Source of the DNA: Pseudoalteromonas sp. N1230-9
Lineage (GTDB): Bacteria; Pseudomonadota; Gammaproteobacteria; Enterobacterales; Alteromonadaceae
Direction of reading: 5' to 3'
NCBI RefSeq assembly: GCF_032716425.1
Contig: NZ_CP090419.1
Span: forward strand, 1,490,001 to 1,554,000
Length of the DNA: 64,000 nt
In this document: positions 1-64,000 of the stretch, in pieces
Position numbering within the stretch: position 1 is the stretch's first letter
How the letters are laid out: each line of letters begins with the position of its first letter
Made by a program: the position numbers and the translations under genes
The notes under the pieces: model-generated
What the model was told of the DNA's origin: nothing
The model's input: the letters and a program-made list of their open reading frames with translations, nothing else
Databases searched by the model: none

Positions 1-902
<902 letters not shown>

Positions 903-992
903 CAACGCCAAACGCGTTTTGTGGCAGCGTAACAGACAGAAGTTAAGAAACTAAAGTAGAATTTACTTAAAATCAGCATTCCGAATTTAGTA

Positions 993-1012
993 GTCGCGAT
1001 TTTATATCGCGC
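993..1012. repeat. Palindromic repeat copy 1 in the 23S-5S spacer
   Basis: The 20-base sequence GTCGCGATTTTATATCGCGC forms a hairpin with arms CGCGAT/ATCGCG. An identical 20-mer occurs at 1451-1470, beyond the rrn terminator. The surrounding bases differ, so this looks like a dispersed REP-type element rather than part of the rRNA duplication. Copies elsewhere in the genome cannot be seen from this window. Confidence 0.6.
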
Positions 1013-1025
1013 TTACAACAGAATA

Positions 1026-1142
1026 CGCTTGGTGACAATAGCGTTTTGGACCCACCTGACCCCATGCCGAACTCAGTAGTGAAACGAAACAGCGCCGATG
1101 ATAGTGTGGCATTTGCCATGTGAAAGTAGGACATCGCCAGGC
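1026..1142 (+). rRNA. rrf: 5S ribosomal RNA, first copy
   Basis: This is the first of two tandem 5S rRNA genes after 23S. It shows the standard 5S core (GACCCACCTGACCCCATGCCGAACTCAG, written here as consecutive blocks GACCCACCTGACCCC and ATGCCGAACTCAG) and closing segment GTAGGACATCGCCAGGC, which pairs with the 5' GCTTGG. The 5' and 3' ends are estimated from the terminal stem. It is followed by a 57-base spacer and a second, nearly identical 5S gene. No tRNA gene lies between 23S and 5S. Confidence 0.95.
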
Positions 1143-1198
1143 TCCTAATTCAGTCGAAAGACTTTAAATTAAAAATAATAAGAAAATCAAACAGAATT

Positions 1199-1316
1199 TT
1201 CTTGGTGACAATAGCGTTTTTGACCCACCTGACCCCATGCCGAACTCAGTAGTGAAACGAAACAGCGCCGATGATAGTGTGGCATTTGCCATGTGAAAGT
1301 AGGACATCGCCAGGAT
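1199..1316 (+). rRNA. rrf: 5S ribosomal RNA, second copy
   Basis: This is a second tandem 5S gene, almost identical to the one at 1026-1142. Visible differences are in the terminal stem (TTCTTGG against GCTTGG, and CCAGGAT against CCAGGCT) and GTTTTTGACC against GTTTTGGACC in the first internal stem. The terminal-stem changes appear compensatory. An rrn operon with an extra distal 5S gene is known from E. coli rrnD. The rrn terminator follows directly. Confidence 0.94.
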
Positions 1317-1328
1317 CCCAATTAAAGA

Positions 1329-1358
1329 AACCCGTTGCAGCAATGCAGCGGGTTTTTT
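1329..1358 (+). terminator. rrn operon intrinsic terminator
   Basis: The hairpin AACCCGTTGCA / TGCAGCGGGTT (one G-T pair) encloses a short loop and is followed by a run of T. It sits just after the second 5S gene and should end the rRNA transcript. Confidence 0.85.
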
Positions 1359-1399
1359 GTGCGTGTCGCTGCGCTCTATTCACGAACAGAGAGCCCATG

Positions 1400-1470
1400 C
1401 CGCGGGATAAACCCGCGGCTACGCGACAAGGCCAGCCCAAGACGTTTGTCGTCGCGATTTTATATCGCGC
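1400..1470. repeat. REP-like palindromes between rrn and the DUF2066 gene (copy 2 of the 20-mer)
   Basis: The 1359-1569 gap has no credible gene. It holds two palindromes: CCGCGGG-ATAAA-CCCGCGG at about 1400-1418, and GTCGCGATTTTATATCGCGC at 1451-1470, which repeats exactly the 20-mer at 993-1012. Paired GC-rich palindromes of this form resemble REP/BIME elements. No RAYT transposase gene is present in the window. Confidence 0.55.
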
Positions 1471-1569
1471 GCTATCCTCATTGTCAGCTACCATTCATTA
1501 AATTAACTTTGCTTTGTGTATGGCTTTGATTTAGGATCAAAACAGTTTAAAAGCAAGAACTAATGGCCT

Positions 1570-2625
1570 GTGTCTAGATTACTTATTTGTTTATTATTAT
1601 TTTTTTCGAGTGCTTCAACTTTTGCTGTTGAGGTAACTAATCTATATCAAGATACCCTTAAAGTTGCAGACAAATCACGCGATGCTCGTTTAGCAGCAAG
1701 TCGTGAAGCACTGCTTAATGTGCTGGTTAAGGTCAGCGGTGATACAAGTGCGGATCAAAACCCTCTTGCTAAACAGCGCACCCGCGATATTTCAGATTAT
1801 ATGCTTAAGTTTGAATATGACGAAAAAGCAGACGGTAGTTTAAATCTGGTCGTTAAGTTTGAAGCGAATAAGATTAATGCACTGATCAAAGATCTCGGTC
1901 TGCCATTATGGGGTACACGCCGTCCTTTGGTGGCTATCTGGTTAGGTATTGAAGATAACTGGCGCCGTGAACTGGTTACTCAAGAATCATATCCGCAGCT
2001 TGAACAGTTAATTTATGATAAAGCAGGTGAGCGTGGTTTACCTGTCGTTGTTCCTTTGCTTGATTTACAAGACCGCTCAATTGTAGGTATCCCAGAGGTA
2101 TGGGGTAATTTTTCTGAGCCTGTAGAGCGTGCGTCGAGTCGTTATAGTGCAGAGCGCAGTATTACTGCAAGAATGTATCAACAGCAAGACTCAGAAACGT
2201 GGATCCTTGATTGGCGTTTTACTAATGATGACCTCTTTGAAACGAATCGGCTGGTAGGTGACAAGCAACAGATTGTTGCCGATATGGTCGATAGTTTAGC
2301 CACAGGCTTGGCATTCGAGTATGCGATAGATCCTACTACGATTGGCCAACTTGCATCAGCAAAATTTTATTTGAAGGGTATTAATAACTTTGTTGATATT
2401 GAACTTGCAAAACGCCGATTAGCAACCTTGAGTGTTGTTACACGTGTAGAAATTTTGCTACGTACACCAGATATGGTGCAATTCAATGTTAATCACACTG
2501 GCAGTATGAATGATTTTAGAAAAGCGCTAGAACTTGATAGTGCCTTTAAAGCCTATGAGGACCCTCGAGATTTTTATCAAGTTATTAATCAAGACGAACT
2601 TGAATATCAGTGGCAGGGGCTTTAA
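1570..2625 (+). CDS. DUF2066 domain-containing exported protein
   Basis: This 351-residue protein has an N-terminal signal peptide (hydrophobic run LLICLLLFFSSASTFA, cleavage probably before VEV). It matches the DUF2066 family as I recall it from Shewanella, Vibrio and Pseudoalteromonas, where the gene often lies next to hda. The function is unknown and the location is presumably periplasmic. The start is GTG; a stop codon lies three codons upstream in frame, so no longer start exists. It ends six bases before the hda start, so the two are probably co-transcribed. Confidence 0.8.
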   Translation: MSRLLICLLLFFSSASTFAVEVTNLYQDTLKVADKSRDARLAASREALLNVLVKVSGDTSADQNPLAKQRTRDISDYMLKFEYDEKADGSLNLVVKFEANKINALIKDLGLPLWGTRRPLVAIWLGIEDNWRRELVTQESYPQLEQLIYDKAGERGLPVVVPLLDLQDRSIVGIPEVWGNFSEPVERASSRYSAERSITARMYQQQDSETWILDWRFTNDDLFETNRLVGDKQQIVADMVDSLATGLAFEYAIDPTTIGQLASAKFYLKGINNFVDIELAKRRLATLSVVTRVEILLRTPDMVQFNVNHTGSMNDFRKALELDSAFKAYEDPRDFYQVINQDELEYQWQGL

Positions 2626-2630
2626 TTCTA

Positions 2631-3335
2631 GTGCAAGAACCTATGCAAATGGCACTGCCGGTTACGTTGCCTGATGATGAAACGTTTACGTCTTATTTTG
2701 GTGGCGAGAATTCTCTTGAGGTTAGTCATCTTAAAGATGCATTTACAAAACTAAGTAGTAAATTCCAATATACTTACTTATGCGGTCTAGGTGATTCTGG
2801 TAAGTCTCACTTGTTGTACGCAACCTGTATTGACGCCCAAGAGCGTGGTTTGTCAACGATGTTACTGTCTATGAGAGAGGTGATTGATTACGGGCCTGTC
2901 GTTCTGGATGGCTTGGAGACTCTTGATGTTTTATGTATCGATGACGTTCATTTAGTGGCTGGCAATGATGCGTGGGAAAAAGGGTTATTTAACTTTTTCA
3001 ATCGCTTTAATGAGCCAGGTAAATACTTGGTTGTTACTGCCGATCTATTACCTGATATGCTGCATATCAATTTACCTGATCTTGTATCGCGTTTGAAATG
3101 GGGCACGACATTGCAAATACGCTCAATGAGTGACGATGACAAAGCTGAAGCACTCGTTCGCCGTGCTCACATGCGCGGCCTTGAACTGACCGATGAATGC
3201 GCGCGCTTTTTATTAACGCGATTAAGCCGTGATATGCGCGCACTACTCGATGTTTTAGATAAACTTGACCATGCCTCTATGGCTGCACAAAGAAAATTAA
3301 CAATTCCTTTTATAAAATCAACGTTAAAGCTTTAG
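2631..3335 (+). CDS. hda: DnaA regulatory inactivator Hda
   Basis: Hda is an AAA+ protein that, bound to the DNA-loaded beta clamp, stimulates ATP hydrolysis by DnaA and so limits re-initiation of replication. The 234-residue product starts MQEPMQMALPVTLPDDETF, which aligns with E. coli MNTPAQLSLPLYLPDDETF and carries the clamp-binding motif QMALPV. A Walker-A-like GLGDSGKSHLL, Walker B VLCIDDVHLV and the C-terminal RKLTIPF(I/V)K segment are present. GTG at 2631, preceded by AGGGG, was chosen over an upstream GTG at 2610 that would overlap the previous gene. It probably forms an operon with the DUF2066 gene. Confidence 0.93.
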   Translation: MQEPMQMALPVTLPDDETFTSYFGGENSLEVSHLKDAFTKLSSKFQYTYLCGLGDSGKSHLLYATCIDAQERGLSTMLLSMREVIDYGPVVLDGLETLDVLCIDDVHLVAGNDAWEKGLFNFFNRFNEPGKYLVVTADLLPDMLHINLPDLVSRLKWGTTLQIRSMSDDDKAEALVRRAHMRGLELTDECARFLLTRLSRDMRALLDVLDKLDHASMAAQRKLTIPFIKSTLKL

Positions 3336-3396
3336 TAGGGCTAGAATCTAGTCCTTGCTTTCAGTTATCATTAGCTATTACAAAATCCTTCTGTGA

Positions 3397-4392
<996 letters not shown>

Positions 4393-4407
4393 GAGTGAAG
4401 ATATAAA

Positions 4408-6795
4408 ATGAAATTTAGTGAAAAGTGGTTAAGAGAGTGGGTTAACCCAGCAATCGACACACAGGCTCTTTCGGAACAGTTATCAATGGCTGGTCTTGAA
4501 GTTGACGGTGTTGAGCCTGCAGCAGCAGAGTTCACAGGCGTTGTTGTTGGTGAAGTGGTTGAGTGTGGTCAACACCCTGATGCTGATAAATTACGTGTGA
4601 CTAAAGTAAACGTAGGTGGTGATGAGCTACTTGATATCGTGTGTGGTGCACCTAACTGCCGCCAAGGTTTAAAAGTCGCTGTTGCGACTGTTGGCGCTGT
4701 ATTGCCTGGCGACTTCAAAATCAAAAAAGCCAAACTTCGTGGTCAACCTTCACACGGCATGCTGTGCGCATTCGTTGAATTAGGTATCAGCGAAGAAGGC
4801 GATGGCATCATGGAATTACCAAGTGATGCGCCAATCGGTACTGATTTACGTGAATACTTAAGCCTTGATGACAACATTATTGATGTTGACTTAACACCAA
4901 ACCGTGGTGATTGTTTAGGTATTAAAGGTCTAGCGCGTGAAGTGGGCGTATTGAATAGTGTTGATGTAAATACACTTGAAATCGCACCAGTTGCTGCAAC
5001 GATAGATGACAAAGTATCGATTGAGCTTGTAAATGATGAAGCGTGTCCTCGTTATTTAGGCCGTGTAATCAAAGGTATTAACCTTGATGCAGAAACACCA
5101 CTTTGGATGGTAGAAAAGCTGCGTCGCAGCGGTATTCGCTCAATTGACCCTGTTGTTGATGTAACAAACTACGTGTTATTAGAGCTAGGTCACCCAATGC
5201 ACGCATTTGATTTAAATGCGATTGAAGGTGGTATCAAAGTACGTAGCGCAAACGCGGGAGAAGAGTTAGTTCTGTTAGATGGCAACACAGCTAAACTAAA
5301 CGAGTCTACGCTTGTTATTGCTGATCACAACAAAGCGCTTGCTATTGCAGGTATTTTTGGTGGTGAAAAGTCTGGTGTAACTGAAGCAACCTCAGACATC
5401 TTATTAGAAAGTGCATTCTTTAACCCGGTAGCGATTGCAGGTCAAGCACGTAGCTACGGTTTGCACACGGATGCGTCACACCGCTACGAGCGTGGTGTTG
5501 ATTTTGCGCTGCAAAAAGATGCAATGGAACGTGCGACAGCATTATTACTTGAGATTGTTGGCGGTGAAGCAGGCCCTGTTGTTGAAGCCGTAGCAACATA
5601 CAAACTACCAAAAGTAACAGAAGTGCGTTTACGTCGTGAGCGCTTAGACCGCGTAATTGGTCACCACATTGATGATGCAAAAGTCACTGACATCCTAACG
5701 CGTTTAGGTTTAGACGTGAAAATTGTTGATGGCGTATGGAGTGCTGACGTACCTAGCTATCGCTTTGATATTCGTATCGAAGAAGATTTAATTGAAGAAG
5801 TTGCGCGTGTTTACGGCTATAACAGCATTCCAAACGTTGCACCAACTGCTAAATTAAAAATGACTAACCATGATGAGTCGCATGTTGCGGTCACTAAATT
5901 CCGTAATACGCTTGTAACGCGTGGTTACCAAGAAGCAATTACCTACAGCTTCGTTGATCCAAAAGCACAAGCAATTTTACACCCGCAAAGTGATGCACTT
6001 GTATTGCCACACCCAATTTCAGTTGAAATGTCAGCAATGCGCGTGAGCTTAATGCCGGGTCTATTAGCATCATTAGTGTATAACCAAAACCGTCAGCAAC
6101 CACGTGTCCGTTTATTTGAGCACGGCTTAAAATTCTTACGTGACGAAAATGCTGAAAACGGCGTAAACCAAGTTGCTGTCATTGGTGGGGTAATCTCTGG
6201 TCTTGCACACGGTGAACATTGGGTTCAAGAAAAGCGTAGCGTTGATTTCTATGACTTAAAAGGTGATGTTGAAGCACTTTTAGCAATTAGCAATGATGCA
6301 GCACGTTTTGAGATAAAAGCAGAGCAGTCTGATGGCCTACACCCAGGTCAATCGGCAGTAATTTATTCTGATGGCAAGAAAGTAGGTTTCTTTGGTGCAG
6401 TGCATCCACAAGTGCAAAAGTCACTAGATATCAATAACACAGCATTTGTGTTTGAAATCGAAATGTCTGCACTAGAAAAAAGAAAATTACCAGAAGCTGT
6501 GGCTGTGTCGAAATTCCCGTCAAACCGCCGTGATATCGCGATTTTAGTGGAAGATCAGGTGAAATCTGGCGATATTTTAAACGTGATAGAAAAAGTTGGC
6601 GGAAATCAATTGGTTGACCTAAACTTATTCGATGTGTATAAGGGCAAAGGTATTGAGCCAAATTATAAGAGTTTGGCGATTGCTCTAACACTACAAGCGG
6701 TTGATAGAACGCTCGAAGAGAAAGATATCAATCAGGTAGTTGATAATGTGGTGGCCGCACTGGCCGAACAATTTAACGCATCGTTGAGGGACTAG
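4408..6795 (+). CDS. pheT: Phenylalanine--tRNA ligase beta subunit
   Basis: This is the beta subunit of phenylalanyl-tRNA synthetase, 795 residues, full length. The N-terminal tRNA-binding (EMAP/OB) domain occupies about 40-150 ([23 protein letters not shown]). B3/B4 editing domains, B5, the class II-like core and a C-terminal anticodon-binding ferredoxin-like domain (from about 700, [14 protein letters not shown]) follow. It sits between pheS and ihfA with 15- and 2-base spacings, the conserved gammaproteobacterial arrangement pheST-ihfA. Confidence 0.98.
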
Positions 6796-6797
6796 AT

Positions 6798-7097
6798 ATG
6801 GCGCTTACTAAAGCCGACATAGCTGAACACCTATTTGAAAAACTCGGGATTAATAAGAAAGATGCCAAAGATTTAGTTGAAGCGTTTTTTGAAGAAATCC
6901 GCTCAGCGCTAGAAAAAGGTGAGCAGGTTAAGCTCTCTGGATTTGGTAACTTTGATCTTCGAGATAAGAAAGAACGTCCAGGCCGTAATCCGAAAACAGG
7001 CGAAGATATCCCTATTTCGGCACGCCGAGTGGTAACTTTTAGACCCGGTCAGAAGTTAAAAACTCGCGTTGAAGTTGGCACAAGCAAATCAAAATAA
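6798..7097 (+). CDS. ihfA: Integration host factor alpha subunit
   Basis: IHF alpha forms a heterodimer with IHF beta that binds and sharply bends specific DNA sites. The 99-residue protein starts [18 protein letters not shown] and has the beta-ribbon arm motif [32 protein letters not shown], including the DNA-intercalating proline of RNPKTG. It lies 2 bases after pheT and is closed by a terminator at 7096-7124. Confidence 0.97.
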
Positions 7098-7124
7098 AAA
7101 AAGGCAGCGTTAGCTGCCTTTTTT
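7096..7124. terminator. Bidirectional intrinsic terminator (ihfA / DUF2989 gene)
   Basis: Arms AAGGCAGC and GCTGCCTT enclose the loop GTTA, with an A-run before and a T-run after. It can therefore end transcripts from both the ihfA side and the converging lipoprotein gene. Confidence 0.9.
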
Positions 7125-7139
7125 ATTTCTTTTTGCTGT

Positions 7140-7940
7140 TTAAAAATCACGAGGGGACACAAACTGACCTGCTTGGATACTGTCGTAGGTTTGTTGTGCT
7201 AAATCATCTAAGCTTTCTAGGCTCTTACCTGAGGCTGTTAACTTATGTTCGATTGGTAAAATATCAACATTTTCGTAGCCAGATAACTGCGCAACCCGTG
7301 CGAAAGTATATGCGTGCTTGTATTTTTCATGTTTATAAAACAAGCTGACTAAAGTTGGGTAGATCTCAGGATTTGGGGTTTCATCTGCCTTATTGAGTTC
7401 TAATGTTTTGTAAAGCAAGTCGATTGTTTTTTCATCATCAAACTTTACATAATAACTGGCAAGGAAAAATTGCATTTCAGCATTTTCAGTGACACTTTTA
7501 TCATTTTCTAGAGCAAGTAATTTAGTTAACGCAGATTGGTCATTATTGCGTGACCAGTGATAGTAAAGAAGGCCTGGGTGTTTGGTGTCTTTAGTATCTT
7601 GAAAGATACGGGTCATTTCCTTAATGCTCGTCAAGTGGCCTTCAACTCGTGAGGTTGTTTTTTCTTTTAGTTTTATATGCTCAATCTTTGCTGCTAACGA
7701 CACGCATTGGTCATACTTTTCAAAGCCTTTTAAAAGCTGATACTTATTTTCATCGGTAGGCGACTTATATTCAATATAACGTTGCATGATGACGTCTTTG
7801 CGTTGCTCTTTACAGTGGCTATCTTTATTTAGGTCATTACAAAAGCCAGGGGTTTCTTCACACACTTTGGCCAGTGTCAGCGGATCTTCGCACCCAGTTA
7901 ATGCCAGTAAACCAAGCAGCAGGCTTGCTCTTAATAACAT
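7140..7940 (-). CDS. DUF2989 family lipoprotein
   Basis: This 266-residue predicted lipoprotein has signal peptide MLLRASLLLGLLALTGC with lipobox LTGC, followed by Glu-Asp. The rest is rich in charged residues and helix-forming, with TPR-like helical pairs in the second half (FLASYYVKFDDEKTIDLLYKTLELN, YPTLVSLFYKHEKYKHAYTFARVAQL). I recall this arrangement as DUF2989, a family of unknown function common in Alteromonadales. Four cysteines near the N terminus (CEETPGFC, HC) may form disulphides. It is a single gene, convergent with ihfA. Confidence 0.72.
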   Translation of the reverse strand: MLLRASLLLGLLALTGCEDPLTLAKVCEETPGFCNDLNKDSHCKEQRKDVIMQRYIEYKSPTDENKYQLLKGFEKYDQCVSLAAKIEHIKLKEKTTSRVEGHLTSIKEMTRIFQDTKDTKHPGLLYYHWSRNNDQSALTKLLALENDKSVTENAEMQFFLASYYVKFDDEKTIDLLYKTLELNKADETPNPEIYPTLVSLFYKHEKYKHAYTFARVAQLSGYENVDILPIEHKLTASGKSLESLDDLAQQTYDSIQAGQFVSPRDF

Positions 7941-8113
7941 TCCTTAACCTCAAGTTAATAAATACTACTTTATTCTAGCGCAATGAATTGATCTGTAACA
8001 GTGGAGAATCAGTTGAGTTTAAATTAGAATACCCGTGCCAGAGATGTGCTGCTCTCAAATCACAGTACATTTTTATGGCTATCCGTTCAAAATTGTTTAA
8101 TTAGGTAAAAAAA

Positions 8114-9556
8114 ATGACCTCATCTCACGAGTTAGAATACACAAACAGCTGGCAAGAACGTCAAGACTACGCAGAAAGCATGCAACCAATTATTGGTAAG
8201 CTTTACCGTAGTCGTGGTATCGAAATTGCTGTATATGGCCGTCCTCTCGTTAATGCCAGTACAATCGATATCATCAAAGCACACAAAACAGTTGCTCAGT
8301 TTGAAGGTACAAAACTACGTTTACGTGAAAGCTTCCCATTTCTTGAAGCGATTAGCAAAATGGACTTAAACTCAGCACGTATCGATATTGGTAAACTAGC
8401 GTATGGTTATTTATTTAATGATGCAGCTAAAGGTCGTTCAGTTGAAGAGTACCTAACTGACGAACTGGCGGAAATCGCTAATGCAGAGCGAAAAGAGCCG
8501 CGTGATGTTGTGTTATATGGCTTCGGTCGTATCGGTCGTTTATTAGCGCGTCTATTAATTGAGAAGTCAGGCCCTTATGCTGATTTACGTTTACGTGCAA
8601 TCGTCGTACGTGGCGGTAAAGACGGCGACCTAGAAAAGCGCGCAAGCTTACTGCGTCGTGACTCTATTCACGGTCCATTCAATGGCTCTATTACAATTGA
8701 TAAAGAGCGTAATGCAATTAAAGCTAACGGTAGTTACATCCAAGTTATCTACGCTAACTCACCAAGCGAAGTTGATTACACAGCTTACGGTATCGAGAAT
8801 GCACTTGTTGTCGATAACACAGGTATCTGGAAAGACGAAGCCGGTCTTGGTCAGCATTTAGAAGCGAAAGGCGCTGCAAAAGTATTATTAACTGCACCTG
8901 CTAAAGGCAATATTAAAAACATCGTATACGGTGTAAACAACCAAGATATCAAACCTGAAGATAAAATTGTGTGTGCAGCAAGCTGTACAACCAATGCTAT
9001 TACGCCTACGTTAAAAGCGCTTAACGATAAATTTGGTATCAAGAATGGTCACGTTGAAACAGTTCACTCGTACACAAATGACCAAAACTTAATTGATAAC
9101 TACCATAAAGCTGAGCGTCGTGGTCGTGCTGCTGCACTTAACATGGTTATCACATCAACGGGTGCTGCAAAAGCGGTTTCTAAAGCGTTACCTGAGCTTG
9201 AAGGTAAACTAACTGGTAATGCGATCCGTGTTCCTACACCAAACGTATCGATGGCTATCTTGAACTTAAACCTTGAAAAAGGTACAACTGTTGAAGAACT
9301 AAATGCGTTCTTACGTGAAACAGCACTTTACTCAGATCTTCGTGACCAAATCGATTACACAGCGTCAACTGAAATCGTATCTACAGACTTAGTGGGTAGC
9401 CGTTACGCAGGTGTTGTTGACTCACAAGCAACAATCGTAGATGACAACCGTGTTGTGCTTTACGTTTGGTACGATAATGAGTTTGGTTATAGCTGTCAGG
9501 TTGTACGTTGTATGCGTGACATGGCTGAAGTAACTTTCCCAAGCTTACCTCGCTAA
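8114..9556 (+). CDS. Glyceraldehyde-3-phosphate dehydrogenase, long form
   Basis: This is a NAD(P)-dependent GAPDH of 480 residues, much longer than the ~335-residue classical enzyme because of an N-terminal extension of about 128 residues. The Rossmann motif VVLYGFGRIGRLLARLL starts at about 129. The catalytic cysteine is Cys291 in ASCTTNAITP, and the catalytic histidine is in VHSYTNDQ. The C-terminal YDNEFGYSCQVV segment is typical. Long-form GAPDHs of this kind occur in Vibrio, Shewanella and Pseudoalteromonas, in addition to or instead of gapA; the direction and cofactor cannot be read from sequence. It is monocistronic, with AGGT before the ATG and a terminator after it. Confidence 0.93.
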   Translation: MTSSHELEYTNSWQERQDYAESMQPIIGKLYRSRGIEIAVYGRPLVNASTIDIIKAHKTVAQFEGTKLRLRESFPFLEAISKMDLNSARIDIGKLAYGYLFNDAAKGRSVEEYLTDELAEIANAERKEPRDVVLYGFGRIGRLLARLLIEKSGPYADLRLRAIVVRGGKDGDLEKRASLLRRDSIHGPFNGSITIDKERNAIKANGSYIQVIYANSPSEVDYTAYGIENALVVDNTGIWKDEAGLGQHLEAKGAAKVLLTAPAKGNIKNIVYGVNNQDIKPEDKIVCAASCTTNAITPTLKALNDKFGIKNGHVETVHSYTNDQNLIDNYHKAERRGRAAALNMVITSTGAAKAVSKALPELEGKLTGNAIRVPTPNVSMAILNLNLEKGTTVEELNAFLRETALYSDLRDQIDYTASTEIVSTDLVGSRYAGVVDSQATIVDDNRVVLYVWYDNEFGYSCQVVRCMRDMAEVTFPSLPR

Positions 9557-9579
9557 TAGCTAAAAAATAAATAATATAG

Positions 9580-9604
9580 AAGCCAGCATTATGCTGGCTT
9601 TTTT
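9580..9604 (+). terminator. Intrinsic terminator after the GAPDH gene
   Basis: The hairpin AAGCCAGC-ATTAT-GCTGGCTT (arms overlapping the loop by one base) is followed by TTTT. Confidence 0.88.
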
Positions 9605-9700
9605 AGTCGTGAAAGTGTTTGCAAATTTTCTGCATGTGATAGGCTGTGCTACGTCTACACCATATTACTAACAAAACGTTCTACATAAGAGCGTTGACTT

Positions 9701-9738
9701 AATTCTTAACTAACAAGCGAGTAGCTAAGAATTATTTT
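9701..9738 (+). other. Hairpin upstream of the M14 carboxypeptidase gene
   Basis: The imperfect inverted repeat AATTCTTAACTA / TAGCTAAGAATT has a 9-base loop and is followed by ATTTTT. It lies only about 20 bases before the start of the carboxypeptidase gene. It resembles a weak terminator or leader structure, but no leader peptide or known riboswitch was recognised. Confidence 0.4.
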
Positions 9739-9757
9739 TAACCAATAGGTTTATAGA

Positions 9758-10885
9758 ATGAAAATCACCAGCAATTTTGACAGTGGTAATATCAAGGTTA
9801 TTGAAGCCGTTGATCCGCTGAATATTCAATTAGAAATTAATAAAGACAATCAGTCTGATTTTTTCCAGTGGTTTCACTTTCGTCTTGAAACAACGCCGTT
9901 TCAAAACCATAAATTACACATTAATAACCTAGAAAACTCAGCGTATCCAGACGGCTGGGAAGGTTATCACGCTGTTGCATCATACGACCGTCAAACGTGG
10001 TTTCGTGTTCCTTCTGAGTACGCCGATGGCACGCTATCTTTTGAAGTTGAACCTGAGTGTGGCAGCATATATTTTGCTTACTTTGCACCATATAGCTATG
10101 ACCGTCACTTAGATTTACTTGCATGGGCACAAAGCCAACATGCATGTGAACTAGAAACATTAGGTGAAACACTTGATGGTCGCGACATGAGTGTATTGCG
10201 TGTAGGTATCCCAAGTGAGGATAAAAAGAGCATTTGGGTCACTGCACGCCAACACCCAGGTGAAACGATGGCTGAGTGGTATGTTGAAGGTTTACTTCAT
10301 AAACTACTTGATGATGAAGACCCACATGCCGCTGCACTCTTATCTAAAGCGGTGTTCTACATTGTGCCAAACATGAACCCAGATGGTAGCGTTCGTGGTC
10401 ATCTGCGTACCAATGCTAAAGGCGTGAACTTAAATCGTGAATGGCAAACGCCAAGCATGGAAAATAGCCCTGAAGTATTTTTAGTGCTAAATAAAATGCG
10501 TGAAACAGGCCTTGATATGCACCTAGATATTCATGGTGACGAAGCTATTCCATATAACTTTGTTGCGGGCAGCGAAGGCATTCCGGGATACGATGACCGC
10601 TTAAAAGATTTAGAAGATAGCTTTAAAGCTGCGCTTTTAACAGTGACACCTGAATTTCAAGATGAGCACGGTTATCCAAAAGATGAGCCGGGTCAGGCTA
10701 ACTTAACGGTAGGTTCTTCGGCTGTTGCCCATGAGTTTAATGCATTAGCGTATACGGTAGAAATGCCATTTAAAGATAACGATGATTTACCAGATCCTGA
10801 TTACGGTTGGTCAGATCGTCGCTCGTATCAATTTGGTCAAGATACGTTAGCGGCCATCGTGAACGTGGTCGATAAACTAAGATAA
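9758..10885 (+). CDS. M14 family carboxypeptidase, cytosolic carboxypeptidase (CCP/Nna1)-like
   Basis: This 375-residue zinc carboxypeptidase has a beta-rich N-terminal domain (about 1-120, with FFQWFHFRLE typical of CCP proteins) and a catalytic M14 domain. Zinc ligands are His166 and Glu169 in QHPGETMAEW and the later His of LDIHGDEA. NPDGSVRGHLRTNAKGVNLNREW contributes the substrate-binding Asn/Arg, and YTVEMPF supplies the catalytic Glu. Eukaryotic CCPs remove glutamates from tubulin; the substrate of bacterial members is largely unknown. There is no signal peptide, so it should be cytoplasmic. It is a single gene bounded by hairpins. Confidence 0.88.
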   Translation: MKITSNFDSGNIKVIEAVDPLNIQLEINKDNQSDFFQWFHFRLETTPFQNHKLHINNLENSAYPDGWEGYHAVASYDRQTWFRVPSEYADGTLSFEVEPECGSIYFAYFAPYSYDRHLDLLAWAQSQHACELETLGETLDGRDMSVLRVGIPSEDKKSIWVTARQHPGETMAEWYVEGLLHKLLDDEDPHAAALLSKAVFYIVPNMNPDGSVRGHLRTNAKGVNLNREWQTPSMENSPEVFLVLNKMRETGLDMHLDIHGDEAIPYNFVAGSEGIPGYDDRLKDLEDSFKAALLTVTPEFQDEHGYPKDEPGQANLTVGSSAVAHEFNALAYTVEMPFKDNDDLPDPDYGWSDRRSYQFGQDTLAAIVNVVDKLR

Positions 10886-10890
10886 CGCAC

Positions 10891-10923
10891 ATTACGGGCA
10901 TCAGCAAAACTGATGCCCGTAAT
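10891..10923 (+). terminator. Strong hairpin after the carboxypeptidase gene
   Basis: It has perfect 14-base arms ATTACGGGCATCAG / CTGATGCCCGTAAT with loop CAAAA. Only a short T tract follows, so termination efficiency is uncertain. The next 248 bases up to 11171 hold no gene that I can see. Confidence 0.7.
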
Positions 10924-11171
10924 TGTATCTACTGATAAAAGTTTCAGCGGTGCATACGAATGACACAATGAATGTTAATTAAAGTCACGTACACGTCATT
11001 TTGAAAATTAACTGTTAACAAAGATGGGGTGTTTAAGTTAATATTCAATACGTTTCGCTGAGACGTTATTAAATTTTATTAATATTTCTCACACTTATAT
11101 GTCGCGTATTCTCACAAGCTCACGCAGAGTATCGTAACTAACAATAAAAAATATCATCATAGAGGATATCC

Positions 11172-12674
11172 ATGGAAGCTCTTGTAAGCGCCGTCAATGA
11201 CATAATCTGGAGTAATGCACTCATTTACTTATGTCTAGGTGCAGGTCTATTTTATTCCGTTTTAACCCGTTTTGCTCAAGTTAGACATTTCAAAGAAATG
11301 TGTAAGTTATTGCTAAGTTCTAATAACTCAGATACCGGTATTTCATCATTCCAAGCGCTAGCTGTTTCATTATCTGGCCGTGTTGGTGTGGGTAATATTG
11401 CTGGGGTTGCTGCGGCAATTGGCTTCGGTGGGCCTGGTGCTATTTTCTGGATGTGGGTTGTGGCCTTTTTAGGGGCGAGTACAGCCTATGCAGAGTCTAC
11501 CCTTGGCCAAATTTATAAATCTGAAGAAGACGGTCAGTATCGCGGTGGTCCAGCGTATTACTTTGACCGTTGCTTACAGCAAAAGTGGCTAGCTGTATTA
11601 TTTGCCGTATCAGCTATTGTTGCCTGTGGCGTATTCTTACCTGGCGTACAAGCAAATGCGGTAGGTAATGCATTTACGCAAGTGTTTGGTGAAGGCACAC
11701 TGGTTAACACAAGTTTTGGTGAAGTAGGTAGTTTTAAGTTAGTTGCACTGGCTATCATTTTAATCGTGCTTGCGTTTATTATTTTTGGCGGTATAAAACG
11801 TATCGCAAACTTCACACAAATCGTGGTGCCATTTATGGCATTAGGTTACATCGTACTTGCTTTAATCGTGGTATTTTTAAATCTGGATAAAGTGCCTGGT
11901 ATCTTCTCAATGATTTTATCTGATGCATTCACAGCGCAAGCAGGTTTTGGGGCTGCAATTGGCTGGGGTGTTAAACGTGGTATCTATTCAAACGAAGCAG
12001 GTCAAGGTACGGGCCCCCACGCAGCATCTGCGGCAGAAGTTGATCATCCAGCCCAACAAGGCTTAGTACAAGCATTTTCTGTTTACGTGGATACAATCTT
12101 TGTGTGTACTGCAACAGCATTAATGATCCTTATCACTAAGCAATATAATATTGTTGGTGAATTACCTGCGGGTCAATTTATTGTGCAAAATGTTGATGCA
12201 GCTACGGAAGTAGGCTCTGCAGCCTTTACCCAAATGGCACTATTTAGTGTATTTGGTGGTTTTGGTGAAGCATTTGTTGGTATTGCGTTGTTCTTCTTCG
12301 CATTTACTACAATCCTTGCTTATTACTATATTGCAGAAACTAACGTTGCTTACTTAAACCGTTATTTTAAAGGTAGCATTCCATTAGTTGTCGTTAAAGT
12401 GGTTATCATGTTCATGGTTGCTTACGGTATGGTGAATAGCTCTGGCTATATTTGGGCAATTGGTGATATTGGTGTTGGCTTAATGGCTTGGATTAATATT
12501 GTCGGTATCTTAGCCATTTTCTTTGTCGCCAAACCAGCACTCAACTGTTTACGTGATTATGAAGATCAAAAGAAAGCGGGTGGTGAAATTACTTTTGATC
12601 CAGTTAAGTTAGGCATCAAAAATGCGATCTTTTGGGAAAAGCGTTTAGCAGATAAGGCTAAAGAAAAAGAATAA
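11172..12674 (+). CDS. Alanine or glycine:sodium symporter (AGCS family)
   Basis: This 500-residue inner-membrane transporter takes up alanine or glycine with sodium. AGCS signatures are visible: SLSGRVGVGNIAGVAAAIGFGGPGAIFWMWV in the first third and GWGVKRGIYSNEAGQGTGPHAASAAEVDHPAQQG in the middle, plus around ten hydrophobic segments and a polar, lysine-rich C-terminal tail. AGAGGA lies about 7 bases before the ATG. It is monocistronic, with no adjacent regulator. Confidence 0.95.
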   Translation: MEALVSAVNDIIWSNALIYLCLGAGLFYSVLTRFAQVRHFKEMCKLLLSSNNSDTGISSFQALAVSLSGRVGVGNIAGVAAAIGFGGPGAIFWMWVVAFLGASTAYAESTLGQIYKSEEDGQYRGGPAYYFDRCLQQKWLAVLFAVSAIVACGVFLPGVQANAVGNAFTQVFGEGTLVNTSFGEVGSFKLVALAIILIVLAFIIFGGIKRIANFTQIVVPFMALGYIVLALIVVFLNLDKVPGIFSMILSDAFTAQAGFGAAIGWGVKRGIYSNEAGQGTGPHAASAAEVDHPAQQGLVQAFSVYVDTIFVCTATALMILITKQYNIVGELPAGQFIVQNVDAATEVGSAAFTQMALFSVFGGFGEAFVGIALFFFAFTTILAYYYIAETNVAYLNRYFKGSIPLVVVKVVIMFMVAYGMVNSSGYIWAIGDIGVGLMAWINIVGILAIFFVAKPALNCLRDYEDQKKAGGEITFDPVKLGIKNAIFWEKRLADKAKEKE

Positions 12675-12771
12675 ATCGTATTTCCAAGATGAGTTTGATG
12701 ATTGCAGTTTTCGAATCTTCACAATTGAATGAAATTCAAATAAGACATCGACTCATAAAACGAGTACAATA

Positions 12772-12796
12772 AAGGGCGCCTTAAGGCGCCTTTTTT
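12772..12796 (+). terminator. Intrinsic terminator after the AGCS transporter gene
   Basis: GGCGCC-TTAA-GGCGCC, a perfect palindrome, is followed by TTTTTT. It ends immediately before the first possible ATG (12797) of the next frame, which argues that translation of that gene starts further in, at 12818. Confidence 0.88.
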
Positions 12797-12817
12797 ATGC
12801 GTAGTATGGAGAAAGAT

Positions 12818-13144
12818 ATGGCGATTATTAGTTGCCCGCAATGTGCAAAATCAATATCTGATAAACATAAGCAGTGTCCGCATTGTGAATGCCAAGTCAC
12901 CGATCTTAGCAATGAACAAATGCAACAAATGCAAAAAGAAACGCGCATTCGTAAACAACAAAAGTTTATGAATCACTCTTTCCTCGCACTGATTTTATTT
13001 TTAGGGGGCTTTTTCTGTTATTACTTTATGCACCCCGAAGCAAAGTCTCTTGAGTGGTATGCCTATTCAGCGGCAATGGCTGTAGGTTTTGTTTGGTATC
13101 TCGTTAGCCGCATCTATTTAGTAGTTTTGAAAAAGAAAAAGTAA
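12818..13144 (+). CDS. Small zinc-ribbon membrane protein
   Basis: This 108-residue protein has an N-terminal zinc ribbon (Cys6, Cys9, Cys20 and Cys23 in CPQC...CPHC), a polar coiled stretch rich in Gln/Met, and two hydrophobic segments (about 52-69 and 79-98) ending in a lysine-rich tail. The function is unknown; the ribbon would face the cytoplasm if the basic tail does. ATG at 12818 is preceded by GGAGAAAG at the right distance, so it is preferred to ATGs at 12797 and 12806. It is one base from the YeaC gene and so probably co-transcribed. Confidence 0.72.
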   Translation: MAIISCPQCAKSISDKHKQCPHCECQVTDLSNEQMQQMQKETRIRKQQKFMNHSFLALILFLGGFFCYYFMHPEAKSLEWYAYSAAMAVGFVWYLVSRIYLVVLKKKK

Positions 13145-13145
13145 C

Positions 13146-13427
13146 ATGAATATTGATCACATAGTTAAAAATATCACCCCAGACGTATTTGAGCGTCTTC
13201 AGTACGGCGCCTCAACAGGTAAATGGCCTGATGGCACACCATTAACTGAAGAGCAAAAACAACAAACCGTTCAGCTCGTGATGCTTTACCAAGCTAAAGT
13301 TTCGCAAACCAATGAGCAATTTACCATTGGTGAAAATGGTGAAATGGTGCAAAAGAGCAAAGCTCAATTGCAAAAAGAATTCGCATCAGAAAATGAAATA
13401 GCTAGGTTTAGTGAAAATGATCTTTAA
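13146..13427 (+). CDS. YeaC-like DUF1315 family protein
   Basis: This 93-residue soluble protein matches the DUF1315/YeaC family: VFERLQYGASTGKWPDGTPLTEEQKQ is the characteristic core. The function is unknown. It starts one base after the zinc-ribbon gene and its 3' end overlaps the start of the DUF349 gene by 11 bases, which suggests translational coupling within a three-gene operon. Confidence 0.85.
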   Translation: MNIDHIVKNITPDVFERLQYGASTGKWPDGTPLTEEQKQQTVQLVMLYQAKVSQTNEQFTIGENGEMVQKSKAQLQKEFASENEIARFSENDL

Positions 13428-16098
13428 ACACCTGTTTACTCCGAAATGGAAGCACCCTAAAAACCAAGTTCGTTTGGCAGCCGTTGAACGACTTGATACC
13501 GAGCGCGATCTCAGCATCTTAAATAGTATTGCACTGGAAGACAGTTCTGCAGAGATCCGTAAAAAAGCCTTGAATAAAGTGAATGATATCGTTTTGTGGT
13601 GGCAGGTGTATAAGCAAGATCAAGCGCTGAAAGAGCTTGCCGAGCAGCACATCAATCAAGCTGTTTTAAACACTGACAGTCAATTAGATGTAAACATTAA
13701 AAATGAATTTATCGAGCGTTATGCGCCTGTTAAAACACTAGAGAAGTTAGCATTTGCAGAAAAGGAAGTGCAAGTTCGCGTTAAATTATTAAAGCGTTTA
13801 GCCAATGCTAACTTGATTGATAAAGCATTTAAAGAAGGCAGTGAAGAACTACAAGCTCAGCTTGTTGAGTTGGTTATCAATCACCAGTTAGCAAAATCAT
13901 TATTAAAGCATGCCAAAGGGAAAGCTCAACAGCAGCTAGCCACTCACCTTGAAAACGAACGTTTAGCTATTGAAATGCCAGCTAAAGTTGAGGCAGATAC
14001 ACGCGTTGTGTTGGCCAAATTAAATGCATTACGTGATAAAACTGATTTTCAACTGGTATCTCAACAACATGCTGATTTGTTACAGCAATGGCAGGCGATT
14101 GAACTTAAGTGGTTGAATGAAGAACAAGTTAAAGCGCTTGATAAAAAATACATAGCGATCACTCAAAAGTTAGATGTTCACCTTGCTTCGCTTCGTAATG
14201 AATATGAAATTGCTCAACAATTATTATTGGAGCAACAGCGCCAAGTACTCGCACTGGCAACACTTGAAGCGTTATCAGAAGAGATTGAGAATGCTCTACA
14301 GCTTGGGATGGAAGCGCCTGAGCAAATCCAACAAGATTGGTTAGAAGCGAAAGTAGTACAAGCAAAAGAAGCACTCACTGAAACAAAACTAACTGATAAT
14401 CAAACTGTTCGTGATGTTAAAAAGCGCTTAGAGAGTTTGTTTGAGCAGGTAGAGCAATTACCAACACTTGTTACCTCGATAGCTGAATACAAACAAGCGT
14501 TTGAAACGTTATCTGCGATTGAACCAAGTGATGATGAAGCACTGTTTGATGAGCGTCAGCGAGAGTTTAAAACACAGCAAAAAAATGCTCGTCAAAAATT
14601 ATCTAAGATCCCTTCGCGATTACAAGGTAGTTTAAAAGCAGCCTTAACAGCACGTGTTAACATGTGGCAAGAAGCAATGGCGCCACTTACGACAAAATTG
14701 ACTAAAAATCAGCAAGCCGCTAAGCGAAAAGCACGAGATGTTAAACGTTTGATTGAACAAGGTCGTTTTAATATTGCATTTGGTGTTTTTAAAGGATTCG
14801 AAGAACTATATAACACGCTAACCGAGTCTTATAAGCAACCTCTTGATTCACTTAAATCTGACCTTGAGTCGCAATTAGCAGAAGCAAAAGATTGGCAAAA
14901 ATACGCATCTGCACCAAAGCGTGAAGCACTACTTAAAGAAGTGAGTGAATTAGCGGCAGCAGAATGTACTGACCCTAAACAACGTGCAGAGCAAGTTAAA
15001 CAGTTGCGTCGACGTTGGAATGAATTAGGGCGTCTTGATACAGAACAAGAGAAACGCCAAGGTGAACAATTTGATCAGCAAGTAGAGTTACTGTTTGCGC
15101 CGTGTCGTGAGTACTTTGCTGAGCAAGAGCAACAGCGTGAGCAAGCTAAATCACAGCGTGTTGATATTATCTCACAAATGCAACAGCTAAATGAATTGGA
15201 TACTCAGTCTGATGAGTTTGATTGGAAGCAGTTTGAAAGTAAATTTAATCGGATTGCTAAAGCATGGCGTTCTGCTGGTAATGTTGACCCTAAAACGTAT
15301 CGTGAGTTGCAAGCACAATTTAAAGCTGCGCAGTCGCAAGTGCAAGCTCAACTTATTGCATTCCATAAAGCAAACGCCGAGCAAAAAGCAGCGCTGGTAG
15401 AACAAGCTACACAGCTATCACAAATTGATGATTTAGCGGTGGCATGCCAGGAGCTGAAAGAATTGCAACAAACTTGGCAAACAATAGGCTTTGCAGGGAT
15501 GAAAGCAGAGAACACTTTATGGCAGCAATTTAGACGTGTTAATGATGAGACATTTGCCAAGCGAAGTGCCGAGTTTGAACAGCAAAAGCAAGCACAACAG
15601 CAAAATGACGAAGTTATAGCAGAGCAGTTAACTGAGCTTGAATCTGCACTAGAAACAGTGGTTCATCTTGCTCAGCTCAAAGACTTAGCTGCGAAGCTTG
15701 CAGAGCTTGAGTATTCGAAAGCGTTATCAACTCGGGTTACTCAGTTAGAAGCGGCGATTACTGCAAAAACAGCGCAAATTAGTAAGCAAGCAGAGCTCTC
15801 TAAGCTCAATGCTTTATTTACAGCGCTTGAGAGTAATACTGATATTCCTGCTCAGTTCCAAACGCCATTGACAACCGTATTAAACGCGCAGCAATTGCTA
15901 ACACGTATTGAAATTTTAGCTGGTGTAGAGTCTGCCGATAGTCAATTACGTATGACTGAGCAAGTTGCGATGCTTGATGATAAGCACCGTGGAGAACAAG
16001 CCGATGTTTATCACTACTTGAAACAGCTTCTAGCGGTCAGTGAAGGTTCAGTTTCACCTGACACACTAGCAAGGCTTAAAGCAATATTTGCACAATAA
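13417..16098 (+). CDS. Large DUF349 domain-containing protein
   Basis: This 893-residue cytoplasmic protein is almost entirely helical and rich in Gln, Glu, Lys and Ala, with repeated units of the DUF349 type (W-containing motifs such as LRRRWNELGRLD, FNRIAKAWRSAGNVD and LKELQQTWQTIGFAG). The N-terminal ~90 residues (HPKNQVRLAAVERL, DSSAEIRKKALNKV) resemble HEAT-like repeats. The molecular function is not established to my knowledge. ATG 13417 is chosen, with AGG about 10 bases upstream; GTG at 13411 in the same frame is possible. The frame is intact and a terminator follows. Confidence 0.85.
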   Translation: MIFKHLFTPKWKHPKNQVRLAAVERLDTERDLSILNSIALEDSSAEIRKKALNKVNDIVLWWQVYKQDQALKELAEQHINQAVLNTDSQLDVNIKNEFIERYAPVKTLEKLAFAEKEVQVRVKLLKRLANANLIDKAFKEGSEELQAQLVELVINHQLAKSLLKHAKGKAQQQLATHLENERLAIEMPAKVEADTRVVLAKLNALRDKTDFQLVSQQHADLLQQWQAIELKWLNEEQVKALDKKYIAITQKLDVHLASLRNEYEIAQQLLLEQQRQVLALATLEALSEEIENALQLGMEAPEQIQQDWLEAKVVQAKEALTETKLTDNQTVRDVKKRLESLFEQVEQLPTLVTSIAEYKQAFETLSAIEPSDDEALFDERQREFKTQQKNARQKLSKIPSRLQGSLKAALTARVNMWQEAMAPLTTKLTKNQQAAKRKARDVKRLIEQGRFNIAFGVFKGFEELYNTLTESYKQPLDSLKSDLESQLAEAKDWQKYASAPKREALLKEVSELAAAECTDPKQRAEQVKQLRRRWNELGRLDTEQEKRQGEQFDQQVELLFAPCREYFAEQEQQREQAKSQRVDIISQMQQLNELDTQSDEFDWKQFESKFNRIAKAWRSAGNVDPKTYRELQAQFKAAQSQVQAQLIAFHKANAEQKAALVEQATQLSQIDDLAVACQELKELQQTWQTIGFAGMKAENTLWQQFRRVNDETFAKRSAEFEQQKQAQQQNDEVIAEQLTELESALETVVHLAQLKDLAAKLAELEYSKALSTRVTQLEAAITAKTAQISKQAELSKLNALFTALESNTDIPAQFQTPLTTVLNAQQLLTRIEILAGVESADSQLRMTEQVAMLDDKHRGEQADVYHYLKQLLAVSEGSVSPDTLARLKAIFAQ

Positions 16099-16110
16099 CG
16101 ACTATTTATG

Positions 16111-16135
16111 AAGCCGCTTAATTAGCGGCTTTTTT
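16111..16135 (+). terminator. Intrinsic terminator after the DUF349 gene
   Basis: The hairpin AAGCCGCTAATTAGCGGCTT type (arms AAGCCGCT and AGCGGCTT) is followed by a T run. It lies between the DUF349 gene and the YceB-like lipoprotein gene. Confidence 0.86.
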
Positions 16136-16146
16136 CGAGGAAGACC

Positions 16147-16704
16147 ATGAGAATTTTACTATTATTAACTTGCTTACTGTTAGGCGCATGTAAAAGCACA
16201 GAGCAAGGCATTTCGGTTTATTCATTCACGAATTCAGAAATTGAAGCGGCTTTATCAAATCAACTACCAAAATTTAAAGAACAAATAAAATTAATGGGGT
16301 TACCTGTAGAATTTGCAGTTAACGATTTGAGTGTTAATGTCGGTCCAGAAAAACGTGATGTTATCGTGTTAGGTGCTGATTCAAGCGCTGTTGTAAACGC
16401 TTTTGCACTTAAATACCCTGTACGACTAAAGCTTGAAATAGAAGGTAGCCCTTTTTATGACAGTGAGAAAAAAGCCGTGTTCTTACGTAATGTAAAATTG
16501 TTAGATACGCAGGTAGATACCGCTGGCTTTAAAGGGAACTTAAGTTTACTTGATGATCAAGCTATGCAAGTAATTAATGGGTTTTTAGCGGTCAATCCAG
16601 TTTACAAACTTAATACAAGCGACCCGAAAATAGCTTTACTTAGTAAGTTGCCACTCGATCTGCAAGTAGCACAAGGTGAAATCCGCTTAGTTCCTGCCAT
16701 GTAA
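16147..16704 (+). CDS. DUF1439 (YceB-like) lipoprotein
   Basis: This 185-residue lipoprotein has signal sequence MRILLLLTCLLLGAC with lipobox LGAC at Cys15. The body fits the DUF1439/YceB family (YSFTNSEIEAALSNQLPKFKEQI at the start and LDLQVAQGEIRLVP at the end), a lipid-binding-like beta fold of unknown role. Lysine at +2 (Cys-Lys) does not give the Asp retention signal, so outer-membrane sorting is the default expectation. The gene stands alone between two terminators. Confidence 0.82.
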   Translation: MRILLLLTCLLLGACKSTEQGISVYSFTNSEIEAALSNQLPKFKEQIKLMGLPVEFAVNDLSVNVGPEKRDVIVLGADSSAVVNAFALKYPVRLKLEIEGSPFYDSEKKAVFLRNVKLLDTQVDTAGFKGNLSLLDDQAMQVINGFLAVNPVYKLNTSDPKIALLSKLPLDLQVAQGEIRLVPAM

Positions 16705-16718
16705 CTTTTTAACTAGTA

Positions 16719-16750
16719 AGAGCACTTTTATAGTGCTCTTTGGCTTTTTT
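16719..16750 (+). terminator. Intrinsic terminator after the YceB-like gene
   Basis: Arms AAGAGCACT / AGTGCTCTT with a short loop, followed by TTTGGC and TTTTTT. Confidence 0.8.
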
Positions 16751-16794
16751 CATTGCTTGTTTTAATGATTATTCGTTGCGATAATGTGTCGTGA

Positions 16795-16808
16795 TATTTC
16801 GCGAATAA
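16795..16808. promoter_or_regulatory. TTCGCGAA palindrome upstream of the sigma-54 activator gene
   Basis: TATTTCGCGAATAA is a near-perfect palindrome centred 17 bases before the activator start codon. The same core recurs twice upstream of ccoG (18224-18263). This position would suit autoregulation by the activator itself. This is an inference from sequence only. Confidence 0.55.
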
Positions 16809-16818
16809 ACATTTTGCT

Positions 16819-18237
16819 ATGATTAAAGAATTTTTAAATGATCCAACACTTTTATTAAATGCTGTAGGTGAAGGGATCTACGGCTTTGATTTATCGGGTA
16901 ATGCTGTATTCGTCAACCCAGCAGCTGAGCGTATGACTGGCTGGAAAGCAGAAGAACTCCTCGGTAAAAAAATTCACCAATATCATCACCATACTCGAAA
17001 AGATGGCTCACCATATCCTGCAGATGAATGCCAAATATATTGCACTATGTTCGATGGTAAACATCGTCACGTAAATGATGAGGTATTCTGGCGTAAAGAT
17101 GGTAGTTATTTTGCTGTTGAGTATACCTCAACACCCGTTTACAAAAATGACGCCTTGATTGGAGCAGTCGCGATTTTTCGCGATGTCTCAAAGCAGCAGC
17201 AAACTGAAGTTGCATTGCGCGATGCTCTGGCCCAAGTTCAGCACTTGTCTGAGCAGTTACAAGCTGAGAACGCCTATCTTATTTCTGAGTTAAATGAAGA
17301 TTGGCAGGGGTCGGGTTTAGTCGGGCAAAGTCATTCGTTTCAAAGTATGCTTGAGCAAATAACCCTAGTGAGTCAAACGAACAGTACCGTTTTGATTTTA
17401 GGTGAAAATGGCACAGGTAAAGAGCTGGTGGCGAGAAACTTACACCGTTTAAGTAGCCGCGCTGAGCAACCATTCATTAAAGTAAATTGCGCGGCATTTT
17501 CTGCAAATTTAATAGAATCAGAGTTATTCGGTCATGAAAAAGGAGCGTTTACCGGCGCTAATGAGCGCAGAAAAGGGCGTTTTGAACTGGCTGATAAAGG
17601 CACTCTATTTTTAGATGAAGTGGCAGAGTTACCATTAGAAGCGCAAAGTAAGTTACTGCGCGTGCTGCAAGAGCAAGAGTTTGAGCGCGTGGGGGGTAGT
17701 CAAACCTTAAAAGTCGATATTCGAGTATTAGCCGCAACTAATCGAAACTTATGGCAAATGGTTGAGCAGGGCAGCTTTCGAATGGACTTATATTATCGCT
17801 TAAACGTGTTTCCCATTCGTGTTCCTGCGCTGCGTGAGCGCAAAGAAGACATTCCACTTCTCGCGGCAAACATAATCACTCAGCTTAACAAGCGGTTAGG
17901 TAAACAGCTAAAGGGGCTTAGCAAAGCAACGCTCACTAAGTTGTCTAATTATGATTGGCCAGGCAATATTCGCGAGCTACAAAATATCCTTGAGCGTGAA
18001 GCTATTTTATCAAAACAAGCTTTGCTACAACTCTCTGCACCTTTGAATAACGAGCAAACAAATGAGCAAGTTGTCTCGCTTGCTGCTGTACAAAAGCAGC
18101 ATATTTGCGAGGTACTAAAACGGTGTAACGGCCAAATATCAGGTGAAAATGGCGCTGCTACCTTGCTTGGTTTACCCGAAAGTACTCTTAGATCAAAAAT
18201 GAAAAAGCTGGCTATAAAACGTAATTTCGCGAAATAG
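16819..18237 (+). CDS. PAS domain sigma-54-dependent transcriptional activator
   Basis: This 472-residue bacterial enhancer-binding protein has a PAS sensor domain at about 5-130 ([26 protein letters not shown] region), a short linker helix, an AAA+ domain at about 165-395 and a Fis-type helix-turn-helix at the C terminus ([20 protein letters not shown]). Walker A GENGTGKE is at 195-202. The sigma-54 contact loop GAFTGA is at 242-247, so it should activate sigma-54 polymerase. There is no receiver domain, so the signal is probably sensed directly by PAS. The last codons form half of a 12-base palindrome. The gene precedes ccoG, which has a -24/-12 promoter, so ccoG is a likely target. Confidence 0.92.
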
Positions 18238-18263
18238 CGTGGTTGTTCGCGTTATTTCGCGAT
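18224..18263 (+). promoter_or_regulatory. Putative enhancer sites (TTTCGCGAAA) for the sigma-54 activator
   Basis: ATTTCGCGAAAT at 18224-18235 is a perfect 12-base palindrome that includes the activator stop codon. A second, partial copy (GTTATTTCGCGATTTT) follows, with TTCGCG repeated at 18246 and 18256. These sites lie about 60-100 bases upstream of the -24 element of ccoG, a usual distance for upstream activating sequences. The same core is found upstream of the activator gene. Confidence 0.6.
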
Positions 18264-18322
18264 TTTGGTTGTTTTAAGTGAAAAAATAGTCATTAATATC
18301 AATTATTTAATTTTATTTTGAG

Positions 18323-18339
18323 TTGGCCTGATAGTTGCT
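18323..18339 (+). promoter_or_regulatory. Sigma-54 (-24/-12) promoter of ccoG
   Basis: TTGGCCTGATAGTTGCT matches the sigma-54 consensus TTGGCACG-N4-TTGCT with the invariant GG and GC 10 bases apart. Transcription would begin around 18350, so the coding region cannot start at the TTG at 18335 and instead begins at ATG 18377. Confidence 0.78.
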
Positions 18340-18376
18340 CTGTAAGGTTATTACCGACACAGAAGTAAGTAGCAAA

Positions 18377-19759
18377 ATGAAATTTGATATTAAAGAGCAA
18401 GACTTAATCATCAAGCCCTACAACCAAGATGGGCCGATTTATATCCGAGAGCAAAAGGGGCACTTCCAACGTATCCGCCGTTACTTAGGCTGGGTACTGA
18501 TGTTGACGTTTATCGCCATTCCGTGGATTCAGTATGATGGTCGTCAAGCCGTCTTACTTGACGTAGCAACACAAAAATTTAGCTTGTTTGGGTTAACACT
18601 GTTGCCTCAAGATTTTATGATTTTAGCCATGTTATTTATGACAGGTGCTTTTGCATTGTTTTTTGTGACGAACTGGTTAGGCCGAGTTTGGTGTGGTTAT
18701 ACCTGCCCGCAAACAATTTGGATGCTTATGTTCACTTGGGTCGAACATAAAGTCGAAGGGAACCGTAACCAACGAATCAAACTTGATAAATCTCCTTGGT
18801 CAGCAAGTAAGTGGCAAAAGAAAATAACCAAGCATGCTGTTTGGCTTGTGATCTCTTTACTCACATCAATGTCATTTATGGCTTATTTTATACCTGCTAA
18901 GTCTTTATACATGAGCTTATTCACACTTGAAATGTCAGGGCTTGTTAGCTTTTGGGTTTTCTTGTTCGCTTTTTGTACCTATGGCAATGCGGGATTCTTA
19001 CGTGAAAAAATGTGTACTGTTGCGTGTCCATATTCACGTTTTCAATCAGTAATGTTTGATAAAGACACGTTAGTCGTTACCTACGATCAGGAGCGAGGGG
19101 AATCTCGTGGTGCGCGTAAGCGTAAAGCCGATCCTAAAGAGTTAGGTTTAGGTGACTGTGTAGATTGTAACCTGTGTGTTGAAGTATGCCCTGCAGGTAT
19201 TGATATACGAAATGGCTTGCAATATGAATGCATAAACTGCGGCTTATGTATCGATGCGTGTGACGATACCATGGAAAAATTTAATTATCCAAAGGGGCTA
19301 ATAAAATATGCCTCAGAAAAACAAATGGAAGGAAAAACAACAAACCCATTTAGGTTAAAACTGCTTGGGTATGGCGGTTTAACGGCCTTATTTGTGGTTG
19401 CTATGGTCGTTTGGGTAGCTATGCGTACGCCAATAGAAGCATCAGTTATTCGTGACCGTAATGCTTTGTATCGTGTTAACTTTGAAGGGCTGGTTGAAAA
19501 CCCATACACTTTATCAATTATCAATAAAACTCAGCATAGTTTGAGCTATTCAATTGGTATAACTGGTATCGAAGAAGCTAATCTACAGGTGCCAGAAACA
19601 ATAACGATTGATGCAGGCCAAATGAAGAGGGTGCCTGTTACCGTGGTTGCTGATGGTTATGAATTAAAATCAAAAGTAACGCCAATAAGTTTCCATATTC
19701 AAGCGCTTGAAGATGCAGATATAGCGATAACGAAAGAAACAAAGTTTTATAAAAACTAA
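18377..19759 (+). CDS. ccoG: Cytochrome c oxidase accessory protein CcoG (FixG/RdxA)
   Basis: CcoG is a membrane-bound iron-sulphur protein implicated in Cu(II) reduction for assembly of the cbb3-type oxidase. The 460-residue product has several membrane segments in the first ~210 residues with the CxxxCP motif (GRVWCGYTCPQTIWMLMF), two [4Fe-4S] ferredoxin motifs (CVDCNLCVEVCP and CINCGLCIDACD), a further TM segment, and a C-terminal Ig-like domain. The start is set at ATG 18377 because the in-frame TTG at 18335 lies inside the promoter. ccoNOQP are not in the window, so ccoG is unlinked. It is likely controlled by the adjacent sigma-54 activator. Confidence 0.92.
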   Translation: MKFDIKEQDLIIKPYNQDGPIYIREQKGHFQRIRRYLGWVLMLTFIAIPWIQYDGRQAVLLDVATQKFSLFGLTLLPQDFMILAMLFMTGAFALFFVTNWLGRVWCGYTCPQTIWMLMFTWVEHKVEGNRNQRIKLDKSPWSASKWQKKITKHAVWLVISLLTSMSFMAYFIPAKSLYMSLFTLEMSGLVSFWVFLFAFCTYGNAGFLREKMCTVACPYSRFQSVMFDKDTLVVTYDQERGESRGARKRKADPKELGLGDCVDCNLCVEVCPAGIDIRNGLQYECINCGLCIDACDDTMEKFNYPKGLIKYASEKQMEGKTTNPFRLKLLGYGGLTALFVVAMVVWVAMRTPIEASVIRDRNALYRVNFEGLVENPYTLSIINKTQHSLSYSIGITGIEEANLQVPETITIDAGQMKRVPVTVVADGYELKSKVTPISFHIQALEDADIAITKETKFYKN

Positions 19760-19784
19760 TAACGATTGGTATTGAAATGGCTTG

Positions 19785-20201
19785 TTAACAAGCCATTTCA
19801 GCAAATTCAAGTTGTTTTAAAACATAAGCTTTGGCGCTTTGCAAATCATCAAATAAACAATCAAGAATCTGAATCGGAGACTCAGCTTCTGCGATGATAC
19901 GTTTCATTTGATTAAGCACGATTGAAGAGCTGAACATATATGCTGTGGCAATACAGTTTGTGCCCTGTAAAGCACGGAATAAATTAGTAAAACCTCGTTC
20001 TGCATCAGGAGTCGTTGCAAGTAGGTGTGTAGAATGACTAATATAAGCCCACGGACGCCCAGCCAAAGCACTGATATGCTTTTTTAAACCAGTCGCGAAG
20101 TCGTTGACTAATCGTGCGTTAATATTACCAGAAAATTGTCCAATAATTATTGGACCCTCAGTGATGATACTGACACTGCCATAGTGATTCTTAAATTCCA
20201 A
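19785..20201 (-). CDS. Conserved hypothetical, possible STAS/SpoIIAA-like protein
   Basis: This 138-residue soluble protein starts from a TTG codon (MEFKNHYGSVSIITEGPIIIGQFSGNINARLV) with GGGAAG just upstream; the frame stays open further upstream but without a better start. Alternating strands and helices, with the pattern INARLVNDFATGLKKHI and WAYISHSTHLLATTPDAERGFTNLFRAL, recall SpoIIAA/STAS-like modules, but no defining motif is certain. The function is unknown. It converges on ccoG with a 25-base gap and stands alone. Confidence 0.6.
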   Translation of the reverse strand: MEFKNHYGSVSIITEGPIIIGQFSGNINARLVNDFATGLKKHISALAGRPWAYISHSTHLLATTPDAERGFTNLFRALQGTNCIATAYMFSSSIVLNQMKRIIAEAESPIQILDCLFDDLQSAKAYVLKQLEFAEMAC

Positions 20202-20385
20202 TTTGCTTCCCTTTCGAATTAAAAAGAGCGCGAATTTTATACAATTCACAGAGCGTGTCTAGCTATTTATTGTACAATTATAAAAAAGCATAAATATTCT
20301 AAATTTATGCTTTTTATTGGTTTTTAATTGCTTTTATGGGTGTTATGCAGATAGCTTATTCATCTGGCATTTAAAGTATAGATAA

Positions 20386-21291
20386 CTATTTATTAACAAT
20401 ATAGTCAAGAGCGCCTGAAATTGCCGCTACTTGAGCGTGAATACAAATTTCGTCACTCGCTTGTGGGCTATCAGGGTAGACCTCTGTTGTTGTTACAAAT
20501 TCTGCATCTGTTAAGCCCATACATAAACCGAGCTTTTTCGCTTCGTAATTAATTACACCAAACTGAGTTTGCGGCACACCAATCAACTGGTTATTTTCAT
20601 CACTTGGGGCGATATGGGTAACTTTTTCAACTGATTTGATAATAGCGGTTTGGAATTCATGTTCAGGACGTTCGCTGTCAGCTACAAGATAAAATCCATC
20701 TGGTATATTCCAATTATCGTGTGTTTTGGCATCGCGGGCTGCAAGCGCTGGACGAAACTCGCTATTATCAGTGTCGGTTGTTTCATGGAGATCAATATGT
20801 GCGTATGGTGCAATTGAATTATCAGCTAGGTACTGCATGATTGCTGCCGATTCTTGCGCAGGACTATTTTGATAAAAAGAGCGGTTTGGATCAGTTGCAG
20901 TTGGATTCCAACGGTTTATGGTTTCGTAACCCCAAGGGCTAATACAGGGTGCAATCAAAATATTAAAGTGTGAAAGGTAATCGGTAGCTGCTTTTTTGGC
21001 AAAGGCTAATGCGCCGTGCACGCCACTCGTTTCATAACCGTGTACACCACCTGTTACTAACACGCATGGTTTATTTTTTTGCCAATTTTTGCTTTTTAAA
21101 ATGAAAAGCGGGTAGCTGTTAATGTCATAGTCAAGCGTACCATATCGTTCAACATCAAACTTTTCCGATAACGAATCAAGCTGTGATACGACGTCATCTG
21201 AGTAGCTACGCTTTACTGATTGAAGCGCAAGCCATGCTTTTTTATCTTCATCATTCCAAGGTTTACCAGGGGTCCCGATAGGATAACTCAT
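20386..21291 (-). CDS. M14 family metallopeptidase
   Basis: This 301-residue peptidase of the zinc carboxypeptidase superfamily carries zinc motif HxxE in VTGGVHGYETSGVHGAL, PCISPWGYETINRWNPTATDPNRSF in the substrate-binding region, and the third zinc ligand in HIDLHETTDTDNSEF. It has no signal peptide and is shorter than digestive carboxypeptidases; similar bacterial enzymes act on small peptides or amides, but the substrate is unknown. Start MSYPIGTPG at 21291 is preceded by AAGGT at good spacing and replaces a longer frame reaching 21354. Confidence 0.82.
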   Translation of the reverse strand: MSYPIGTPGKPWNDEDKKAWLALQSVKRSYSDDVVSQLDSLSEKFDVERYGTLDYDINSYPLFILKSKNWQKNKPCVLVTGGVHGYETSGVHGALAFAKKAATDYLSHFNILIAPCISPWGYETINRWNPTATDPNRSFYQNSPAQESAAIMQYLADNSIAPYAHIDLHETTDTDNSEFRPALAARDAKTHDNWNIPDGFYLVADSERPEHEFQTAIIKSVEKVTHIAPSDENNQLIGVPQTQFGVINYEAKKLGLCMGLTDAEFVTTTEVYPDSPQASDEICIHAQVAAISGALDYIVNK

Positions 21292-21354
21292 AAAATACCT
21301 TATTTGGATTTGCTGCAAAAAGGCGAGCTTATCGAAGCGCAGCATGTCATGCAA

Positions 21355-21945
21355 CTAGATGAGTTCAGTCGTTATGTTTCCTTGTTCATATAACTTTGCG
21401 TGATGATGTTTGTGAATGTCGAATAAGTATTGGCGCATTGCATCTTCGCCTTCACAGACCTTAATTATTTTTGCAGCAATACCTTTACTTGTCGCTCTGA
21501 CAGGTTTGGCTCTGATCATCACATGCTCTTGGTTGGGTAAGCTAAAAGCAAGCGTAATTTCTTGTTCTAAAACGGCTTCGGCATGTTTTGGTTGTAAGAG
21601 TATTCCAGTACTCGAGAGTGACAAAATAACGTATTTTTCTGTTTGTAGGTCAAGATCGGGTGTTCGCCAACTTCTTTCAATTCCTTTGGTGTCGATTACT
21701 TCAGGTGCACTAAGAACTGGCGTTAATTGACCGTTTTCATCTGTAGTGAACTCTAATGGAAACCACAACTGATAGATACCAACTTCTGCCAATAGCGTTA
21801 ATTTCGCATTCTTGAGCAATCCACTTAGTTTATCTGGTAGGTTGAGATTTAATGACATTTTAGTGTTGATAGGGTCATCAACACTTTGTTCAGCCTCAAA
21901 TAAGCTATTAAAAAAAGACAACTCTTGCTCTGATAAATGTGTCAT
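21355..21945 (-). CDS. Possible PilZ-like protein (degenerate motif)
   Basis: This 196-residue protein has a C-terminal half that looks like a PilZ beta-barrel: YVILSLSSTGILLQ sits where PilZ proteins have (D/N)xSxxG, followed by ITLAFSLPNQEHVMIRAKPVRATSKGIAAKII. The RxxxR c-di-GMP motif is not evident and the Asp/Asn is replaced by Ser, so it may not bind c-di-GMP. The N-terminal half is unrecognised. It is followed 63 bases later by the M14 peptidase gene on the same strand. Confidence 0.6.
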   Translation of the reverse strand: MTHLSEQELSFFNSLFEAEQSVDDPINTKMSLNLNLPDKLSGLLKNAKLTLLAEVGIYQLWFPLEFTTDENGQLTPVLSAPEVIDTKGIERSWRTPDLDLQTEKYVILSLSSTGILLQPKHAEAVLEQEITLAFSLPNQEHVMIRAKPVRATSKGIAAKIIKVCEGEDAMRQYLFDIHKHHHAKLYEQGNITTELI

Positions 21946-22105
21946 CCCTAGCTCCTTTTAAGTACGACTGGCTAATAGTAACTTAAGGTCATAGTTTGTT
22001 CAAATAATGTGTACAAAACAGGCATTAACTGTGCCAGTTGCACAGAGATTTCTTTTAGTGTTTATTTGACTTACACTGGAGGAAATAATTCACAAGGATT
22101 TTATT

Positions 22106-23143
22106 TTGTCGAGTTTGACTGGTGTAAATAAAAGTTTAGTTATCTTTGCCGCTTTAGTTATTGTTTTGGCAGGTATTAAAGCTGCAAGTGTAATTGTGAT
22201 CCCTTTTGTTTTGGCAGCTTTTATTGCCATTATATGTAATCCCCTGATCCGCTTTTTTGCTAAATATGGAATTCCCAAAGCAATTGCAGTGGTTTTTGTC
22301 ATGATGATGATAGTTGGTGTAGGGGTAAGCCTTGCCGGTCTGGTAGGGCAATCTATGACCGATTTCTCTGAAAAACTACCTGAGTACAAAGCGCAACTAC
22401 AAGAAGAGTTTGTGTGGGTTGTTAATGTTGCTGCTAGTTATAACATCTTGATTGATAAAGAACAGATTATTTCTTTATTTGACCCAGGAAAAATGATTGA
22501 TGTGGCTACAAATATGCTTACAGGCCTTGGCGGCGTAATGGCAAATATGTTTCTTATTATTTTAACGGTAGTATTTATGCTGTTTGAAGGGCCAATGCTA
22601 AGCAAAAAAGTACATATGGCATTAGATGACCCCGAAATGAAAATGAAGCAAATTGACCGCTTTTTAGACTCTATTAACTCTTATCTTGCGATAAAAACGT
22701 TAGTAAGTTTAGGCACCGGCCTGCTTGCTGGTTTTATGCTATGGGCACTTGGTGTTGATTACTTTGTGCTGTGGGGGGTTGTGGCATTCATGCTCAATTA
22801 TATCCCTAATATTGGGTCGATTATTGCGGCCGTACCGGCGGTATTATTAGCTTTAATTACACAAGGCCCGCTTGTTGCTGGGGTTATTGCGGGTGGTTAC
22901 CTAGTAATAAATACAGTGATGGGTAACATAGTTGAGCCTAAATTTATGGGTAAAGGTTTGGGTTTATCAACGTTAGTTGTATTCTTATCTTTAATCTTTT
23001 GGGGTTGGTTGATGGGAACAGTTGGAATGCTGTTATCCGTACCATTAACTATGATAGTTAAAATAGCCCTTGAAACAAGCCAAGAAGGGCGTTGGCTCGC
23101 AACTTTGCTGGGAAACGGCGAAGAGCTTAAATTAGATGATTAA
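22106..23143 (+). CDS. AI-2E family transporter (PerM-like permease)
   Basis: This 345-residue polytopic inner-membrane protein of the AI-2E/UPF0118 family has hydrophobic segments near the N terminus, a soluble stretch at about 90-150, and more segments towards the end. The conserved NYIPNIGSIIAAVPAVLLAL and PLTMIVKIALE motifs are present. Members export varied small molecules or ions; the name does not prove AI-2 transport. The start is TTG at 22106 with AAGGA 7 bases upstream. Confidence 0.88.
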   Translation: MSSLTGVNKSLVIFAALVIVLAGIKAASVIVIPFVLAAFIAIICNPLIRFFAKYGIPKAIAVVFVMMMIVGVGVSLAGLVGQSMTDFSEKLPEYKAQLQEEFVWVVNVAASYNILIDKEQIISLFDPGKMIDVATNMLTGLGGVMANMFLIILTVVFMLFEGPMLSKKVHMALDDPEMKMKQIDRFLDSINSYLAIKTLVSLGTGLLAGFMLWALGVDYFVLWGVVAFMLNYIPNIGSIIAAVPAVLLALITQGPLVAGVIAGGYLVINTVMGNIVEPKFMGKGLGLSTLVVFLSLIFWGWLMGTVGMLLSVPLTMIVKIALETSQEGRWLATLLGNGEELKLDD

Positions 23144-23164
23144 AAGGCGCTGATGCGCCTTTTT
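23142..23164. terminator. Bidirectional terminator (AI-2E gene / LprI-like gene)
   Basis: AAAAGGCGC-TGAT-GCGCCTTTTT serves both converging genes; the LprI-like gene stop lies at its right edge. Confidence 0.85.
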
Positions 23165-23567
23165 ACTTTAATGGTTGCTTTAACACGCTCAGGTGCTGAT
23201 TGAGTATAGCAATTTCACATTGCTTGTAGGTAATAGCTGCCTTGGTTGCATTTGGCATTTTTTGCAAATATCGCCAACGACAACTGTCCTCTTGATAGCT
23301 GGCTTGGTTTTTTACACTGCGTAAAAATATAGGTAATAGTTGGCTGTTCCCCGTATCTTCTTTTATCTTTTCCAGATCTAGAGTCAGTTTATTTACCCAC
23401 ATTTTTTGTTCGCGTTCCAAATCTGCAATGACTTTATCTAAGCAGCGAATATATTGCTTTGTTTCAGCAGGTGTATTGCCGTTTAATGTGCATTGCTGTT
23501 GAGCATCGATAGAGAATGCTTGAAATGATATAAATCCTAAAAAAACTGTAAATATCGGGTGTTTCAT
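23163..23567 (-). CDS. Secreted LprI/DUF1311-like protein
   Basis: This 134-residue protein has a signal peptide (MKHPIFTVFLGFISFQAFS). The mature part has four to five cysteines, a long helix (VIADLEREQKMWVNKLTLDLEKI) and a QASYQEDSCRWRY...YKQCEIAILNQHL ending that fits the LprI N-terminal/DUF1311 family, some members of which inhibit lysozyme. The assignment is by pattern only. A GTG five codons upstream (23582) is an alternative start, overlapping the kinase stop. It is the last gene of the PepSY-regulator-kinase operon. Confidence 0.62.
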   Translation of the reverse strand: MKHPIFTVFLGFISFQAFSIDAQQQCTLNGNTPAETKQYIRCLDKVIADLEREQKMWVNKLTLDLEKIKEDTGNSQLLPIFLRSVKNQASYQEDSCRWRYLQKMPNATKAAITYKQCEIAILNQHLSVLKQPLK

Positions 23568-23568
23568 A

Positions 23569-24906
23569 TTATTTTTTATCACGATAGTTAAACTCTAAAA
23601 TAAACTCAGCGCCACCAAGTTTTTCGGAGTCACCAATTGTTAAGTGGCCATTATAAGAGTTTACTAAGTCCGACACGATAGCCATACCAACACCATGACC
23701 ACTTTCATAAGTGTCCAATCGGGTGCCTCTTGTTAATAATGATTCACGCTTGTCAACGGGCACGCCAGGTCCATCATCACAGATATTAATTGTTAATGAT
23801 TTGCCTTGCTTAACGTTAATGTCAACTTGCGAGCGGCAAGCTTTACAAGCATTGTCTATTAGATTACCTAACAATTCCATTAAGTCGGTTTTATCACCTA
23901 AGAAGTAATCTTTCTCTGTTACTTCACATGTAAAGATAATATCTTTGTCACGATAAACCTTCGTCATGGCACTTAAAATTGAATCAATAACGGGTTTAAC
24001 AAGCGTTTGTTTTTTCCATGTATCAGACGCACCAGTGGCGGCTCGCTTTAATTGATGCTCGATCATCACATTAATACGGTCTAACTGCTCTTGTGCATCT
24101 GCATCATTGGCTAAAGGGCTTGACTTAAGTACAGCTAATGGGGTTTTCAACGCATGCGCTAAATCGCTTAACGATGCGCGATAACGCTCTTTTTGGCGCT
24201 GCTGTGATTCAAGTAATAAGTTTAAATCTGCTTTAATTGTCTGTAGTTCAACAGGGTAAAGACCCTTAATTTGTTGATTATCGCCAGATTCAATGGATTT
24301 TATTTCTTTGTCTAAACGTTGTAGGGGTCTTGCGCTCCAAACAAAACCAATCGCCATCAATGCGGCGATTGAAACACCCATAACATACATCCAATTCACT
24401 AAAGTTTGTTTAAAGCCATCCATCAACCTGAGTAGAGCATCATTACGTTTTAACAAAATAAACCGTGCATGCTCGGATTGATCTATATTTTCTAGGATAA
24501 CGGTAAGGGTAAGCTGCCAATAAACTACATTATTATATTCAACACGACGGAAATCGGCTGAACCAGCAGGGGCTTCGAATTCGTCAGGAATAAAATTTAT
24601 ATTCGTTGCTGACTCAGAGTACCAAACAGGTAGATCGCCACGATAAATCATAGCGTAGGTGTCTGAGTTTAGTCTGTTTAGTTCGGGGGTGAGAATGGTG
24701 CTTGGCATCACAATGCCACGTTCAGTAAAGTCAACTTCAGAGATAAGAGAATATAAGTGGGCTTCGAGCGTTTTTTCGGTCGCTTCGACTAAGGAGGCGT
24801 AGTAAGCCTTACCAATTGAGAAAAACAAAATTGGTAAAGCAACTAATAAAACAAAGACAAGGATAAATCCTTGCCTTACTTTAAGCGGTATTTGCGATGC
24901 TACCAC
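23569..24906 (-). CDS. Two-component sensor histidine kinase (PhoQ-like)
   Basis: This 445-residue membrane kinase has TM1 at about 14-32, a periplasmic domain of about 130 residues, TM2 at about 165-190, HAMP, a HisKA domain (SLSDLAHALKTPLAVLKSS with the phospho-acceptor His) and an HATPase domain with N box GNLIDNACKA, DDGPGVP and GHGVGMAIV. LAHALKTPL is the PhoQ-type variant of the H box. Its start overlaps the stop of the response-regulator gene by 7 bases, so the two are translationally coupled. The ligand is unknown; Mg2+ or cationic peptides are only guesses by analogy. Confidence 0.9.
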   Translation of the reverse strand: MVASQIPLKVRQGFILVFVLLVALPILFFSIGKAYYASLVEATEKTLEAHLYSLISEVDFTERGIVMPSTILTPELNRLNSDTYAMIYRGDLPVWYSESATNINFIPDEFEAPAGSADFRRVEYNNVVYWQLTLTVILENIDQSEHARFILLKRNDALLRLMDGFKQTLVNWMYVMGVSIAALMAIGFVWSARPLQRLDKEIKSIESGDNQQIKGLYPVELQTIKADLNLLLESQQRQKERYRASLSDLAHALKTPLAVLKSSPLANDADAQEQLDRINVMIEHQLKRAATGASDTWKKQTLVKPVIDSILSAMTKVYRDKDIIFTCEVTEKDYFLGDKTDLMELLGNLIDNACKACRSQVDINVKQGKSLTINICDDGPGVPVDKRESLLTRGTRLDTYESGHGVGMAIVSDLVNSYNGHLTIGDSEKLGGAEFILEFNYRDKK

Positions 24907-25574
24907 TGACTTTTAAGCCTGTAACCACGGCCACGTAACGTTTCTACAGGGTTTAGTGTACCGTCAGGGTCAAGCTTTTTACGTAAACGAAGCACGAATA
25001 CTTCAATTACGTTTGAGTCAAGATCAAAGTCTTGGTCGTAAATATGCTCAGTTAGCTCTGACTTAGAGATCACTTTTTGTGGGTTAACCATTAAGTACTC
25101 AAGTACTTTGTATTCATATGCTGTCAGGCTAAGCTCTCTGTCATCTACCCATACTTGCTGAGAGCGAGTATGAATTTTGATTGGACCTGCTGTCATTTCA
25201 GGGTTTGCTTTACCCGCACTACGGCGAATAAGTGCGTTACAGCGCGCAATTAACTCTTCAACATGAAACGGTTTAGTAAGGTAATCATCAGCGCCTGCAT
25301 CTAAACCTTCTACTTTATCTTGCCAACGGTCACGCGCCGTTAAAATTAAGATAGGAATAGTAATACCTTGTGCACGTGCTTTTGTGATCAGTTCTATACC
25401 ATCTACTTTTGGTAAGCCTAAATCGACTACTGCCATATCAAGAGGGTATTCTGTAATATGAAATAAACCAGCTTCGCCATCGTGACAAAGATCTACACTG
25501 TAGCGCTCTTTCTCAAGGGCATTACGTAAATTGTCTGCCAAGTGTAAATCATCTTCAATTACTAAAATTCGCAT
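24900..25574 (-). CDS. phoP: OmpR-family response regulator, PhoP-like
   Basis: This 224-residue regulator has a receiver domain (phospho-Asp in MAVVDLGLPKVDG, conserved TARDRWQDKVEGLDAGADDYLTKPF) and a winged-helix DNA-binding domain (SNVIEVFVLRLRKKLDPDG, ETLRGRGYRL). The receiver is close to E. coli PhoP (WQDKVE, DAGADDY), which is the basis for the symbol; the exact orthology and regulon are unverified. It lies two bases after a PepSY-protein gene and just before its kinase gene. Confidence 0.85.
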   Translation of the reverse strand: MRILVIEDDLHLADNLRNALEKERYSVDLCHDGEAGLFHITEYPLDMAVVDLGLPKVDGIELITKARAQGITIPILILTARDRWQDKVEGLDAGADDYLTKPFHVEELIARCNALIRRSAGKANPEMTAGPIKIHTRSQQVWVDDRELSLTAYEYKVLEYLMVNPQKVISKSELTEHIYDQDFDLDSNVIEVFVLRLRKKLDPDGTLNPVETLRGRGYRLKSQW

Positions 25575-25576
25575 TT

Positions 25577-25828
25577 TTAATCCTTTTTCACTTCGCCAGT
25601 CTTTTTGTTCACATGGATATCGACCACGTGTCCGTTCGTTTTTAATATTCTAACGGTATATACTTTTTCTTGCTCTGTGATTTTGAGGGTTCTACCGTCT
25701 TCCGCTTTTTTTGCAATCAACACTGCTTGCTTTTTACTGACCTCATCAGCTTGCTTGTTACTTGCAGCTGCTTGAAAGCTCGAAAGTGCAAATAGTAGGC
25801 TAAAACTGAAGGCTAATAATACGCGCAT
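25577..25828 (-). CDS. Small secreted PepSY domain protein
   Basis: This 83-residue protein has a signal peptide (MRVLLAFSFSLLFALSSFQAAA) and one PepSY module (VSKKQAVLIAKKAEDGRTLKITEQEKVYTVRILKTNGHVVDIHVNKKTGEVKK). PepSY proteins often inhibit peptidases or modulate two-component sensors. It is the first gene of the operon with the regulator and kinase, so it may feed back on the kinase in the periplasm; that is inference. GGAG precedes the ATG. Confidence 0.82.
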   Translation of the reverse strand: MRVLLAFSFSLLFALSSFQAAASNKQADEVSKKQAVLIAKKAEDGRTLKITEQEKVYTVRILKTNGHVVDIHVNKKTGEVKKD

Positions 25829-25894
25829 GACGGGAAACTCCTAAACCAGACCCATTTAGTTTAATTAACCAAGTAACTAAAACTCAAGTAAAAA

Positions 25895-25916
25895 CGTTAA
25901 ATTATGTGATTTAACG
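25895..25916. promoter_or_regulatory. Palindrome upstream of the PepSY-phoP-kinase operon
   Basis: Perfect arms CGTTAAAT (25895-25902) and ATTTAACG (25909-25916) flank a 6-base spacer, about 70 bases upstream of the PepSY start. No T-run follows, so an operator is more likely than a terminator. The protein that binds it is unknown; a canonical GTTTA-N5-GTTTA PhoP box was not clearly found. Confidence 0.4.
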
Positions 25917-25988
25917 AGATGATCTTAGTTAACAAGCAGTGAACAAACACTGAATTATTGCAGCAGGAAAGTTCACTCTAATTAAAAA

Positions 25989-26288
25989 TTAACCAAAGAC
26001 TTTTTTAAATGGCTTTACAACTGAGTTATCGTAAACGCCAGCAGCAATATAAGGGTCGTTTGCTGCCCATTCCCTTGCTGCTTCTAATGAATCAAACTCA
26101 GCAACCACTAATGAGCCTGTAAAACCGGCTTCAGCAGGGTCTTCACTATCAACGGCTGGTAGCGGGCCTGCTGTAAATAAACGATTTTGATCGTCTAATT
26201 CCTGAAGGCGAGCTAAGTGAGCAGGGCGAGCAGATTTACGTGCTTCCAAACTATTCTCAACGTCTGTTGAATAAATCATATACAGCAT
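25989..26288 (-). CDS. YciI family protein
   Basis: This 99-residue protein of the YciI/YCII dimeric alpha-beta barrel family has the conserved core [46 protein letters not shown]. YciI proteins have a putative active-site His-Asp pair; here Asp of ANDPY is kept and His23 of PAHLARLQ is in the usual position. The biological role is unknown. It is divergent from the NSS transporter gene across a 176-base gap. Confidence 0.9.
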
Positions 26289-26464
26289 AATGTGTTCTCA
26301 ATGTTATTTTGAAAAAATAGTAGCATATTCTGCTGAGTAGACGAGAGATTATTTGCGTAATAATCTTTACACAAACCCATATAACTTTAACTTATAAAGC
26401 TTGAAATACGCGGTATAACACTGGTAGAGTCGCTTGATTGAGAAAATAATAATAAGGTTTTTAA

Positions 26465-27889
26465 ATGAGCGAAAAACGCGAGCATTTTAGCTCCCGCCTC
26501 GGTTTTATTTTAGCGGCAGCCGGTTCTGCTGTAGGTATCGGAAACTTAGTGGGTTTTCCTGTTTCCGCTACAAAAAATGGTGGTGGTGCTTTCCTTTTAG
26601 TCTATGCATTGTTTGTCATTTTTATCTGTTTGCCTGTAATGATGGCCGAAATGGCAATGGGTCGTAAAGCGCAAAAAGATCCTCTCGGTTCTTACAAATT
26701 GTTAGCGAGCAATGATCCAAAATGGAACTTTGCGGGCTTTTTAGCGGTACTAACGCCATTTATGATTGCTGTTTTTTACATGGTGATCACTGTGTGGATT
26801 TTTGGTTATTTATCGCAAACCGCATTTGGTAATTTAGATGCTTTAGCTCAGCCTGATAACTTTGGTACCTTTATCAATAGCTATACCGTGTTTGGTTATA
26901 TGGCTGTAGTTGCAATCATCGTTAACTTGATCTTGGTTGGTGGTGTAAAAGAAGGTATTGAAAAAGCAGCTAAGTTTATGATGCCGGCTTTATTTGTGTT
27001 ACTTACCGCGCTGGTGGTTTATGTATTAACACTTGATAACGCGATGGCGGGTGTAAAGTATTACATCGTACCTGATTTTAGTAAAATGAGTGCGAGTGTA
27101 CTTAATGGTGCGCTAGCTCAAGCGTTCTTCTCACTGTCGTTAGGTATGGGTATTTTAATGACCTATGCATCATATATTTCTAAGAAAGACGACATTGTTG
27201 GCAGTGCAAAAATGGTTGCGGTAACCGATTCATTGGTTGCATTTATTGCCGGTCTTATGGTGCTTCCAGCTATTTTTAGTTTTAATCCGAATACTGATCC
27301 GAGTACTTTATCAGACTCATCGGTGTCGATGATTTTTGTATATCTACCAAAAATTTTATTAGCATTACAAGCTGATATTGGCTACGTGGGTGCATCAATT
27401 GTTGCGTTTGTATTCTTCTTATTAGTCTTTTTTGCGGCAATTACGTCACTTGTATCGATTGTGGAAGTACCAACAGCAACATTAAGTGACCGTAAGGGTA
27501 TCAGCCGTAAAAAAGCATTGGCTATCCTAACTTTATCAACAGGCGTATTAACTGTGTTGTGTACCATGTCATTTGGTATGGTTGACTCTCTTACTCAGTT
27601 TGTTAATTATGGCGGCGCAGATAAGAGCTTATTTGATATTGTTTATGATGTGTTTTACGACACAATTTTACCGCTTAATGGTTTAATGGTGTGTTTATTC
27701 GTTATGTACCGCTGGAAAAAAGCAAACTTATCAGCAGAGCTAAGCCAAGGCTGTGACGGCTATATCGGCAGCTTTACAGAGAAGTATGTGAACTTTTCGC
27801 TATCAACGTTTATCCCTGCCATTTTATTACTTATTTTTGTAAATACGGTCGCAACGAAGTTTTTTGCATTTAGTATTTTCGGATTTTAA
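26465..27889 (+). CDS. Sodium-dependent transporter (NSS/SNF family)
   Basis: This 474-residue neurotransmitter:sodium symporter-type transporter has first-helix signature FSSRLGFILAAAGSAVGIGNLVGFPVSATKNGGGAF, which forms the sodium and substrate sites, then MAEMAMGRKAQKDPLGSY and AQAFFSLSLGMGILMTYASY in helix 6. About twelve membrane segments are evident. Bacterial members import amino acids or related amines; the substrate cannot be read here. It is a single gene with a terminator at 27907-27933. Confidence 0.93.
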   Translation: MSEKREHFSSRLGFILAAAGSAVGIGNLVGFPVSATKNGGGAFLLVYALFVIFICLPVMMAEMAMGRKAQKDPLGSYKLLASNDPKWNFAGFLAVLTPFMIAVFYMVITVWIFGYLSQTAFGNLDALAQPDNFGTFINSYTVFGYMAVVAIIVNLILVGGVKEGIEKAAKFMMPALFVLLTALVVYVLTLDNAMAGVKYYIVPDFSKMSASVLNGALAQAFFSLSLGMGILMTYASYISKKDDIVGSAKMVAVTDSLVAFIAGLMVLPAIFSFNPNTDPSTLSDSSVSMIFVYLPKILLALQADIGYVGASIVAFVFFLLVFFAAITSLVSIVEVPTATLSDRKGISRKKALAILTLSTGVLTVLCTMSFGMVDSLTQFVNYGGADKSLFDIVYDVFYDTILPLNGLMVCLFVMYRWKKANLSAELSQGCDGYIGSFTEKYVNFSLSTFIPAILLLIFVNTVATKFFAFSIFGF

Positions 27890-27906
27890 AAGCCAACTCA
27901 ATATTT

Positions 27907-27933
27907 AGCCGCGCACTTTTGCGCGGCTTTTTT
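27907..27933. terminator. Terminator between the NSS transporter and CPBP genes
   Basis: AGCCGCGC-ACTTTT-GCGCGGCT is followed by TTTTTT. The converging CPBP gene stops eight bases further on. Confidence 0.88.
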
Positions 27934-27940
27934 ATATTCG

Positions 27941-28579
27941 CTAAATAGCCCCTGCATCTAAAACATCACCTAGCCCCAAAGTAAACATCCAAAGTCCCCA
28001 TAAACTGTGTTCAATAACACACACAAAGGTCGAGCGGCTTTGCGCATAGGTGTAAGAAAAAAGCAGCCCACCTAAAAATGCTAGAAGTACGGCGAGTACA
28101 TTCGCATAGACAATGTGAGCCAACGCAAACACCGATGCGCTGACAATAATACGCACGGTTTTACTTGGCATAATGTGTTTATAACGATGGAAAAAGTAGG
28201 TTCTAAAAATAAGCTCTTGCGGCATCACCGATAAAATGGGATAGAGCAATAACAACATCAGCCAATCATAAAAAGAATTTCTGGGCATCGAAAACCAGTT
28301 TTCTTGATTCATGATGCCGTAAAACATGCCTGAGAATAGCGCCCCTAAAAAGAAAAAGCTAAACAAGCGACGTTTGACTGCACTAAATTCACCTAAGCTG
28401 GTTAGCCTAAAGCGTTTGAAATGAGGGTCAGACAAAAGCAACATGCTGCACACGGCCATTAAAATAATAAGGGCAGGTATAAGCCAGTTAGCGAGGTGGG
28501 CGCGTAGCAAGAAGCCTAATAGCGGCAAAGAAACAAATATGAGGGTAAATTCAAACCAGCGGTATTGGTTAGCGTTCAA
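27941..28579 (-). CDS. CPBP family intramembrane metalloprotease
   Basis: This 212-residue protein with about seven membrane segments belongs to the CPBP/ABI (Rce1-like) family. Motif 1 reads MPQELIFRTYFFHRY, so the first Glu of the usual EExxxR is Gln. Motif 2 is FALAHIVYAN and motif 3 is VIEHSLWGLW, giving the two catalytic/zinc histidines. Targets of bacterial CPBP proteins include bacteriocin self-immunity and membrane-protein processing; nothing here indicates which. It is a single gene, convergent with the transporter and 58 bases downstream of yciB on the same strand. Confidence 0.82.
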   Translation of the reverse strand: MNANQYRWFEFTLIFVSLPLLGFLLRAHLANWLIPALIILMAVCSMLLLSDPHFKRFRLTSLGEFSAVKRRLFSFFFLGALFSGMFYGIMNQENWFSMPRNSFYDWLMLLLLYPILSVMPQELIFRTYFFHRYKHIMPSKTVRIIVSASVFALAHIVYANVLAVLLAFLGGLLFSYTYAQSRSTFVCVIEHSLWGLWMFTLGLGDVLDAGAI

Positions 28580-28637
28580 TGTCGTCTCAGCGTGTTTTTT
28601 GTATACGCTAACAAGCTAAGACGACATATTTATGACA

Positions 28638-29225
28638 TTAAGATTGCTTTGAATCTTTCTCTTCGTCATCCTCAGGTAAGTATTTAAATAGGGTAATGAT
28701 CGTGGCTAGCACGCATACAAAGGTAATGCCCATTAAACCAAATACTTTAAAGTTAACCCAAAAATCGAGTGAGAAATTATAGGCAATGTAGATGTTCAGC
28801 GCTGATATACCACCGGTTACCGCAACCCAAAAGAGATTAAGTTTGTTCCACAGTGTTTCCGGTACCTTGATTTCTTGTTTACTCTCAGAGGCATTTTCTA
28901 AAATCGAGCTAAGTGCTTTTTTAACTAGGTTTTTTCCAAGCACATAGCGGCTGACTAACAAGGTAGCACTTAAGATGGCATACACAATGGTGGCCTTCCA
29001 TTTCACAAACTGTTCATCGTGGAAGACTAAGGTAAGTGTACCTAGCACGACTGCGATTGCAAAAAACACCCAGTGGCGGGTTGGTACTTTGCCATCTTTA
29101 AAATAACAATAAGCAACCTGAATTAAGGTAGTTAGCATCAGCAAGGCTGTTGCCCAATAAATATCAACTAATTTGAAAACCGCAAAAAACAAAATCAGCG
29201 GAGTGTATTCAATAATTGCGCGCAT
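28638..29225 (-). CDS. yciB: Inner membrane-spanning protein YciB (septation protein A)
   Basis: This 195-residue inner-membrane protein has five or six hydrophobic segments and the YciB/IspZ signature (EYTPLILFFAVFKLVDIYWATALLMLTTLIQV; VKWKATIVYAILSATLLVSRY; NLFWVAVTGGISALNIYIAYNFSLDFWVNFKVFGLMG). YciB affects cell-envelope integrity and division site function. The C-terminal tail is acidic (LPEDDEEKDSKQS). A 33-residue soluble loop (about 110-140) is longer than in E. coli, as I recall it. Confidence 0.92.
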   Translation of the reverse strand: MRAIIEYTPLILFFAVFKLVDIYWATALLMLTTLIQVAYCYFKDGKVPTRHWVFFAIAVVLGTLTLVFHDEQFVKWKATIVYAILSATLLVSRYVLGKNLVKKALSSILENASESKQEIKVPETLWNKLNLFWVAVTGGISALNIYIAYNFSLDFWVNFKVFGLMGITFVCVLATIITLFKYLPEDDEEKDSKQS

Positions 29226-29335
29226 AGATTTATAAATGCTCTAATTTAAAAAGATACTGGGTTGTATCAAGTTATAGCTCAAGATACAAGGTTGACTTAG
29301 TTGCCCTGAAAGCTTAGCCTCCCGAGCCAATCTGG

Positions 29336-29399
29336 CCTAAACCAATGTTTAGGATGTTTTACCTTATCTTTTTCCGCTTAACCTCAGATGATTAAGCGG
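29336..29399 (+). other. Two perfect hairpins in the 5' region of the HU-like gene
   Basis: CCTAAAC-CAAT-GTTTAGG lies at 29336-29353. CCGCTTAA and TTAAGCGG (29374-29381 and 29392-29399) are separated by a 10-base loop, ending 8 bases before the GGAG ribosome-binding site of the HU gene. Neither has a T-run. They may be RNA structures in the leader or operators in the yciB/HU divergent region. Confidence 0.45.
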
Positions 29400-29417
29400 C
29401 GTATTTTGGAGCATATT

Positions 29418-29687
29418 ATGAATAAAGCCGCGTTAGTATCACAAATGGCTGCCCACAGTGAATTAACAAAAAAAGACACGCAAGCTGCCTTAACGAGCAT
29501 GTTAAATGCTATCGAAAAATCATTATCTGAGGGCGACCAAGTGCAAATAAATGGCTTTGGTACATTTGCCTTAAGTTATTATCCAGCCCGTAAAGGGCGC
29601 AACCCGCAAACCGGTGAAGAAATTGAAATAGAAGGCGCTAATAAGCCAGTTTTCAAACCTGCTAAAGCACTCAAAGACCTTCTATAA
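29418..29687 (+). CDS. HU family DNA-binding protein (paralogue)
   Basis: This 89-residue histone-like protein has VQINGFGTFALSYYPARKGRNPQTGEEIEI with the DNA-inserting proline, and a C-terminal PAKALKDLL. Start MNKAALVSQMA at 29418 is preceded by GGAG at 6 bases and gives the normal HU length; the frame is open to an ATG at 29388 that would run through the upstream hairpin. It is more divergent than the usual HupA/HupB (Ser-rich arm base, acidic EEIEIEG), so it is probably an accessory HU rather than the main one. It stands alone. Confidence 0.88.
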   Translation: MNKAALVSQMAAHSELTKKDTQAALTSMLNAIEKSLSEGDQVQINGFGTFALSYYPARKGRNPQTGEEIEIEGANKPVFKPAKALKDLL

Positions 29688-29826
29688 AGCAGGATTTGCA
29701 CATCGGCTGTAGTATTTACAGAGTAAAAATTGGTGACTTAAAAATTAATTTAGTATTTTCAATGCATTAAGTCTTGGCATGTTGTCTGCTTCTAATGATT
29801 TAGGTTTGCCCAAATAAGGAGATAAC

Positions 29827-30399
29827 ATGTCAGATTTAAATAGCCAACTTAATGGTAAAAAGATTGCCATTCTTGCAACCAACGGCTTTGAGCAAAGCGA
29901 GCTATTGTCACCACGAAGCGCATTATTAGAAGCTGGTGCACTTGTTGAAGTTGTGTCACTTGAGCGTGGCGATATCACCGCATGGGATGAAAACCAATGG
30001 GGTGAGCGAGTCACTGTTGACCGCGTAGTCAGCGAAGCAGACTCTGCAGAGTATGACGCGTTACTGCTTCCTGGTGGTTTATTCAACCCAGATACGTTAC
30101 GTCAAAATAGCGAAGCAAAAGCGTTTGTTGATGGTTTTTTTAGTGCAGGTAAAAACAAACCCATTGCCGCGATATGCCATGGCCCATGGCTATTAGCCGA
30201 AATTAACAAGTTACGCGACCGCAAGGTGACATCATACCCAAGTATTAAAACTGATTTGATCAATGCTGGTGCTAATTGGGTTGATCAAGAGGTGTGTGTT
30301 GATGAGGGCATAGTTACAAGTCGAAGCCCAGCCGACCTGGAAGCCTTTAATCGAAAATTCATAGAAGAAATTAAAGAGGGCGAGCATCGCCATCATTAA
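29827..30399 (+). CDS. DJ-1/PfpI family protein (type 1 glutamine amidotransferase-like)
   Basis: This 190-residue protein has the PfpI/YhbO fold: KIAILATNGFEQSELLSPRSALLEAGALVEVVS, nucleophile Cys in AAICHGPWLLAE with the neighbouring His, and EAFNRKFIEEI at the end. YhbO/PfpI proteins are stress-related, with proposed deglycase, chaperone or peptidase activity. AAGGAG lies before the ATG. A terminator follows at 30425-30452. Confidence 0.92.
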   Translation: MSDLNSQLNGKKIAILATNGFEQSELLSPRSALLEAGALVEVVSLERGDITAWDENQWGERVTVDRVVSEADSAEYDALLLPGGLFNPDTLRQNSEAKAFVDGFFSAGKNKPIAAICHGPWLLAEINKLRDRKVTSYPSIKTDLINAGANWVDQEVCVDEGIVTSRSPADLEAFNRKFIEEIKEGEHRHH

Positions 30400-30424
30400 T
30401 CATTTCTCATAATTAGTTAGACAT

Positions 30425-30452
30425 AAAAAAGGGCCTTTAAGGCCCTTTTTTA
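30425..30452. terminator. Bidirectional terminator (DJ-1 gene / trp operon)
   Basis: AAAAAAGGGCC-TTTA-AGGCCCTTTTTT lies between the DJ-1/PfpI gene and the convergent end of trpA; it works for both directions. Confidence 0.9.
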
Positions 30453-30466
30453 TGCAATAAAACAAC

Positions 30467-31279
30467 TTACTTAGTAGCAGCTTTCATACTGGCTACAAAC
30501 TCTTTTAAACCAGTGAGCATCGCAGCTCGATCATCAAGGTTTGCCTCGATGATTTTAACAACCGCAGAGCCTGAAATGGCACCAGCGGCTCCTGACTCAA
30601 GTGCTGATTTAACATCTTCAGGTGTTGATACACCAAAGCCAAGTAGAGCCGGTGCAGCATGATAATCTTTTAGTTTTTTAACTAATGAATCTGCTGGCAT
30701 TTGTGCCTTGGTTTCTGTGCCTGTCACACCTGCGCGTGAAAGAAGGTATGTGTAACCACGACCATATGACGCACACTCCCGTAAGGTGTCATCATCAGCA
30801 TTAGGCGTTGCAATAAAAATTGGGTCGATGCCATTTTTCATTGCTGTTTTACGAAATGGCTTTGATTCGTGCAGCGGCACGTCAGCCACTAAAATTGAAT
30901 CAACACCGGCTTCTTTAGCATCTTGATAAAACTTTTCGATGCCCCGCTTAAGTACTAGGTTTGAATACAATAACAGGCCAATTGGAATATCGGCATTGTA
31001 CTCACGCACTTGTTTAATGATATCAAAGCAATCTTGGGTATTGATGTTTTCATCAAGTGCACGAATGTTAGCAGCTTGGATCACCGGGCCATCTGCAATC
31101 GGATCTGAAAATGGAATACCTAGCTCAAGGGCATCAGCGCCGCCATCAATTAAGCTTTTGATGATCTCTACACTCAGTGCTTTATTAGGATCACCAATCG
31201 TAACGAAGGGTACAAAAGCACCTTGGTTTGTTTCATTTAATGTGGCGAACAGTTGTCCGTAACGGTTAGTCTGGCTCAT
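30467..31279 (-). CDS. trpA: Tryptophan synthase alpha chain
   Basis: TrpA cleaves indole-3-glycerol phosphate to indole, which is channelled to TrpB. The 270-residue product has [20 protein letters not shown], with catalytic Glu and Asp of the TIM barrel, and [33 protein letters not shown] for phosphate binding. It is the last gene of the trp operon. Its ATG overlaps the trpB stop by 4 bases (ATGA), indicating translational coupling. Confidence 0.98.
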
Positions 31280-32460
31280 AGTGCGCCTCCTTCTGATAAA
31301 ACACTGTGTACGTGAGCCAAATCTTTATCGCCTCGGCCGCTTAGGTTAACCACTAAAATAGTGTCTTCGGTTTGTTGCTCGGCATATTTAAGGGCATATG
31401 CGAGGGCATGGCTTGATTCAAGCGCTGGAATAATCCCTTCGTTCTTAGCCAGTAGTTGGAATGCCTCAAGTGCTTCAGTATCAGTAATGCCCACATATTC
31501 TGCACGGCCTGTCTCATGAAGATAAGCATGTTGTGGACCAACAGCTGGGTAATCAAGACCTGCTGAAACAGAGTAAGACTCTTCAATTTGACCATCATCA
31601 TTTTGCATAATATAGGTATAGGTACCGTGTAAAATGCCTTTCGTGCCCTTACATAGCGTAGCACCGTGTTGATGGGTATCTAAGCCTTTACCAGCTGGCT
31701 CTACACCAATGAGTTTTACGCTTGGCTCATCAATAAAGTCTGTGAACATACCAATGGCGTTAGAGCCACCACCTACACAAGCAAGCACAGCATCCGGTAA
31801 GCGACCCTCTGCTTTCAGTACTTGTTGTTTTGCTTCTTCACCAATCATTTTTTGGAACTCACGCACCATGGTAGGGAATGGGTGAGGGCCTGCTGCAGTG
31901 CCTAGTAAATAGTGAGCATCTTTGTAATTAGCTGACCAGTCACGCAGTGCTTCGTTTACGGCATCTTTTAAGGTACCAGAGCCTGCCGTGACAGGAATAA
32001 CCTCTGCGCCCATTAGTTTCATACGAAATACATTTGGTTGCTGACGTTCAACGTCTTTTGCGCCCATGTAAATACGGCATTTTAAGCCAAGTAAGGCACA
32101 GGCTAGGGCCGTTGCAACACCGTGTTGGCCGGCACCTGTTTCTGCAATCACTTCTTTTTTACCCATGCGTTTGGTCAGAAGTGCTTGACCAAGTACTTGG
32201 TTGGTTTTGTGCGCACCGCCGTGCAGTAAATCTTCACGCTTTAAATACAGTTTTACCTTAGGATTTTTAACTAAGTTACGTGTCAGAGTTAATGGCGTAG
32301 GACGACCTGCGTATTCATTTAACAGTTTTTCAAACTCAGCCTGAAAAGCTGGATCTTTTTGTGATTTATTAAACTCTGCTTCTAGTTGCTTGAGTGCTGG
32401 CACAAGCAGCTGTGGTACAAACATACCACCGAATTTACCGAAATAAGCTGGATTTTGCAT
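31276..32460 (-). CDS. trpB: Tryptophan synthase beta chain
   Basis: TrpB is the PLP enzyme that condenses indole with serine. The 394-residue protein (start [23 protein letters not shown]) has the PLP lysine in [14 protein letters not shown], the phosphate loop [10 protein letters not shown] and [12 protein letters not shown] 32460 follows GAGGT at 6 bases and matches family length; a longer frame reaching 32538 would overlap trpCF and lacks a ribosome-binding site. Confidence 0.98.
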
Positions 32461-32467
32461 TCTAACC

Positions 32468-33832
32468 TCAATAATTTCTGATATGCGAAAACGCGTTTTG
32501 TAATTTTGTTTGGCACTTTTTACCCGCTGACGCTTCAACGCCAGAGTTTAGGTCAAGGCCATTGGCACCGCGATAAAGCGCTGCATGGATATTCTCTGGA
32601 TTCAAACCACCGGCTAACATAAACGGCACGGTTGCCGTCTCTAGCACAGACCAATCAAATGCTTCGCCTGTGCCGCCTTTTTGGCTCTTGCTGTAAGTGT
32701 CGTATAAATGGCGATCAACCCCTTCAAGTGGTTTAGGTAATTCGCCTTTAACAGCTTGGGCTTTCCAAATTTCACAGCCAAGCGGTAATTCCTTTCTGAG
32801 GCTTTGAATATACTCGCTATTCTCATCGCCATGTAATTGCACGGCTGCTAATTTTAAGCTTTGTGCATAATCGACCACTTGTTCAAGAGGTGCATTGACA
32901 AACACACCCACATACGCGAGTGGGGCACTTTGCGTAACTTGCTTGGCACAGTCGATATCAACATAGCGCGGTGACTTAGGATAAAAAATTAAGCCACCAT
33001 ACACAGCACCACTTGCGTAGGCTGCCATCGCATCTTGTGAACGGGTTAAACCGCACACTTTGTTCTCACCTAAAATCACTTTACGACATGCGGCTTCTAA
33101 GTCGCGCTCAGCCATTAGTGAGCTGCCAATTAAAAAGCCATCACACAATGGCGCAAGGCGTTTTACATCTTTATGGGTATAAATGCCCGACTCTGAAATC
33201 ACCACTTTGTCATTTGGGATAAGCTGACGTAAACGCTCAGTTGTTGCAAGATCAGTACTTAAATCACGAAGGTCGCGGTTATTAATACCAATTAGGCTGG
33301 CATTAAGTGCAAGTGCACGGCTAACTTCTTGCTCATTACTGACTTCAGTAAGTACCGACATGTTTAAAGAATCAGCCACTTTATGAAGCGCTAAATATTG
33401 CTCGTCATCAAGGACTGAGAGCATTAATAGAATCGCATCACCACCCGATATGCGTGCTAAGTAAACTTGGTACTCATCAATAAAGAAGTCTTTACAAATA
33501 AGCGGCTGTTCCACTTGGCTGCGCACGTATTCAAGGTACTGATAACTGCCTTGAAAATATTTTTCGTCCGTTAGCACGCTCATACAGGTTGCGTACTTTT
33601 TATAAACTGATGTAATTTCGTCTAAATTGAATGGTTCGCGAATTAGCCCTTTTGACGGTGAGGCCTTTTTACATTCTAAAATAAACTGCGTACCGGTTGC
33701 TGCTAATGCCGCTTCAAAGTCTCGCTTGGTTGGCACAACATCGCCAATGAATGACTCAAGCGGGCGCTGTGCTTTTCTTTGTTCTAATTCAATGCGTTTG
33801 TCGGCAACAATTTTGTCTAACACGTTAGCCAT
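32468..33832 (-). CDS. trpCF: Bifunctional indole-3-glycerol phosphate synthase / phosphoribosylanthranilate isomerase
   Basis: This is a 454-residue fusion of two TIM barrels. TrpC (about 1-255) shows [15 protein letters not shown] and [13 protein letters not shown]; TrpF (about 256-454) shows [32 protein letters not shown] and [12 protein letters not shown]. The fusion is normal for Enterobacterales, Vibrio and Alteromonadales. It carries out steps 3 and 4 of tryptophan synthesis. Its start overlaps the trpD stop by 8 bases, and its stop lies 7 bases before the trpB start. Confidence 0.97.
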
Positions 33833-34844
33833 GACTTACCTCAATAATTGCGTTCAATGTGTCCATCGCTTTGCCTGATGCTAATAATTCGCTTACTTGA
33901 TCTGCGGCTGCTTTTAAATCACCTGCTTTATCGGTTAAATAAAGAAGGGCGGCGACGTTGGCTATAATGGCAGCGTTATGCGCCATTTCACCTTGACCTT
34001 GTAAAATCGCTAAGCTTGCTTTTGCGTTATATTCTGGGCCTTGGCCTGCTAGTTGTTCAAGTGAATAGTTTGCAAGACCAAAATCGCTCGCTGTTAGCGT
34101 GTATTCGCTCAGTTCACCGTTATTAAGCTCAACCACTTTGGTTGTCCCGTCTAAGGCGATTTCGTCAGTGCCTGCACCGTGAACCACCATAGCGCGTTTT
34201 GTGCCAAGGGTTTTTAAGGTTTCGGCCATTGGTAAACACAGTGAAGGGTCATAAACACCAAGCAATTGCACCTCAGGGGCAGCAGGGTTGGCCAGTGGCC
34301 CTAAGATATTAAAAATTGTGCGGCTTTTAAGAGCCGTACGCACGCCCATCGCATGGCGTACACCACTGTGATAATGCGGTGCAAATAAAAATGTAAACCC
34401 AGTATTGTCTAAACAATGCGCTGCTTGCTCAGGGCTCATATCGATATTGATACCCAAGGCTTTAAGTAAATCCGCTGAGCCCGAGTTACTCGATACACTG
34501 CGATTACCATGTTTGACCATATTGATGCCCGCAGCGGCGGCAACAATAGCAGCTGTGGTACTAATATTAATTGTGTTTGAGCCATCGCCACCGGTACCAC
34601 AGCTATCAGCAAGTAAGGTTTTGCTGGTTTGAAATGGCACTGCATTGGCGCGCATTGATGCCGCCGCACCGGCGATTTCATCACTTGTTTCGCCTTTCAG
34701 TTTTAGGGCGATAAGTGCAGCAGTTAATTCAATATCATTAAGCTGGCCATTCATGATGGCGTCAAACAATGTAGTTGCTTGCGAAAATGATAAATCTTGC
34801 TTTGCTAATAATTGGTTTAACTGGGTTTGAGTTGTTGCTTCCAT
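33825..34844 (-). CDS. trpD: Anthranilate phosphoribosyltransferase
   Basis: TrpD transfers phosphoribosyl from PRPP to anthranilate. At 339 residues it has the usual length, with LLADSCGTGGDGSNTINISTTAAIVAAAAG and VKHGNRSVSSNSGSADLLKALGI as the PRPP-binding region and LLGVYDPSLCLPMAETLKTLGTKRAMVVHGA at the hinge. Here it is separate from trpG, unlike the trpGD fusion of E. coli. Confidence 0.98.
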   Translation of the reverse strand: MEATTQTQLNQLLAKQDLSFSQATTLFDAIMNGQLNDIELTAALIALKLKGETSDEIAGAAASMRANAVPFQTSKTLLADSCGTGGDGSNTINISTTAAIVAAAAGINMVKHGNRSVSSNSGSADLLKALGINIDMSPEQAAHCLDNTGFTFLFAPHYHSGVRHAMGVRTALKSRTIFNILGPLANPAAPEVQLLGVYDPSLCLPMAETLKTLGTKRAMVVHGAGTDEIALDGTTKVVELNNGELSEYTLTASDFGLANYSLEQLAGQGPEYNAKASLAILQGQGEMAHNAAIIANVAALLYLTDKAGDLKAAADQVSELLASGKAMDTLNAIIEVSHG

Positions 34845-34853
34845 GTTATTCCT

Positions 34854-35459
34854 CTACTGCACGCGTGCGGTTAAAAATTCAATGCTTTGCTGTAATAGCA
34901 ATGCGCCATTTGGCGTTAAAATTGACTCAGGATGAAACTGATAGCCAAGGGCATTATCTTGTTGATGGTAAATTGCCATCGGAATATTTTCATAACAAGC
35001 AATTACTTCAACATCATCAGGGACTTTGGTTGCCATTAATGAATGATAACGAGCAACTGGCATTTTATCGCCCATACCCGCGAATACTGGGTGCTCAGTC
35101 AGCGTAATAATTGATGACTTGCCGTGCACAGTTTCGCCTGCATGACCAATAACCCCACCGTAGCTTTGTGTTAGTGCTTGCTGCCCTAAACAGATACCCA
35201 GCATCGGGAAGCGGCCTTTACACAGTTCAATGAGCTCCATTAAACAACCTGCATCAGATGGTGCGCCAGGACCAGGTGAAAGCACTAATAATACAGGCAC
35301 AGTCTCTTGGCACATTTTGTCGAAGATGCTTTGTGCACTGATGTTATTACGGTATACCACTAACTGGCACCCTAACATAGAAAGTTCATCGACTAAGTTA
35401 TAACTAAATGAATCAAAATTATCTAAAAAGTAGATTTTATAGGCTGATGTTGTCGTCAT
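34854..35459 (-). CDS. trpG: Anthranilate synthase component II (glutamine amidotransferase)
   Basis: TrpG supplies ammonia from glutamine to TrpE. The 201-residue class I amidotransferase has the nucleophile Cys in PMLGICLGQQALTQSYGG, the His/Glu pair in LGYQFHPESILTPNG, and LVLSPGPGAPSDAG. Its ATG overlaps the trpE stop by one base (TAATG), a strong sign of translational coupling that would keep the subunits equimolar. Confidence 0.97.
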   Translation of the reverse strand: MTTTSAYKIYFLDNFDSFSYNLVDELSMLGCQLVVYRNNISAQSIFDKMCQETVPVLLVLSPGPGAPSDAGCLMELIELCKGRFPMLGICLGQQALTQSYGGVIGHAGETVHGKSSIITLTEHPVFAGMGDKMPVARYHSLMATKVPDDVEVIACYENIPMAIYHQQDNALGYQFHPESILTPNGALLLQQSIEFLTARVQ

Positions 35460-37027
35460 TATTGTGCCTCGTAAGTCGATTGAATCGCAGTGATCACAGC
35501 TTGTGCTTTAGCGCGGGTTTCATTGGCTTCTGATTGTGGATCTGAATCAAACACCACACCTGCACCTGCTTGCACATAGGCTGTGCCGTTTTTAACAAAG
35601 GCAGAGCGAATAACAATACAGCTATCCATGGCGCCATCGCCCGTTAAATAACCTACTGCACCTCCATAGCTACCGCGGCGTTTTTGTTCGGTTTGACGAA
35701 CTAACTCAGCAGCGCGTACTTTAGGGGCACCCACTAAGGTGCCCATGTTCATACAAGCTTGGTAAGCATGTAGCGCATCGAGTTCAGGTTTTAAAGTACC
35801 AACCACGCGTGAAACTAAATGCATCACTTGTGAGTAGCGGTCTACTTTTAATAACTCTTTCGCGTGACGTGTGCCTGGTACGCTAATGCGGGCAACATCA
35901 TTTCGCGCTAAATCAACTAACATCAGGTGCTCGGCACGTTCTTTTTGGTCGTTGCGAAGTTCAAGCTCAATGCGGCTGTCTAGGTCTGGATTAATTTGCC
36001 CATTAGCAAACTTGCCACGAGGGCGAGTACCTGCAATTGGGTATACCTCAACTTGTTTGCTCTCTGGGCAGTATTTGAGGGCTGACTCGGGCGATGCGCC
36101 GAATAACACAAACTCTTCATCGCGCATGTAAAACATATATGGGCTTGGGTTTTGTTGTTTTAGTTGGCTGTAAGCATGGAGTGAGTCAGGGCAGGCGAGA
36201 GAAAAAGTACGTGATGGAACAACTTGGAAAATATCGCCATCAACGATGTTGTTTTTTAACGTGATGACATGTTCGCAGTATTGCTCGTCGCTAACATCGA
36301 CAGAAATTGGGTTTGAGCCTGCTTGCTTTTGCCCTTGATAGCTTTGTGCATTGTCACATACGGTATTTAAACGTTCTAACTGTTGACCAACCTCAAAACA
36401 ATTAGCATGAACTTCAGGGCCGTTAAATACATTGCCAATTAGCTCGGTTGTTTTTGCTTGATGGTCGATGACAACTAACGTTTCGGCGAGGTAGAAAACA
36501 TAATCAGGGCAGCTGTTTTCGCCGTCAGGTACATCAGAAAGGGTTTCGAAATTAGCAACCATGTCGTAGGCAAACACACCGCCTAAGAACACAGAGAATG
36601 GGTTGTCTGTTGTGCTTTTAATACTGTTGATGCAGCTACGTAGCGCACTAAATGCGTTATCTGCTACTAATTTACTGGCTTCATCAATATCGCTTGCGAC
36701 CTCGTTGTAGGTTAACGTTAATGTGTCTTCTACAAGCTCAGCAGAGCAGTTTTGCACATGAGTTTGTAAATAAGGCAGTAATTGCTTGCCGTTATTTGAC
36801 TGTGCGGTGAGTGTTACCTGTTTGCCTTGGCAAACAATACGTAGCGCTGAGTCAACCAAAATTAGACTTTTTACACTGTCTTTAGAATCAATTTCAGCAG
36901 ACTCTAACAGCAGTGAATTAGGCTTATCGAGTAAACTGTATAACGCAAGTGGGCTACTGATGTAGTCGCGCACTTGAGTGATACTGGTTACTTCACCCGG
37001 TGTCGTTGTTATATGACTAAAAATCAA
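35459..37027 (-). CDS. trpE: Anthranilate synthase component I
   Basis: TrpE makes anthranilate from chorismate. The 522-residue protein keeps the tryptophan feedback site LLLESAEIDSKDSVKSL and the catalytic C-terminal block (FMNMGTLVGAPKVRAAELVRQTE, RRGSYGGAVGYLTGDGAMDSCIVIRSA, QAGAGVVFDSDPQSEANETRAKAQAV). The start is TTG at 37027 with GGGAG 8 bases upstream; an in-frame stop two codons before excludes any longer form. It is the first structural gene, preceded by the double attenuator leader. The rare TTG start may limit TrpE synthesis. Confidence 0.96.
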   Translation of the reverse strand: MIFSHITTTPGEVTSITQVRDYISSPLALYSLLDKPNSLLLESAEIDSKDSVKSLILVDSALRIVCQGKQVTLTAQSNNGKQLLPYLQTHVQNCSAELVEDTLTLTYNEVASDIDEASKLVADNAFSALRSCINSIKSTTDNPFSVFLGGVFAYDMVANFETLSDVPDGENSCPDYVFYLAETLVVIDHQAKTTELIGNVFNGPEVHANCFEVGQQLERLNTVCDNAQSYQGQKQAGSNPISVDVSDEQYCEHVITLKNNIVDGDIFQVVPSRTFSLACPDSLHAYSQLKQQNPSPYMFYMRDEEFVLFGASPESALKYCPESKQVEVYPIAGTRPRGKFANGQINPDLDSRIELELRNDQKERAEHLMLVDLARNDVARISVPGTRHAKELLKVDRYSQVMHLVSRVVGTLKPELDALHAYQACMNMGTLVGAPKVRAAELVRQTEQKRRGSYGGAVGYLTGDGAMDSCIVIRSAFVKNGTAYVQAGAGVVFDSDPQSEANETRAKAQAVITAIQSTYEAQ

Positions 37028-37059
37028 ACCTCATTCTCCCTCATTCCCAAAAACTCTTT

Positions 37060-37097
37060 AAAAAACAAAACCCCGCGAAGCGATGCTTGGCGGGGTT
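37060..37097 (-). terminator. Attenuator 2: distal intrinsic terminator of the trp leader
   Basis: On the minus strand, AACCCCGC (37097-37090) pairs with GCGGGGTT (37076-37069), with a further inner stem AAGC/GCTT, and is followed by TTGTTTTTT. The competing antiterminator pairs GCTTAGCGGG (37146-37137, at the end of leader peptide 2) with CCCGCCAAGC (37094-37085), one mismatch. Together with trpL2 this forms a complete attenuator immediately before trpE. Confidence 0.88.
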
Positions 37098-37140
37098 CGT
37101 ATAAAGATGTCTATAAATTAGATAGACCCTTACCGTCCCG

Positions 37141-37191
37141 CTAAGCCAGGCGCCACCACCAATGATGTGTAAGAGTTGCTATGTAATTCAT
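37141..37191 (-). CDS. trp leader peptide 2 (three Trp codons)
   Basis: This 16-codon reading frame encodes MNYIATLTHHWWWRLA, with three consecutive TGG codons at positions 11-13. TTTTAAGGTTTT gives AAGG about 8 bases before the ATG, a better ribosome-binding site than that of leader 1. The stop codon lies inside the antiterminator segment, so ribosome position over the Trp codons or at the stop would decide between antiterminator and terminator. It lies downstream of attenuator 1. Confidence 0.85.
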   Translation of the reverse strand: MNYIATLTHHWWWRLA

Positions 37192-37215
37192 TATAAAACC
37201 TTAAAATTTAGATAT

Positions 37216-37242
37216 AAAAAAACCCGCTACATGAGCGGGTTT
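37216..37242 (-). terminator. Attenuator 1: proximal intrinsic terminator of the trp leader
   Basis: On the minus strand, AACCCGCT (37241-37234) pairs with AGCGGGTT (37228-37221), followed by a T run. The classical four-region layout is visible: region 1 CACTCG (37287-37282) can pair with region 2 CGGGTG (37274-37269); region 2 AGCGGGT (37276-37270) can instead pair with region 3 ACCCGCT (37240-37234); region 3 pairs with region 4 in the terminator. Confidence 0.9.
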
Positions 37243-37278
37243 AGAAATCGTTAGACACGACAATTCGTCACCCGCTAG

Positions 37279-37323
37279 TTACGAGTGCCACCACCAAATT
37301 GTGATTTGAATTGTTTTGTTCAT
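37279..37323 (-). CDS. trpL: trp leader peptide 1 (three Trp codons)
   Basis: This 14-codon frame encodes MNKTIQITIWWWHS, with three consecutive TGG codons at 10-12, and ends at TAA just before region 2 of attenuator 1. The ribosome-binding site is weak (TAAGCAATAAC before the ATG). It is the first of two leader peptides in the trp operon leader. Confidence 0.88.
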   Translation of the reverse strand: MNKTIQITIWWWHS

Positions 37324-37353
37324 TGTTATTGCTTATTTAACGTGTCTGAAAGT

Positions 37354-37389
37354 GCATACAGTAAAGCGTACCTATGCCGATACTGTCAA
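37354..37389 (-). promoter_or_regulatory. trp operon promoter with possible TrpR operator
   Basis: On the minus strand, -35 TTGACA (37389-37384), an 18-base spacer and -10 TTTACT (37365-37360) form a good sigma-70 promoter about 30 bases before trpL1. GTACGCTTTACTGTATGC (37371-37354) overlaps the -10 box and matches the recalled E. coli trpR operator GTACTCTTTAGCGAGTAC at 12 of 18 positions, so TrpR repression is plausible but not proven. Confidence 0.6.
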
Positions 37390-37472
37390 GTATTAATTTA
37401 CCACAATTACTATAAAAATTTTGTTATACTCACATCATTGATTCAAGAACTTACGTAAAGCAGTCTTTCCCT

Positions 37473-38312
37473 TTGATAAAATACGATTTACATAGCCACA
37501 CCACATACTCAGATGGTCAGCTATCAGTCGAGCAATTGTTACACCGCGCGGTTGAGAAAAACATAGATGTGTTTGCAATTACCGATCACGACACGTTGAG
37601 TGCTATAAAACCAGCACGCCAAGTCATTGCAGATGATAATTTACCGCTTAAATTAATTTCTGGTGTTGAAGTGTCAACAAAATGGGAAAGCTTTGAAATT
37701 CATATTGTTGGCTTAAATGTTGATGATGAAAATGACGCACTGTTGTCATTGTTACAAGCGCAACAAAGCAAGCGTGAAGAACGCGCTTTAGAGATAGGTC
37801 GTCGCCTTGCTAAAAACGGTTTTGAAGGCATTTACGAGCAAGCAAAAACATTTGCCGAAAACGCCCAGATCACACGGGCGCATTTTGCCCGTGCACTGAT
37901 TGAGCGTGGTGTTGCTAAAAACTTCCCAGGAGTATTTAAAAAATACTTAGGGCGAGGAAAAACAGGCTATGTACCAAGTAGTTGGTGCGATATGCAAACG
38001 GCAATTGCGGCCATTCACCAAGCTGGTGGGGTTGCCGTTCTTGCACATCCTGGGCGCTATCAAATGTCGAATAAGTGGCTGCGTAAGTTAATTATTGAAT
38101 TTAAAGACGCGGGTGGCGATGCGATGGAAGTTGCACAGCCACAGCAAGCACCGAGTGAGCGCCAGTTCTTAGGTGAACTGAGTCGTGAATATGGCTTACT
38201 TGCGTCGCAAGGGTCAGATTTTCATTTTCCGACCAGTTGGTTGGAGTTAGGTAAAAATTTATACTTACCAAAAGATTGCCAAGGGGTTTGGCAAGCATGG
38301 GAAGGGCAATAG
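37473..38312 (+). CDS. rnm: PHP-domain exonuclease/phosphatase (RNase AM, YciV)
   Basis: This 279-residue PHP metallo-phosphoesterase has metal ligands in YDLHSHTTYSDG, AITDHDTLS, HIVGL, VLAHPGRY and GSDFHFP. E. coli YciV/RNase AM trims 5' ends of rRNA and hydrolyses 3',5'-nucleoside bisphosphates. The start is TTG at 37473 without a strong ribosome-binding site; the next residues match family N termini. It is divergent from the trp operon, as in E. coli, and followed 9 bases later by yciO. Confidence 0.92.
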   Translation: MIKYDLHSHTTYSDGQLSVEQLLHRAVEKNIDVFAITDHDTLSAIKPARQVIADDNLPLKLISGVEVSTKWESFEIHIVGLNVDDENDALLSLLQAQQSKREERALEIGRRLAKNGFEGIYEQAKTFAENAQITRAHFARALIERGVAKNFPGVFKKYLGRGKTGYVPSSWCDMQTAIAAIHQAGGVAVLAHPGRYQMSNKWLRKLIIEFKDAGGDAMEVAQPQQAPSERQFLGELSREYGLLASQGSDFHFPTSWLELGKNLYLPKDCQGVWQAWEGQ

Positions 38313-38321
38313 GAGCGTGTA

Positions 38322-38942
38322 ATGAGTCAGTTTTTTCATATTCATCCAGATAATCCGCAACCACGCTTAATCAGCCAAGCGGTTGATATTATTAAGCAAG
38401 GCGGTGTTATTGTATACCCAACCGATTCGGGTTATGCACTTGGCTGCAACATTGGTAATAAGCAAGCAAAAGAGCGCATCGAACGTATTCGTGGCATTGA
38501 AAAACACCATAACTTTACCTTAGTTTGCCGCGACTTATCAGAGCTATCCACCTATGCTCGCGTCGATAATCAGTTATTCAGATTAATTAAAAATAACACC
38601 CCCGGGCCTTATACGTTCATCTTTAAAGGCACTAAAGAAGTACCAAAGCGTTTATTAAACGAAAAGAAAAAAACCATTGGTATTCGTGTTATCGAACACC
38701 CAATCACCTGTGCTTTATTGGCTGAATTAGGTGAACCGTTAATGTCGTGTTCTTTAATTTTACCAGGTGAGCAATATACTGAGGCTGATCCTGATGAAAT
38801 TCGCGATCGCATTGAAAAGCAAGTTGATTTAATTATTCATGGTGGTTATCTTCCTGAACAGGCAACCACAGTAATTGACTTATCAGATGATAGCATCGAA
38901 ATCTTACGTGTCGGTTGTGGTGATACCAAACCATTTGAGTAG
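38322..38942 (+). CDS. yciO: YciO, Sua5/YrdC-family protein
   Basis: This 206-residue protein has the Sua5/YrdC/YciO fold: GGVIVYPTDSGYALGCNIGNKQAKERIERIRG for nucleotide/threonine binding, TIGIRVIEHPITCALLAELGEPLMSCSLILPG, and a C-terminal DLSDDSIEILRVGCGDTKPF. YrdC makes threonylcarbamoyl-AMP for tRNA t6A; the YciO paralogue's main role is less certain. AGGAG precedes the ATG. It is in a run rnm-yciO-scpA with 8-9 base spacings. Confidence 0.93.
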   Translation: MSQFFHIHPDNPQPRLISQAVDIIKQGGVIVYPTDSGYALGCNIGNKQAKERIERIRGIEKHHNFTLVCRDLSELSTYARVDNQLFRLIKNNTPGPYTFIFKGTKEVPKRLLNEKKKTIGIRVIEHPITCALLAELGEPLMSCSLILPGEQYTEADPDEIRDRIEKQVDLIIHGGYLPEQATTVIDLSDDSIEILRVGCGDTKPFE

Positions 38943-38950
38943 AGACTTCA

Positions 38951-39787
38951 TTGACTAGCCCAGAGCTTGACGCGTCAGATAATTTGCAAGAGCCAGTACA
39001 GCAAAAGCTGCCACTGGCTTTTTTGCATGGCAAAGCGGTGGTCGATAAACCTGAAGATTTATACATTCCGCCCGATGCGCTAGAGATCATTTTAGAAACC
39101 TTTGAGGGTCCTCTCGATTTACTTCTGTATTTAATCAAAAAACATAAACTCGATGTGCTAGAGCTCTCAATTTTTAGTATTACTGAGCAATACGTGAGTT
39201 ATGTTGAAATGATGAGCGAGTTTCAGCTTGAACTGGCTGGTGAATACCTTGTGATGGCAGCGTTATTAGCACAAATTAAATCACGATTATTATTACCAAA
39301 ACATGAAGAGCTTGAAGAGGAAGAAGACCCACGAGCTGAGCTTGTCAGACGTTTACAGGAATACGAACAATTTAAAAAAGCCGCCGAAAATCTTGATGAA
39401 ATTCCTCGCGAAGGACGCGATATCTTTGTTGCCGAAGCACTGGTGCCAGAATTCAGTGAACGTGAGGTACTGTTACCTGATGTTGACATGAAAGACTTGT
39501 TAGTTGCGCTAAGCGAGGTTATGGCTAGGGCCAAAACATTTGAACACCATCATATTACCGCAGAGGCTTTATCAACCCGTGAGCGCATGAGCTTAATCTT
39601 AGATAAGCTCTCAGAGGCCCAATCACAGCTGCCTTTTAGTACTCTTTTTACCATAGTAGAGGGCAGAAGTGGTGTTGTTGTTAGCTTTATCGCTATGTTA
39701 GAGCTGGTGAAAGAAAACCTGATCAGCTGTTTTCAGGTAGATGCCAATAGTCAGATTTATGTTGGTTTGGTGGAAGAAAGCGAATAG
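38951..39787 (+). CDS. scpA: Segregation and condensation protein A
   Basis: ScpA is the kleisin that joins ScpB and an SMC protein in chromosome condensation. The 278-residue protein has the kleisin core FEGPLDLLLYLIKKHKLDVLELSIFSITEQYVSYVEMM, EYLVMAALLAQIKSRLLLPKHEELEEEEDPRAELVRRLQEYEQFK, and a C-terminal winged-helix region (PFSTLFTIVEGRSGVVVSFIAMLELVKENLI). The start is TTG. The usual next gene, scpB, does not follow: 144 bases later a GIY-YIG gene begins. Confidence 0.95.
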   Translation: MTSPELDASDNLQEPVQQKLPLAFLHGKAVVDKPEDLYIPPDALEIILETFEGPLDLLLYLIKKHKLDVLELSIFSITEQYVSYVEMMSEFQLELAGEYLVMAALLAQIKSRLLLPKHEELEEEEDPRAELVRRLQEYEQFKKAAENLDEIPREGRDIFVAEALVPEFSEREVLLPDVDMKDLLVALSEVMARAKTFEHHHITAEALSTRERMSLILDKLSEAQSQLPFSTLFTIVEGRSGVVVSFIAMLELVKENLISCFQVDANSQIYVGLVEESE

Positions 39788-39931
39788 TTTTAAATGAACG
39801 AGCTGGAGTCTATTCTTTGCAATAATTTACGATATTTTTCCCAATCGAAGCTTATAGAAATAAGAGTATTATTTACGGAAACGGGGAGTGTATCCGTATG
39901 TTAAATTACTATTTTTCAGAGAGGCGAAGTT

Positions 39932-40321
39932 GTGAAAAGTCAAATGCGTTTAATAAAAAATGCAATGGAATATGAAGGTTTAGAGAGTATAACCGAGCTG
40001 GATAAAGGAATTCGAGGTATTTATGTTTTATATAAACGACGTGGTTTTAAAAACGATTCTTCACATCATTATGATGTCGTATACGTAGGTATGGCTAGGC
40101 GTAGTGTTAGGTCAAGACTAAAAACACACCTAAAAAATAAAGAAAGTTTGTGGTCTCATTTTTCAGTATTTGGAGTATGGGATAATATAACAGATATTGA
40201 AATTGAAGAACTAGAGGGGTTATTCCGTCATTTATATCGTTTCGACAGTAATGCCAACGCCTTAAATGTACAAAGATCTTATCAACCATTAAAAACAATT
40301 GTTGAGACTGATTGGGTATAG
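39932..40321 (+). CDS. Stand-alone GIY-YIG domain protein
   Basis: This 129-residue protein consists mostly of one GIY-YIG nuclease-like domain: GIYVLY at 29-34, VVYVGMARRSVRSRLKTH at 49-66 including the YIG-equivalent YVG and conserved Arg/His, and an acidic EIEELEGLFRHLYR that may provide the metal-binding Glu. It lacks the UvrC or homing-endonuclease domains. The start is GTG with GAGG upstream. It lies directly after scpA in the place normally taken by scpB, with lower GC content than its neighbours, so it may be acquired DNA. Confidence 0.75.
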   Translation: MKSQMRLIKNAMEYEGLESITELDKGIRGIYVLYKRRGFKNDSSHHYDVVYVGMARRSVRSRLKTHLKNKESLWSHFSVFGVWDNITDIEIEELEGLFRHLYRFDSNANALNVQRSYQPLKTIVETDWV

Positions 40322-40388
40322 ATAAAAAAGTTAAACACTCCAAAACTCGTTGGTAGGTGTAACGTTGAACCCTTTAGTAGGTAATACA

Positions 40389-40805
40389 ATGAAACAGAAT
40401 ATTGTTCATATTGCTTTGGTCGTGAAAGATTATGATGAAGCTATCGATTTTTATGTAAATAAACTTAAGTTTGAGCTTCTGGAGGATACCTATCAACCAG
40501 AACAAGACAAACGTTGGGTGGTTGTTGCTCCGCCAAATTCTCATGGTGTGACCTTGTTACTTGCCAAAGCGTCGAAGCCTGAACAGCATGACTTTATTGG
40601 CAACCAGAGTGGAGGAAGAGTATTTTTATTTTTAAATACAGACGATTTTTGGCGAGATTTTAAGCGCATGAAATCAATTGGCATTAAATTCGTCCGAGAA
40701 CCAGCTGAACAGGACTATGGAACCGTAGCTGTTTTTGAAGATCTGTATGGAAACCTATGGGACCTTCTTCAGTTGAATCCCGACCACCCAATGGCAAAAA
40801 GATAA
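40389..40805 (+). CDS. VOC family protein (glyoxalase/bleomycin resistance-like)
   Basis: This 138-residue vicinal-oxygen-chelate protein has two beta-alpha-beta modules: IVHIALVVKDYDEAIDFYVNKLKFELLEDTY with the first metal His, and GGRVFLFLNTDDFWRDFKRMKS...YGTVAVFEDLYGNLWDLLQ with the typical FxDxxGNxW ending. The substrate is unknown. ATG 40389 (AGTAGG upstream) gives family length; the frame extends to 40350 without a better start. Confidence 0.85.
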   Translation: MKQNIVHIALVVKDYDEAIDFYVNKLKFELLEDTYQPEQDKRWVVVAPPNSHGVTLLLAKASKPEQHDFIGNQSGGRVFLFLNTDDFWRDFKRMKSIGIKFVREPAEQDYGTVAVFEDLYGNLWDLLQLNPDHPMAKR

Positions 40806-40937
40806 CACTGAAATACGAATAAAATTTTAATAATAGTGTAAATATAAGCACTGTCAGTCTTTTCTAATAAATCACTAGGAATAGTTTTTGTGTTTTAAAG
40901 GTCATTTAATGAGTCTTTAAACTCACAAGAGCATATC

Positions 40938-41303
40938 GTGATCAAATCAATTCTATTTTTAAAGGTCGCATTTCACAAAAGAACCTTAGTTACTGGTTTT
41001 AAGACTGCCCTTATTGTGGGTATTTTCTTAAACATAATTAATCAAGGCGATCTCATTCTAAGTATGAAATTAGCCGATGTTCATTGGCTCAAACTAGCAC
41101 TGACCTTTTGTGTACCATTTTTCGTGTCTGTGTATTCTGCAACAATAGCACGTTTAAGGTTTGACCCAGGAACAAGAGTATGGGTTGAAGCGCAGTTAAG
41201 CTGTGGCAAATGTAATAAGGTGTCGTTGCATGTACTCAAAAATCACTTAGTTGGTGAATGTAGTAAATGCAGAGACGAAACGCTTTGGCACAAAAACCAT
41301 TAA
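40938..41303 (+). CDS. NrtS-like membrane protein with C-terminal zinc ribbon
   Basis: This 121-residue protein has two hydrophobic segments (about 20-35 and 50-70) with GFKTALIVGIFLNIINQGDLIL and LKLALTFCVPFFVSVYSATIA, which fit the short NrtS nitrate/nitrite transporter family as I recall it. A C-terminal extension carries two CxxC pairs (Cys89/92 and Cys108/111), likely a zinc ribbon, not part of typical NrtS. The start is GTG with AAGAG upstream. The function is inferred from family resemblance only. Confidence 0.7.
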   Translation: MIKSILFLKVAFHKRTLVTGFKTALIVGIFLNIINQGDLILSMKLADVHWLKLALTFCVPFFVSVYSATIARLRFDPGTRVWVEAQLSCGKCNKVSLHVLKNHLVGECSKCRDETLWHKNH

Positions 41304-41440
41304 CACTTTCTATGCAAGGGAAGTTATATCGCTGTGTAAATATGTGCGTAAATGCACAGATGATGTTTGTTTAACGCTATTTTAATTGCAAATAAGCTAG
41401 GCTATTCTATCAGTAGGAATAGCGATTTTCGGAAAAGAGT

Positions 41441-41992
41441 ATGTTAAGCAACACTAAAACCAGCTACGGGTGGGTAGCAATTGCACTTCATTGGTTAATG
41501 GCTCTTGGGGTGTTTGGCCTGTTTGGCTTGGGTGTCTATATGGTTGAGCTAACTTATTATGATGCTTGGTATAAAGGCTCCCTTGATTTACATAAAAGTG
41601 TAGGGATTACCTTGGCTGCTGTTTTACTTTTTCGCTTTGGTTGGCGGTTACTCGGTACACAACCTGAGCCGATATCTAATACTAAAACTATGAACTTTAT
41701 TGCTCACTCAGTACATAAAATAATTTATTTATTACTTATCGTCATTGTTATAACGGGTTATTTAATCTCGACAGCAGATGGACGTGCTATTGACGTATTT
41801 AATTTATTTGCTGTACCCGCGTTGCCAGGTTCAATTGCTAATCAAGAAGATATTGCAGGTGAAATTCACTTTTATGCCACATACGGGCTAATAGGTGTTG
41901 TTGTTTTACATGCATTAGGGGCACTAAAACATCATTTTATCGACAAAGATAAAACCTTAACTAGAATGATCAAACCACTAAAGGATGATTAA
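41441..41992 (+). CDS. Cytochrome b561
   Basis: This 183-residue membrane b-type cytochrome has four membrane helices with heme-ligand histidines in [55 protein letters not shown] and [25 protein letters not shown]. CybB-type proteins transfer electrons from quinol, for example to superoxide. The stop is one base before the YceI start; the cytochrome b561-YceI pair is a common operon. GGAAAAGAG precedes the ATG. Confidence 0.93.
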
Positions 41993-41993
41993 T

Positions 41994-42572
41994 ATGAAAA
42001 AGTTACTTTTAAGCACGGCATTAAGTGCGGCGTTATTTTCTACTGCAAATGCGAATGCAGCAGACTATGTGATTGATACAGACGGTGCCCATGCATTCGT
42101 TACTTTTAAAATTAAACACTTAGGCTATAGCTGGCTGCATGGCCGTTTTAACACTTTTTCAGGTGATTTTAGCTACGATGATAAAAAACCTGATGCCTCT
42201 AAAATCAATGTAACGATTGAAACAAAGAGTATTGATTCTAACCACGCTGAACGTGATAAGCATCTACGTGGTAAAGACTTTTTAAATGTAGATAAGCACC
42301 CAACAGCGACGTTTAAAAGTACTTCAATTAAATTTGATGAAGAGGGTGATGAAGCTGATGTAACGGGTGAATTCACTTTAAATGGCGTCACTAAAACGAT
42401 TACCTTTGAAATTGATAAAATAGGTGAAGGTAAAGACCCATGGGGTGGTTACCGTGTTGGTTTTGAAGGTGAAACAAGCCTAAAACTTGCTGATTACGGT
42501 ATTGATTACAACCTTGGACCTGCATCTACACATGTGGATATTGGTTTATTTATTGAAGGTGTTCGTAAGTAA
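41994..42572 (+). CDS. yceI: YceI family periplasmic protein
   Basis: This 192-residue secreted protein has a signal peptide ([22 protein letters not shown]) and a lipocalin-like YceI beta-barrel that binds isoprenoid chains. Signature stretches are [45 protein letters not shown] and [13 protein letters not shown] 41994, 8 bases after AAGGA, is preferred to ATG 41985. It is co-transcribed with cytochrome b561. Confidence 0.94.
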
Positions 42573-42582
42573 CATTATTTTA

Positions 42583-42609
42583 AAAGTGCCGCTTAATGGG
42601 CGGCACTTT
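42583..42609. terminator. Bidirectional hairpin (yceI / binding-protein gene)
   Basis: AAAGTGCCGC and GCGGCACTTT flank a 7-base loop that contains the stop codon of the converging gene. T-runs are short on both sides. Confidence 0.75.
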
Positions 42610-43456
42610 CATTTCTATCCTTAAGCCTTTTCTCTAAAATTGGTTTTAAATTATCTGGTAACCAGCGCACTAAAATGTCGTGATAATCTTGCGTATGTGC
42701 GATTTTTTCTAACGCAATATCGAGTTCACTAATTATCTGGCGACCTTGTTCATTATTAGTGCAACCAATAAACCCTTCACTCAGCTTAGGTGCCTCTGTC
42801 AGAGTGAGCTGGGTTAGTTTGTCTTCAAAGTCCATTGAGTGAGCCAGATAATAGTGCTCACTGGGATAACCCAATAGAATATCGATACGTTTTTTGCTTA
42901 ACATGTAAGTAAGGCTCGCTAAAGTATCACTGCCTGGGCGAAATATTATATTTGCATCATGATTGGTGTTTATAACGTCATCAATACTTTTACCAAACGA
43001 GCGGCTCATAGATACCCCAAGTGCAAGGTGCTTCTCATTTAACAGAGCTTTTAAAGAAATTGCTTTACTAGGGTCTAAATCGAGCGCTTTAATTAGCTCT
43101 TTTCTTATGGCTATTGATGGAGATAATCCAATTGTTGATGTGTGAGAGCTAAAAGCAATGTGCTGTTTACGGTGCTCATTCTGATATAACGACAACATGC
43201 AATAATTATTTTGCGGATTCGAAAGTTCGTGTATTGCTCGACTTGACGGATAAAGAGTATGTGTGAATCGATAATCTGGTAACGCTTTTTCAATCATTTT
43301 CATGACGCTTTCATCACGCCCGCTACCTTCATAGCGGTCATTCATGATGTAATAGGGCGCAAAATCAACGACTACCCATTGAATGGTTTTGGTTTGTTTT
43401 TCGGCAAATGAAGCTGCGCAAAAAAAGAATAGTAAAAGAACACTAGCACGGCGCAT
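42593..43456 (-). CDS. Periplasmic substrate-binding protein (SBP_bac_3-like)
   Basis: This 287-residue protein has a signal peptide (MRRASVLLLFFFCAASFA) and a type II periplasmic-binding fold: IQWVVVDFAPYYIMNDRYEGSGRDESVMKMIEKAL at the start, ALNEKHLALGVSMSRSFGKSIDDVI and DTLASLTYMLSKKRIDILLGYPSEHYYLA later. It resembles orphan transporter-substrate-binding proteins common in marine gammaproteobacteria; no transporter genes are adjacent, so it may serve sensing or an unlinked system. Confidence 0.8.
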   Translation of the reverse strand: MRRASVLLLFFFCAASFAEKQTKTIQWVVVDFAPYYIMNDRYEGSGRDESVMKMIEKALPDYRFTHTLYPSSRAIHELSNPQNNYCMLSLYQNEHRKQHIAFSSHTSTIGLSPSIAIRKELIKALDLDPSKAISLKALLNEKHLALGVSMSRSFGKSIDDVINTNHDANIIFRPGSDTLASLTYMLSKKRIDILLGYPSEHYYLAHSMDFEDKLTQLTLTEAPKLSEGFIGCTNNEQGRQIISELDIALEKIAHTQDYHDILVRWLPDNLKPILEKRLKDRNESAAH

Positions 43457-43526
43457 CTTACTACCTGTTAATAGTTAAAAATATAAGTGTAGCAGGGTTT
43501 TAGCTCAATGCAGAGAAGTAAAAACT

Positions 43527-43552
43527 AAAACGCCAGCAGAGCTGGCGTTTTT
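43527..43552 (-). terminator. Terminator after the small protein gene
   Basis: On the minus strand AAAAACGCCAGC-TCT-GCTGGCGTTTT, with arms AACGCCAGC/GCTGGCGTT and T-run. It lies 4 bases after the stop codon of the 55-residue gene, and also works in the other direction. Confidence 0.82.
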
Positions 43553-43556
43553 CGGT

Positions 43557-43724
43557 TTAGTTGGCTTTTAGCCATTTTACAAATTGGCGGGCATCACTGG
43601 CCTTTTGAAAAATGGCGTTTTTCAAGCCTTGCGTGTCACTAAAAATTACACGCTGTTTGTTAACCGATATTGACTGCACTGGGTGTGCAATTTGGATCAG
43701 AGACCCATTGTATTTATATGACAT
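43557..43724 (-). CDS. Small uncharacterised protein, 55 residues
   Basis: A 55-codon frame begins MSYKYNGSLIQIAHPVQSIS and ends FVKWLKAN. GAGTGAG lies about 8 bases before the ATG and an intrinsic terminator follows the stop directly, which together make a real gene likely. The product is basic and soluble, with a predicted beta N-terminal half (SVNKQRVIFSD) and a helix (ASDARQFVKWLKA). I do not recognise a family. It is monocistronic, upstream on the same strand as the binding-protein gene but separated from it by the terminator. Confidence 0.68.
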   Translation of the reverse strand: MSYKYNGSLIQIAHPVQSISVNKQRVIFSDTQGLKNAIFQKASDARQFVKWLKAN

Positions 43725-44140
43725 AATAAAACTCACTCTTTCTGTTTGTCAGATTCTGTAGAGCTTTAAAGGCAGTTAAAAATACAGTCTGACATTTGTT
43801 GTCTTGCGTACAGTGTTGACTAAGTTTGTGACAGTTTGGTGATAATTTTGAAATTCATCAAATTGTCATTTGGTAACACGACATCGCAAGTATTTATACG
43901 AATATGCGGGAATTACTGGATCAAGGTAAGGGGTTAACCGCGAGGTTTCTAAAAACCTGAAAGATAGACTACTTCACGAATGTTTTTTACGCAAGTTTTA
44001 TTTTTAAAATAAATCTACTTTAAATATTGGCTTTTAATGTAGTGCTATAACCGAGTTATTTTTAAGGTGAAGTGCTCGTTTACTCAAGCTATAAAAGACA
44101 AGCAAATAGACGTATTTACTTGTCTTTTAAGTATTTGCTG
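43725..44140. other. 416-base gap without a confident gene
   Basis: This interval contains the upstream region of the 55-residue gene and a terminator at 44093-44128. A short frame at 43904-43960 (MRELLDQGKGLTARFLKT) has no clear ribosome-binding site, and a small hairpin AGGTTT/AAACCT lies within it. A small RNA is possible but nothing specific is recognised. Confidence 0.4.
44093..44128. terminator. Terminator after the 44141 lipoprotein gene
   Basis: Arms AAAAGACAAG and CTTGTCTTTT with an inner stem AAATA/TATTT and one mismatch. It ends 12 bases downstream of the lipoprotein gene stop. Confidence 0.8.
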
Positions 44141-44575
44141 TTAGTTAAGTATTTTAATTTGCTCAACTGAAGATACGTCTACATGAGTTTGGTAATAGTA
44201 TTTATTTGTAGCTCGTCCTTGTGAGATGAAGTCTATTATGACGCGCTTTGCTTCGCCCGTAACTTCTATCTCTTTATCAATAAAAAATGTCTCAGGGGAT
44301 TCACCAAATTTTTTAGTGAACTCAGGTACAACTTTGTAGTTTAAGGCAACTGTAATTGATCTTCTATCACGGTAATCTTCTTCAGTATTTAAAAAAACGT
44401 CACCCCTGTGTTTTCCGGCTGCTTTAATATGAAATTTAAATATGCCTTTAACACTGTCTGGCGCACTCGCTTCACTTAAAGCAATCACGTCCATTGTATT
44501 ACTGGTATCTATACGTGATGGTGATGAACTGCACGCAGCCAGTGCTAATGTAGAGAGTAAAAGTAAGTATTTCAT
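44141..44575 (-). CDS. Hypothetical lipoprotein
   Basis: This 144-residue protein has lipoprotein signal MKYLLLLSTLALAAC with lipobox LAAC and a Ser-rich linker (SSSPS). The remainder is a predicted beta-rich domain (GIFKFHIKAAGKHRGDVFLNTEEDYRDRRSITVALNYKVVPEF; KEIEVTGEAKRVIIDF). It looks like a small OB-like or NTF2-like envelope domain but I do not recognise the family. It is a single gene with a terminator. Confidence 0.68.
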   Translation of the reverse strand: MKYLLLLSTLALAACSSSPSRIDTSNTMDVIALSEASAPDSVKGIFKFHIKAAGKHRGDVFLNTEEDYRDRRSITVALNYKVVPEFTKKFGESPETFFIDKEIEVTGEAKRVIIDFISQGRATNKYYYQTHVDVSSVEQIKILN

Positions 44576-44848
44576 ATTTAACTTCCTTGTAAGTGTTTAA
44601 ATTGTATGTATTGGGTACAAATCGGCAGTTAGAGTAATTGTTCAATATGTCAAAAGCAACAGGGTTATCTTTATTTTTTAATTAGTTTTATGTAGTAGTC
44701 AGTAAAGGTCTCTACAGTCTTTCAAGTTAATTCATATCAATTTGAAGGGGATAGCTTGCTCAGGTTTAATATAGCTGGATGTTTTTTTGAAACAGGCGTA
44801 TTCTAATCGGGACAATAAAAATAATAGTTTTAAGAAAGAAGTAGATTC

Positions 44849-45424
44849 ATGAATTACCTCTTGGTAACAGACATTTTTGGTAAAACTGCTCACCTAACAC
44901 AGCTTGCCTTGCAGCTTAAAAATCGAGTTAGAATGTGTGACCCATACATGGGGCAAATACAGTTGCCAACAAATGAATCAGCCCAATATCAGCACTTTTT
45001 GAATGAGTGTGGGCATGATACCTATTTTGAGCGTGTCCATTTTACATTAACAACAATAAAACGTCCTACAACGATTATAGCTTTTAGTGCAGGGGCATCA
45101 GCAGCCTGGCGAGCACAAGCTGAATTAGACAACCCTTTTATAAAACAGCTTATTGCTTTTTATCCATCGCAAGTGAGACATCACCTTTCGTTAAATGCGA
45201 ACATACCTTGTCGATTTATTTTTCCTCATAGCGAAGCACATTTTGATATTGCGCCAGTGGTTGCAGCTTTAAATGAAAAGGACAGGGTAGAGTGTAATGT
45301 AAGTCAATATGCTCATGGTTTTATGAATGCTTTATCTGAAAATTTTGATTTAAATGCTTATAAGTATTTTACCTCGCACTTGCTAGCAATTGAGACAAGC
45401 TCAGCGCAATCAATACCTAATTAG
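44849..45424 (+). CDS. Alpha/beta hydrolase fold protein
   Basis: This 191-residue protein has a small alpha/beta hydrolase (dienelactone-hydrolase-like) layout: MNYLLVTDIFGKTAHLTQLALQL at the first strand, putative nucleophile Ser in IIAFSAGASAAWRA, Asp in EAHFDIAPV, and His in SQYAHGFMNAL. The nucleophile elbow departs from strict GxSxG. The substrate is unknown. It lies 47 bases upstream of the acetoacetate-decarboxylase-like gene in the same direction, so a shared pathway is possible. Confidence 0.68.
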   Translation: MNYLLVTDIFGKTAHLTQLALQLKNRVRMCDPYMGQIQLPTNESAQYQHFLNECGHDTYFERVHFTLTTIKRPTTIIAFSAGASAAWRAQAELDNPFIKQLIAFYPSQVRHHLSLNANIPCRFIFPHSEAHFDIAPVVAALNEKDRVECNVSQYAHGFMNALSENFDLNAYKYFTSHLLAIETSSAQSIPN

Positions 45425-45471
45425 AAAATCTGGTCTATAGTCATTACTAAATAATAATTAAAGTAATTACT

Positions 45472-46413
45472 ATGTCTACAAATCAAACATACAGCCACTT
45501 TTTATCTAACCCTGTAGCTAAACCTCCATGCAGAATGCTCAATGCGAGCATGTATGGCTTTTTTGTTTCCGCTTCTGAGCAAAAAATGCAGCAGTATGTC
45601 GATGCCACGCTTAATACACTTGCCAATGACTCGACAACGTTTAATGTTTTAGGGGAAACCTGCTTACTCACATTCACCGATATAGAAAAAATATCGTCAC
45701 TTGCAGCACCGTTTTCTGAACATGGCTGGATGCAAGAAACGGATATTATCATTTGGTTGCCCGTCGCTAAAATGTTAGATGGCGATATTAGCTACCTGTA
45801 TTGGTACCCTGCATTTATTAGTGTGAATAATGTTTATGCACTGATCAATGGTCGTGAAACGTGGGGATACAATAAATATCTGTGTGACTATGAAATGCCC
45901 AATAACATTGATGATAGCGGGCGATTCTCGGTTTCCTTGCAGTGTTTTGATAAGTTTTCGCCTGACTCCATGTTAGCTCAGCATGAGTTGCTCACTATCA
46001 CGCGAGTGATAAAGCAAAAGCCCGAGAGTTTGTTAGATAATGTGGAGCAATTTGCAGAGCGTGTCGCCTCGGTTTTAAGTGATGACTATAAAGGGATTGA
46101 TTTATCCCTGTTAAAGCAATTACTTGATGGTTTCATTCATCCTCAAATGGACCAAATTTTATACAAACAATTTCCTGATGGTGAGGGTGAAAATTCTGTT
46201 TACAAAGCCGTTGTCCACTCACCTTCAGTGATAAAAAAAATTCATCAGCTAACGCTTTTAAAAAATGATTACAGCCTCGATGTTAATTTTTTAGCGAGCT
46301 TTCCACTAAACGATATGTTTGGTATTGCTCTTGGTAAGCAAGCCGTACACCTACCGTTTTACGTCAGCATGGACTTTGATCAACTTGGCGCAACTGAAAT
46401 TTTATCTGCGTAA
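45472..46413 (+). CDS. Acetoacetate decarboxylase-like protein
   Basis: This 313-residue protein resembles the acetoacetate decarboxylase superfamily: YWYPAFISVNNVYALINGRETWGYNKYLCDYEMP corresponds to the (GRE)xxGxxK region carrying the Schiff-base lysine, and a beta-rich core follows. Superfamily members include dehydratases and aldolases as well as decarboxylases, so the reaction is not settled. It precedes the FAD oxidoreductase gene by 9 bases, so the two are almost certainly co-transcribed. Confidence 0.7.
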   Translation: MSTNQTYSHFLSNPVAKPPCRMLNASMYGFFVSASEQKMQQYVDATLNTLANDSTTFNVLGETCLLTFTDIEKISSLAAPFSEHGWMQETDIIIWLPVAKMLDGDISYLYWYPAFISVNNVYALINGRETWGYNKYLCDYEMPNNIDDSGRFSVSLQCFDKFSPDSMLAQHELLTITRVIKQKPESLLDNVEQFAERVASVLSDDYKGIDLSLLKQLLDGFIHPQMDQILYKQFPDGEGENSVYKAVVHSPSVIKKIHQLTLLKNDYSLDVNFLASFPLNDMFGIALGKQAVHLPFYVSMDFDQLGATEILSA

Positions 46414-46422
46414 GGGAAGAGT

Positions 46423-48672
46423 ATGCAAAAAGAAAAAATTACCATAGTGGGTGGAGGAGTAGCTGCAATGACAGCTGCAGTTTACCTAACTGAGCAGGCT
46501 GATTGGCAACAAAAGCGTGAAATTACAGTTTACCAACAAGGTTGGCGATTAGGTGGCAAGGGCGCGAGTGGGCGCAATAACCATTTTGCAGAGCGTATTG
46601 AAGAGCATGGATTGCATGTTTGGTTTGGTGCATATGTAAATAGTTTTCGTACTTTGCAAGGAGTGTATAACTCATTAAACAGGCCCGCTACACGTCCACT
46701 TGCTACATGGCAAGAAGCATTTAAACCCCATAGCTTTATTGCCCTGCAAGAGTACATTGATAACGAGTGGCAAACGTGGCCAATTGATTTTCCGACAGTT
46801 GCAGGCAACCCTGCGGATGGAAGTTTAGACATCACTGTGTGGGATTTTGTAACCATGACTTTGGCTTGGTTAAAAAAGTGGACTGAAGACATTGAAGAGA
46901 TATGCGAACAACATCACGCTGAAACAAGATTGGTGACAAAAAAATCGCGGGATCAATCATTACTTAAATACATGTATCAGGAAATTAAAACCAATATTGA
47001 CCATACGCTAAGTAGTGCTGAGCAATTTATTAATGATATTGAGTCAGGTGCTGGCGAGATTATCTCAAGTCCTCGTTCGCTATTGACTCATTTACTGCAA
47101 TTTTCTTCGCAACAAACAACGCACACCGACAAACAAGCCGATCGTTTAGTTATCTGGTATATCGTACGAAAACTGAAACGTTGGTTTAAAGCCCAAGTGA
47201 TTGATTTATTGGATGACAGCCCAGAACTACGCCGACTTTTTATTAGTGCAGATTTAGCGATTGCAATGCTAACAGGGCTTATAAAAGACAAAGTTTATCG
47301 CGATGGTTTCGCCGTTATTAATTGTTACGACTTCCGACAATGGCTTGAGAAAAATGGCGCCAATAAAACCTATAGTGTGAACTCAGCACCAATTAGAGGC
47401 TTTTACGATTTGGTTTTTGCCTATCCAGAAGGTGATTTTAATAAACCCAATGTTGAAGCTGGTGTGGCTGCACTTGCCATGTTGCGGATAGGTCTTTGTT
47501 ATAAAGGCGGAGTAATGTGGAAGATGCAAGCTGGGATGGGGGATGTGATTTTTGCACCAGTGTACGAGCTATTGAAAGAACGAGGTGTGAAATTTAAATT
47601 TTTTCACCAACTCACCAATCTTGAAGCTGGTCAGGACACACAGGGAAAGGCGGTTGTTTCAAAGGTTGAGTTATGCCAACAAGTTAAATTATCAGTAGAA
47701 GAATATGAACCTTTAGTTGACGTTAAAGGTTTACCGTGCTGGCCAAGTGAACCTATTTTTTCACAAATAGAGTCTACTCAGGCCCATTTGCTTCAGGAAT
47801 ACCAAATAAACTTAGAGTCTTTCTGGACTCCTTGGCCTGAGGTGTATGAAGAGCAGTTTAAGAAACCTCTCCCTAGTATTAAATTAACTCATGGGGTTGA
47901 TTTCGATACACTCATTTTAGGCGTATCAGTTGCGTCACTTGAGCATATTGCAAGTGAGTTAATTGAGTTAGATAGCAATTTAGCAAAGCAATCGCAGCAG
48001 GTAAAAAGTGTCGCCACACAAGCTTGTCAGGTATGGTTAAATAAAACTGACCAGCAGCTAGGGTTTGATTACACCGTACCGAGTAAAGAAAATCCGATTC
48101 TTAGTGGTTTTGTTGAGCCATTCGATACATGGGCAGCAATGGCTAATTTAATCGATAAAGAAGACTGGCCAAAGAATAGCGCCCCTGTAAATATCGCTTA
48201 CTTTTGTAGTGCACTGAGCTGCCACAGCTACCCAGCAGCAACAAATCATCAGTTTCCAATAAAAATGAAAGAAGCTGTTAAAGCGAATATGAAAAATTTA
48301 TTCAACCTTGATATGTCAGCATTATGGCCAAAAGCATACGACAGTAATAATCAGTTTGATTGGCAAGTCTTTTTTAACGACCCAAGCAGTATTTTACCTG
48401 TATTCGAGCAACAGTACTGGCGGGCAAATATTGACCCGAGTGAGCGTTATGTTTTGTCGGTGACAGGGTCTAGCCAATACCGCTTAGCCACTGATGGCAC
48501 TGTGTTTAATAATTTAAGAATTACAGGAGACTGGATTAAAACAGGTGTTAATGCGGGCTGTGTTGAAGCGGCTGTGATGGCCGGAATGCAAACCTCAAGG
48601 TCGTTATGCGGTTATCCAGAAACTATTAGTGGTGAGTATGCATTTGAAAAAACAGATAAGAGCATTAAATGA
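46423..48672 (+). CDS. Large FAD/NAD(P)-binding oxidoreductase (phytoene-desaturase-like)
   Basis: This 749-residue flavoprotein has an N-terminal dinucleotide-binding motif (ITIVGGGVAAMTAAVYLTE), QQGWRLGGKGASGRNNHFAERIEEHGLHVWFGAY as in carotenoid/amine-oxidase-like enzymes, and a C-terminal FAD segment (NNLRITGDWIKTGVNAGCVEAAVMAGMQTSRSLCG). A long central insertion (about 140-300), mostly helical, makes it larger than phytoene desaturases. The substrate is unknown; a hydrophobic or isoprenoid-like one is a guess. It forms a two-gene unit with the acetoacetate-decarboxylase-like gene. Confidence 0.8.
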   Translation: MQKEKITIVGGGVAAMTAAVYLTEQADWQQKREITVYQQGWRLGGKGASGRNNHFAERIEEHGLHVWFGAYVNSFRTLQGVYNSLNRPATRPLATWQEAFKPHSFIALQEYIDNEWQTWPIDFPTVAGNPADGSLDITVWDFVTMTLAWLKKWTEDIEEICEQHHAETRLVTKKSRDQSLLKYMYQEIKTNIDHTLSSAEQFINDIESGAGEIISSPRSLLTHLLQFSSQQTTHTDKQADRLVIWYIVRKLKRWFKAQVIDLLDDSPELRRLFISADLAIAMLTGLIKDKVYRDGFAVINCYDFRQWLEKNGANKTYSVNSAPIRGFYDLVFAYPEGDFNKPNVEAGVAALAMLRIGLCYKGGVMWKMQAGMGDVIFAPVYELLKERGVKFKFFHQLTNLEAGQDTQGKAVVSKVELCQQVKLSVEEYEPLVDVKGLPCWPSEPIFSQIESTQAHLLQEYQINLESFWTPWPEVYEEQFKKPLPSIKLTHGVDFDTLILGVSVASLEHIASELIELDSNLAKQSQQVKSVATQACQVWLNKTDQQLGFDYTVPSKENPILSGFVEPFDTWAAMANLIDKEDWPKNSAPVNIAYFCSALSCHSYPAATNHQFPIKMKEAVKANMKNLFNLDMSALWPKAYDSNNQFDWQVFFNDPSSILPVFEQQYWRANIDPSERYVLSVTGSSQYRLATDGTVFNNLRITGDWIKTGVNAGCVEAAVMAGMQTSRSLCGYPETISGEYAFEKTDKSIK

Positions 48673-48796
48673 GGGCTAAATAGTTTGATATTTCACAAAT
48701 TATGTGTGAATTATGCGACTTTAGTCTTTTATATGGTCTATACTTACGTTAATTACAAGAATTTAACAAGTTTCCCTCTTTTAAGGTCTGACCAAT

Positions 48797-51049
48797 ATGA
48801 AGCGTCGTTATCTTATTGGCCCTAAATTACTCGTTTTATTGCTAGGTAGTGGAGCAACTAATGTAGTTGCTTTTGGGTCAGAGACTGAAAAAGACATGGA
48901 AGTTATCAGTGTTTATGCGCAAAAGCGTCCTCAAGCAATTGAAGATGTGGGCGTTGCTGTTAGCCAAGTGAGTGGCCAAAAATTAAAGAATCAACATTTT
49001 AAAGATTCGACTGAAATCGCTTTATTTGCGCCCAATGTAAAAATTACTCAAAACGCTGCTGAGGGTACGCCACCGGCTGTAAGTATACGTGGGGTGGGTT
49101 TGCTTGATTATAATACCGCCAACACCTCACCTGTGGGCATGTATTTAGATGGCGTAGCAGTTGGGTCTGCCAATAACCAAATCATTAATTTATATGATAT
49201 AGATCAGCTCGATATACTTCGAGGCCCACAAGGTACGCTATTTGGACGTAACTCCACCGGTGGGGCAATTCTGATCCGTACTAATCGCCCAGAGTTTGAT
49301 AGCTATGGCGCATTAACGCTTGGCATAGCCAATAATAATGCGACCAGTATTGATGGTATTTGGAATCAGCAAGTTAGTGATACAAGTGCGCTACGCTTTG
49401 CTGTTAATTATCAAGATTATGACTATTCCACAGAAAATATTTTCAGTGATTCACCCGAAGCGGGAATGGAGCAAAAAAATGCCCGTGTGTCATTTTTAAC
49501 GCAATGGGACAATGTTGATGTGTACTTACAAGCACACATCGAAGATTGGGATGGAATTGTACAACCTGTTGGTAATATTGGCATTGTAGCTAACCCACTC
49601 ACTGGTGAATTATGTTCCCCTAGCGATGCAGGCTCAACGCGTTGTTTTGATAGTTTTGGTTTTAATGATGGCAGTGACGACTTTTTTACCGTGAGTGTAA
49701 ATAACGATTCACCACACAGCTCGGATGGTTATGGCTTTATTGGGGAAGTGAATTGGCATCTTAGTGAGCAAAGTACGTTTACTTCACTGTCTAGTTTTAA
49801 CGATTTAGAACGCAGCCATGCATTTAACTGTGATGGCTCCCCAGCTCGTTTATGCGAAGGGGTGTTAGGTTTAGATACTCAGCTATTTAGCCAAGAGTTT
49901 AGGCTACTAAATGAATTTGAAAACTACACGCTCACCAGTGGTGTTTATTTTGCAGATGAAAACATAGAACAGGACAATCTTAACGATATTTTACGCGATC
50001 TGCGCGGCATTTTACCTAGCAACTTAACGGCAACGTTTATCTACGACAACGAAATTAGTATGCAAAACCTTGCGCTTTTTAGCCAGATAGAAGTACCGTT
50101 TGCTACACGCTGGATAATAAGTGCAGGACTGAGGTACGACTACGAATCACTCGATTATAACTCCGTGGCAACCTTAAATACTGTGATAGACCCTACCAAT
50201 CTAGAGGGAGTTAATGTGCCTTTTTATGAGGTTGCTGACTCTCAATCTGACAACGGTGTAACAGGGCAACTTACAATCAACTATGCGCTCAGCGATGCAA
50301 CTAATATGTATTATCGGTTTGCCAATGGGAGTAAAAGTGGTGGCTATAATGGCGGGTTTTTATCGTCAGAAGAGCAAGCTATTTTAGCTAATTATGGCAA
50401 AGAGCGACTGAATGCCCATGAAGTGGGTTTAAAATCATGGTGGCCGAAGCAGAACTTGAGAATGAACTGGGCTGGTTTTTATTATGATTACAATGATCAG
50501 CAAGTATTTATGAATCAACCGTCAGAAACACCGCAAATGCCACCCGTACAATTGCTTGAAAACGTCGGTAACTCAATTATTTATGGTCTTGAAAGCGAAG
50601 TTTATTACCAGCCACACAATGATTTAGCCTTGGTTTTAACGATAGGCTATATTCCGCATGCTGAATTTGAAGAGTATGTTGATCCACTCGGAAATAGTAT
50701 TACTGATAACCGCTTGCCTTTTACATCGAAATGGAATGTTGCCGCAAGCCTGCAATATGATACTTATATAGCCAACAACCCACTTACGGCTTCTTTAAGT
50801 TACGATTATCAGTCTGACTTTTACTTTGATCAGAATATGAATCCTTATGCGCACCAAGAAGGTTTTAGTATCGTAAATGCTAACTTGAAATATGGTGTTG
50901 ATAATTGGTCATTTATCTTGTGGGGGAAAAACCTATTTGATACTGAGCATAGCCAACTGAAGTTCGATTTAAGCTCGTTCTTGGGCATGTTAGAAGATTT
51001 CAAAGGTGAGGGGCGTCGTTATGGTTTCGATGTTGCCTATCATTTTTAA
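48797..51049 (+). CDS. TonB-dependent receptor
   Basis: This 750-residue outer-membrane receptor has a signal peptide (MKRRYLIGPKLLVLLLGSGATNVVAFG), a TonB box-like MEVISVYAQKR, a plug domain (about 50-160: IALFAPNVKITQNAAEGTPPAVSIRGVGLLDYNTANTSPVGMYLDGVAVG, QLDILRGPQGTLFGRNSTGGAILIRTN) and a 22-strand barrel ending in an aromatic residue (FDVAYHF). The plug type recalls receptors for aromatic or complex organic substrates in sphingomonads and alteromonads rather than siderophore receptors. It is followed 32 bases later by a hybrid kinase gene. Confidence 0.92.
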   Translation: MKRRYLIGPKLLVLLLGSGATNVVAFGSETEKDMEVISVYAQKRPQAIEDVGVAVSQVSGQKLKNQHFKDSTEIALFAPNVKITQNAAEGTPPAVSIRGVGLLDYNTANTSPVGMYLDGVAVGSANNQIINLYDIDQLDILRGPQGTLFGRNSTGGAILIRTNRPEFDSYGALTLGIANNNATSIDGIWNQQVSDTSALRFAVNYQDYDYSTENIFSDSPEAGMEQKNARVSFLTQWDNVDVYLQAHIEDWDGIVQPVGNIGIVANPLTGELCSPSDAGSTRCFDSFGFNDGSDDFFTVSVNNDSPHSSDGYGFIGEVNWHLSEQSTFTSLSSFNDLERSHAFNCDGSPARLCEGVLGLDTQLFSQEFRLLNEFENYTLTSGVYFADENIEQDNLNDILRDLRGILPSNLTATFIYDNEISMQNLALFSQIEVPFATRWIISAGLRYDYESLDYNSVATLNTVIDPTNLEGVNVPFYEVADSQSDNGVTGQLTINYALSDATNMYYRFANGSKSGGYNGGFLSSEEQAILANYGKERLNAHEVGLKSWWPKQNLRMNWAGFYYDYNDQQVFMNQPSETPQMPPVQLLENVGNSIIYGLESEVYYQPHNDLALVLTIGYIPHAEFEEYVDPLGNSITDNRLPFTSKWNVAASLQYDTYIANNPLTASLSYDYQSDFYFDQNMNPYAHQEGFSIVNANLKYGVDNWSFILWGKNLFDTEHSQLKFDLSSFLGMLEDFKGEGRRYGFDVAYHF

Positions 51050-51081
51050 TCAAGTTGTTCTTGCTTAATTGAGATAGATGA

Positions 51082-53763
51082 ATGAGATTTAAGTTCTATG
51101 TAGGCAGTCTGCTTTTTCTTCTTTGCATGATGTTTTCGGCCAATGCTGCGCAAATTTATGTTTATACAGATGACTCAGCTGAGCAGAATTTGCATGATGT
51201 TGGGCAAGTGCTCATGGCAAACGATAATATGTTTCCTCAGTCAGCGGCTAACATTAACGAATGGCAGGCAAGTAAAACACCTCAATCTCGCATCAGTTCG
51301 GTGGGGGGAAGTTATTGGCTAATCGTTAAGATAGATAACCAAAGTAATCGAGAAGATTTGGTGCTCTATCCTTACAATACGCTCGTGTCGAAAATTGAAA
51401 GTCGTGTCTATGACCTAACGGATCCTAGTAAACCTGTTCAGCACTATCTTACAGGAGGTGTCGAGAGAAATGAGTTTGCATTCCATTATGGTAATCGGCT
51501 AACCCTAGAAAAGGGAAAGCAGTATGTATTGATTACTTACTTTGAAAGTGATTATTTTTATACGCCTGCTAAACTTGTGTTAACACCGTACCAGAGTTAT
51601 TTTGATACTATCACTGTAGAGAATATGGTGATGATGCTGTGCTTTGGAGTGGGCATTGCGCTTGGCTTATATAATTTATTAATTTACCTTGTTTCCAGAG
51701 ATATCACTCACCTTTATTATGCGCTCTTTACTACTTCGTGGGTGTTCGCGTGGAGTCATTTTTTTCATATATCTGACCAATTATTTGGCTATTACAACCC
51801 TCATTTGCATTGGCTCGGTTTCGCACTAACGCCACTCACAAATATATTGTTTTATAATAACCTACTGAAATTAAAAGAGACTTTTCCAAAGCTTGCACAG
51901 CTATCAATGACTGTGGGTGTTATTGCGACACTCGGTATTCCTTTTTGTATTTTATGGCCAAGCTTTGGTTTCTACTGGTCTACGGTGGTCACGGGTATTG
52001 CACTGTGTTTGGGTTTATACATTGGTGTGCGCTGTATGCTTAAAGGATTTAAACCAGCACGTTACTTTGTGTTGGCTTATCTTGCGATGATGCTACCAAA
52101 TATGGTTGGTAATTTAACTAACCTTGGCTTGTTGCCTGCTACAACAGTTAACTTATATTTGCTCGGCCTAATCGGCACGGCTATGGATGCTATGTTACTG
52201 GCTTTTGCTGTTGCTGATAAATTTAGGCTACTGCACGATGATAATGTTGAACTGACCAAAAACTTAGAAGAAAAAGTGCACTCTCGAACATTAGAGCTTG
52301 AACAACTTGCTGATGAATTGCGCGATGCTAACCAAGCTAAAAGCCGTTTTCTCGCTAATATTAGCCACGAAATTCGTACGCCCATGACCTCTATTATTGG
52401 TTATGCCGACGGCATAATGCTCGGTGATATAAAACCCCATGAACGTAACCATGGTATTGGGGTCATTTTACAAAATAGTCGGCATGTGCTTGGTTTAATT
52501 AATGATATTTTAGATATGTCAAAAATTGAGGCTAACAAACTTGAGATTGAACTAATAGAAACGGACTTATTTGCCACAATTGCCAATATTGAATCCCTTA
52601 TAGGTAAACAAATTCGTGATAAAGGCCTTAAATTTAGCGTTGATTATCAATTCCCCTTACCTGATTACATTGTCACTGATCCAAGCCGGTTAAGGCAGAT
52701 CTTGTTAAACCTAACAACTAATGCGCTCAAATTTACGCAAGTGGGGCGTATTACGCTGTCGGTAAGTTGTGATAACGATATTCTTGCTATCAGTGTTAAA
52801 GACACAGGTATTGGTATGACTGATGCAGAGCAAGAATCACTGTTTAGTGCGTTTTACCAAGCTGACTCGTCTATCTCACGTCAGTATGGTGGGACAGGGC
52901 TAGGTTTAAATATTTCGAAAAGTTTAGCAGCAAAACTCGATGGCGACATTAGTGTTAAGAGCCATGTTGGTTCAGGCAGTGAATTTATATTGTCGATGGC
53001 AGTCTACAAAACAGAAAAAACACGTTGGCTAAATAATATTAGTGAAGTCAGACTGGTAGAAACATCGCCATTTTGTAAATTAGATGAACCAGAAAATTTA
53101 AAAGGTCATGTACTTCTCGCTGAAGATCATCCAGATAATAGGCGTTTAATTGCACGAATTCTAGAGCGGATGGGCTTGACAGTAACCACGGTAGAAAATG
53201 GTAAAGATGCTGTCCAACAAACCTTAGAAAATACCTTTGATTTAATTTTATTGGATATACAAATGCCAATAATGGACGGTCAAGAAGCATTACAAATGAT
53301 GCAAGCAACAGGGGTGACAGCACCTATTATTGCACTGACTGCAAATACGATGAAACATGAAATTGAGCGTTATATGAAGCAAGGTTTTGTTGATTTAATC
53401 GCAAAGCCGATAGATCGAAATGCTTTTAGCCATCAAATTTCCAGCTATTTGGACTGCGACGAATTAAGCGATATCAAATTACCAGATAAAGAGTTTCAAG
53501 TTTTAAAAGATGATTATATAAAAGGGCTTGAGGATCAGTATCGAGAAATGCGTGAGCAGTACAAAGTTATGGATATTGATGGCTTGAGTAAAAATGTTCA
53601 CATGTTAAAAGGCGCTGCTAATATGTTTGAATGTGAGCAACTATATGTGAAAGCCGTGGCGGTGGATACGGCGCTTAAAAATGACACGGTGACTTTAGAT
53701 GCGCAGCTCTTTACCTCTTTGTTTTGCGCTATGCAAGATGAAATCACTAAAGTGAATTATTAA
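51082..53763 (+). CDS. 7TMR-DISM hybrid sensor histidine kinase with HPt domain
   Basis: This 893-residue sensor has a signal peptide, an extracellular DISM-type beta domain (about 30-165), seven membrane segments (about 180-385), and a coiled coil (ELTKNLEEKVHSRTLELEQL). A HisKA domain follows with His429 in ANISHEIRTP, then an HATPase, a receiver with Asp725 in ILLDIQMPIMDG, and an HPt domain with His840 in NVHMLKGAANMFE. It contains the whole internal phosphorelay but no output domain, so it should pass phosphate to an unlinked regulator. The 7TMR-DISM module is thought to bind carbohydrates or small organic ligands. The position after a TonB receptor suggests a common substrate. Confidence 0.92.
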   Translation: MRFKFYVGSLLFLLCMMFSANAAQIYVYTDDSAEQNLHDVGQVLMANDNMFPQSAANINEWQASKTPQSRISSVGGSYWLIVKIDNQSNREDLVLYPYNTLVSKIESRVYDLTDPSKPVQHYLTGGVERNEFAFHYGNRLTLEKGKQYVLITYFESDYFYTPAKLVLTPYQSYFDTITVENMVMMLCFGVGIALGLYNLLIYLVSRDITHLYYALFTTSWVFAWSHFFHISDQLFGYYNPHLHWLGFALTPLTNILFYNNLLKLKETFPKLAQLSMTVGVIATLGIPFCILWPSFGFYWSTVVTGIALCLGLYIGVRCMLKGFKPARYFVLAYLAMMLPNMVGNLTNLGLLPATTVNLYLLGLIGTAMDAMLLAFAVADKFRLLHDDNVELTKNLEEKVHSRTLELEQLADELRDANQAKSRFLANISHEIRTPMTSIIGYADGIMLGDIKPHERNHGIGVILQNSRHVLGLINDILDMSKIEANKLEIELIETDLFATIANIESLIGKQIRDKGLKFSVDYQFPLPDYIVTDPSRLRQILLNLTTNALKFTQVGRITLSVSCDNDILAISVKDTGIGMTDAEQESLFSAFYQADSSISRQYGGTGLGLNISKSLAAKLDGDISVKSHVGSGSEFILSMAVYKTEKTRWLNNISEVRLVETSPFCKLDEPENLKGHVLLAEDHPDNRRLIARILERMGLTVTTVENGKDAVQQTLENTFDLILLDIQMPIMDGQEALQMMQATGVTAPIIALTANTMKHEIERYMKQGFVDLIAKPIDRNAFSHQISSYLDCDELSDIKLPDKEFQVLKDDYIKGLEDQYREMREQYKVMDIDGLSKNVHMLKGAANMFECEQLYVKAVAVDTALKNDTVTLDAQLFTSLFCAMQDEITKVNY

Positions 53764-53857
53764 TGCCTTGAATATTGACTATTCGCGCACAGGCGCAGAC
53801 AGTGAGGTAAATCGTTGCTATTAATACCCTTAAATAATAATCAATAAGAAAGCGAAT

Positions 53858-55123
53858 ATGTCGTATCAACACATTTCTATCCCCGAGCAGGGAGAGCAAA
53901 TCACGATTGACTCATCTGGTGTATGGCATATCCCTTCAGATCCTATTGTTGCTTATATAGAAGGTGATGGAGTCGGGCAGGATATTACTCCTGTGATGCG
54001 CAGTGTTGTTGATTCTGCGGTTTCTCATGCTTATCACGATAAAAAGAAAATCCATTGGATGGAAGTGTTTAATGGTGAAAAAGCGGCTGCACTGTATGAT
54101 GGCGATTGGTTTCCCCAAGAAACCTTGCACGCCGTTAGACAATACAAAATAGCGATTAAAGGCCCTTTAACAACGCCTCTTGGCGGAGGTTTTCGCTCTT
54201 TAAATGTGGCGCTTCGCCATGAAATGGATTTGTTCGTTAATATGCGGCCAATTCGCAGCTATTCACGCCTTCCTTCGCCCTTAAAAGAGCCTGAGAAAAC
54301 CAACATAACAGTCATCCGTGATAGTTCTGAAGATGTGTATTCTGGAATTGAATGGCAGGCAGGAAGCGTTGATAACGAACGCATGCTTGATTTTTTGTGT
54401 CAAGAAATGGGAGTAACCCGACTGAGATTTGACACACAGTGCGGCATTGGTATCAAGAATAGTTCAAAAGACGGGGCTGAGCGTTTGATGCGTTATGCCG
54501 TTAATTATGCACTCCAACAAAAAAGCGATTCATTGACGGTGGTGCATAAAGGAAATGTGCTTAAATTTACCGATGGTGCCTTTAAACGATGGGCGTTTGG
54601 TCTTGCTGAGCAAGAATTTAACGCGCTTCCCCACGAAAATGGTCGTTGGTTAGTTATCAAACGCGATGGCCCAAGTGATTTAATTATTAAAGAAGTAATT
54701 GCTGATAATATGTTGCAACAAGCCTTACTGACCCCAGAGCAATTTGATGTGGTTGTTACAACGAATCAAAACGGCGATTACTTAGCAGATATGTTAACTG
54801 CACAAGTAGGCGGAGTTGGCATTATGCCTGCGGCAAACTTAAACAACGATGTGGCATTTTTTGAACCTACCCATGGTACTTTTAATCGTATTGCTGGCGA
54901 GAATAGTGCAAATCCGACAAGCAGCATTTTGAGTGCAGTGATGATGTTACGGTTTATGAAATGGCATGAAGCGGCAGATAAAATAGAGCTGGCATTAGAG
55001 TCTACTTTGGCTGCGAATGAAATGACTTTTGATTTGGCGACTCATTCGGCCGGTGCGACGATGCTTAGTTGCAGTGACTTTGCAAAAAGCATCATCGCTC
55101 GAATAAGTAATTCAAATAAATAG
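53858..55123 (+). CDS. icd: Isocitrate dehydrogenase, dimeric type, with atypical cofactor residues
   Basis: This 421-residue enzyme is homologous to E. coli Icd. Substrate residues are kept: TTPLGGGFRSLNVALR, with the Ser (about 114, E. coli Ser113) that AceK phosphorylates; MRPIR; RDSSEDVYSGIEW; HKGN; NQNGDYLADM. Cofactor-site residues differ from the NADP type: positions aligned with E. coli Lys344, Tyr345, Val351, Tyr391 and Arg395 are Arg, Ile, Ala, Phe and Thr. Ile345 and Ala351 match NAD-type enzymes. It could be NAD-preferring or of mixed specificity. aceK lies 1.6 kb downstream. It is an intact single gene; the related genus often also has a monomeric NADP-Icd elsewhere. Confidence 0.9.
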   Translation: MSYQHISIPEQGEQITIDSSGVWHIPSDPIVAYIEGDGVGQDITPVMRSVVDSAVSHAYHDKKKIHWMEVFNGEKAAALYDGDWFPQETLHAVRQYKIAIKGPLTTPLGGGFRSLNVALRHEMDLFVNMRPIRSYSRLPSPLKEPEKTNITVIRDSSEDVYSGIEWQAGSVDNERMLDFLCQEMGVTRLRFDTQCGIGIKNSSKDGAERLMRYAVNYALQQKSDSLTVVHKGNVLKFTDGAFKRWAFGLAEQEFNALPHENGRWLVIKRDGPSDLIIKEVIADNMLQQALLTPEQFDVVVTTNQNGDYLADMLTAQVGGVGIMPAANLNNDVAFFEPTHGTFNRIAGENSANPTSSILSAVMMLRFMKWHEAADKIELALESTLAANEMTFDLATHSAGATMLSCSDFAKSIIARISNSNK

Positions 55124-55128
55124 ACATA

Positions 55129-55572
55129 TTAAGCGGCATTGGCGCTTTTAACTGCATAGACACAGGGTTTTCCTGTGAGTTCAGCTGCACGTTGATAAAT
55201 ACGCTCAGCACCTGGCTCATTGCTTGTTATGCCTGTTAGTGTGTCCATTAAAGCAACCACTAAAATAGCAGGCACTTGGCAGCAATATTCGTCAAGAACC
55301 GCCGTCGTTGTTTGTGCATCAACATGGCAGTGTGGGTGTGTATGTACTGTGCTATACGCTTTTAATAATGTGTCTGCTTGTAAAGCATCATCTTCTTGAT
55401 GTTTAGTTTTACGACATTGACAACCAAACTCATCAACCATAGTGGCAAGTGTTTGATAAATATCTTCACAAGCTAGGTCACTTTTCTTACAAAGCTGCTG
55501 CTCGATGAATGCATGTAATTGACCATTAATGTAAAGGCCGTCCTGTTGAGTGAATTGCGCTGAAGTTTCCAT
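55129..55572 (-). CDS. Cys/His-rich hypothetical protein
   Basis: This 147-residue soluble protein has CGCQC-type and HTHPHCH clusters (DEFGCQCRK, STVHTHPHCHVDA, DEYCCQVPA), so it might bind metal. The family is not recognised. Start METSAQ at 55572 is 7 bases after GAGAAG; an ATG two codons upstream abuts the ribosome-binding site. It converges on icd with a 5-base gap and lies downstream of the LysR gene on the same strand, 111 bases away, with a palindrome (55655-55673) in between. Confidence 0.62.
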   Translation of the reverse strand: METSAQFTQQDGLYINGQLHAFIEQQLCKKSDLACEDIYQTLATMVDEFGCQCRKTKHQEDDALQADTLLKAYSTVHTHPHCHVDAQTTTAVLDEYCCQVPAILVVALMDTLTGITSNEPGAERIYQRAAELTGKPCVYAVKSANAA

Positions 55573-55654
55573 AATCATCTTCTCTTTGTTTATGTGCTTA
55601 ACTTCACTCTAGCGGCTCAATCATTATTTATGAAATTGTTGTTTTCAATAACTG

Positions 55655-55673
55655 ATATTGATTTTATCAATAT
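55655..55673. promoter_or_regulatory. Perfect palindrome between the LysR gene and the Cys/His-rich gene
   Basis: ATATTGATTTTATCAATAT has 8-base arms around a 3-base centre, about 83 bases upstream of the Cys/His-rich gene start. It resembles a LysR-type inverted repeat (T-N11-A within the arms). The adjacent LysR regulator is the likely binder, by inference. The TTGAT/ATCAA core resembles an FNR site but has a 3-base instead of 4-base spacer. Confidence 0.45.
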
Positions 55674-55683
55674 TGTGGTGGTT

Positions 55684-56631
55684 TTATCGATCTGCCACTG
55701 TGCTTGCAAAAGCAATAAGCTCTCTGCGCAGCCATTGATGTGGGTTTGAATGGTGTAGTAGCGGGCTCCACAGCATTTTCACTTCAATTGGTACGATTTG
55801 AAATGGCACAGGGCTTATTACTAAATCAGTATGTTTTGTTAATAACATGGCTTGTCGACGTGGCAGGGTCGCGATGAGGTTTTTTGATTGGCACAATAAA
55901 CTTGCAACCATGTAATGGCGGGTAAATACACGAATATTACGAGTTTGTTCTAATTGCCATAACGCTTCATCAACCCAACCTAGTTTTTGACTGCCAGATT
56001 TATTTGTTACTGCCGTTTCTGCGCCCCAGCCTGCACGGTTTACCCATATATGCTCTTGTTTTAGGTAGCTCTCAAGTGACTGTGTGAGTAAATAAGGGTT
56101 TTCGGGATGGCTCAAGCAGCAGTAATTATCGCGCCAAACACTGGCTTGATGAAAAGAGCGAGGAAGGCCGTTAAAGCGGTTAATCGCTAAATCGATAGTG
56201 CCTTTTTCCATGTCTTGTAGGGTTACGTCACTGGGGCTCAAAATATCGAAATTAAGCCCTGGATTCTGCGTTAACTGGTTTGTAATAAATGGGGCTATTA
56301 ATGTTGATTCTAGATAATCATTGGCCATAATACGAAAGGTTATAGTGGCGCTACTTGGATCAAACTGTTCACTTGGTTGAGTAATTTCTTCTGCCATTTT
56401 CAGCAATGACTCTATTTCAGGCTTAAGACTTAGGGCTTTTGCTGTTGGCGTCATTGTACCTGCAGCTCGCACTAATAGTGGGTCATCAAATAAATCACGC
56501 AGTCGTTTAAGTGCATTACTCATCGCTGGTTGTGTTAAGGCAAGTTTATTTGCTGCCTTAGACACACTTTGCTCGTCGATGAGCACATTTAGGTACACCA
56601 AAAGGTTGAGGTCAACATGCCTAATATTCAT
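55684..56631 (-). CDS. LysR family transcriptional regulator
   Basis: This 315-residue regulator has an N-terminal winged HTH (DLNLLVYLNVLIDEQSVSKAANKLALTQPAMSNALKRLRDLFDDPLLVRAAGTMTPTAKA) and a substrate-binding-like effector domain. The N terminus is of the NodD/SyrM-like subgroup, by recollection. It is divergent from aceK across 105 bases, where TTAATT-ATCTA-AATTAA (near 56665-56681) could be a LysR site, and upstream of the Cys/His-rich gene. Control of aceK is plausible but unproven. Confidence 0.9.
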   Translation of the reverse strand: MNIRHVDLNLLVYLNVLIDEQSVSKAANKLALTQPAMSNALKRLRDLFDDPLLVRAAGTMTPTAKALSLKPEIESLLKMAEEITQPSEQFDPSSATITFRIMANDYLESTLIAPFITNQLTQNPGLNFDILSPSDVTLQDMEKGTIDLAINRFNGLPRSFHQASVWRDNYCCLSHPENPYLLTQSLESYLKQEHIWVNRAGWGAETAVTNKSGSQKLGWVDEALWQLEQTRNIRVFTRHYMVASLLCQSKNLIATLPRRQAMLLTKHTDLVISPVPFQIVPIEVKMLWSPLLHHSNPHQWLRRELIAFASTVADR

Positions 56632-56736
56632 CTGATCAATCTTATTTATTCTTGCTATTAATTATCTAAATTAAAGCGTGCTTGCTATGGTGTGTAAACA
56701 GCACCATTAAAATAATCAGTATAAGCGACATTAATA

Positions 56737-58539
56737 ATGCCAAATGAAGTTATACAACAAAAAACGCAATCAGAGCAATTAACACAGGTTATAGCCACTA
56801 AGCTTGCACGTGCAGTCTTCGCTGGCTTTGAAGCTATGTTTGCGGAGTTTTTAAATATTACATTAGGTGCACAAAGTCGTTTTGAGCAGTGCCAATGGCA
56901 GCAAGTTCAACAGATGATGAAGTTACGCTTACAAGTCTACGAAGGGCAAGTGAGTAAAGTCAGCAGCGCGGTAAAAATCATTGCATACAGTGAAGTGGAT
57001 GACCCTGCACTTTGGCTTTTAGCGAAACAGATTTATGGTGAGATGGTACAAAATCATGAAAATCAACCTATAGCTCATACATTTTTTAATTCGACATTTG
57101 GCGCTATTTGGGACTCTCGAAAGATCCGTAATGTTCATTTATTTGTTTTAAAGGCTCGTTATCGATTAGGGCCTAGACCATTTGATTCTTTAGTGAGTCG
57201 CATCTCACTCAAAGATGGTTTCGATGAGGCTGTTTCGTCATTAATTAAGCGCCATGTATTTCGGGTTGGCTATGCAAACTTTGACGATGATGTAGCGCTT
57301 TTGCAGCGCACATTGATTGCAGGCGCCAAACATCAATGCCCACAAGTATATCAATTACTCACTCTTAACGATGGTTACATTGAATATGCCAACTCCTTAT
57401 TTTTTAGAAACAAAGCGTGCTACATAATAGGACGATGCATTGCAAAAAATGGCGATAACATGCCATTTGCCATTGCTCTATTGAATACAGAGCGAGGCCT
57501 CGAGATTGATGCTGTGATGATGGGAGCTGACCAACTGAGCTTACTTTTTGGTTTCGCACGCACTTATTTTATGGTGGATACGGACCAGCCAGCTCGTTAC
57601 GTTGATTACTTAAGTGTGTTAATGCCTCACAAGCAACGTTTTGAACTGTTCAATGCGATAGGATTTATTAAACATGCAAAAACAGAGTTCTATCGTTACA
57701 AAGTGGATACGACTCGCAGCAGTCCTAGTGATGATAAATATGTTATTGCCCCAGGCACACCTGGGATGGTGATGTTAGTGTTTACAACACCTTGCTCAGA
57801 TTACGTTTATAAAGTAATAAAAGATAAGTTCAACGCACCAAAAACAGCCACGAAAAAGCAAGTCATGGCGAAATACGATTATGTAAAACAAGCAGATCGT
57901 GTGGGTCGCCTAGTTGATACACATGAATTTCGTTATCTTGCTTTTGACTTAAGCCGTTTTAGTGATGAACTATTACAGACAATGCAGCAGCAAATCGGTG
58001 ATAGTTTAGTCATGTCAGGCAATGCACTCATCCTTCGTCATGTTTACGTAGAGCGCAAAATGACACCGCTAAATTTGTATATTAAACAATGCGATGAGCG
58101 AAAGCTCGAACAGGTGATGAACGATTACGGGAAAGCAATTAAGGAACTTGCCGGTGCGAATATCTTCCCTGGAGATATGTTGATGAAGAACTTTGGTGTG
58201 ACGCGATGGGGGAGAGTGGTGTTTTATGATTATGACGAAATTTGCCCATTAACTGATTGCAACTTTAGAGAATTACCGCAAACAGATGATGCGTTAGACG
58301 AGCTCAGTAGTGATAGTTATTTTGATATTGCTGATAATGACATTTTTCCTAGTCAATTCAATGTATTCTTTAGTGTTAATGAAGCCGCATTTTCGTTCTT
58401 TAAGCATCATCACAATGATATTTTTACCACAACCATGTGGCAAGATATTCAAAGAGCAATAAATAATGGTCAACTATTTGATGTATATCCTTATAAACAG
58501 TCTTGGCGTTTCTCGCAGATGAGAAAATCTCAACCTTAA
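56737..58539 (+). CDS. aceK: Isocitrate dehydrogenase kinase/phosphatase
   Basis: AceK phosphorylates and dephosphorylates the active-site serine of isocitrate dehydrogenase, switching carbon between the TCA cycle and the glyoxylate shunt. The 600-residue protein has family stretches YVIAPGTPGMVMLVFTTPCSDYVYKVIKDKF (ATP loop), YVKQADRVGRLVDTHEFRYLAFD, ERKMTPLNLYI and NIFPGDMLMKNFGVTRWGRVVFYDYDEICPL (catalytic loop and metal Asp). The kinase-like C-terminal half follows a regulatory domain. aceA and aceB are not adjacent; the partner icd is 1.6 kb upstream. Confidence 0.96.
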   Translation: MPNEVIQQKTQSEQLTQVIATKLARAVFAGFEAMFAEFLNITLGAQSRFEQCQWQQVQQMMKLRLQVYEGQVSKVSSAVKIIAYSEVDDPALWLLAKQIYGEMVQNHENQPIAHTFFNSTFGAIWDSRKIRNVHLFVLKARYRLGPRPFDSLVSRISLKDGFDEAVSSLIKRHVFRVGYANFDDDVALLQRTLIAGAKHQCPQVYQLLTLNDGYIEYANSLFFRNKACYIIGRCIAKNGDNMPFAIALLNTERGLEIDAVMMGADQLSLLFGFARTYFMVDTDQPARYVDYLSVLMPHKQRFELFNAIGFIKHAKTEFYRYKVDTTRSSPSDDKYVIAPGTPGMVMLVFTTPCSDYVYKVIKDKFNAPKTATKKQVMAKYDYVKQADRVGRLVDTHEFRYLAFDLSRFSDELLQTMQQQIGDSLVMSGNALILRHVYVERKMTPLNLYIKQCDERKLEQVMNDYGKAIKELAGANIFPGDMLMKNFGVTRWGRVVFYDYDEICPLTDCNFRELPQTDDALDELSSDSYFDIADNDIFPSQFNVFFSVNEAAFSFFKHHHNDIFTTTMWQDIQRAINNGQLFDVYPYKQSWRFSQMRKSQP

Positions 58540-58601
58540 ATCCTTAATCGGAACAAAGAACTAGCGTAAGCTAAGCAGTTCATAAAACAAGGATAGAGAT
58601 A

Positions 58602-58997
58602 ATGAAAAAAATAACGCTTATTGCAAGTTTGCTACTTAGTATCAATGTGAATGCCAATCCATTACTTGGCAGCTGGCAGTTTATTGAAGGAAAATACGCT
58701 GTTGAAGATGGCTATGTCACAGCGAAAGCCCCCGAATTGAGCTCGGTAAAATTAATCACTGACTCTCATTTTAGTTACATAACACAAAAAAATGGCAAGT
58801 TTCACTATGCTGGTGGTGGTGAATATATTCTTAAAGAGCAACAATTTATCGAAACATTTTCGTATGGTAATGTACCTTCATTATTAGGAAAAACGATGGC
58901 ATTTGATTACAAAGTTGAAGGCGATGTTTGGCACCATACTTTGTACGAAAATGGCAAATTGATTGAAGCCGAAACATGGCGACGCATTATAAAATAG
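58602..58997 (+). CDS. Secreted lipocalin-like protein
   Basis: This 131-residue protein has signal peptide MKKITLIASLLLSINVNA and a beta-rich mature domain: NPLLGSWQFIEGKYAV at the start is like the lipocalin GxW, and WHHTLYENGKLIEAETWRRI at the end. The family is uncertain and the function unknown. Its stop codon lies 8 bases before the quinone-oxidoreductase start, so they are likely co-transcribed. Confidence 0.68.
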   Translation: MKKITLIASLLLSINVNANPLLGSWQFIEGKYAVEDGYVTAKAPELSSVKLITDSHFSYITQKNGKFHYAGGGEYILKEQQFIETFSYGNVPSLLGKTMAFDYKVEGDVWHHTLYENGKLIEAETWRRIIK

Positions 58998-59005
58998 GGG
59001 CTGCT

Positions 59006-59968
59006 ATGCGTTACATAAAGCACGAAGATTCAAACTTACACTTTGCACAGATTAACCCACCAGAGATAAAACCACACGAAGTGTTAGTTAAGGTCGCCGC
59101 TGTTGGTGTTAATCGTGCTGACTGTATGCAGCGACAAGGGAAATATCCAGCTCCTGCTGGAGATAGCCCTATACTGGGGCTTGAATGTGCAGGGGTGGTT
59201 GTTGAGCAGGGTGACAAAGTGACTAAAGATTGGTTAAATCAGCGGGTTTTTACTTTGTGTGCAGGTGGTGCATATAGCGAATATGTAGCGGTAGATGCGG
59301 CTCAATTAATGCCCTTAGCTGATTCAATGACCATGGCACAAGGGGCTGCGATAAGTGAGGTCTATTTGACGGCTTATTCTGCCTTGTTTCAATTTGGCGG
59401 TCTTAAAGAAGGACACACTGCACTTATTCATGCAGGAGCCAGCGGGGTAGGTGGTGCAGCAATTCAAATGGCGAAAAGCATCGGTGCGAATGTTGTGGTG
59501 ACAGCAGGAAGTGAAGAGAAGTGTCATCATGCAAAAGCAATGGGTGCTGATCATGCTATCAATTATAAAACAACCGATTTTGTCGAGTATATGAAAAACA
59601 ATGAGCTCACAGCGAATACCATTGTTGATCCTGTTTCTGGTAGCTACTTAAACAAAAACGCCCATGTTGCAGCCATGGATTGCCAAATAGTTATGCTGGC
59701 ATTTTTGGATAACCGCTTTGCAGAGGTTGATTTCGCTCGATTGCTTAGTAAACGAATTTCTTTTCATGCTTCTACGCTGAGGAATCGCAGCAATGAATTT
59801 AAGCGTACCTTGCGCGACCAGTTTATTTCACGTTTTTATGACACATTAGCTGCTGGTGGCTTTGATTATAATATCTATAAAACGCTCAATTGGGCACAGG
59901 CAAGTGAAGCGCATCGAATTTTGGATAACAACGAAAACGCAGGCAAAGTAGTGTTATTAGTTGAATAA
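59006..59968 (+). CDS. NAD(P)H-quinone oxidoreductase (zinc-free MDR, PIG3-like)
   Basis: This 320-residue medium-chain dehydrogenase/reductase has NRADCMQRQGKYPAPAGDSPILGLECAGVVV, a nucleotide-binding AxxGxxG (HAGASGVGGAAIQMAKSIGANVVVTAGS), and lacks the zinc cysteines, as in quinone oxidoreductases of the TP53I3/PIG3 group. MRYIKHED at 59006 with AGGGG 7 bases upstream is chosen over the longer frame from 58976, which overlaps the previous gene. Confidence 0.9.
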   Translation: MRYIKHEDSNLHFAQINPPEIKPHEVLVKVAAVGVNRADCMQRQGKYPAPAGDSPILGLECAGVVVEQGDKVTKDWLNQRVFTLCAGGAYSEYVAVDAAQLMPLADSMTMAQGAAISEVYLTAYSALFQFGGLKEGHTALIHAGASGVGGAAIQMAKSIGANVVVTAGSEEKCHHAKAMGADHAINYKTTDFVEYMKNNELTANTIVDPVSGSYLNKNAHVAAMDCQIVMLAFLDNRFAEVDFARLLSKRISFHASTLRNRSNEFKRTLRDQFISRFYDTLAAGGFDYNIYKTLNWAQASEAHRILDNNENAGKVVLLVE

Positions 59969-60021
59969 CACTAAAACGCCCATATAATTCCTTTACATTC
60001 GAAGTCTAAGCAAAGGTTAGT

Positions 60022-60276
60022 ATGAACCCGATTATAGAAACTCTAAAAGAACATAATGTAAGTGACGAACAAGTGCATGCGTTGTTCAGTGCTTTCTTAG
60101 AGAACCCAATGTTGGCGATGGCGCAAATACAACAACTTGGTATCCCACCAGAGAAACTACAGCAGTTAATGGCGCTGGTAATGACACAGCCGAATCTAAT
60201 TAAAGATGCAGCTGAGTCACTCGGTATTAATGCTGAGCAAGTTGAGCAGGCTAAACAACAGTTTAAAAATCAATAG
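60022..60276 (+). CDS. DUF2999 family protein
   Basis: This 84-residue helical protein has MNPIIETLKEHNVSDEQVHALFSAFLENPMLAMAQIQQLGIPPEKLQQLM, which matches the DUF2999 family of Vibrionales and Alteromonadales as I recall it. The function is unknown. It converges on the PilZ gene with a 6-base gap and no clear terminator between them. Confidence 0.8.
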   Translation: MNPIIETLKEHNVSDEQVHALFSAFLENPMLAMAQIQQLGIPPEKLQQLMALVMTQPNLIKDAAESLGINAEQVEQAKQQFKNQ

Positions 60277-60282
60277 ATTAGT

Positions 60283-60984
60283 TTAATCTATATCAATTGC
60301 ATAAGCTTCTAATAGCTTGTGCAATTTATATTGCTCATCTTCAGCAAACTCAATACCAACATTTAATCGATCGCCTTTCATTTGATTGTTTCTAATGTAT
60401 GCCCTAATAACTTGCGTTGAGCTATCTTGCGGGGAAAGGATATGTACAAAGACTTGGCGACGTTTTAGAGCTAAAAAGCCTGTTTTGACATGGATAGCAA
60501 AGCGACAACCTGTCGGCGAAATATCAATAATCAGTCCATGCAACAATGTTTTATCATCATCTGATGGGTTTTCGGTTACGCTAATTTTTGCAGGGATATG
60601 AGTTTGTAACCTGCTTGCTTCACGTAGTTGGCGACTTTCAATATTTTTTGGGTAAGCTAAATACATCAAACGTTCAGGGCGAACGGTTAATGCAATGATA
60701 TTGGTTGTGAAAGCGACACACTCACCGCGTTGATCTTCAACGATGTAGCGCACAATAGCACCATTGCCTTCAACTAACACATCTTTGAAATCATTTTTAC
60801 CAACTTGTGCAGGGCACTTTAAAATTAAGTACTTTCCGGTTTCATAGCCAACAAGTGTTAACTTAAATCGAATAGAAATAGGGTTACTAAACTGTAAATC
60901 AATTAGCTTGCCGGGCAAGAGGTCTAAGAAAAAGGGTGACTTGTTTGCTAACTGAGGTGTTGTTTTTTCTTTTGTAACATCCAT
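60283..60984 (-). CDS. PilZ-domain flagellar brake protein (YcgR-like)
   Basis: This 233-residue protein has an N-terminal YcgR-type domain (about 1-110: KLIDLQFSNPISIRFKLTLVGYETGKYLILKCP) and a C-terminal PilZ domain. c-di-GMP motifs are visible: RxxxR in LREASRLQTH and DxSxxG in LIIDISPTGCRFAI. It should bind c-di-GMP and slow or redirect flagella or another surface process. No flagellar genes are near. Confidence 0.88.
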   Translation of the reverse strand: MDVTKEKTTPQLANKSPFFLDLLPGKLIDLQFSNPISIRFKLTLVGYETGKYLILKCPAQVGKNDFKDVLVEGNGAIVRYIVEDQRGECVAFTTNIIALTVRPERLMYLAYPKNIESRQLREASRLQTHIPAKISVTENPSDDDKTLLHGLIIDISPTGCRFAIHVKTGFLALKRRQVFVHILSPQDSSTQVIRAYIRNNQMKGDRLNVGIEFAEDEQYKLHKLLEAYAIDID

Positions 60985-61179
60985 TTACGGGTATTTTGTG
61001 ATTATTATTTTCTTTAGTATCTGTTATTCGGAACATAAAATCACTACTACAAAATGGTGAAATTAATTTTTGATTTTAATACTTATTATTTTGTTACATT
61101 TTAAACTGAACTTGCAGTTAGCCAGCGGCGTCTTAATTGACGAATCAAATTTAAATTAACGGGTTCTAGGAAAGGGAAG

Positions 61180-61839
61180 ATGAAAAGATTATATAAACTT
61201 TGGAAAAATAACCGCTCGCTCATTATCTTTATTTGTTTAATGAGCGTATTTAGAAGTGCTGTGGCTGATTGGTATGAAGTACCTACCGCTTCAATGAATC
61301 CAACAATTGTTGAAGGCGATCGAATTCTAACGGATAAAATGGCTTATGATTTGCGGCTTCCATTTACTCACACTTCCTTAATCAGAACAGCTGAACCTGA
61401 AGTGGGAGATATCATTGTTTTTGACTCTAAAGCAGCTAATAATCGCCTAATTAAGCGAGTAATTGGTTTACCAGGTGATACCGTCAGTATGATTAATAAT
61501 GAGCTGATCATTAACGACCAAGCAATCAACTACACAAAGTTAAAAGAGAATGATATTGAGCAAACTTTAATAGAGAACTTGCCTAGCGCGGCACATGTTA
61601 TTCAGGTCTCAAAAACGCCTTCTTTGGTACAGCATTTTTCTAAAGTAACTATTCCTAAGGATATGTATTTAGTAATGGGCGATAACCGTGACAACAGTGC
61701 AGATTCCAGAGTAATAGGTTTTGTACCTCGAGATGAGCTACTTGGTAAAGCCAATAAAGTCATAGTATCACTTGATTATGATAATAATTATTTACCACGC
61801 AAAGAACGTGTTTTAAAGGATTTGTACTCAGCGCCTTAG
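61180..61839 (+). CDS. Signal peptidase I (short paralogue)
   Basis: This 219-residue type I signal peptidase has one N-terminal membrane segment, catalytic Ser38 in EVPTASMNPTIVEGDRIL, catalytic Lys in NNRLIKRVIGLPGD, and box E VMGDNRDNSADSRVIGFV. It is much shorter than E. coli LepB (324) and lies apart from lepA and rnc, so it is likely a second, specialised signal peptidase rather than the housekeeping one. AGGAAAGGGAAG is a strong ribosome-binding site. A terminator follows. Confidence 0.9.
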   Translation: MKRLYKLWKNNRSLIIFICLMSVFRSAVADWYEVPTASMNPTIVEGDRILTDKMAYDLRLPFTHTSLIRTAEPEVGDIIVFDSKAANNRLIKRVIGLPGDTVSMINNELIINDQAINYTKLKENDIEQTLIENLPSAAHVIQVSKTPSLVQHFSKVTIPKDMYLVMGDNRDNSADSRVIGFVPRDELLGKANKVIVSLDYDNNYLPRKERVLKDLYSAP

Positions 61840-61862
61840 TTTCAGTAAAAGTTTTCAGACAA

Positions 61863-61900
61863 AATAAAACCGTTGTGTCTAAAAACACAACGGTTTTATT
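61863..61900. terminator. Bidirectional terminator (signal peptidase / metG)
   Basis: The hairpin has perfect 16-base arms starting AATAAAACCGTTGTGT with loop CTAAAA. A- and T-rich ends make it functional on both strands between the converging genes. Confidence 0.9.
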
Positions 61901-61913
61901 AAGAGCGATAAGA

Positions 61914-63938
61914 TTACATTACGCGCATGCCAGGCTCTGAGCCTTCATCAGGGTTAAGAATATAAATTTCTTTACCGCCAGGGCCTGCTGCTAATACCAT
62001 GCCCTCAGACATACCAAAGCGCATCTTACGAGGCTTAAGGTTTGCTACCATTACCGTGAGCTTTCCTTCAATGTCTTCTGGTGCATACGCAGATTTAATA
62101 CCTGCGAATACTTGGCGAGTTTCGCCACCTAAATCTAAAGTCAGTTTTAATAACTTATCTGCGCCTTCAACATGTTCTGCTTTGGCAATTTTCGCTACGC
62201 GTAAATCAACTTTCGCAAAGTCATCAAACTCAATCTCTGGGCTAATTGGCTCTTTTGCCAATGGGCTGTTTGGGTCGATTTTATCTTTTTCAGCCACAAG
62301 GCTTTCTTTAGATTCTTCAATCATTTTGTTTACTTTATCCATTTCTACACGTTGCATTAACGGTTTGAATTTATTGATTGCGTGACCTTTAAGTGCCGTT
62401 TTAGCGCCTTGCCATGCTAAATCGTCATTTAAGAAGGCTTCAACATTAGCAGCCATACTTGGCAGAACAGGTTTTAAGTAAGTGATAAGTACACGGAACA
62501 TATTTAAACCAAGTGAGCATACATCATGCGCTTCTTGTTGTTTAGTTTCGTCTTTAATTAACACCCATGGAGCTTTAGCATCAATAAACTGATTGGCTTT
62601 ATCTGCAAGCGCCATAATTTCACGAATAGCACGGCTGTATTCACGGTTTTCGTAGTGATTAGCGATACTGTCAGCGGCATTTTGGAATTCGCCTAGTAAT
62701 GCTTCGTCCATAACCGTGTCGCTTAATTTACCGTCAAACTTCTTGGTGATAAAGCTGGCACAACGGCTCGCGATATTAACAACTTTACCTACTAAATCTG
62801 AGTTTACACGCAGTGCGAAATCTTCAAGGTTTAAATCAAGATCAGTAATGCCACCATTAAGTTTTGCAGCATAGTAGTAACGTAAGTACTCTGGATCTAA
62901 GTTATCAAGGTAAGTGCGAGCTTTAACAAAAGTGCCTTTAGATTTTGACATTTTCGCGCCATTTACAGTCACAAAACCATGAGCGAAAACGTTTGTTGGT
63001 TTTCTAAATTTTGCGCCATCAAGCATTGCAGGCCAGAACAAGCTATGGAAATAAATGATATCTTTGCCAATAAAGTGGTAAAGCTCAGCATCTGAATCTT
63101 CAGCCCAAAATGCATCAAAATCGATACCTTTTTTATCACATAAGTTTTTGAAACTCGCCATGTAACCAATTGGTGCATCTAACCAAACATAGAAATACTT
63201 GCCTGGCGCACCTGGAATTTCAAAACCAAAGTAAGGCGCATCACGGCTAATGTCCCATTGTTGCAGGCCATCAGAAAACCATTCGTCCAATTTATTGGCC
63301 ATTTCTTGTTGGATAGAACCAGAATGCAACCATTCTTTTAACATGCCCTCAAATGCTGGTAGGTCAAAGAAGTAGTGTTCAGAGTCTTTTAATACTGGCT
63401 CTGCGCCCGACATTACCGAACGCGGATTAATAAGCTCTGTAGGGCTATAGGTTGCGCCACATGCATCACAGCTGTCGCCATTTTGGTCTTCAGATTTACA
63501 TGTAGGGCATGTACCTGTTACAAATCGGTCAGGTAAGAAAATACCTTTCTCCGGGTCAAAAAGCTGTGAAATAGTGTGCTTTTTGATGTGACCTGCGTCA
63601 TTTAAGCGGTTATAGATAAGTTCACTAAGCGCTTTATTCTCGTCACTGTGGGTACTGTGATAATTATCAAATTCGATATTAAAATCAGCAAAGTCGCGTT
63701 GACGTTCGATGCTGACATTTTTAACCATCTCTTCAGGCGTGATCCCTTGCTTTTGCGCATTAAGCATAATTGGAGTGCCGTGAGCATCGTCTGCACAAAC
63801 ATAGTAGGTCTCATGACCTTGTTGTTTCTGAAAACGTGCCCAAATATCAGTTTGTATATATTCTAATAAATGACCTAAGTGAGTCGGGCCATTGGCATAA
63901 GGTAATGCGCTAGTTATGAGGATCTTTCGCTGTGCCAT
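61914..63938 (-). CDS. metG: Methionine--tRNA ligase
   Basis: This 674-residue class I synthetase has HIGH motif as HLGH in [17 protein letters not shown], a zinc-binding insertion [23 protein letters not shown] in [11 protein letters not shown], and a C-terminal EMAP-like tRNA-binding domain (about 575-674, [14 protein letters not shown]). Start [17 protein letters not shown] at 63938 follows GGA; the longer frame reaching 63986 has no homology. It is the last gene of the window; 62 bases follow it with no gene seen. Confidence 0.97.
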
Positions 63939-64000
63939 AATCATTCCGAATTGAGGATAACCGCCTTTAAAATACGCGATTATCATATTTTAACCACCTA

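Follow-up and report, generated by a model that had tools for sequence, protein, structure and literature searches.

Textbooks present the trp attenuator as a single switch. In the E. coli type (Rfam RF00513) a leader peptide with adjacent Trp codons, alternative 2:3 and 3:4 pairings and an intrinsic terminator precede trpE. The region in front of trpE in Pseudoalteromonas is of the same kind, but it contains two complete units in series. Tandem attenuators have been described in the Salmonella mgtCBR leader, which likewise combines two short leader ORFs with ribosome-mediated control; according to the accessible part of that paper, the signals sensed by these leaders differ (ATP and proline), and the authors regard the stem-loops as unlike intrinsic terminators (PMC3641672). 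The rimP leader of several Gammaproteobacteria has a second terminator in tandem and a potential antiterminator, but neither two leader peptides nor the sensing of one amino acid is part of its description in the portion available (PMC2965389). In the locus studied here a single transcript very probably carries two complete ribosome-mediated transcription attenuators in series, both of them reading the same amino acid.

The trp leader and its conservation

The window, i.e. the whole stretch of DNA that was analysed, comprises 64,000 nucleotides of Pseudoalteromonas sp. N1230-9. It encodes a TrpE 99 percent identical to the TrpE of four Pseudoalteromonas records, and six adjacent genes on its minus strand match trpE, trpG, trpD, trpCF, trpB and trpA (Pfam). 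At the beginning of the window (1-1315, plus strand) lie the 3' portion of a 23S rRNA gene and, after it, two tandem 5S rRNA genes. A plasmid search gave no match. In the direction of transcription (minus strand, 37323-37060), trpE is preceded by a promoter, leader 1 (WWW), terminator 1, leader 2 (WWW) and terminator 2. The features are as follows:

37360..37389, minus strand: trp operon promoter, TTGACA (37389-37384), 18 nt, TTTACT (37365-37360)
37279..37323, minus strand: leader peptide 1, MNKTIQITIWWWHS, with WWW; ATG at 37323, stop codon TAA at 37281-37279
37270..37276, minus strand: region 2 of module 1, AGCGGGT, 5' arm of the antiterminator, predicted to pair with region 3 when the ribosome stalls on Trp
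37220..37242, minus strand: terminator 1, AAACCCGCT/AGCGGGTTT, then a T-run to about 37214; also detected by the terminator scan
37141..37191, minus strand: leader peptide 2, MNYIATLTHHWWWRLA; ATG at 37191, stop codon TAG at 37143-37141, TAAGG just 5'
37137..37146, minus strand: region 2 of module 2, GCTTAGCGGG, which includes the stop codon of leader 2
37094-37085, minus strand: region 3 of module 2, CCCGCCAAGC
37069..37097, minus strand: terminator 2, AACCCCGC/GCGGGGTT, arms at 37097-37090 and 37076-37069, T-rich run to about 37060
35459..37027, minus strand: trpE, starting with TTG and heading the controlled operon; PF00425 and PF04715
30467..35459, minus strand: trpG, trpD, trpCF, trpB and trpA, Pfam matches, named from Pfam and gene order

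The trp promoter does not appear in the list of a stricter promoter scan, and terminator 2 was not listed by the terminator scan because its loop is longer than the scan permits. A first-pass annotation had proposed two complete attenuators in series, each with its own Trp3 leader, and had suggested RNA folding as a check. The elements were found where it placed them, and folding of the minus strand from 37330 to 37040 gave z = -4.23, with none of 200 shuffles as low. A five-codon ORF, out of frame with trpE, begins at an ATG slightly upstream of the TTG start and overlaps it (37034-37017, minus strand); the sequence AATGAGG around this ATG recurs in most of 44 Pseudoalteromonas loci, and translational coupling is possible.

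If the two modules work as their layout suggests, RNA polymerase would start at the promoter upstream of leader 1 and, when charged tRNA-Trp is sufficient, the ribosome would reach the stop codon of leader 1 and cover region 2, so that terminator 1 could form. Polymerases leaking past terminator 1 would then meet leader 2 and be tested once more, at terminator 2. Under Trp shortage, ribosomes would stall on the WWW of each leader, region 2 would pair with region 3, and both terminators would be pre-empted. The output would be approximately the product of two read-through probabilities, giving a lower leak and a steeper response. The anatomy, its conservation, the placement of the promoter motif and the stall-versus-stop switch in folding come from sequence and comparative computation; termination at both sites, the independence of the two stages and the multiplied response are inferred.

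When compared with the Rfam Trp_leader model (RF00513), the two modules of the window scored 33.6 bits (E 4.7e-5) and 19.2 bits (E 0.3), both under the gathering score of 41 bits, so that neither is assigned to the family by this test. Among 12 single-attenuator loci only 4 passed the cut-off, 6 matched below it and 2 were unlisted at E 0.01, showing that the cut-off is strict for this order. The model found module 1 in all of 7 other Pseudoalteromonas loci and module 2 in 1 of them, always below the cut-off. The properties that define a leader-peptide attenuator can be recognized individually: both leaders have, by sequence, adjacent codons for the amino acid of the pathway in a short ORF, predicted intrinsic terminators stand before the structural genes, and a stall-dependent antiterminator appears when the RNA is folded before region 4 exists. 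No riboswitch family reached its gathering score in the window, thus the aptamers that make a tandem riboswitch were not found; nor do the leaders differ in signal as in the mgtCBR type, both carrying the same Trp run.

Conservation was studied in 80 trpE loci, the best 80 of 590 relatives, of which 45 are from Pseudoalteromonas. Counts were drawn from regions anchored on trpE. A pattern search of the whole family for two TGGTGGTGG blocks was rejected as mostly noise: 79 of 395 genomes matched, many matched stretches resembled coding sequence, and a reversed control pattern matched several genomes too. A TrpE search over the whole class found 6 of 185 genomes at E 1e-80, the genome of the window included. 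Two W-run leader ORFs precede trpE in 44 of the 45 Pseudoalteromonas loci, and two hairpin-plus-T terminator sites are present in 45/45. Taken together, these two counts make a chance arrangement unlikely. One Algicola locus (L047) also has two leaders and two terminators. The other 34 loci have one W-run leader before trpE in 28 cases and a second leader of another kind in 6 (five Rheinheimera and a gammaproteobacterial MAG, L058); far-upstream W-containing ORFs in a few loci were taken as spurious.

The WWW of leader 1 is intact in 44/44 loci and the Trp run of leader 2 in 42/44, its single Trp positions holding in 44, 43 and 43 of 44. The residues N-terminal to the Trp run vary; conservation centres on the run and on the codons overlapping the RNA arms. 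Leader 2 is weakened in two relatives, to WGW in L006 and to WW in L012. In a third (L038, 1293-1451) leader 1 is followed by two adjacent terminators, leader 2 being absent and terminator 2 retained. Most leaders of both kinds have a Shine-Dalgarno match of 3 or 4 nt. Matches of 5 or 6 nt occur before leader 2 in 8/44 loci, as opposed to 0/44 before leader 1, where the match is at most 4 nt throughout; the better ribosome-binding site ascribed earlier to leader 2 is thus a tendency in the genus and not a rule.

Predicted switching and the rival readings

The switch was modelled by folding the transcript as it is just before the 3' arm of the terminator is made, with the edge of the ribosome 12 nt from the A-site codon. 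Thirty-six loci were used: Algicola L047 and 35 Pseudoalteromonas loci, the latter remaining from the 44 tandem ones once 9 near-copies had been set aside. For a ribosome stalled at Trp codon 1 or 2, the median fraction of region 3 paired upstream was 0.66 in module 1 and 0.70 in module 2, whereas with the ribosome at the stop codon it was 0.03 and 0.09, respectively. In each module, 35 of the 36 loci showed a difference between stall and stop of more than 2 nt. Of 9 single-attenuator controls judged in this way, 8 switched; L049 passed narrowly, by 2.6 nt (7.7 vs 5.1 nt), and L193 failed (4.7 vs 4.3). Without a ribosome, region 3 was captured at a median of 0.42 in module 1 and 0.68 in module 2, which suggests that module 2 in particular may have no strong protector hairpin. 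When region 2 was shuffled, single-locus p values below 0.05 were obtained in 0/36 loci for module 1 and 17/36 for module 2, the values for L002, the sequence nearest to the window, being 0.069 and 0.040.

When the finished leader was folded to equilibrium, most loci preferred the terminator even if the ribosome was stalled. With stalls at the first, second and third Trp, module 1 was below 0.5 in 10, 14 and 15 of 45 loci and module 2 in 5, 6 and 1 of 45. The terminator nearly always wins in the complete leader, which makes equilibrium folding a poor test, and it was replaced by the folding before region 4 described above. It follows that the proposed model needs antiterminators that form first, as in classical attenuation.

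Coevolution of the arms was assessed by exchanging them between species (35 loci), in permutations that ignore relatedness. Terminator arms fitted their own partner better than those of other species, none of 5000 permutations doing as well in either module; three arms were wrongly assigned (module 1: L043; module 2: L027 and L044), an error expected to weaken the signal. For the antiterminators, module 1 gave no sign of coevolution (4569 of 5000 permutations as good) and module 2 a modest signal (103 of 5000).

These data bear on whether both modules are in use. If only one were functional and the other a relic of duplication, degeneracy would be expected in close relatives, one of the observations that the first-pass annotation had named as refuting its proposal. 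Some signs of it exist: leader 2 is missing in L038 and has a damaged Trp run in L006 and L012, and the Shine-Dalgarno match of leader 1 is short (see above). The terminators show nothing of the kind, being paired in every Pseudoalteromonas locus; the Trp codons are kept in both leaders and the switch geometry is preserved in both modules in 35/36 loci, a retention unlikely across up to 30 percent TrpE divergence. A relic is therefore improbable. Leader peptide 2 might alternatively be made for a job in trans, as published for the trp leader peptide peTrpL of Sinorhizobium (PMC7298713, as far as the accessible part of the paper goes). Taking into account that it is the Trp run and the arm-overlapping codons that are conserved and that the N-terminal part varies, we hold this to be most unlikely, the least probable of the readings weighed here.

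The modules could also act in parallel, if an internal promoter between them gave rise to a second transcript. A candidate exists in the window, TTTATA-17-TATAAT at 37218-37190, which agrees with the consensus at 10/12 positions; one such match was found where 2.2 are expected in shuffles. Transcription from it would begin within leader 2, downstream of the ATG, and the TATAAT coincides with the start-codon stretch of leader 2, a sequence that only a few of the listed species have. The promoter motif of the operon, TTGAC..TTTACT, is found upstream of leader 1 in 44/44 Pseudoalteromonas loci; between WWW1 and WWW2 neither this motif nor TTGACA..TAnnnT occurs in any of the 44. The best promoter-consensus match has a median of 7/12 between the modules versus 10 upstream (44 loci), in a search that ended 30 nt before WWW2 and thereby excluded the candidate. 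These observations make a second transcript very unlikely. Alternatively, the modules might be coupled into one joint decision, if read-through freed region 4 of module 1 to capture region 3 of module 2. With region 3 of module 1 locked away, 11 of 22 loci indeed showed cross-pairing over more than half of the core of region 3 in module 2, but this fell to 1 of 22 when there was no lock, and the cross-talk is not conserved. Moreover, terminator 2 has at least four C-G core pairs in 31/35 loci, one above the capacity of region 4 of module 1. Coupling is accordingly considered unlikely, and two stages that decide one after the other on one transcript remain the preferred reading.

Origin of the second module, second leaders of relatives and TrpR

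A TrpE tree built by a quick method placed Pseudoalteromonas in one clade (support 98). Within it L041 and L043 are the first to diverge (the remainder has support 89), and L038, which has no leader 2, comes next on a long branch. Downstream of the Trp run, the two modules of L041 are identical at 32 of 38 aligned positions, three of which are a masked GGG, and the similarity in L043 is comparable (score 43 against 44); both leaders of L041 and of L043 carry WWWHS. Elsewhere the similarity has mostly been lost, being detectable (p below 0.05) in 6 of 21 loci including these two. The earlier suggestion was that any duplication must be old or that the second module arose independently. The likeness between modules in the first-branching L041 and in L043 is better explained by local duplication than by independent origin. 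The second module thus probably arose by local duplication. The sequences are best accounted for if this happened at the base of the genus and the copies then drifted, with leader 2 lost once; in the basal pair, gene conversion may also have produced the likeness. Because Algicola lies on a long TrpE branch, its tandem is compatible with one or with two origins, and the two are indistinguishable.

Second Trp leaders of a different design were found in other families. In family f11 (L166-L171, L200-L205) a short second ORF comes after a normal trp attenuator; it encodes WRW, or a single Trp in L171. In the predicted fold this leader is part of a hairpin that sequesters the ribosome-binding site of trpE by base pairing. 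The median predicted accessibility of the site was 0.03 in the free RNA, 0.55 with a Trp-stalled ribosome and 0.53 when the leader stretch was shuffled, and it rose by more than 0.2 on stalling in 11/12 loci. The f11 leader looks strongly like a translational second stage acting on trpE. We are less sure of the Rheinheimera type, where the predicted rise exceeded 0.2 in 4 of 6 loci (L053, L054, L057 and L066) and went in the opposite direction in L064; L122 (G045) was taken as the same genome as L066, hence 6 loci and not 7. Apparently, the same leader slot is used for transcriptional and for translational second stages. A second WRW leader ORF precedes trpE in families f12 and f25 as well. 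Accessibility rose on stalling in 0/4 loci of f12 (L132-L135) and in 1/9 loci of f25 with the ORF (L177-L180, L208-L212; two further loci are without it), so a masked ribosome-binding site that opens on stalling was not found in 12 of these 13 loci. No terminator was found after the second WRW ORF in the scanned loci L132-L135 and L177-L180.

TrpR, the DNA-binding repressor, was searched for with E. coli and B. subtilis as controls, which were positive in both searches. Among 147 genomes of the family none had a TrpR match over the Pfam cut-off, and 8 had weak partial matches. A full-length TrpR was found in none of 108 Pseudoalteromonas genomes; weak partial matches in 9 of them lie within positions 31-81 of 88, and one reaches the cut-off (27.0 bits, positions 36-71). 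Order-wide, 74 of 197 genomes had a match over the cut-off. For the comparison that follows, absence of TrpR was taken from this order-wide search, 99 of whose negatives are not individually named, on the assumption that it drew the same genomes as the search for trpE. A second Trp leader was present in 0/33 genomes with TrpR and in 15/47 without it (Fisher p 0.0002), or by family in 0/9 and 4/8 (p 0.03), in a sample of 80 of 176 trpE-positive genomes hand-picked to spread over families, with second leaders labelled by eye and with family relatedness, which inflates the result, not removed. G001 has an ORF of the second type but lacks a first leader, and it was scored as negative. In f11 the sole TrpR carrier among 12 genomes (G428) is also the sole one whose second leader reads as having a single Trp codon.

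With 32 of the 47 TrpR-less genomes having no second leader, the absence of TrpR can at most be permissive for it. In Shewanella, according to the accessible part of a study that reconstructed TrpR regulons for eight lineages of Gammaproteobacteria, the trp operon does not belong to the TrpR regulon and is controlled by an attenuator (PMC5343134), which argues against a simple rule that a lack of TrpR control needs two attenuators. The report in PMC13178558, in its available part, fits limited control by one attenuator. We infer that in Pseudoalteromonas the second stage may stand in for the missing TrpR. The more general idea, that members of the order without TrpR repeatedly added a second ribosome-based Trp sensor, transcriptional in Pseudoalteromonas and translational elsewhere, which would replace repression at initiation, is put forward tentatively, and we rate it at somewhat less than an even chance.

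Comparison with other tandem systems

In open-licence papers (older subscription work being outside this scope) we came across no description of two leader-peptide attenuators that act in series for one amino acid. Several systems share parts of the design, and the statements on them refer to the parts of the cited papers that were accessible. Induction of ErmB depends on two leader peptides before one gene (PMC8274638), but there the mechanism is translational attenuation by a drug, with no serial terminators for an amino acid in the description available. Two synthetic pT181 attenuators in series are said to improve dynamic range (PMC3753616); these are engineered and driven by antisense RNA, unlike the trp modules. 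A natural two-in-series design in nearly all Pseudoalteromonas examined would indicate that ribosome-based control can be stacked, and would provide a natural setting in which to see if stacked terminators multiply and sharpen the response. It also provides a hypothesis of how a biosynthetic operon could do without a DNA-binding repressor. The relatives offer built-in comparisons in the form of single attenuators, loss of leader 2 and a translational second stage.

Together with Salmonella mgtCBR, the nearest parallels are tandem riboswitches. Pseudo-cooperative tandem riboswitches, a term used for independent switches in series, are complete one-ligand switches that make their own decisions and together give a more digital response (PMC9481103), and a triple tandem case is described for c-di-GMP riboswitches (PMC4759541). 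The sensor in these systems is an RNA aptamer, whereas in the trp tandem it would be the ribosome reading Trp codons. The second Trp leader over a masked trpE site in f11 and some Rheinheimera resembles the bi-mechanism tandem riboswitches of the same account (PMC9481103), but this variant, which lies outside the window, uses leader peptides. If our reading is true, the second sensors of the TrpR-less genomes would be the leader-peptide counterparts of pseudo-cooperative and bi-mechanism tandem riboswitches.
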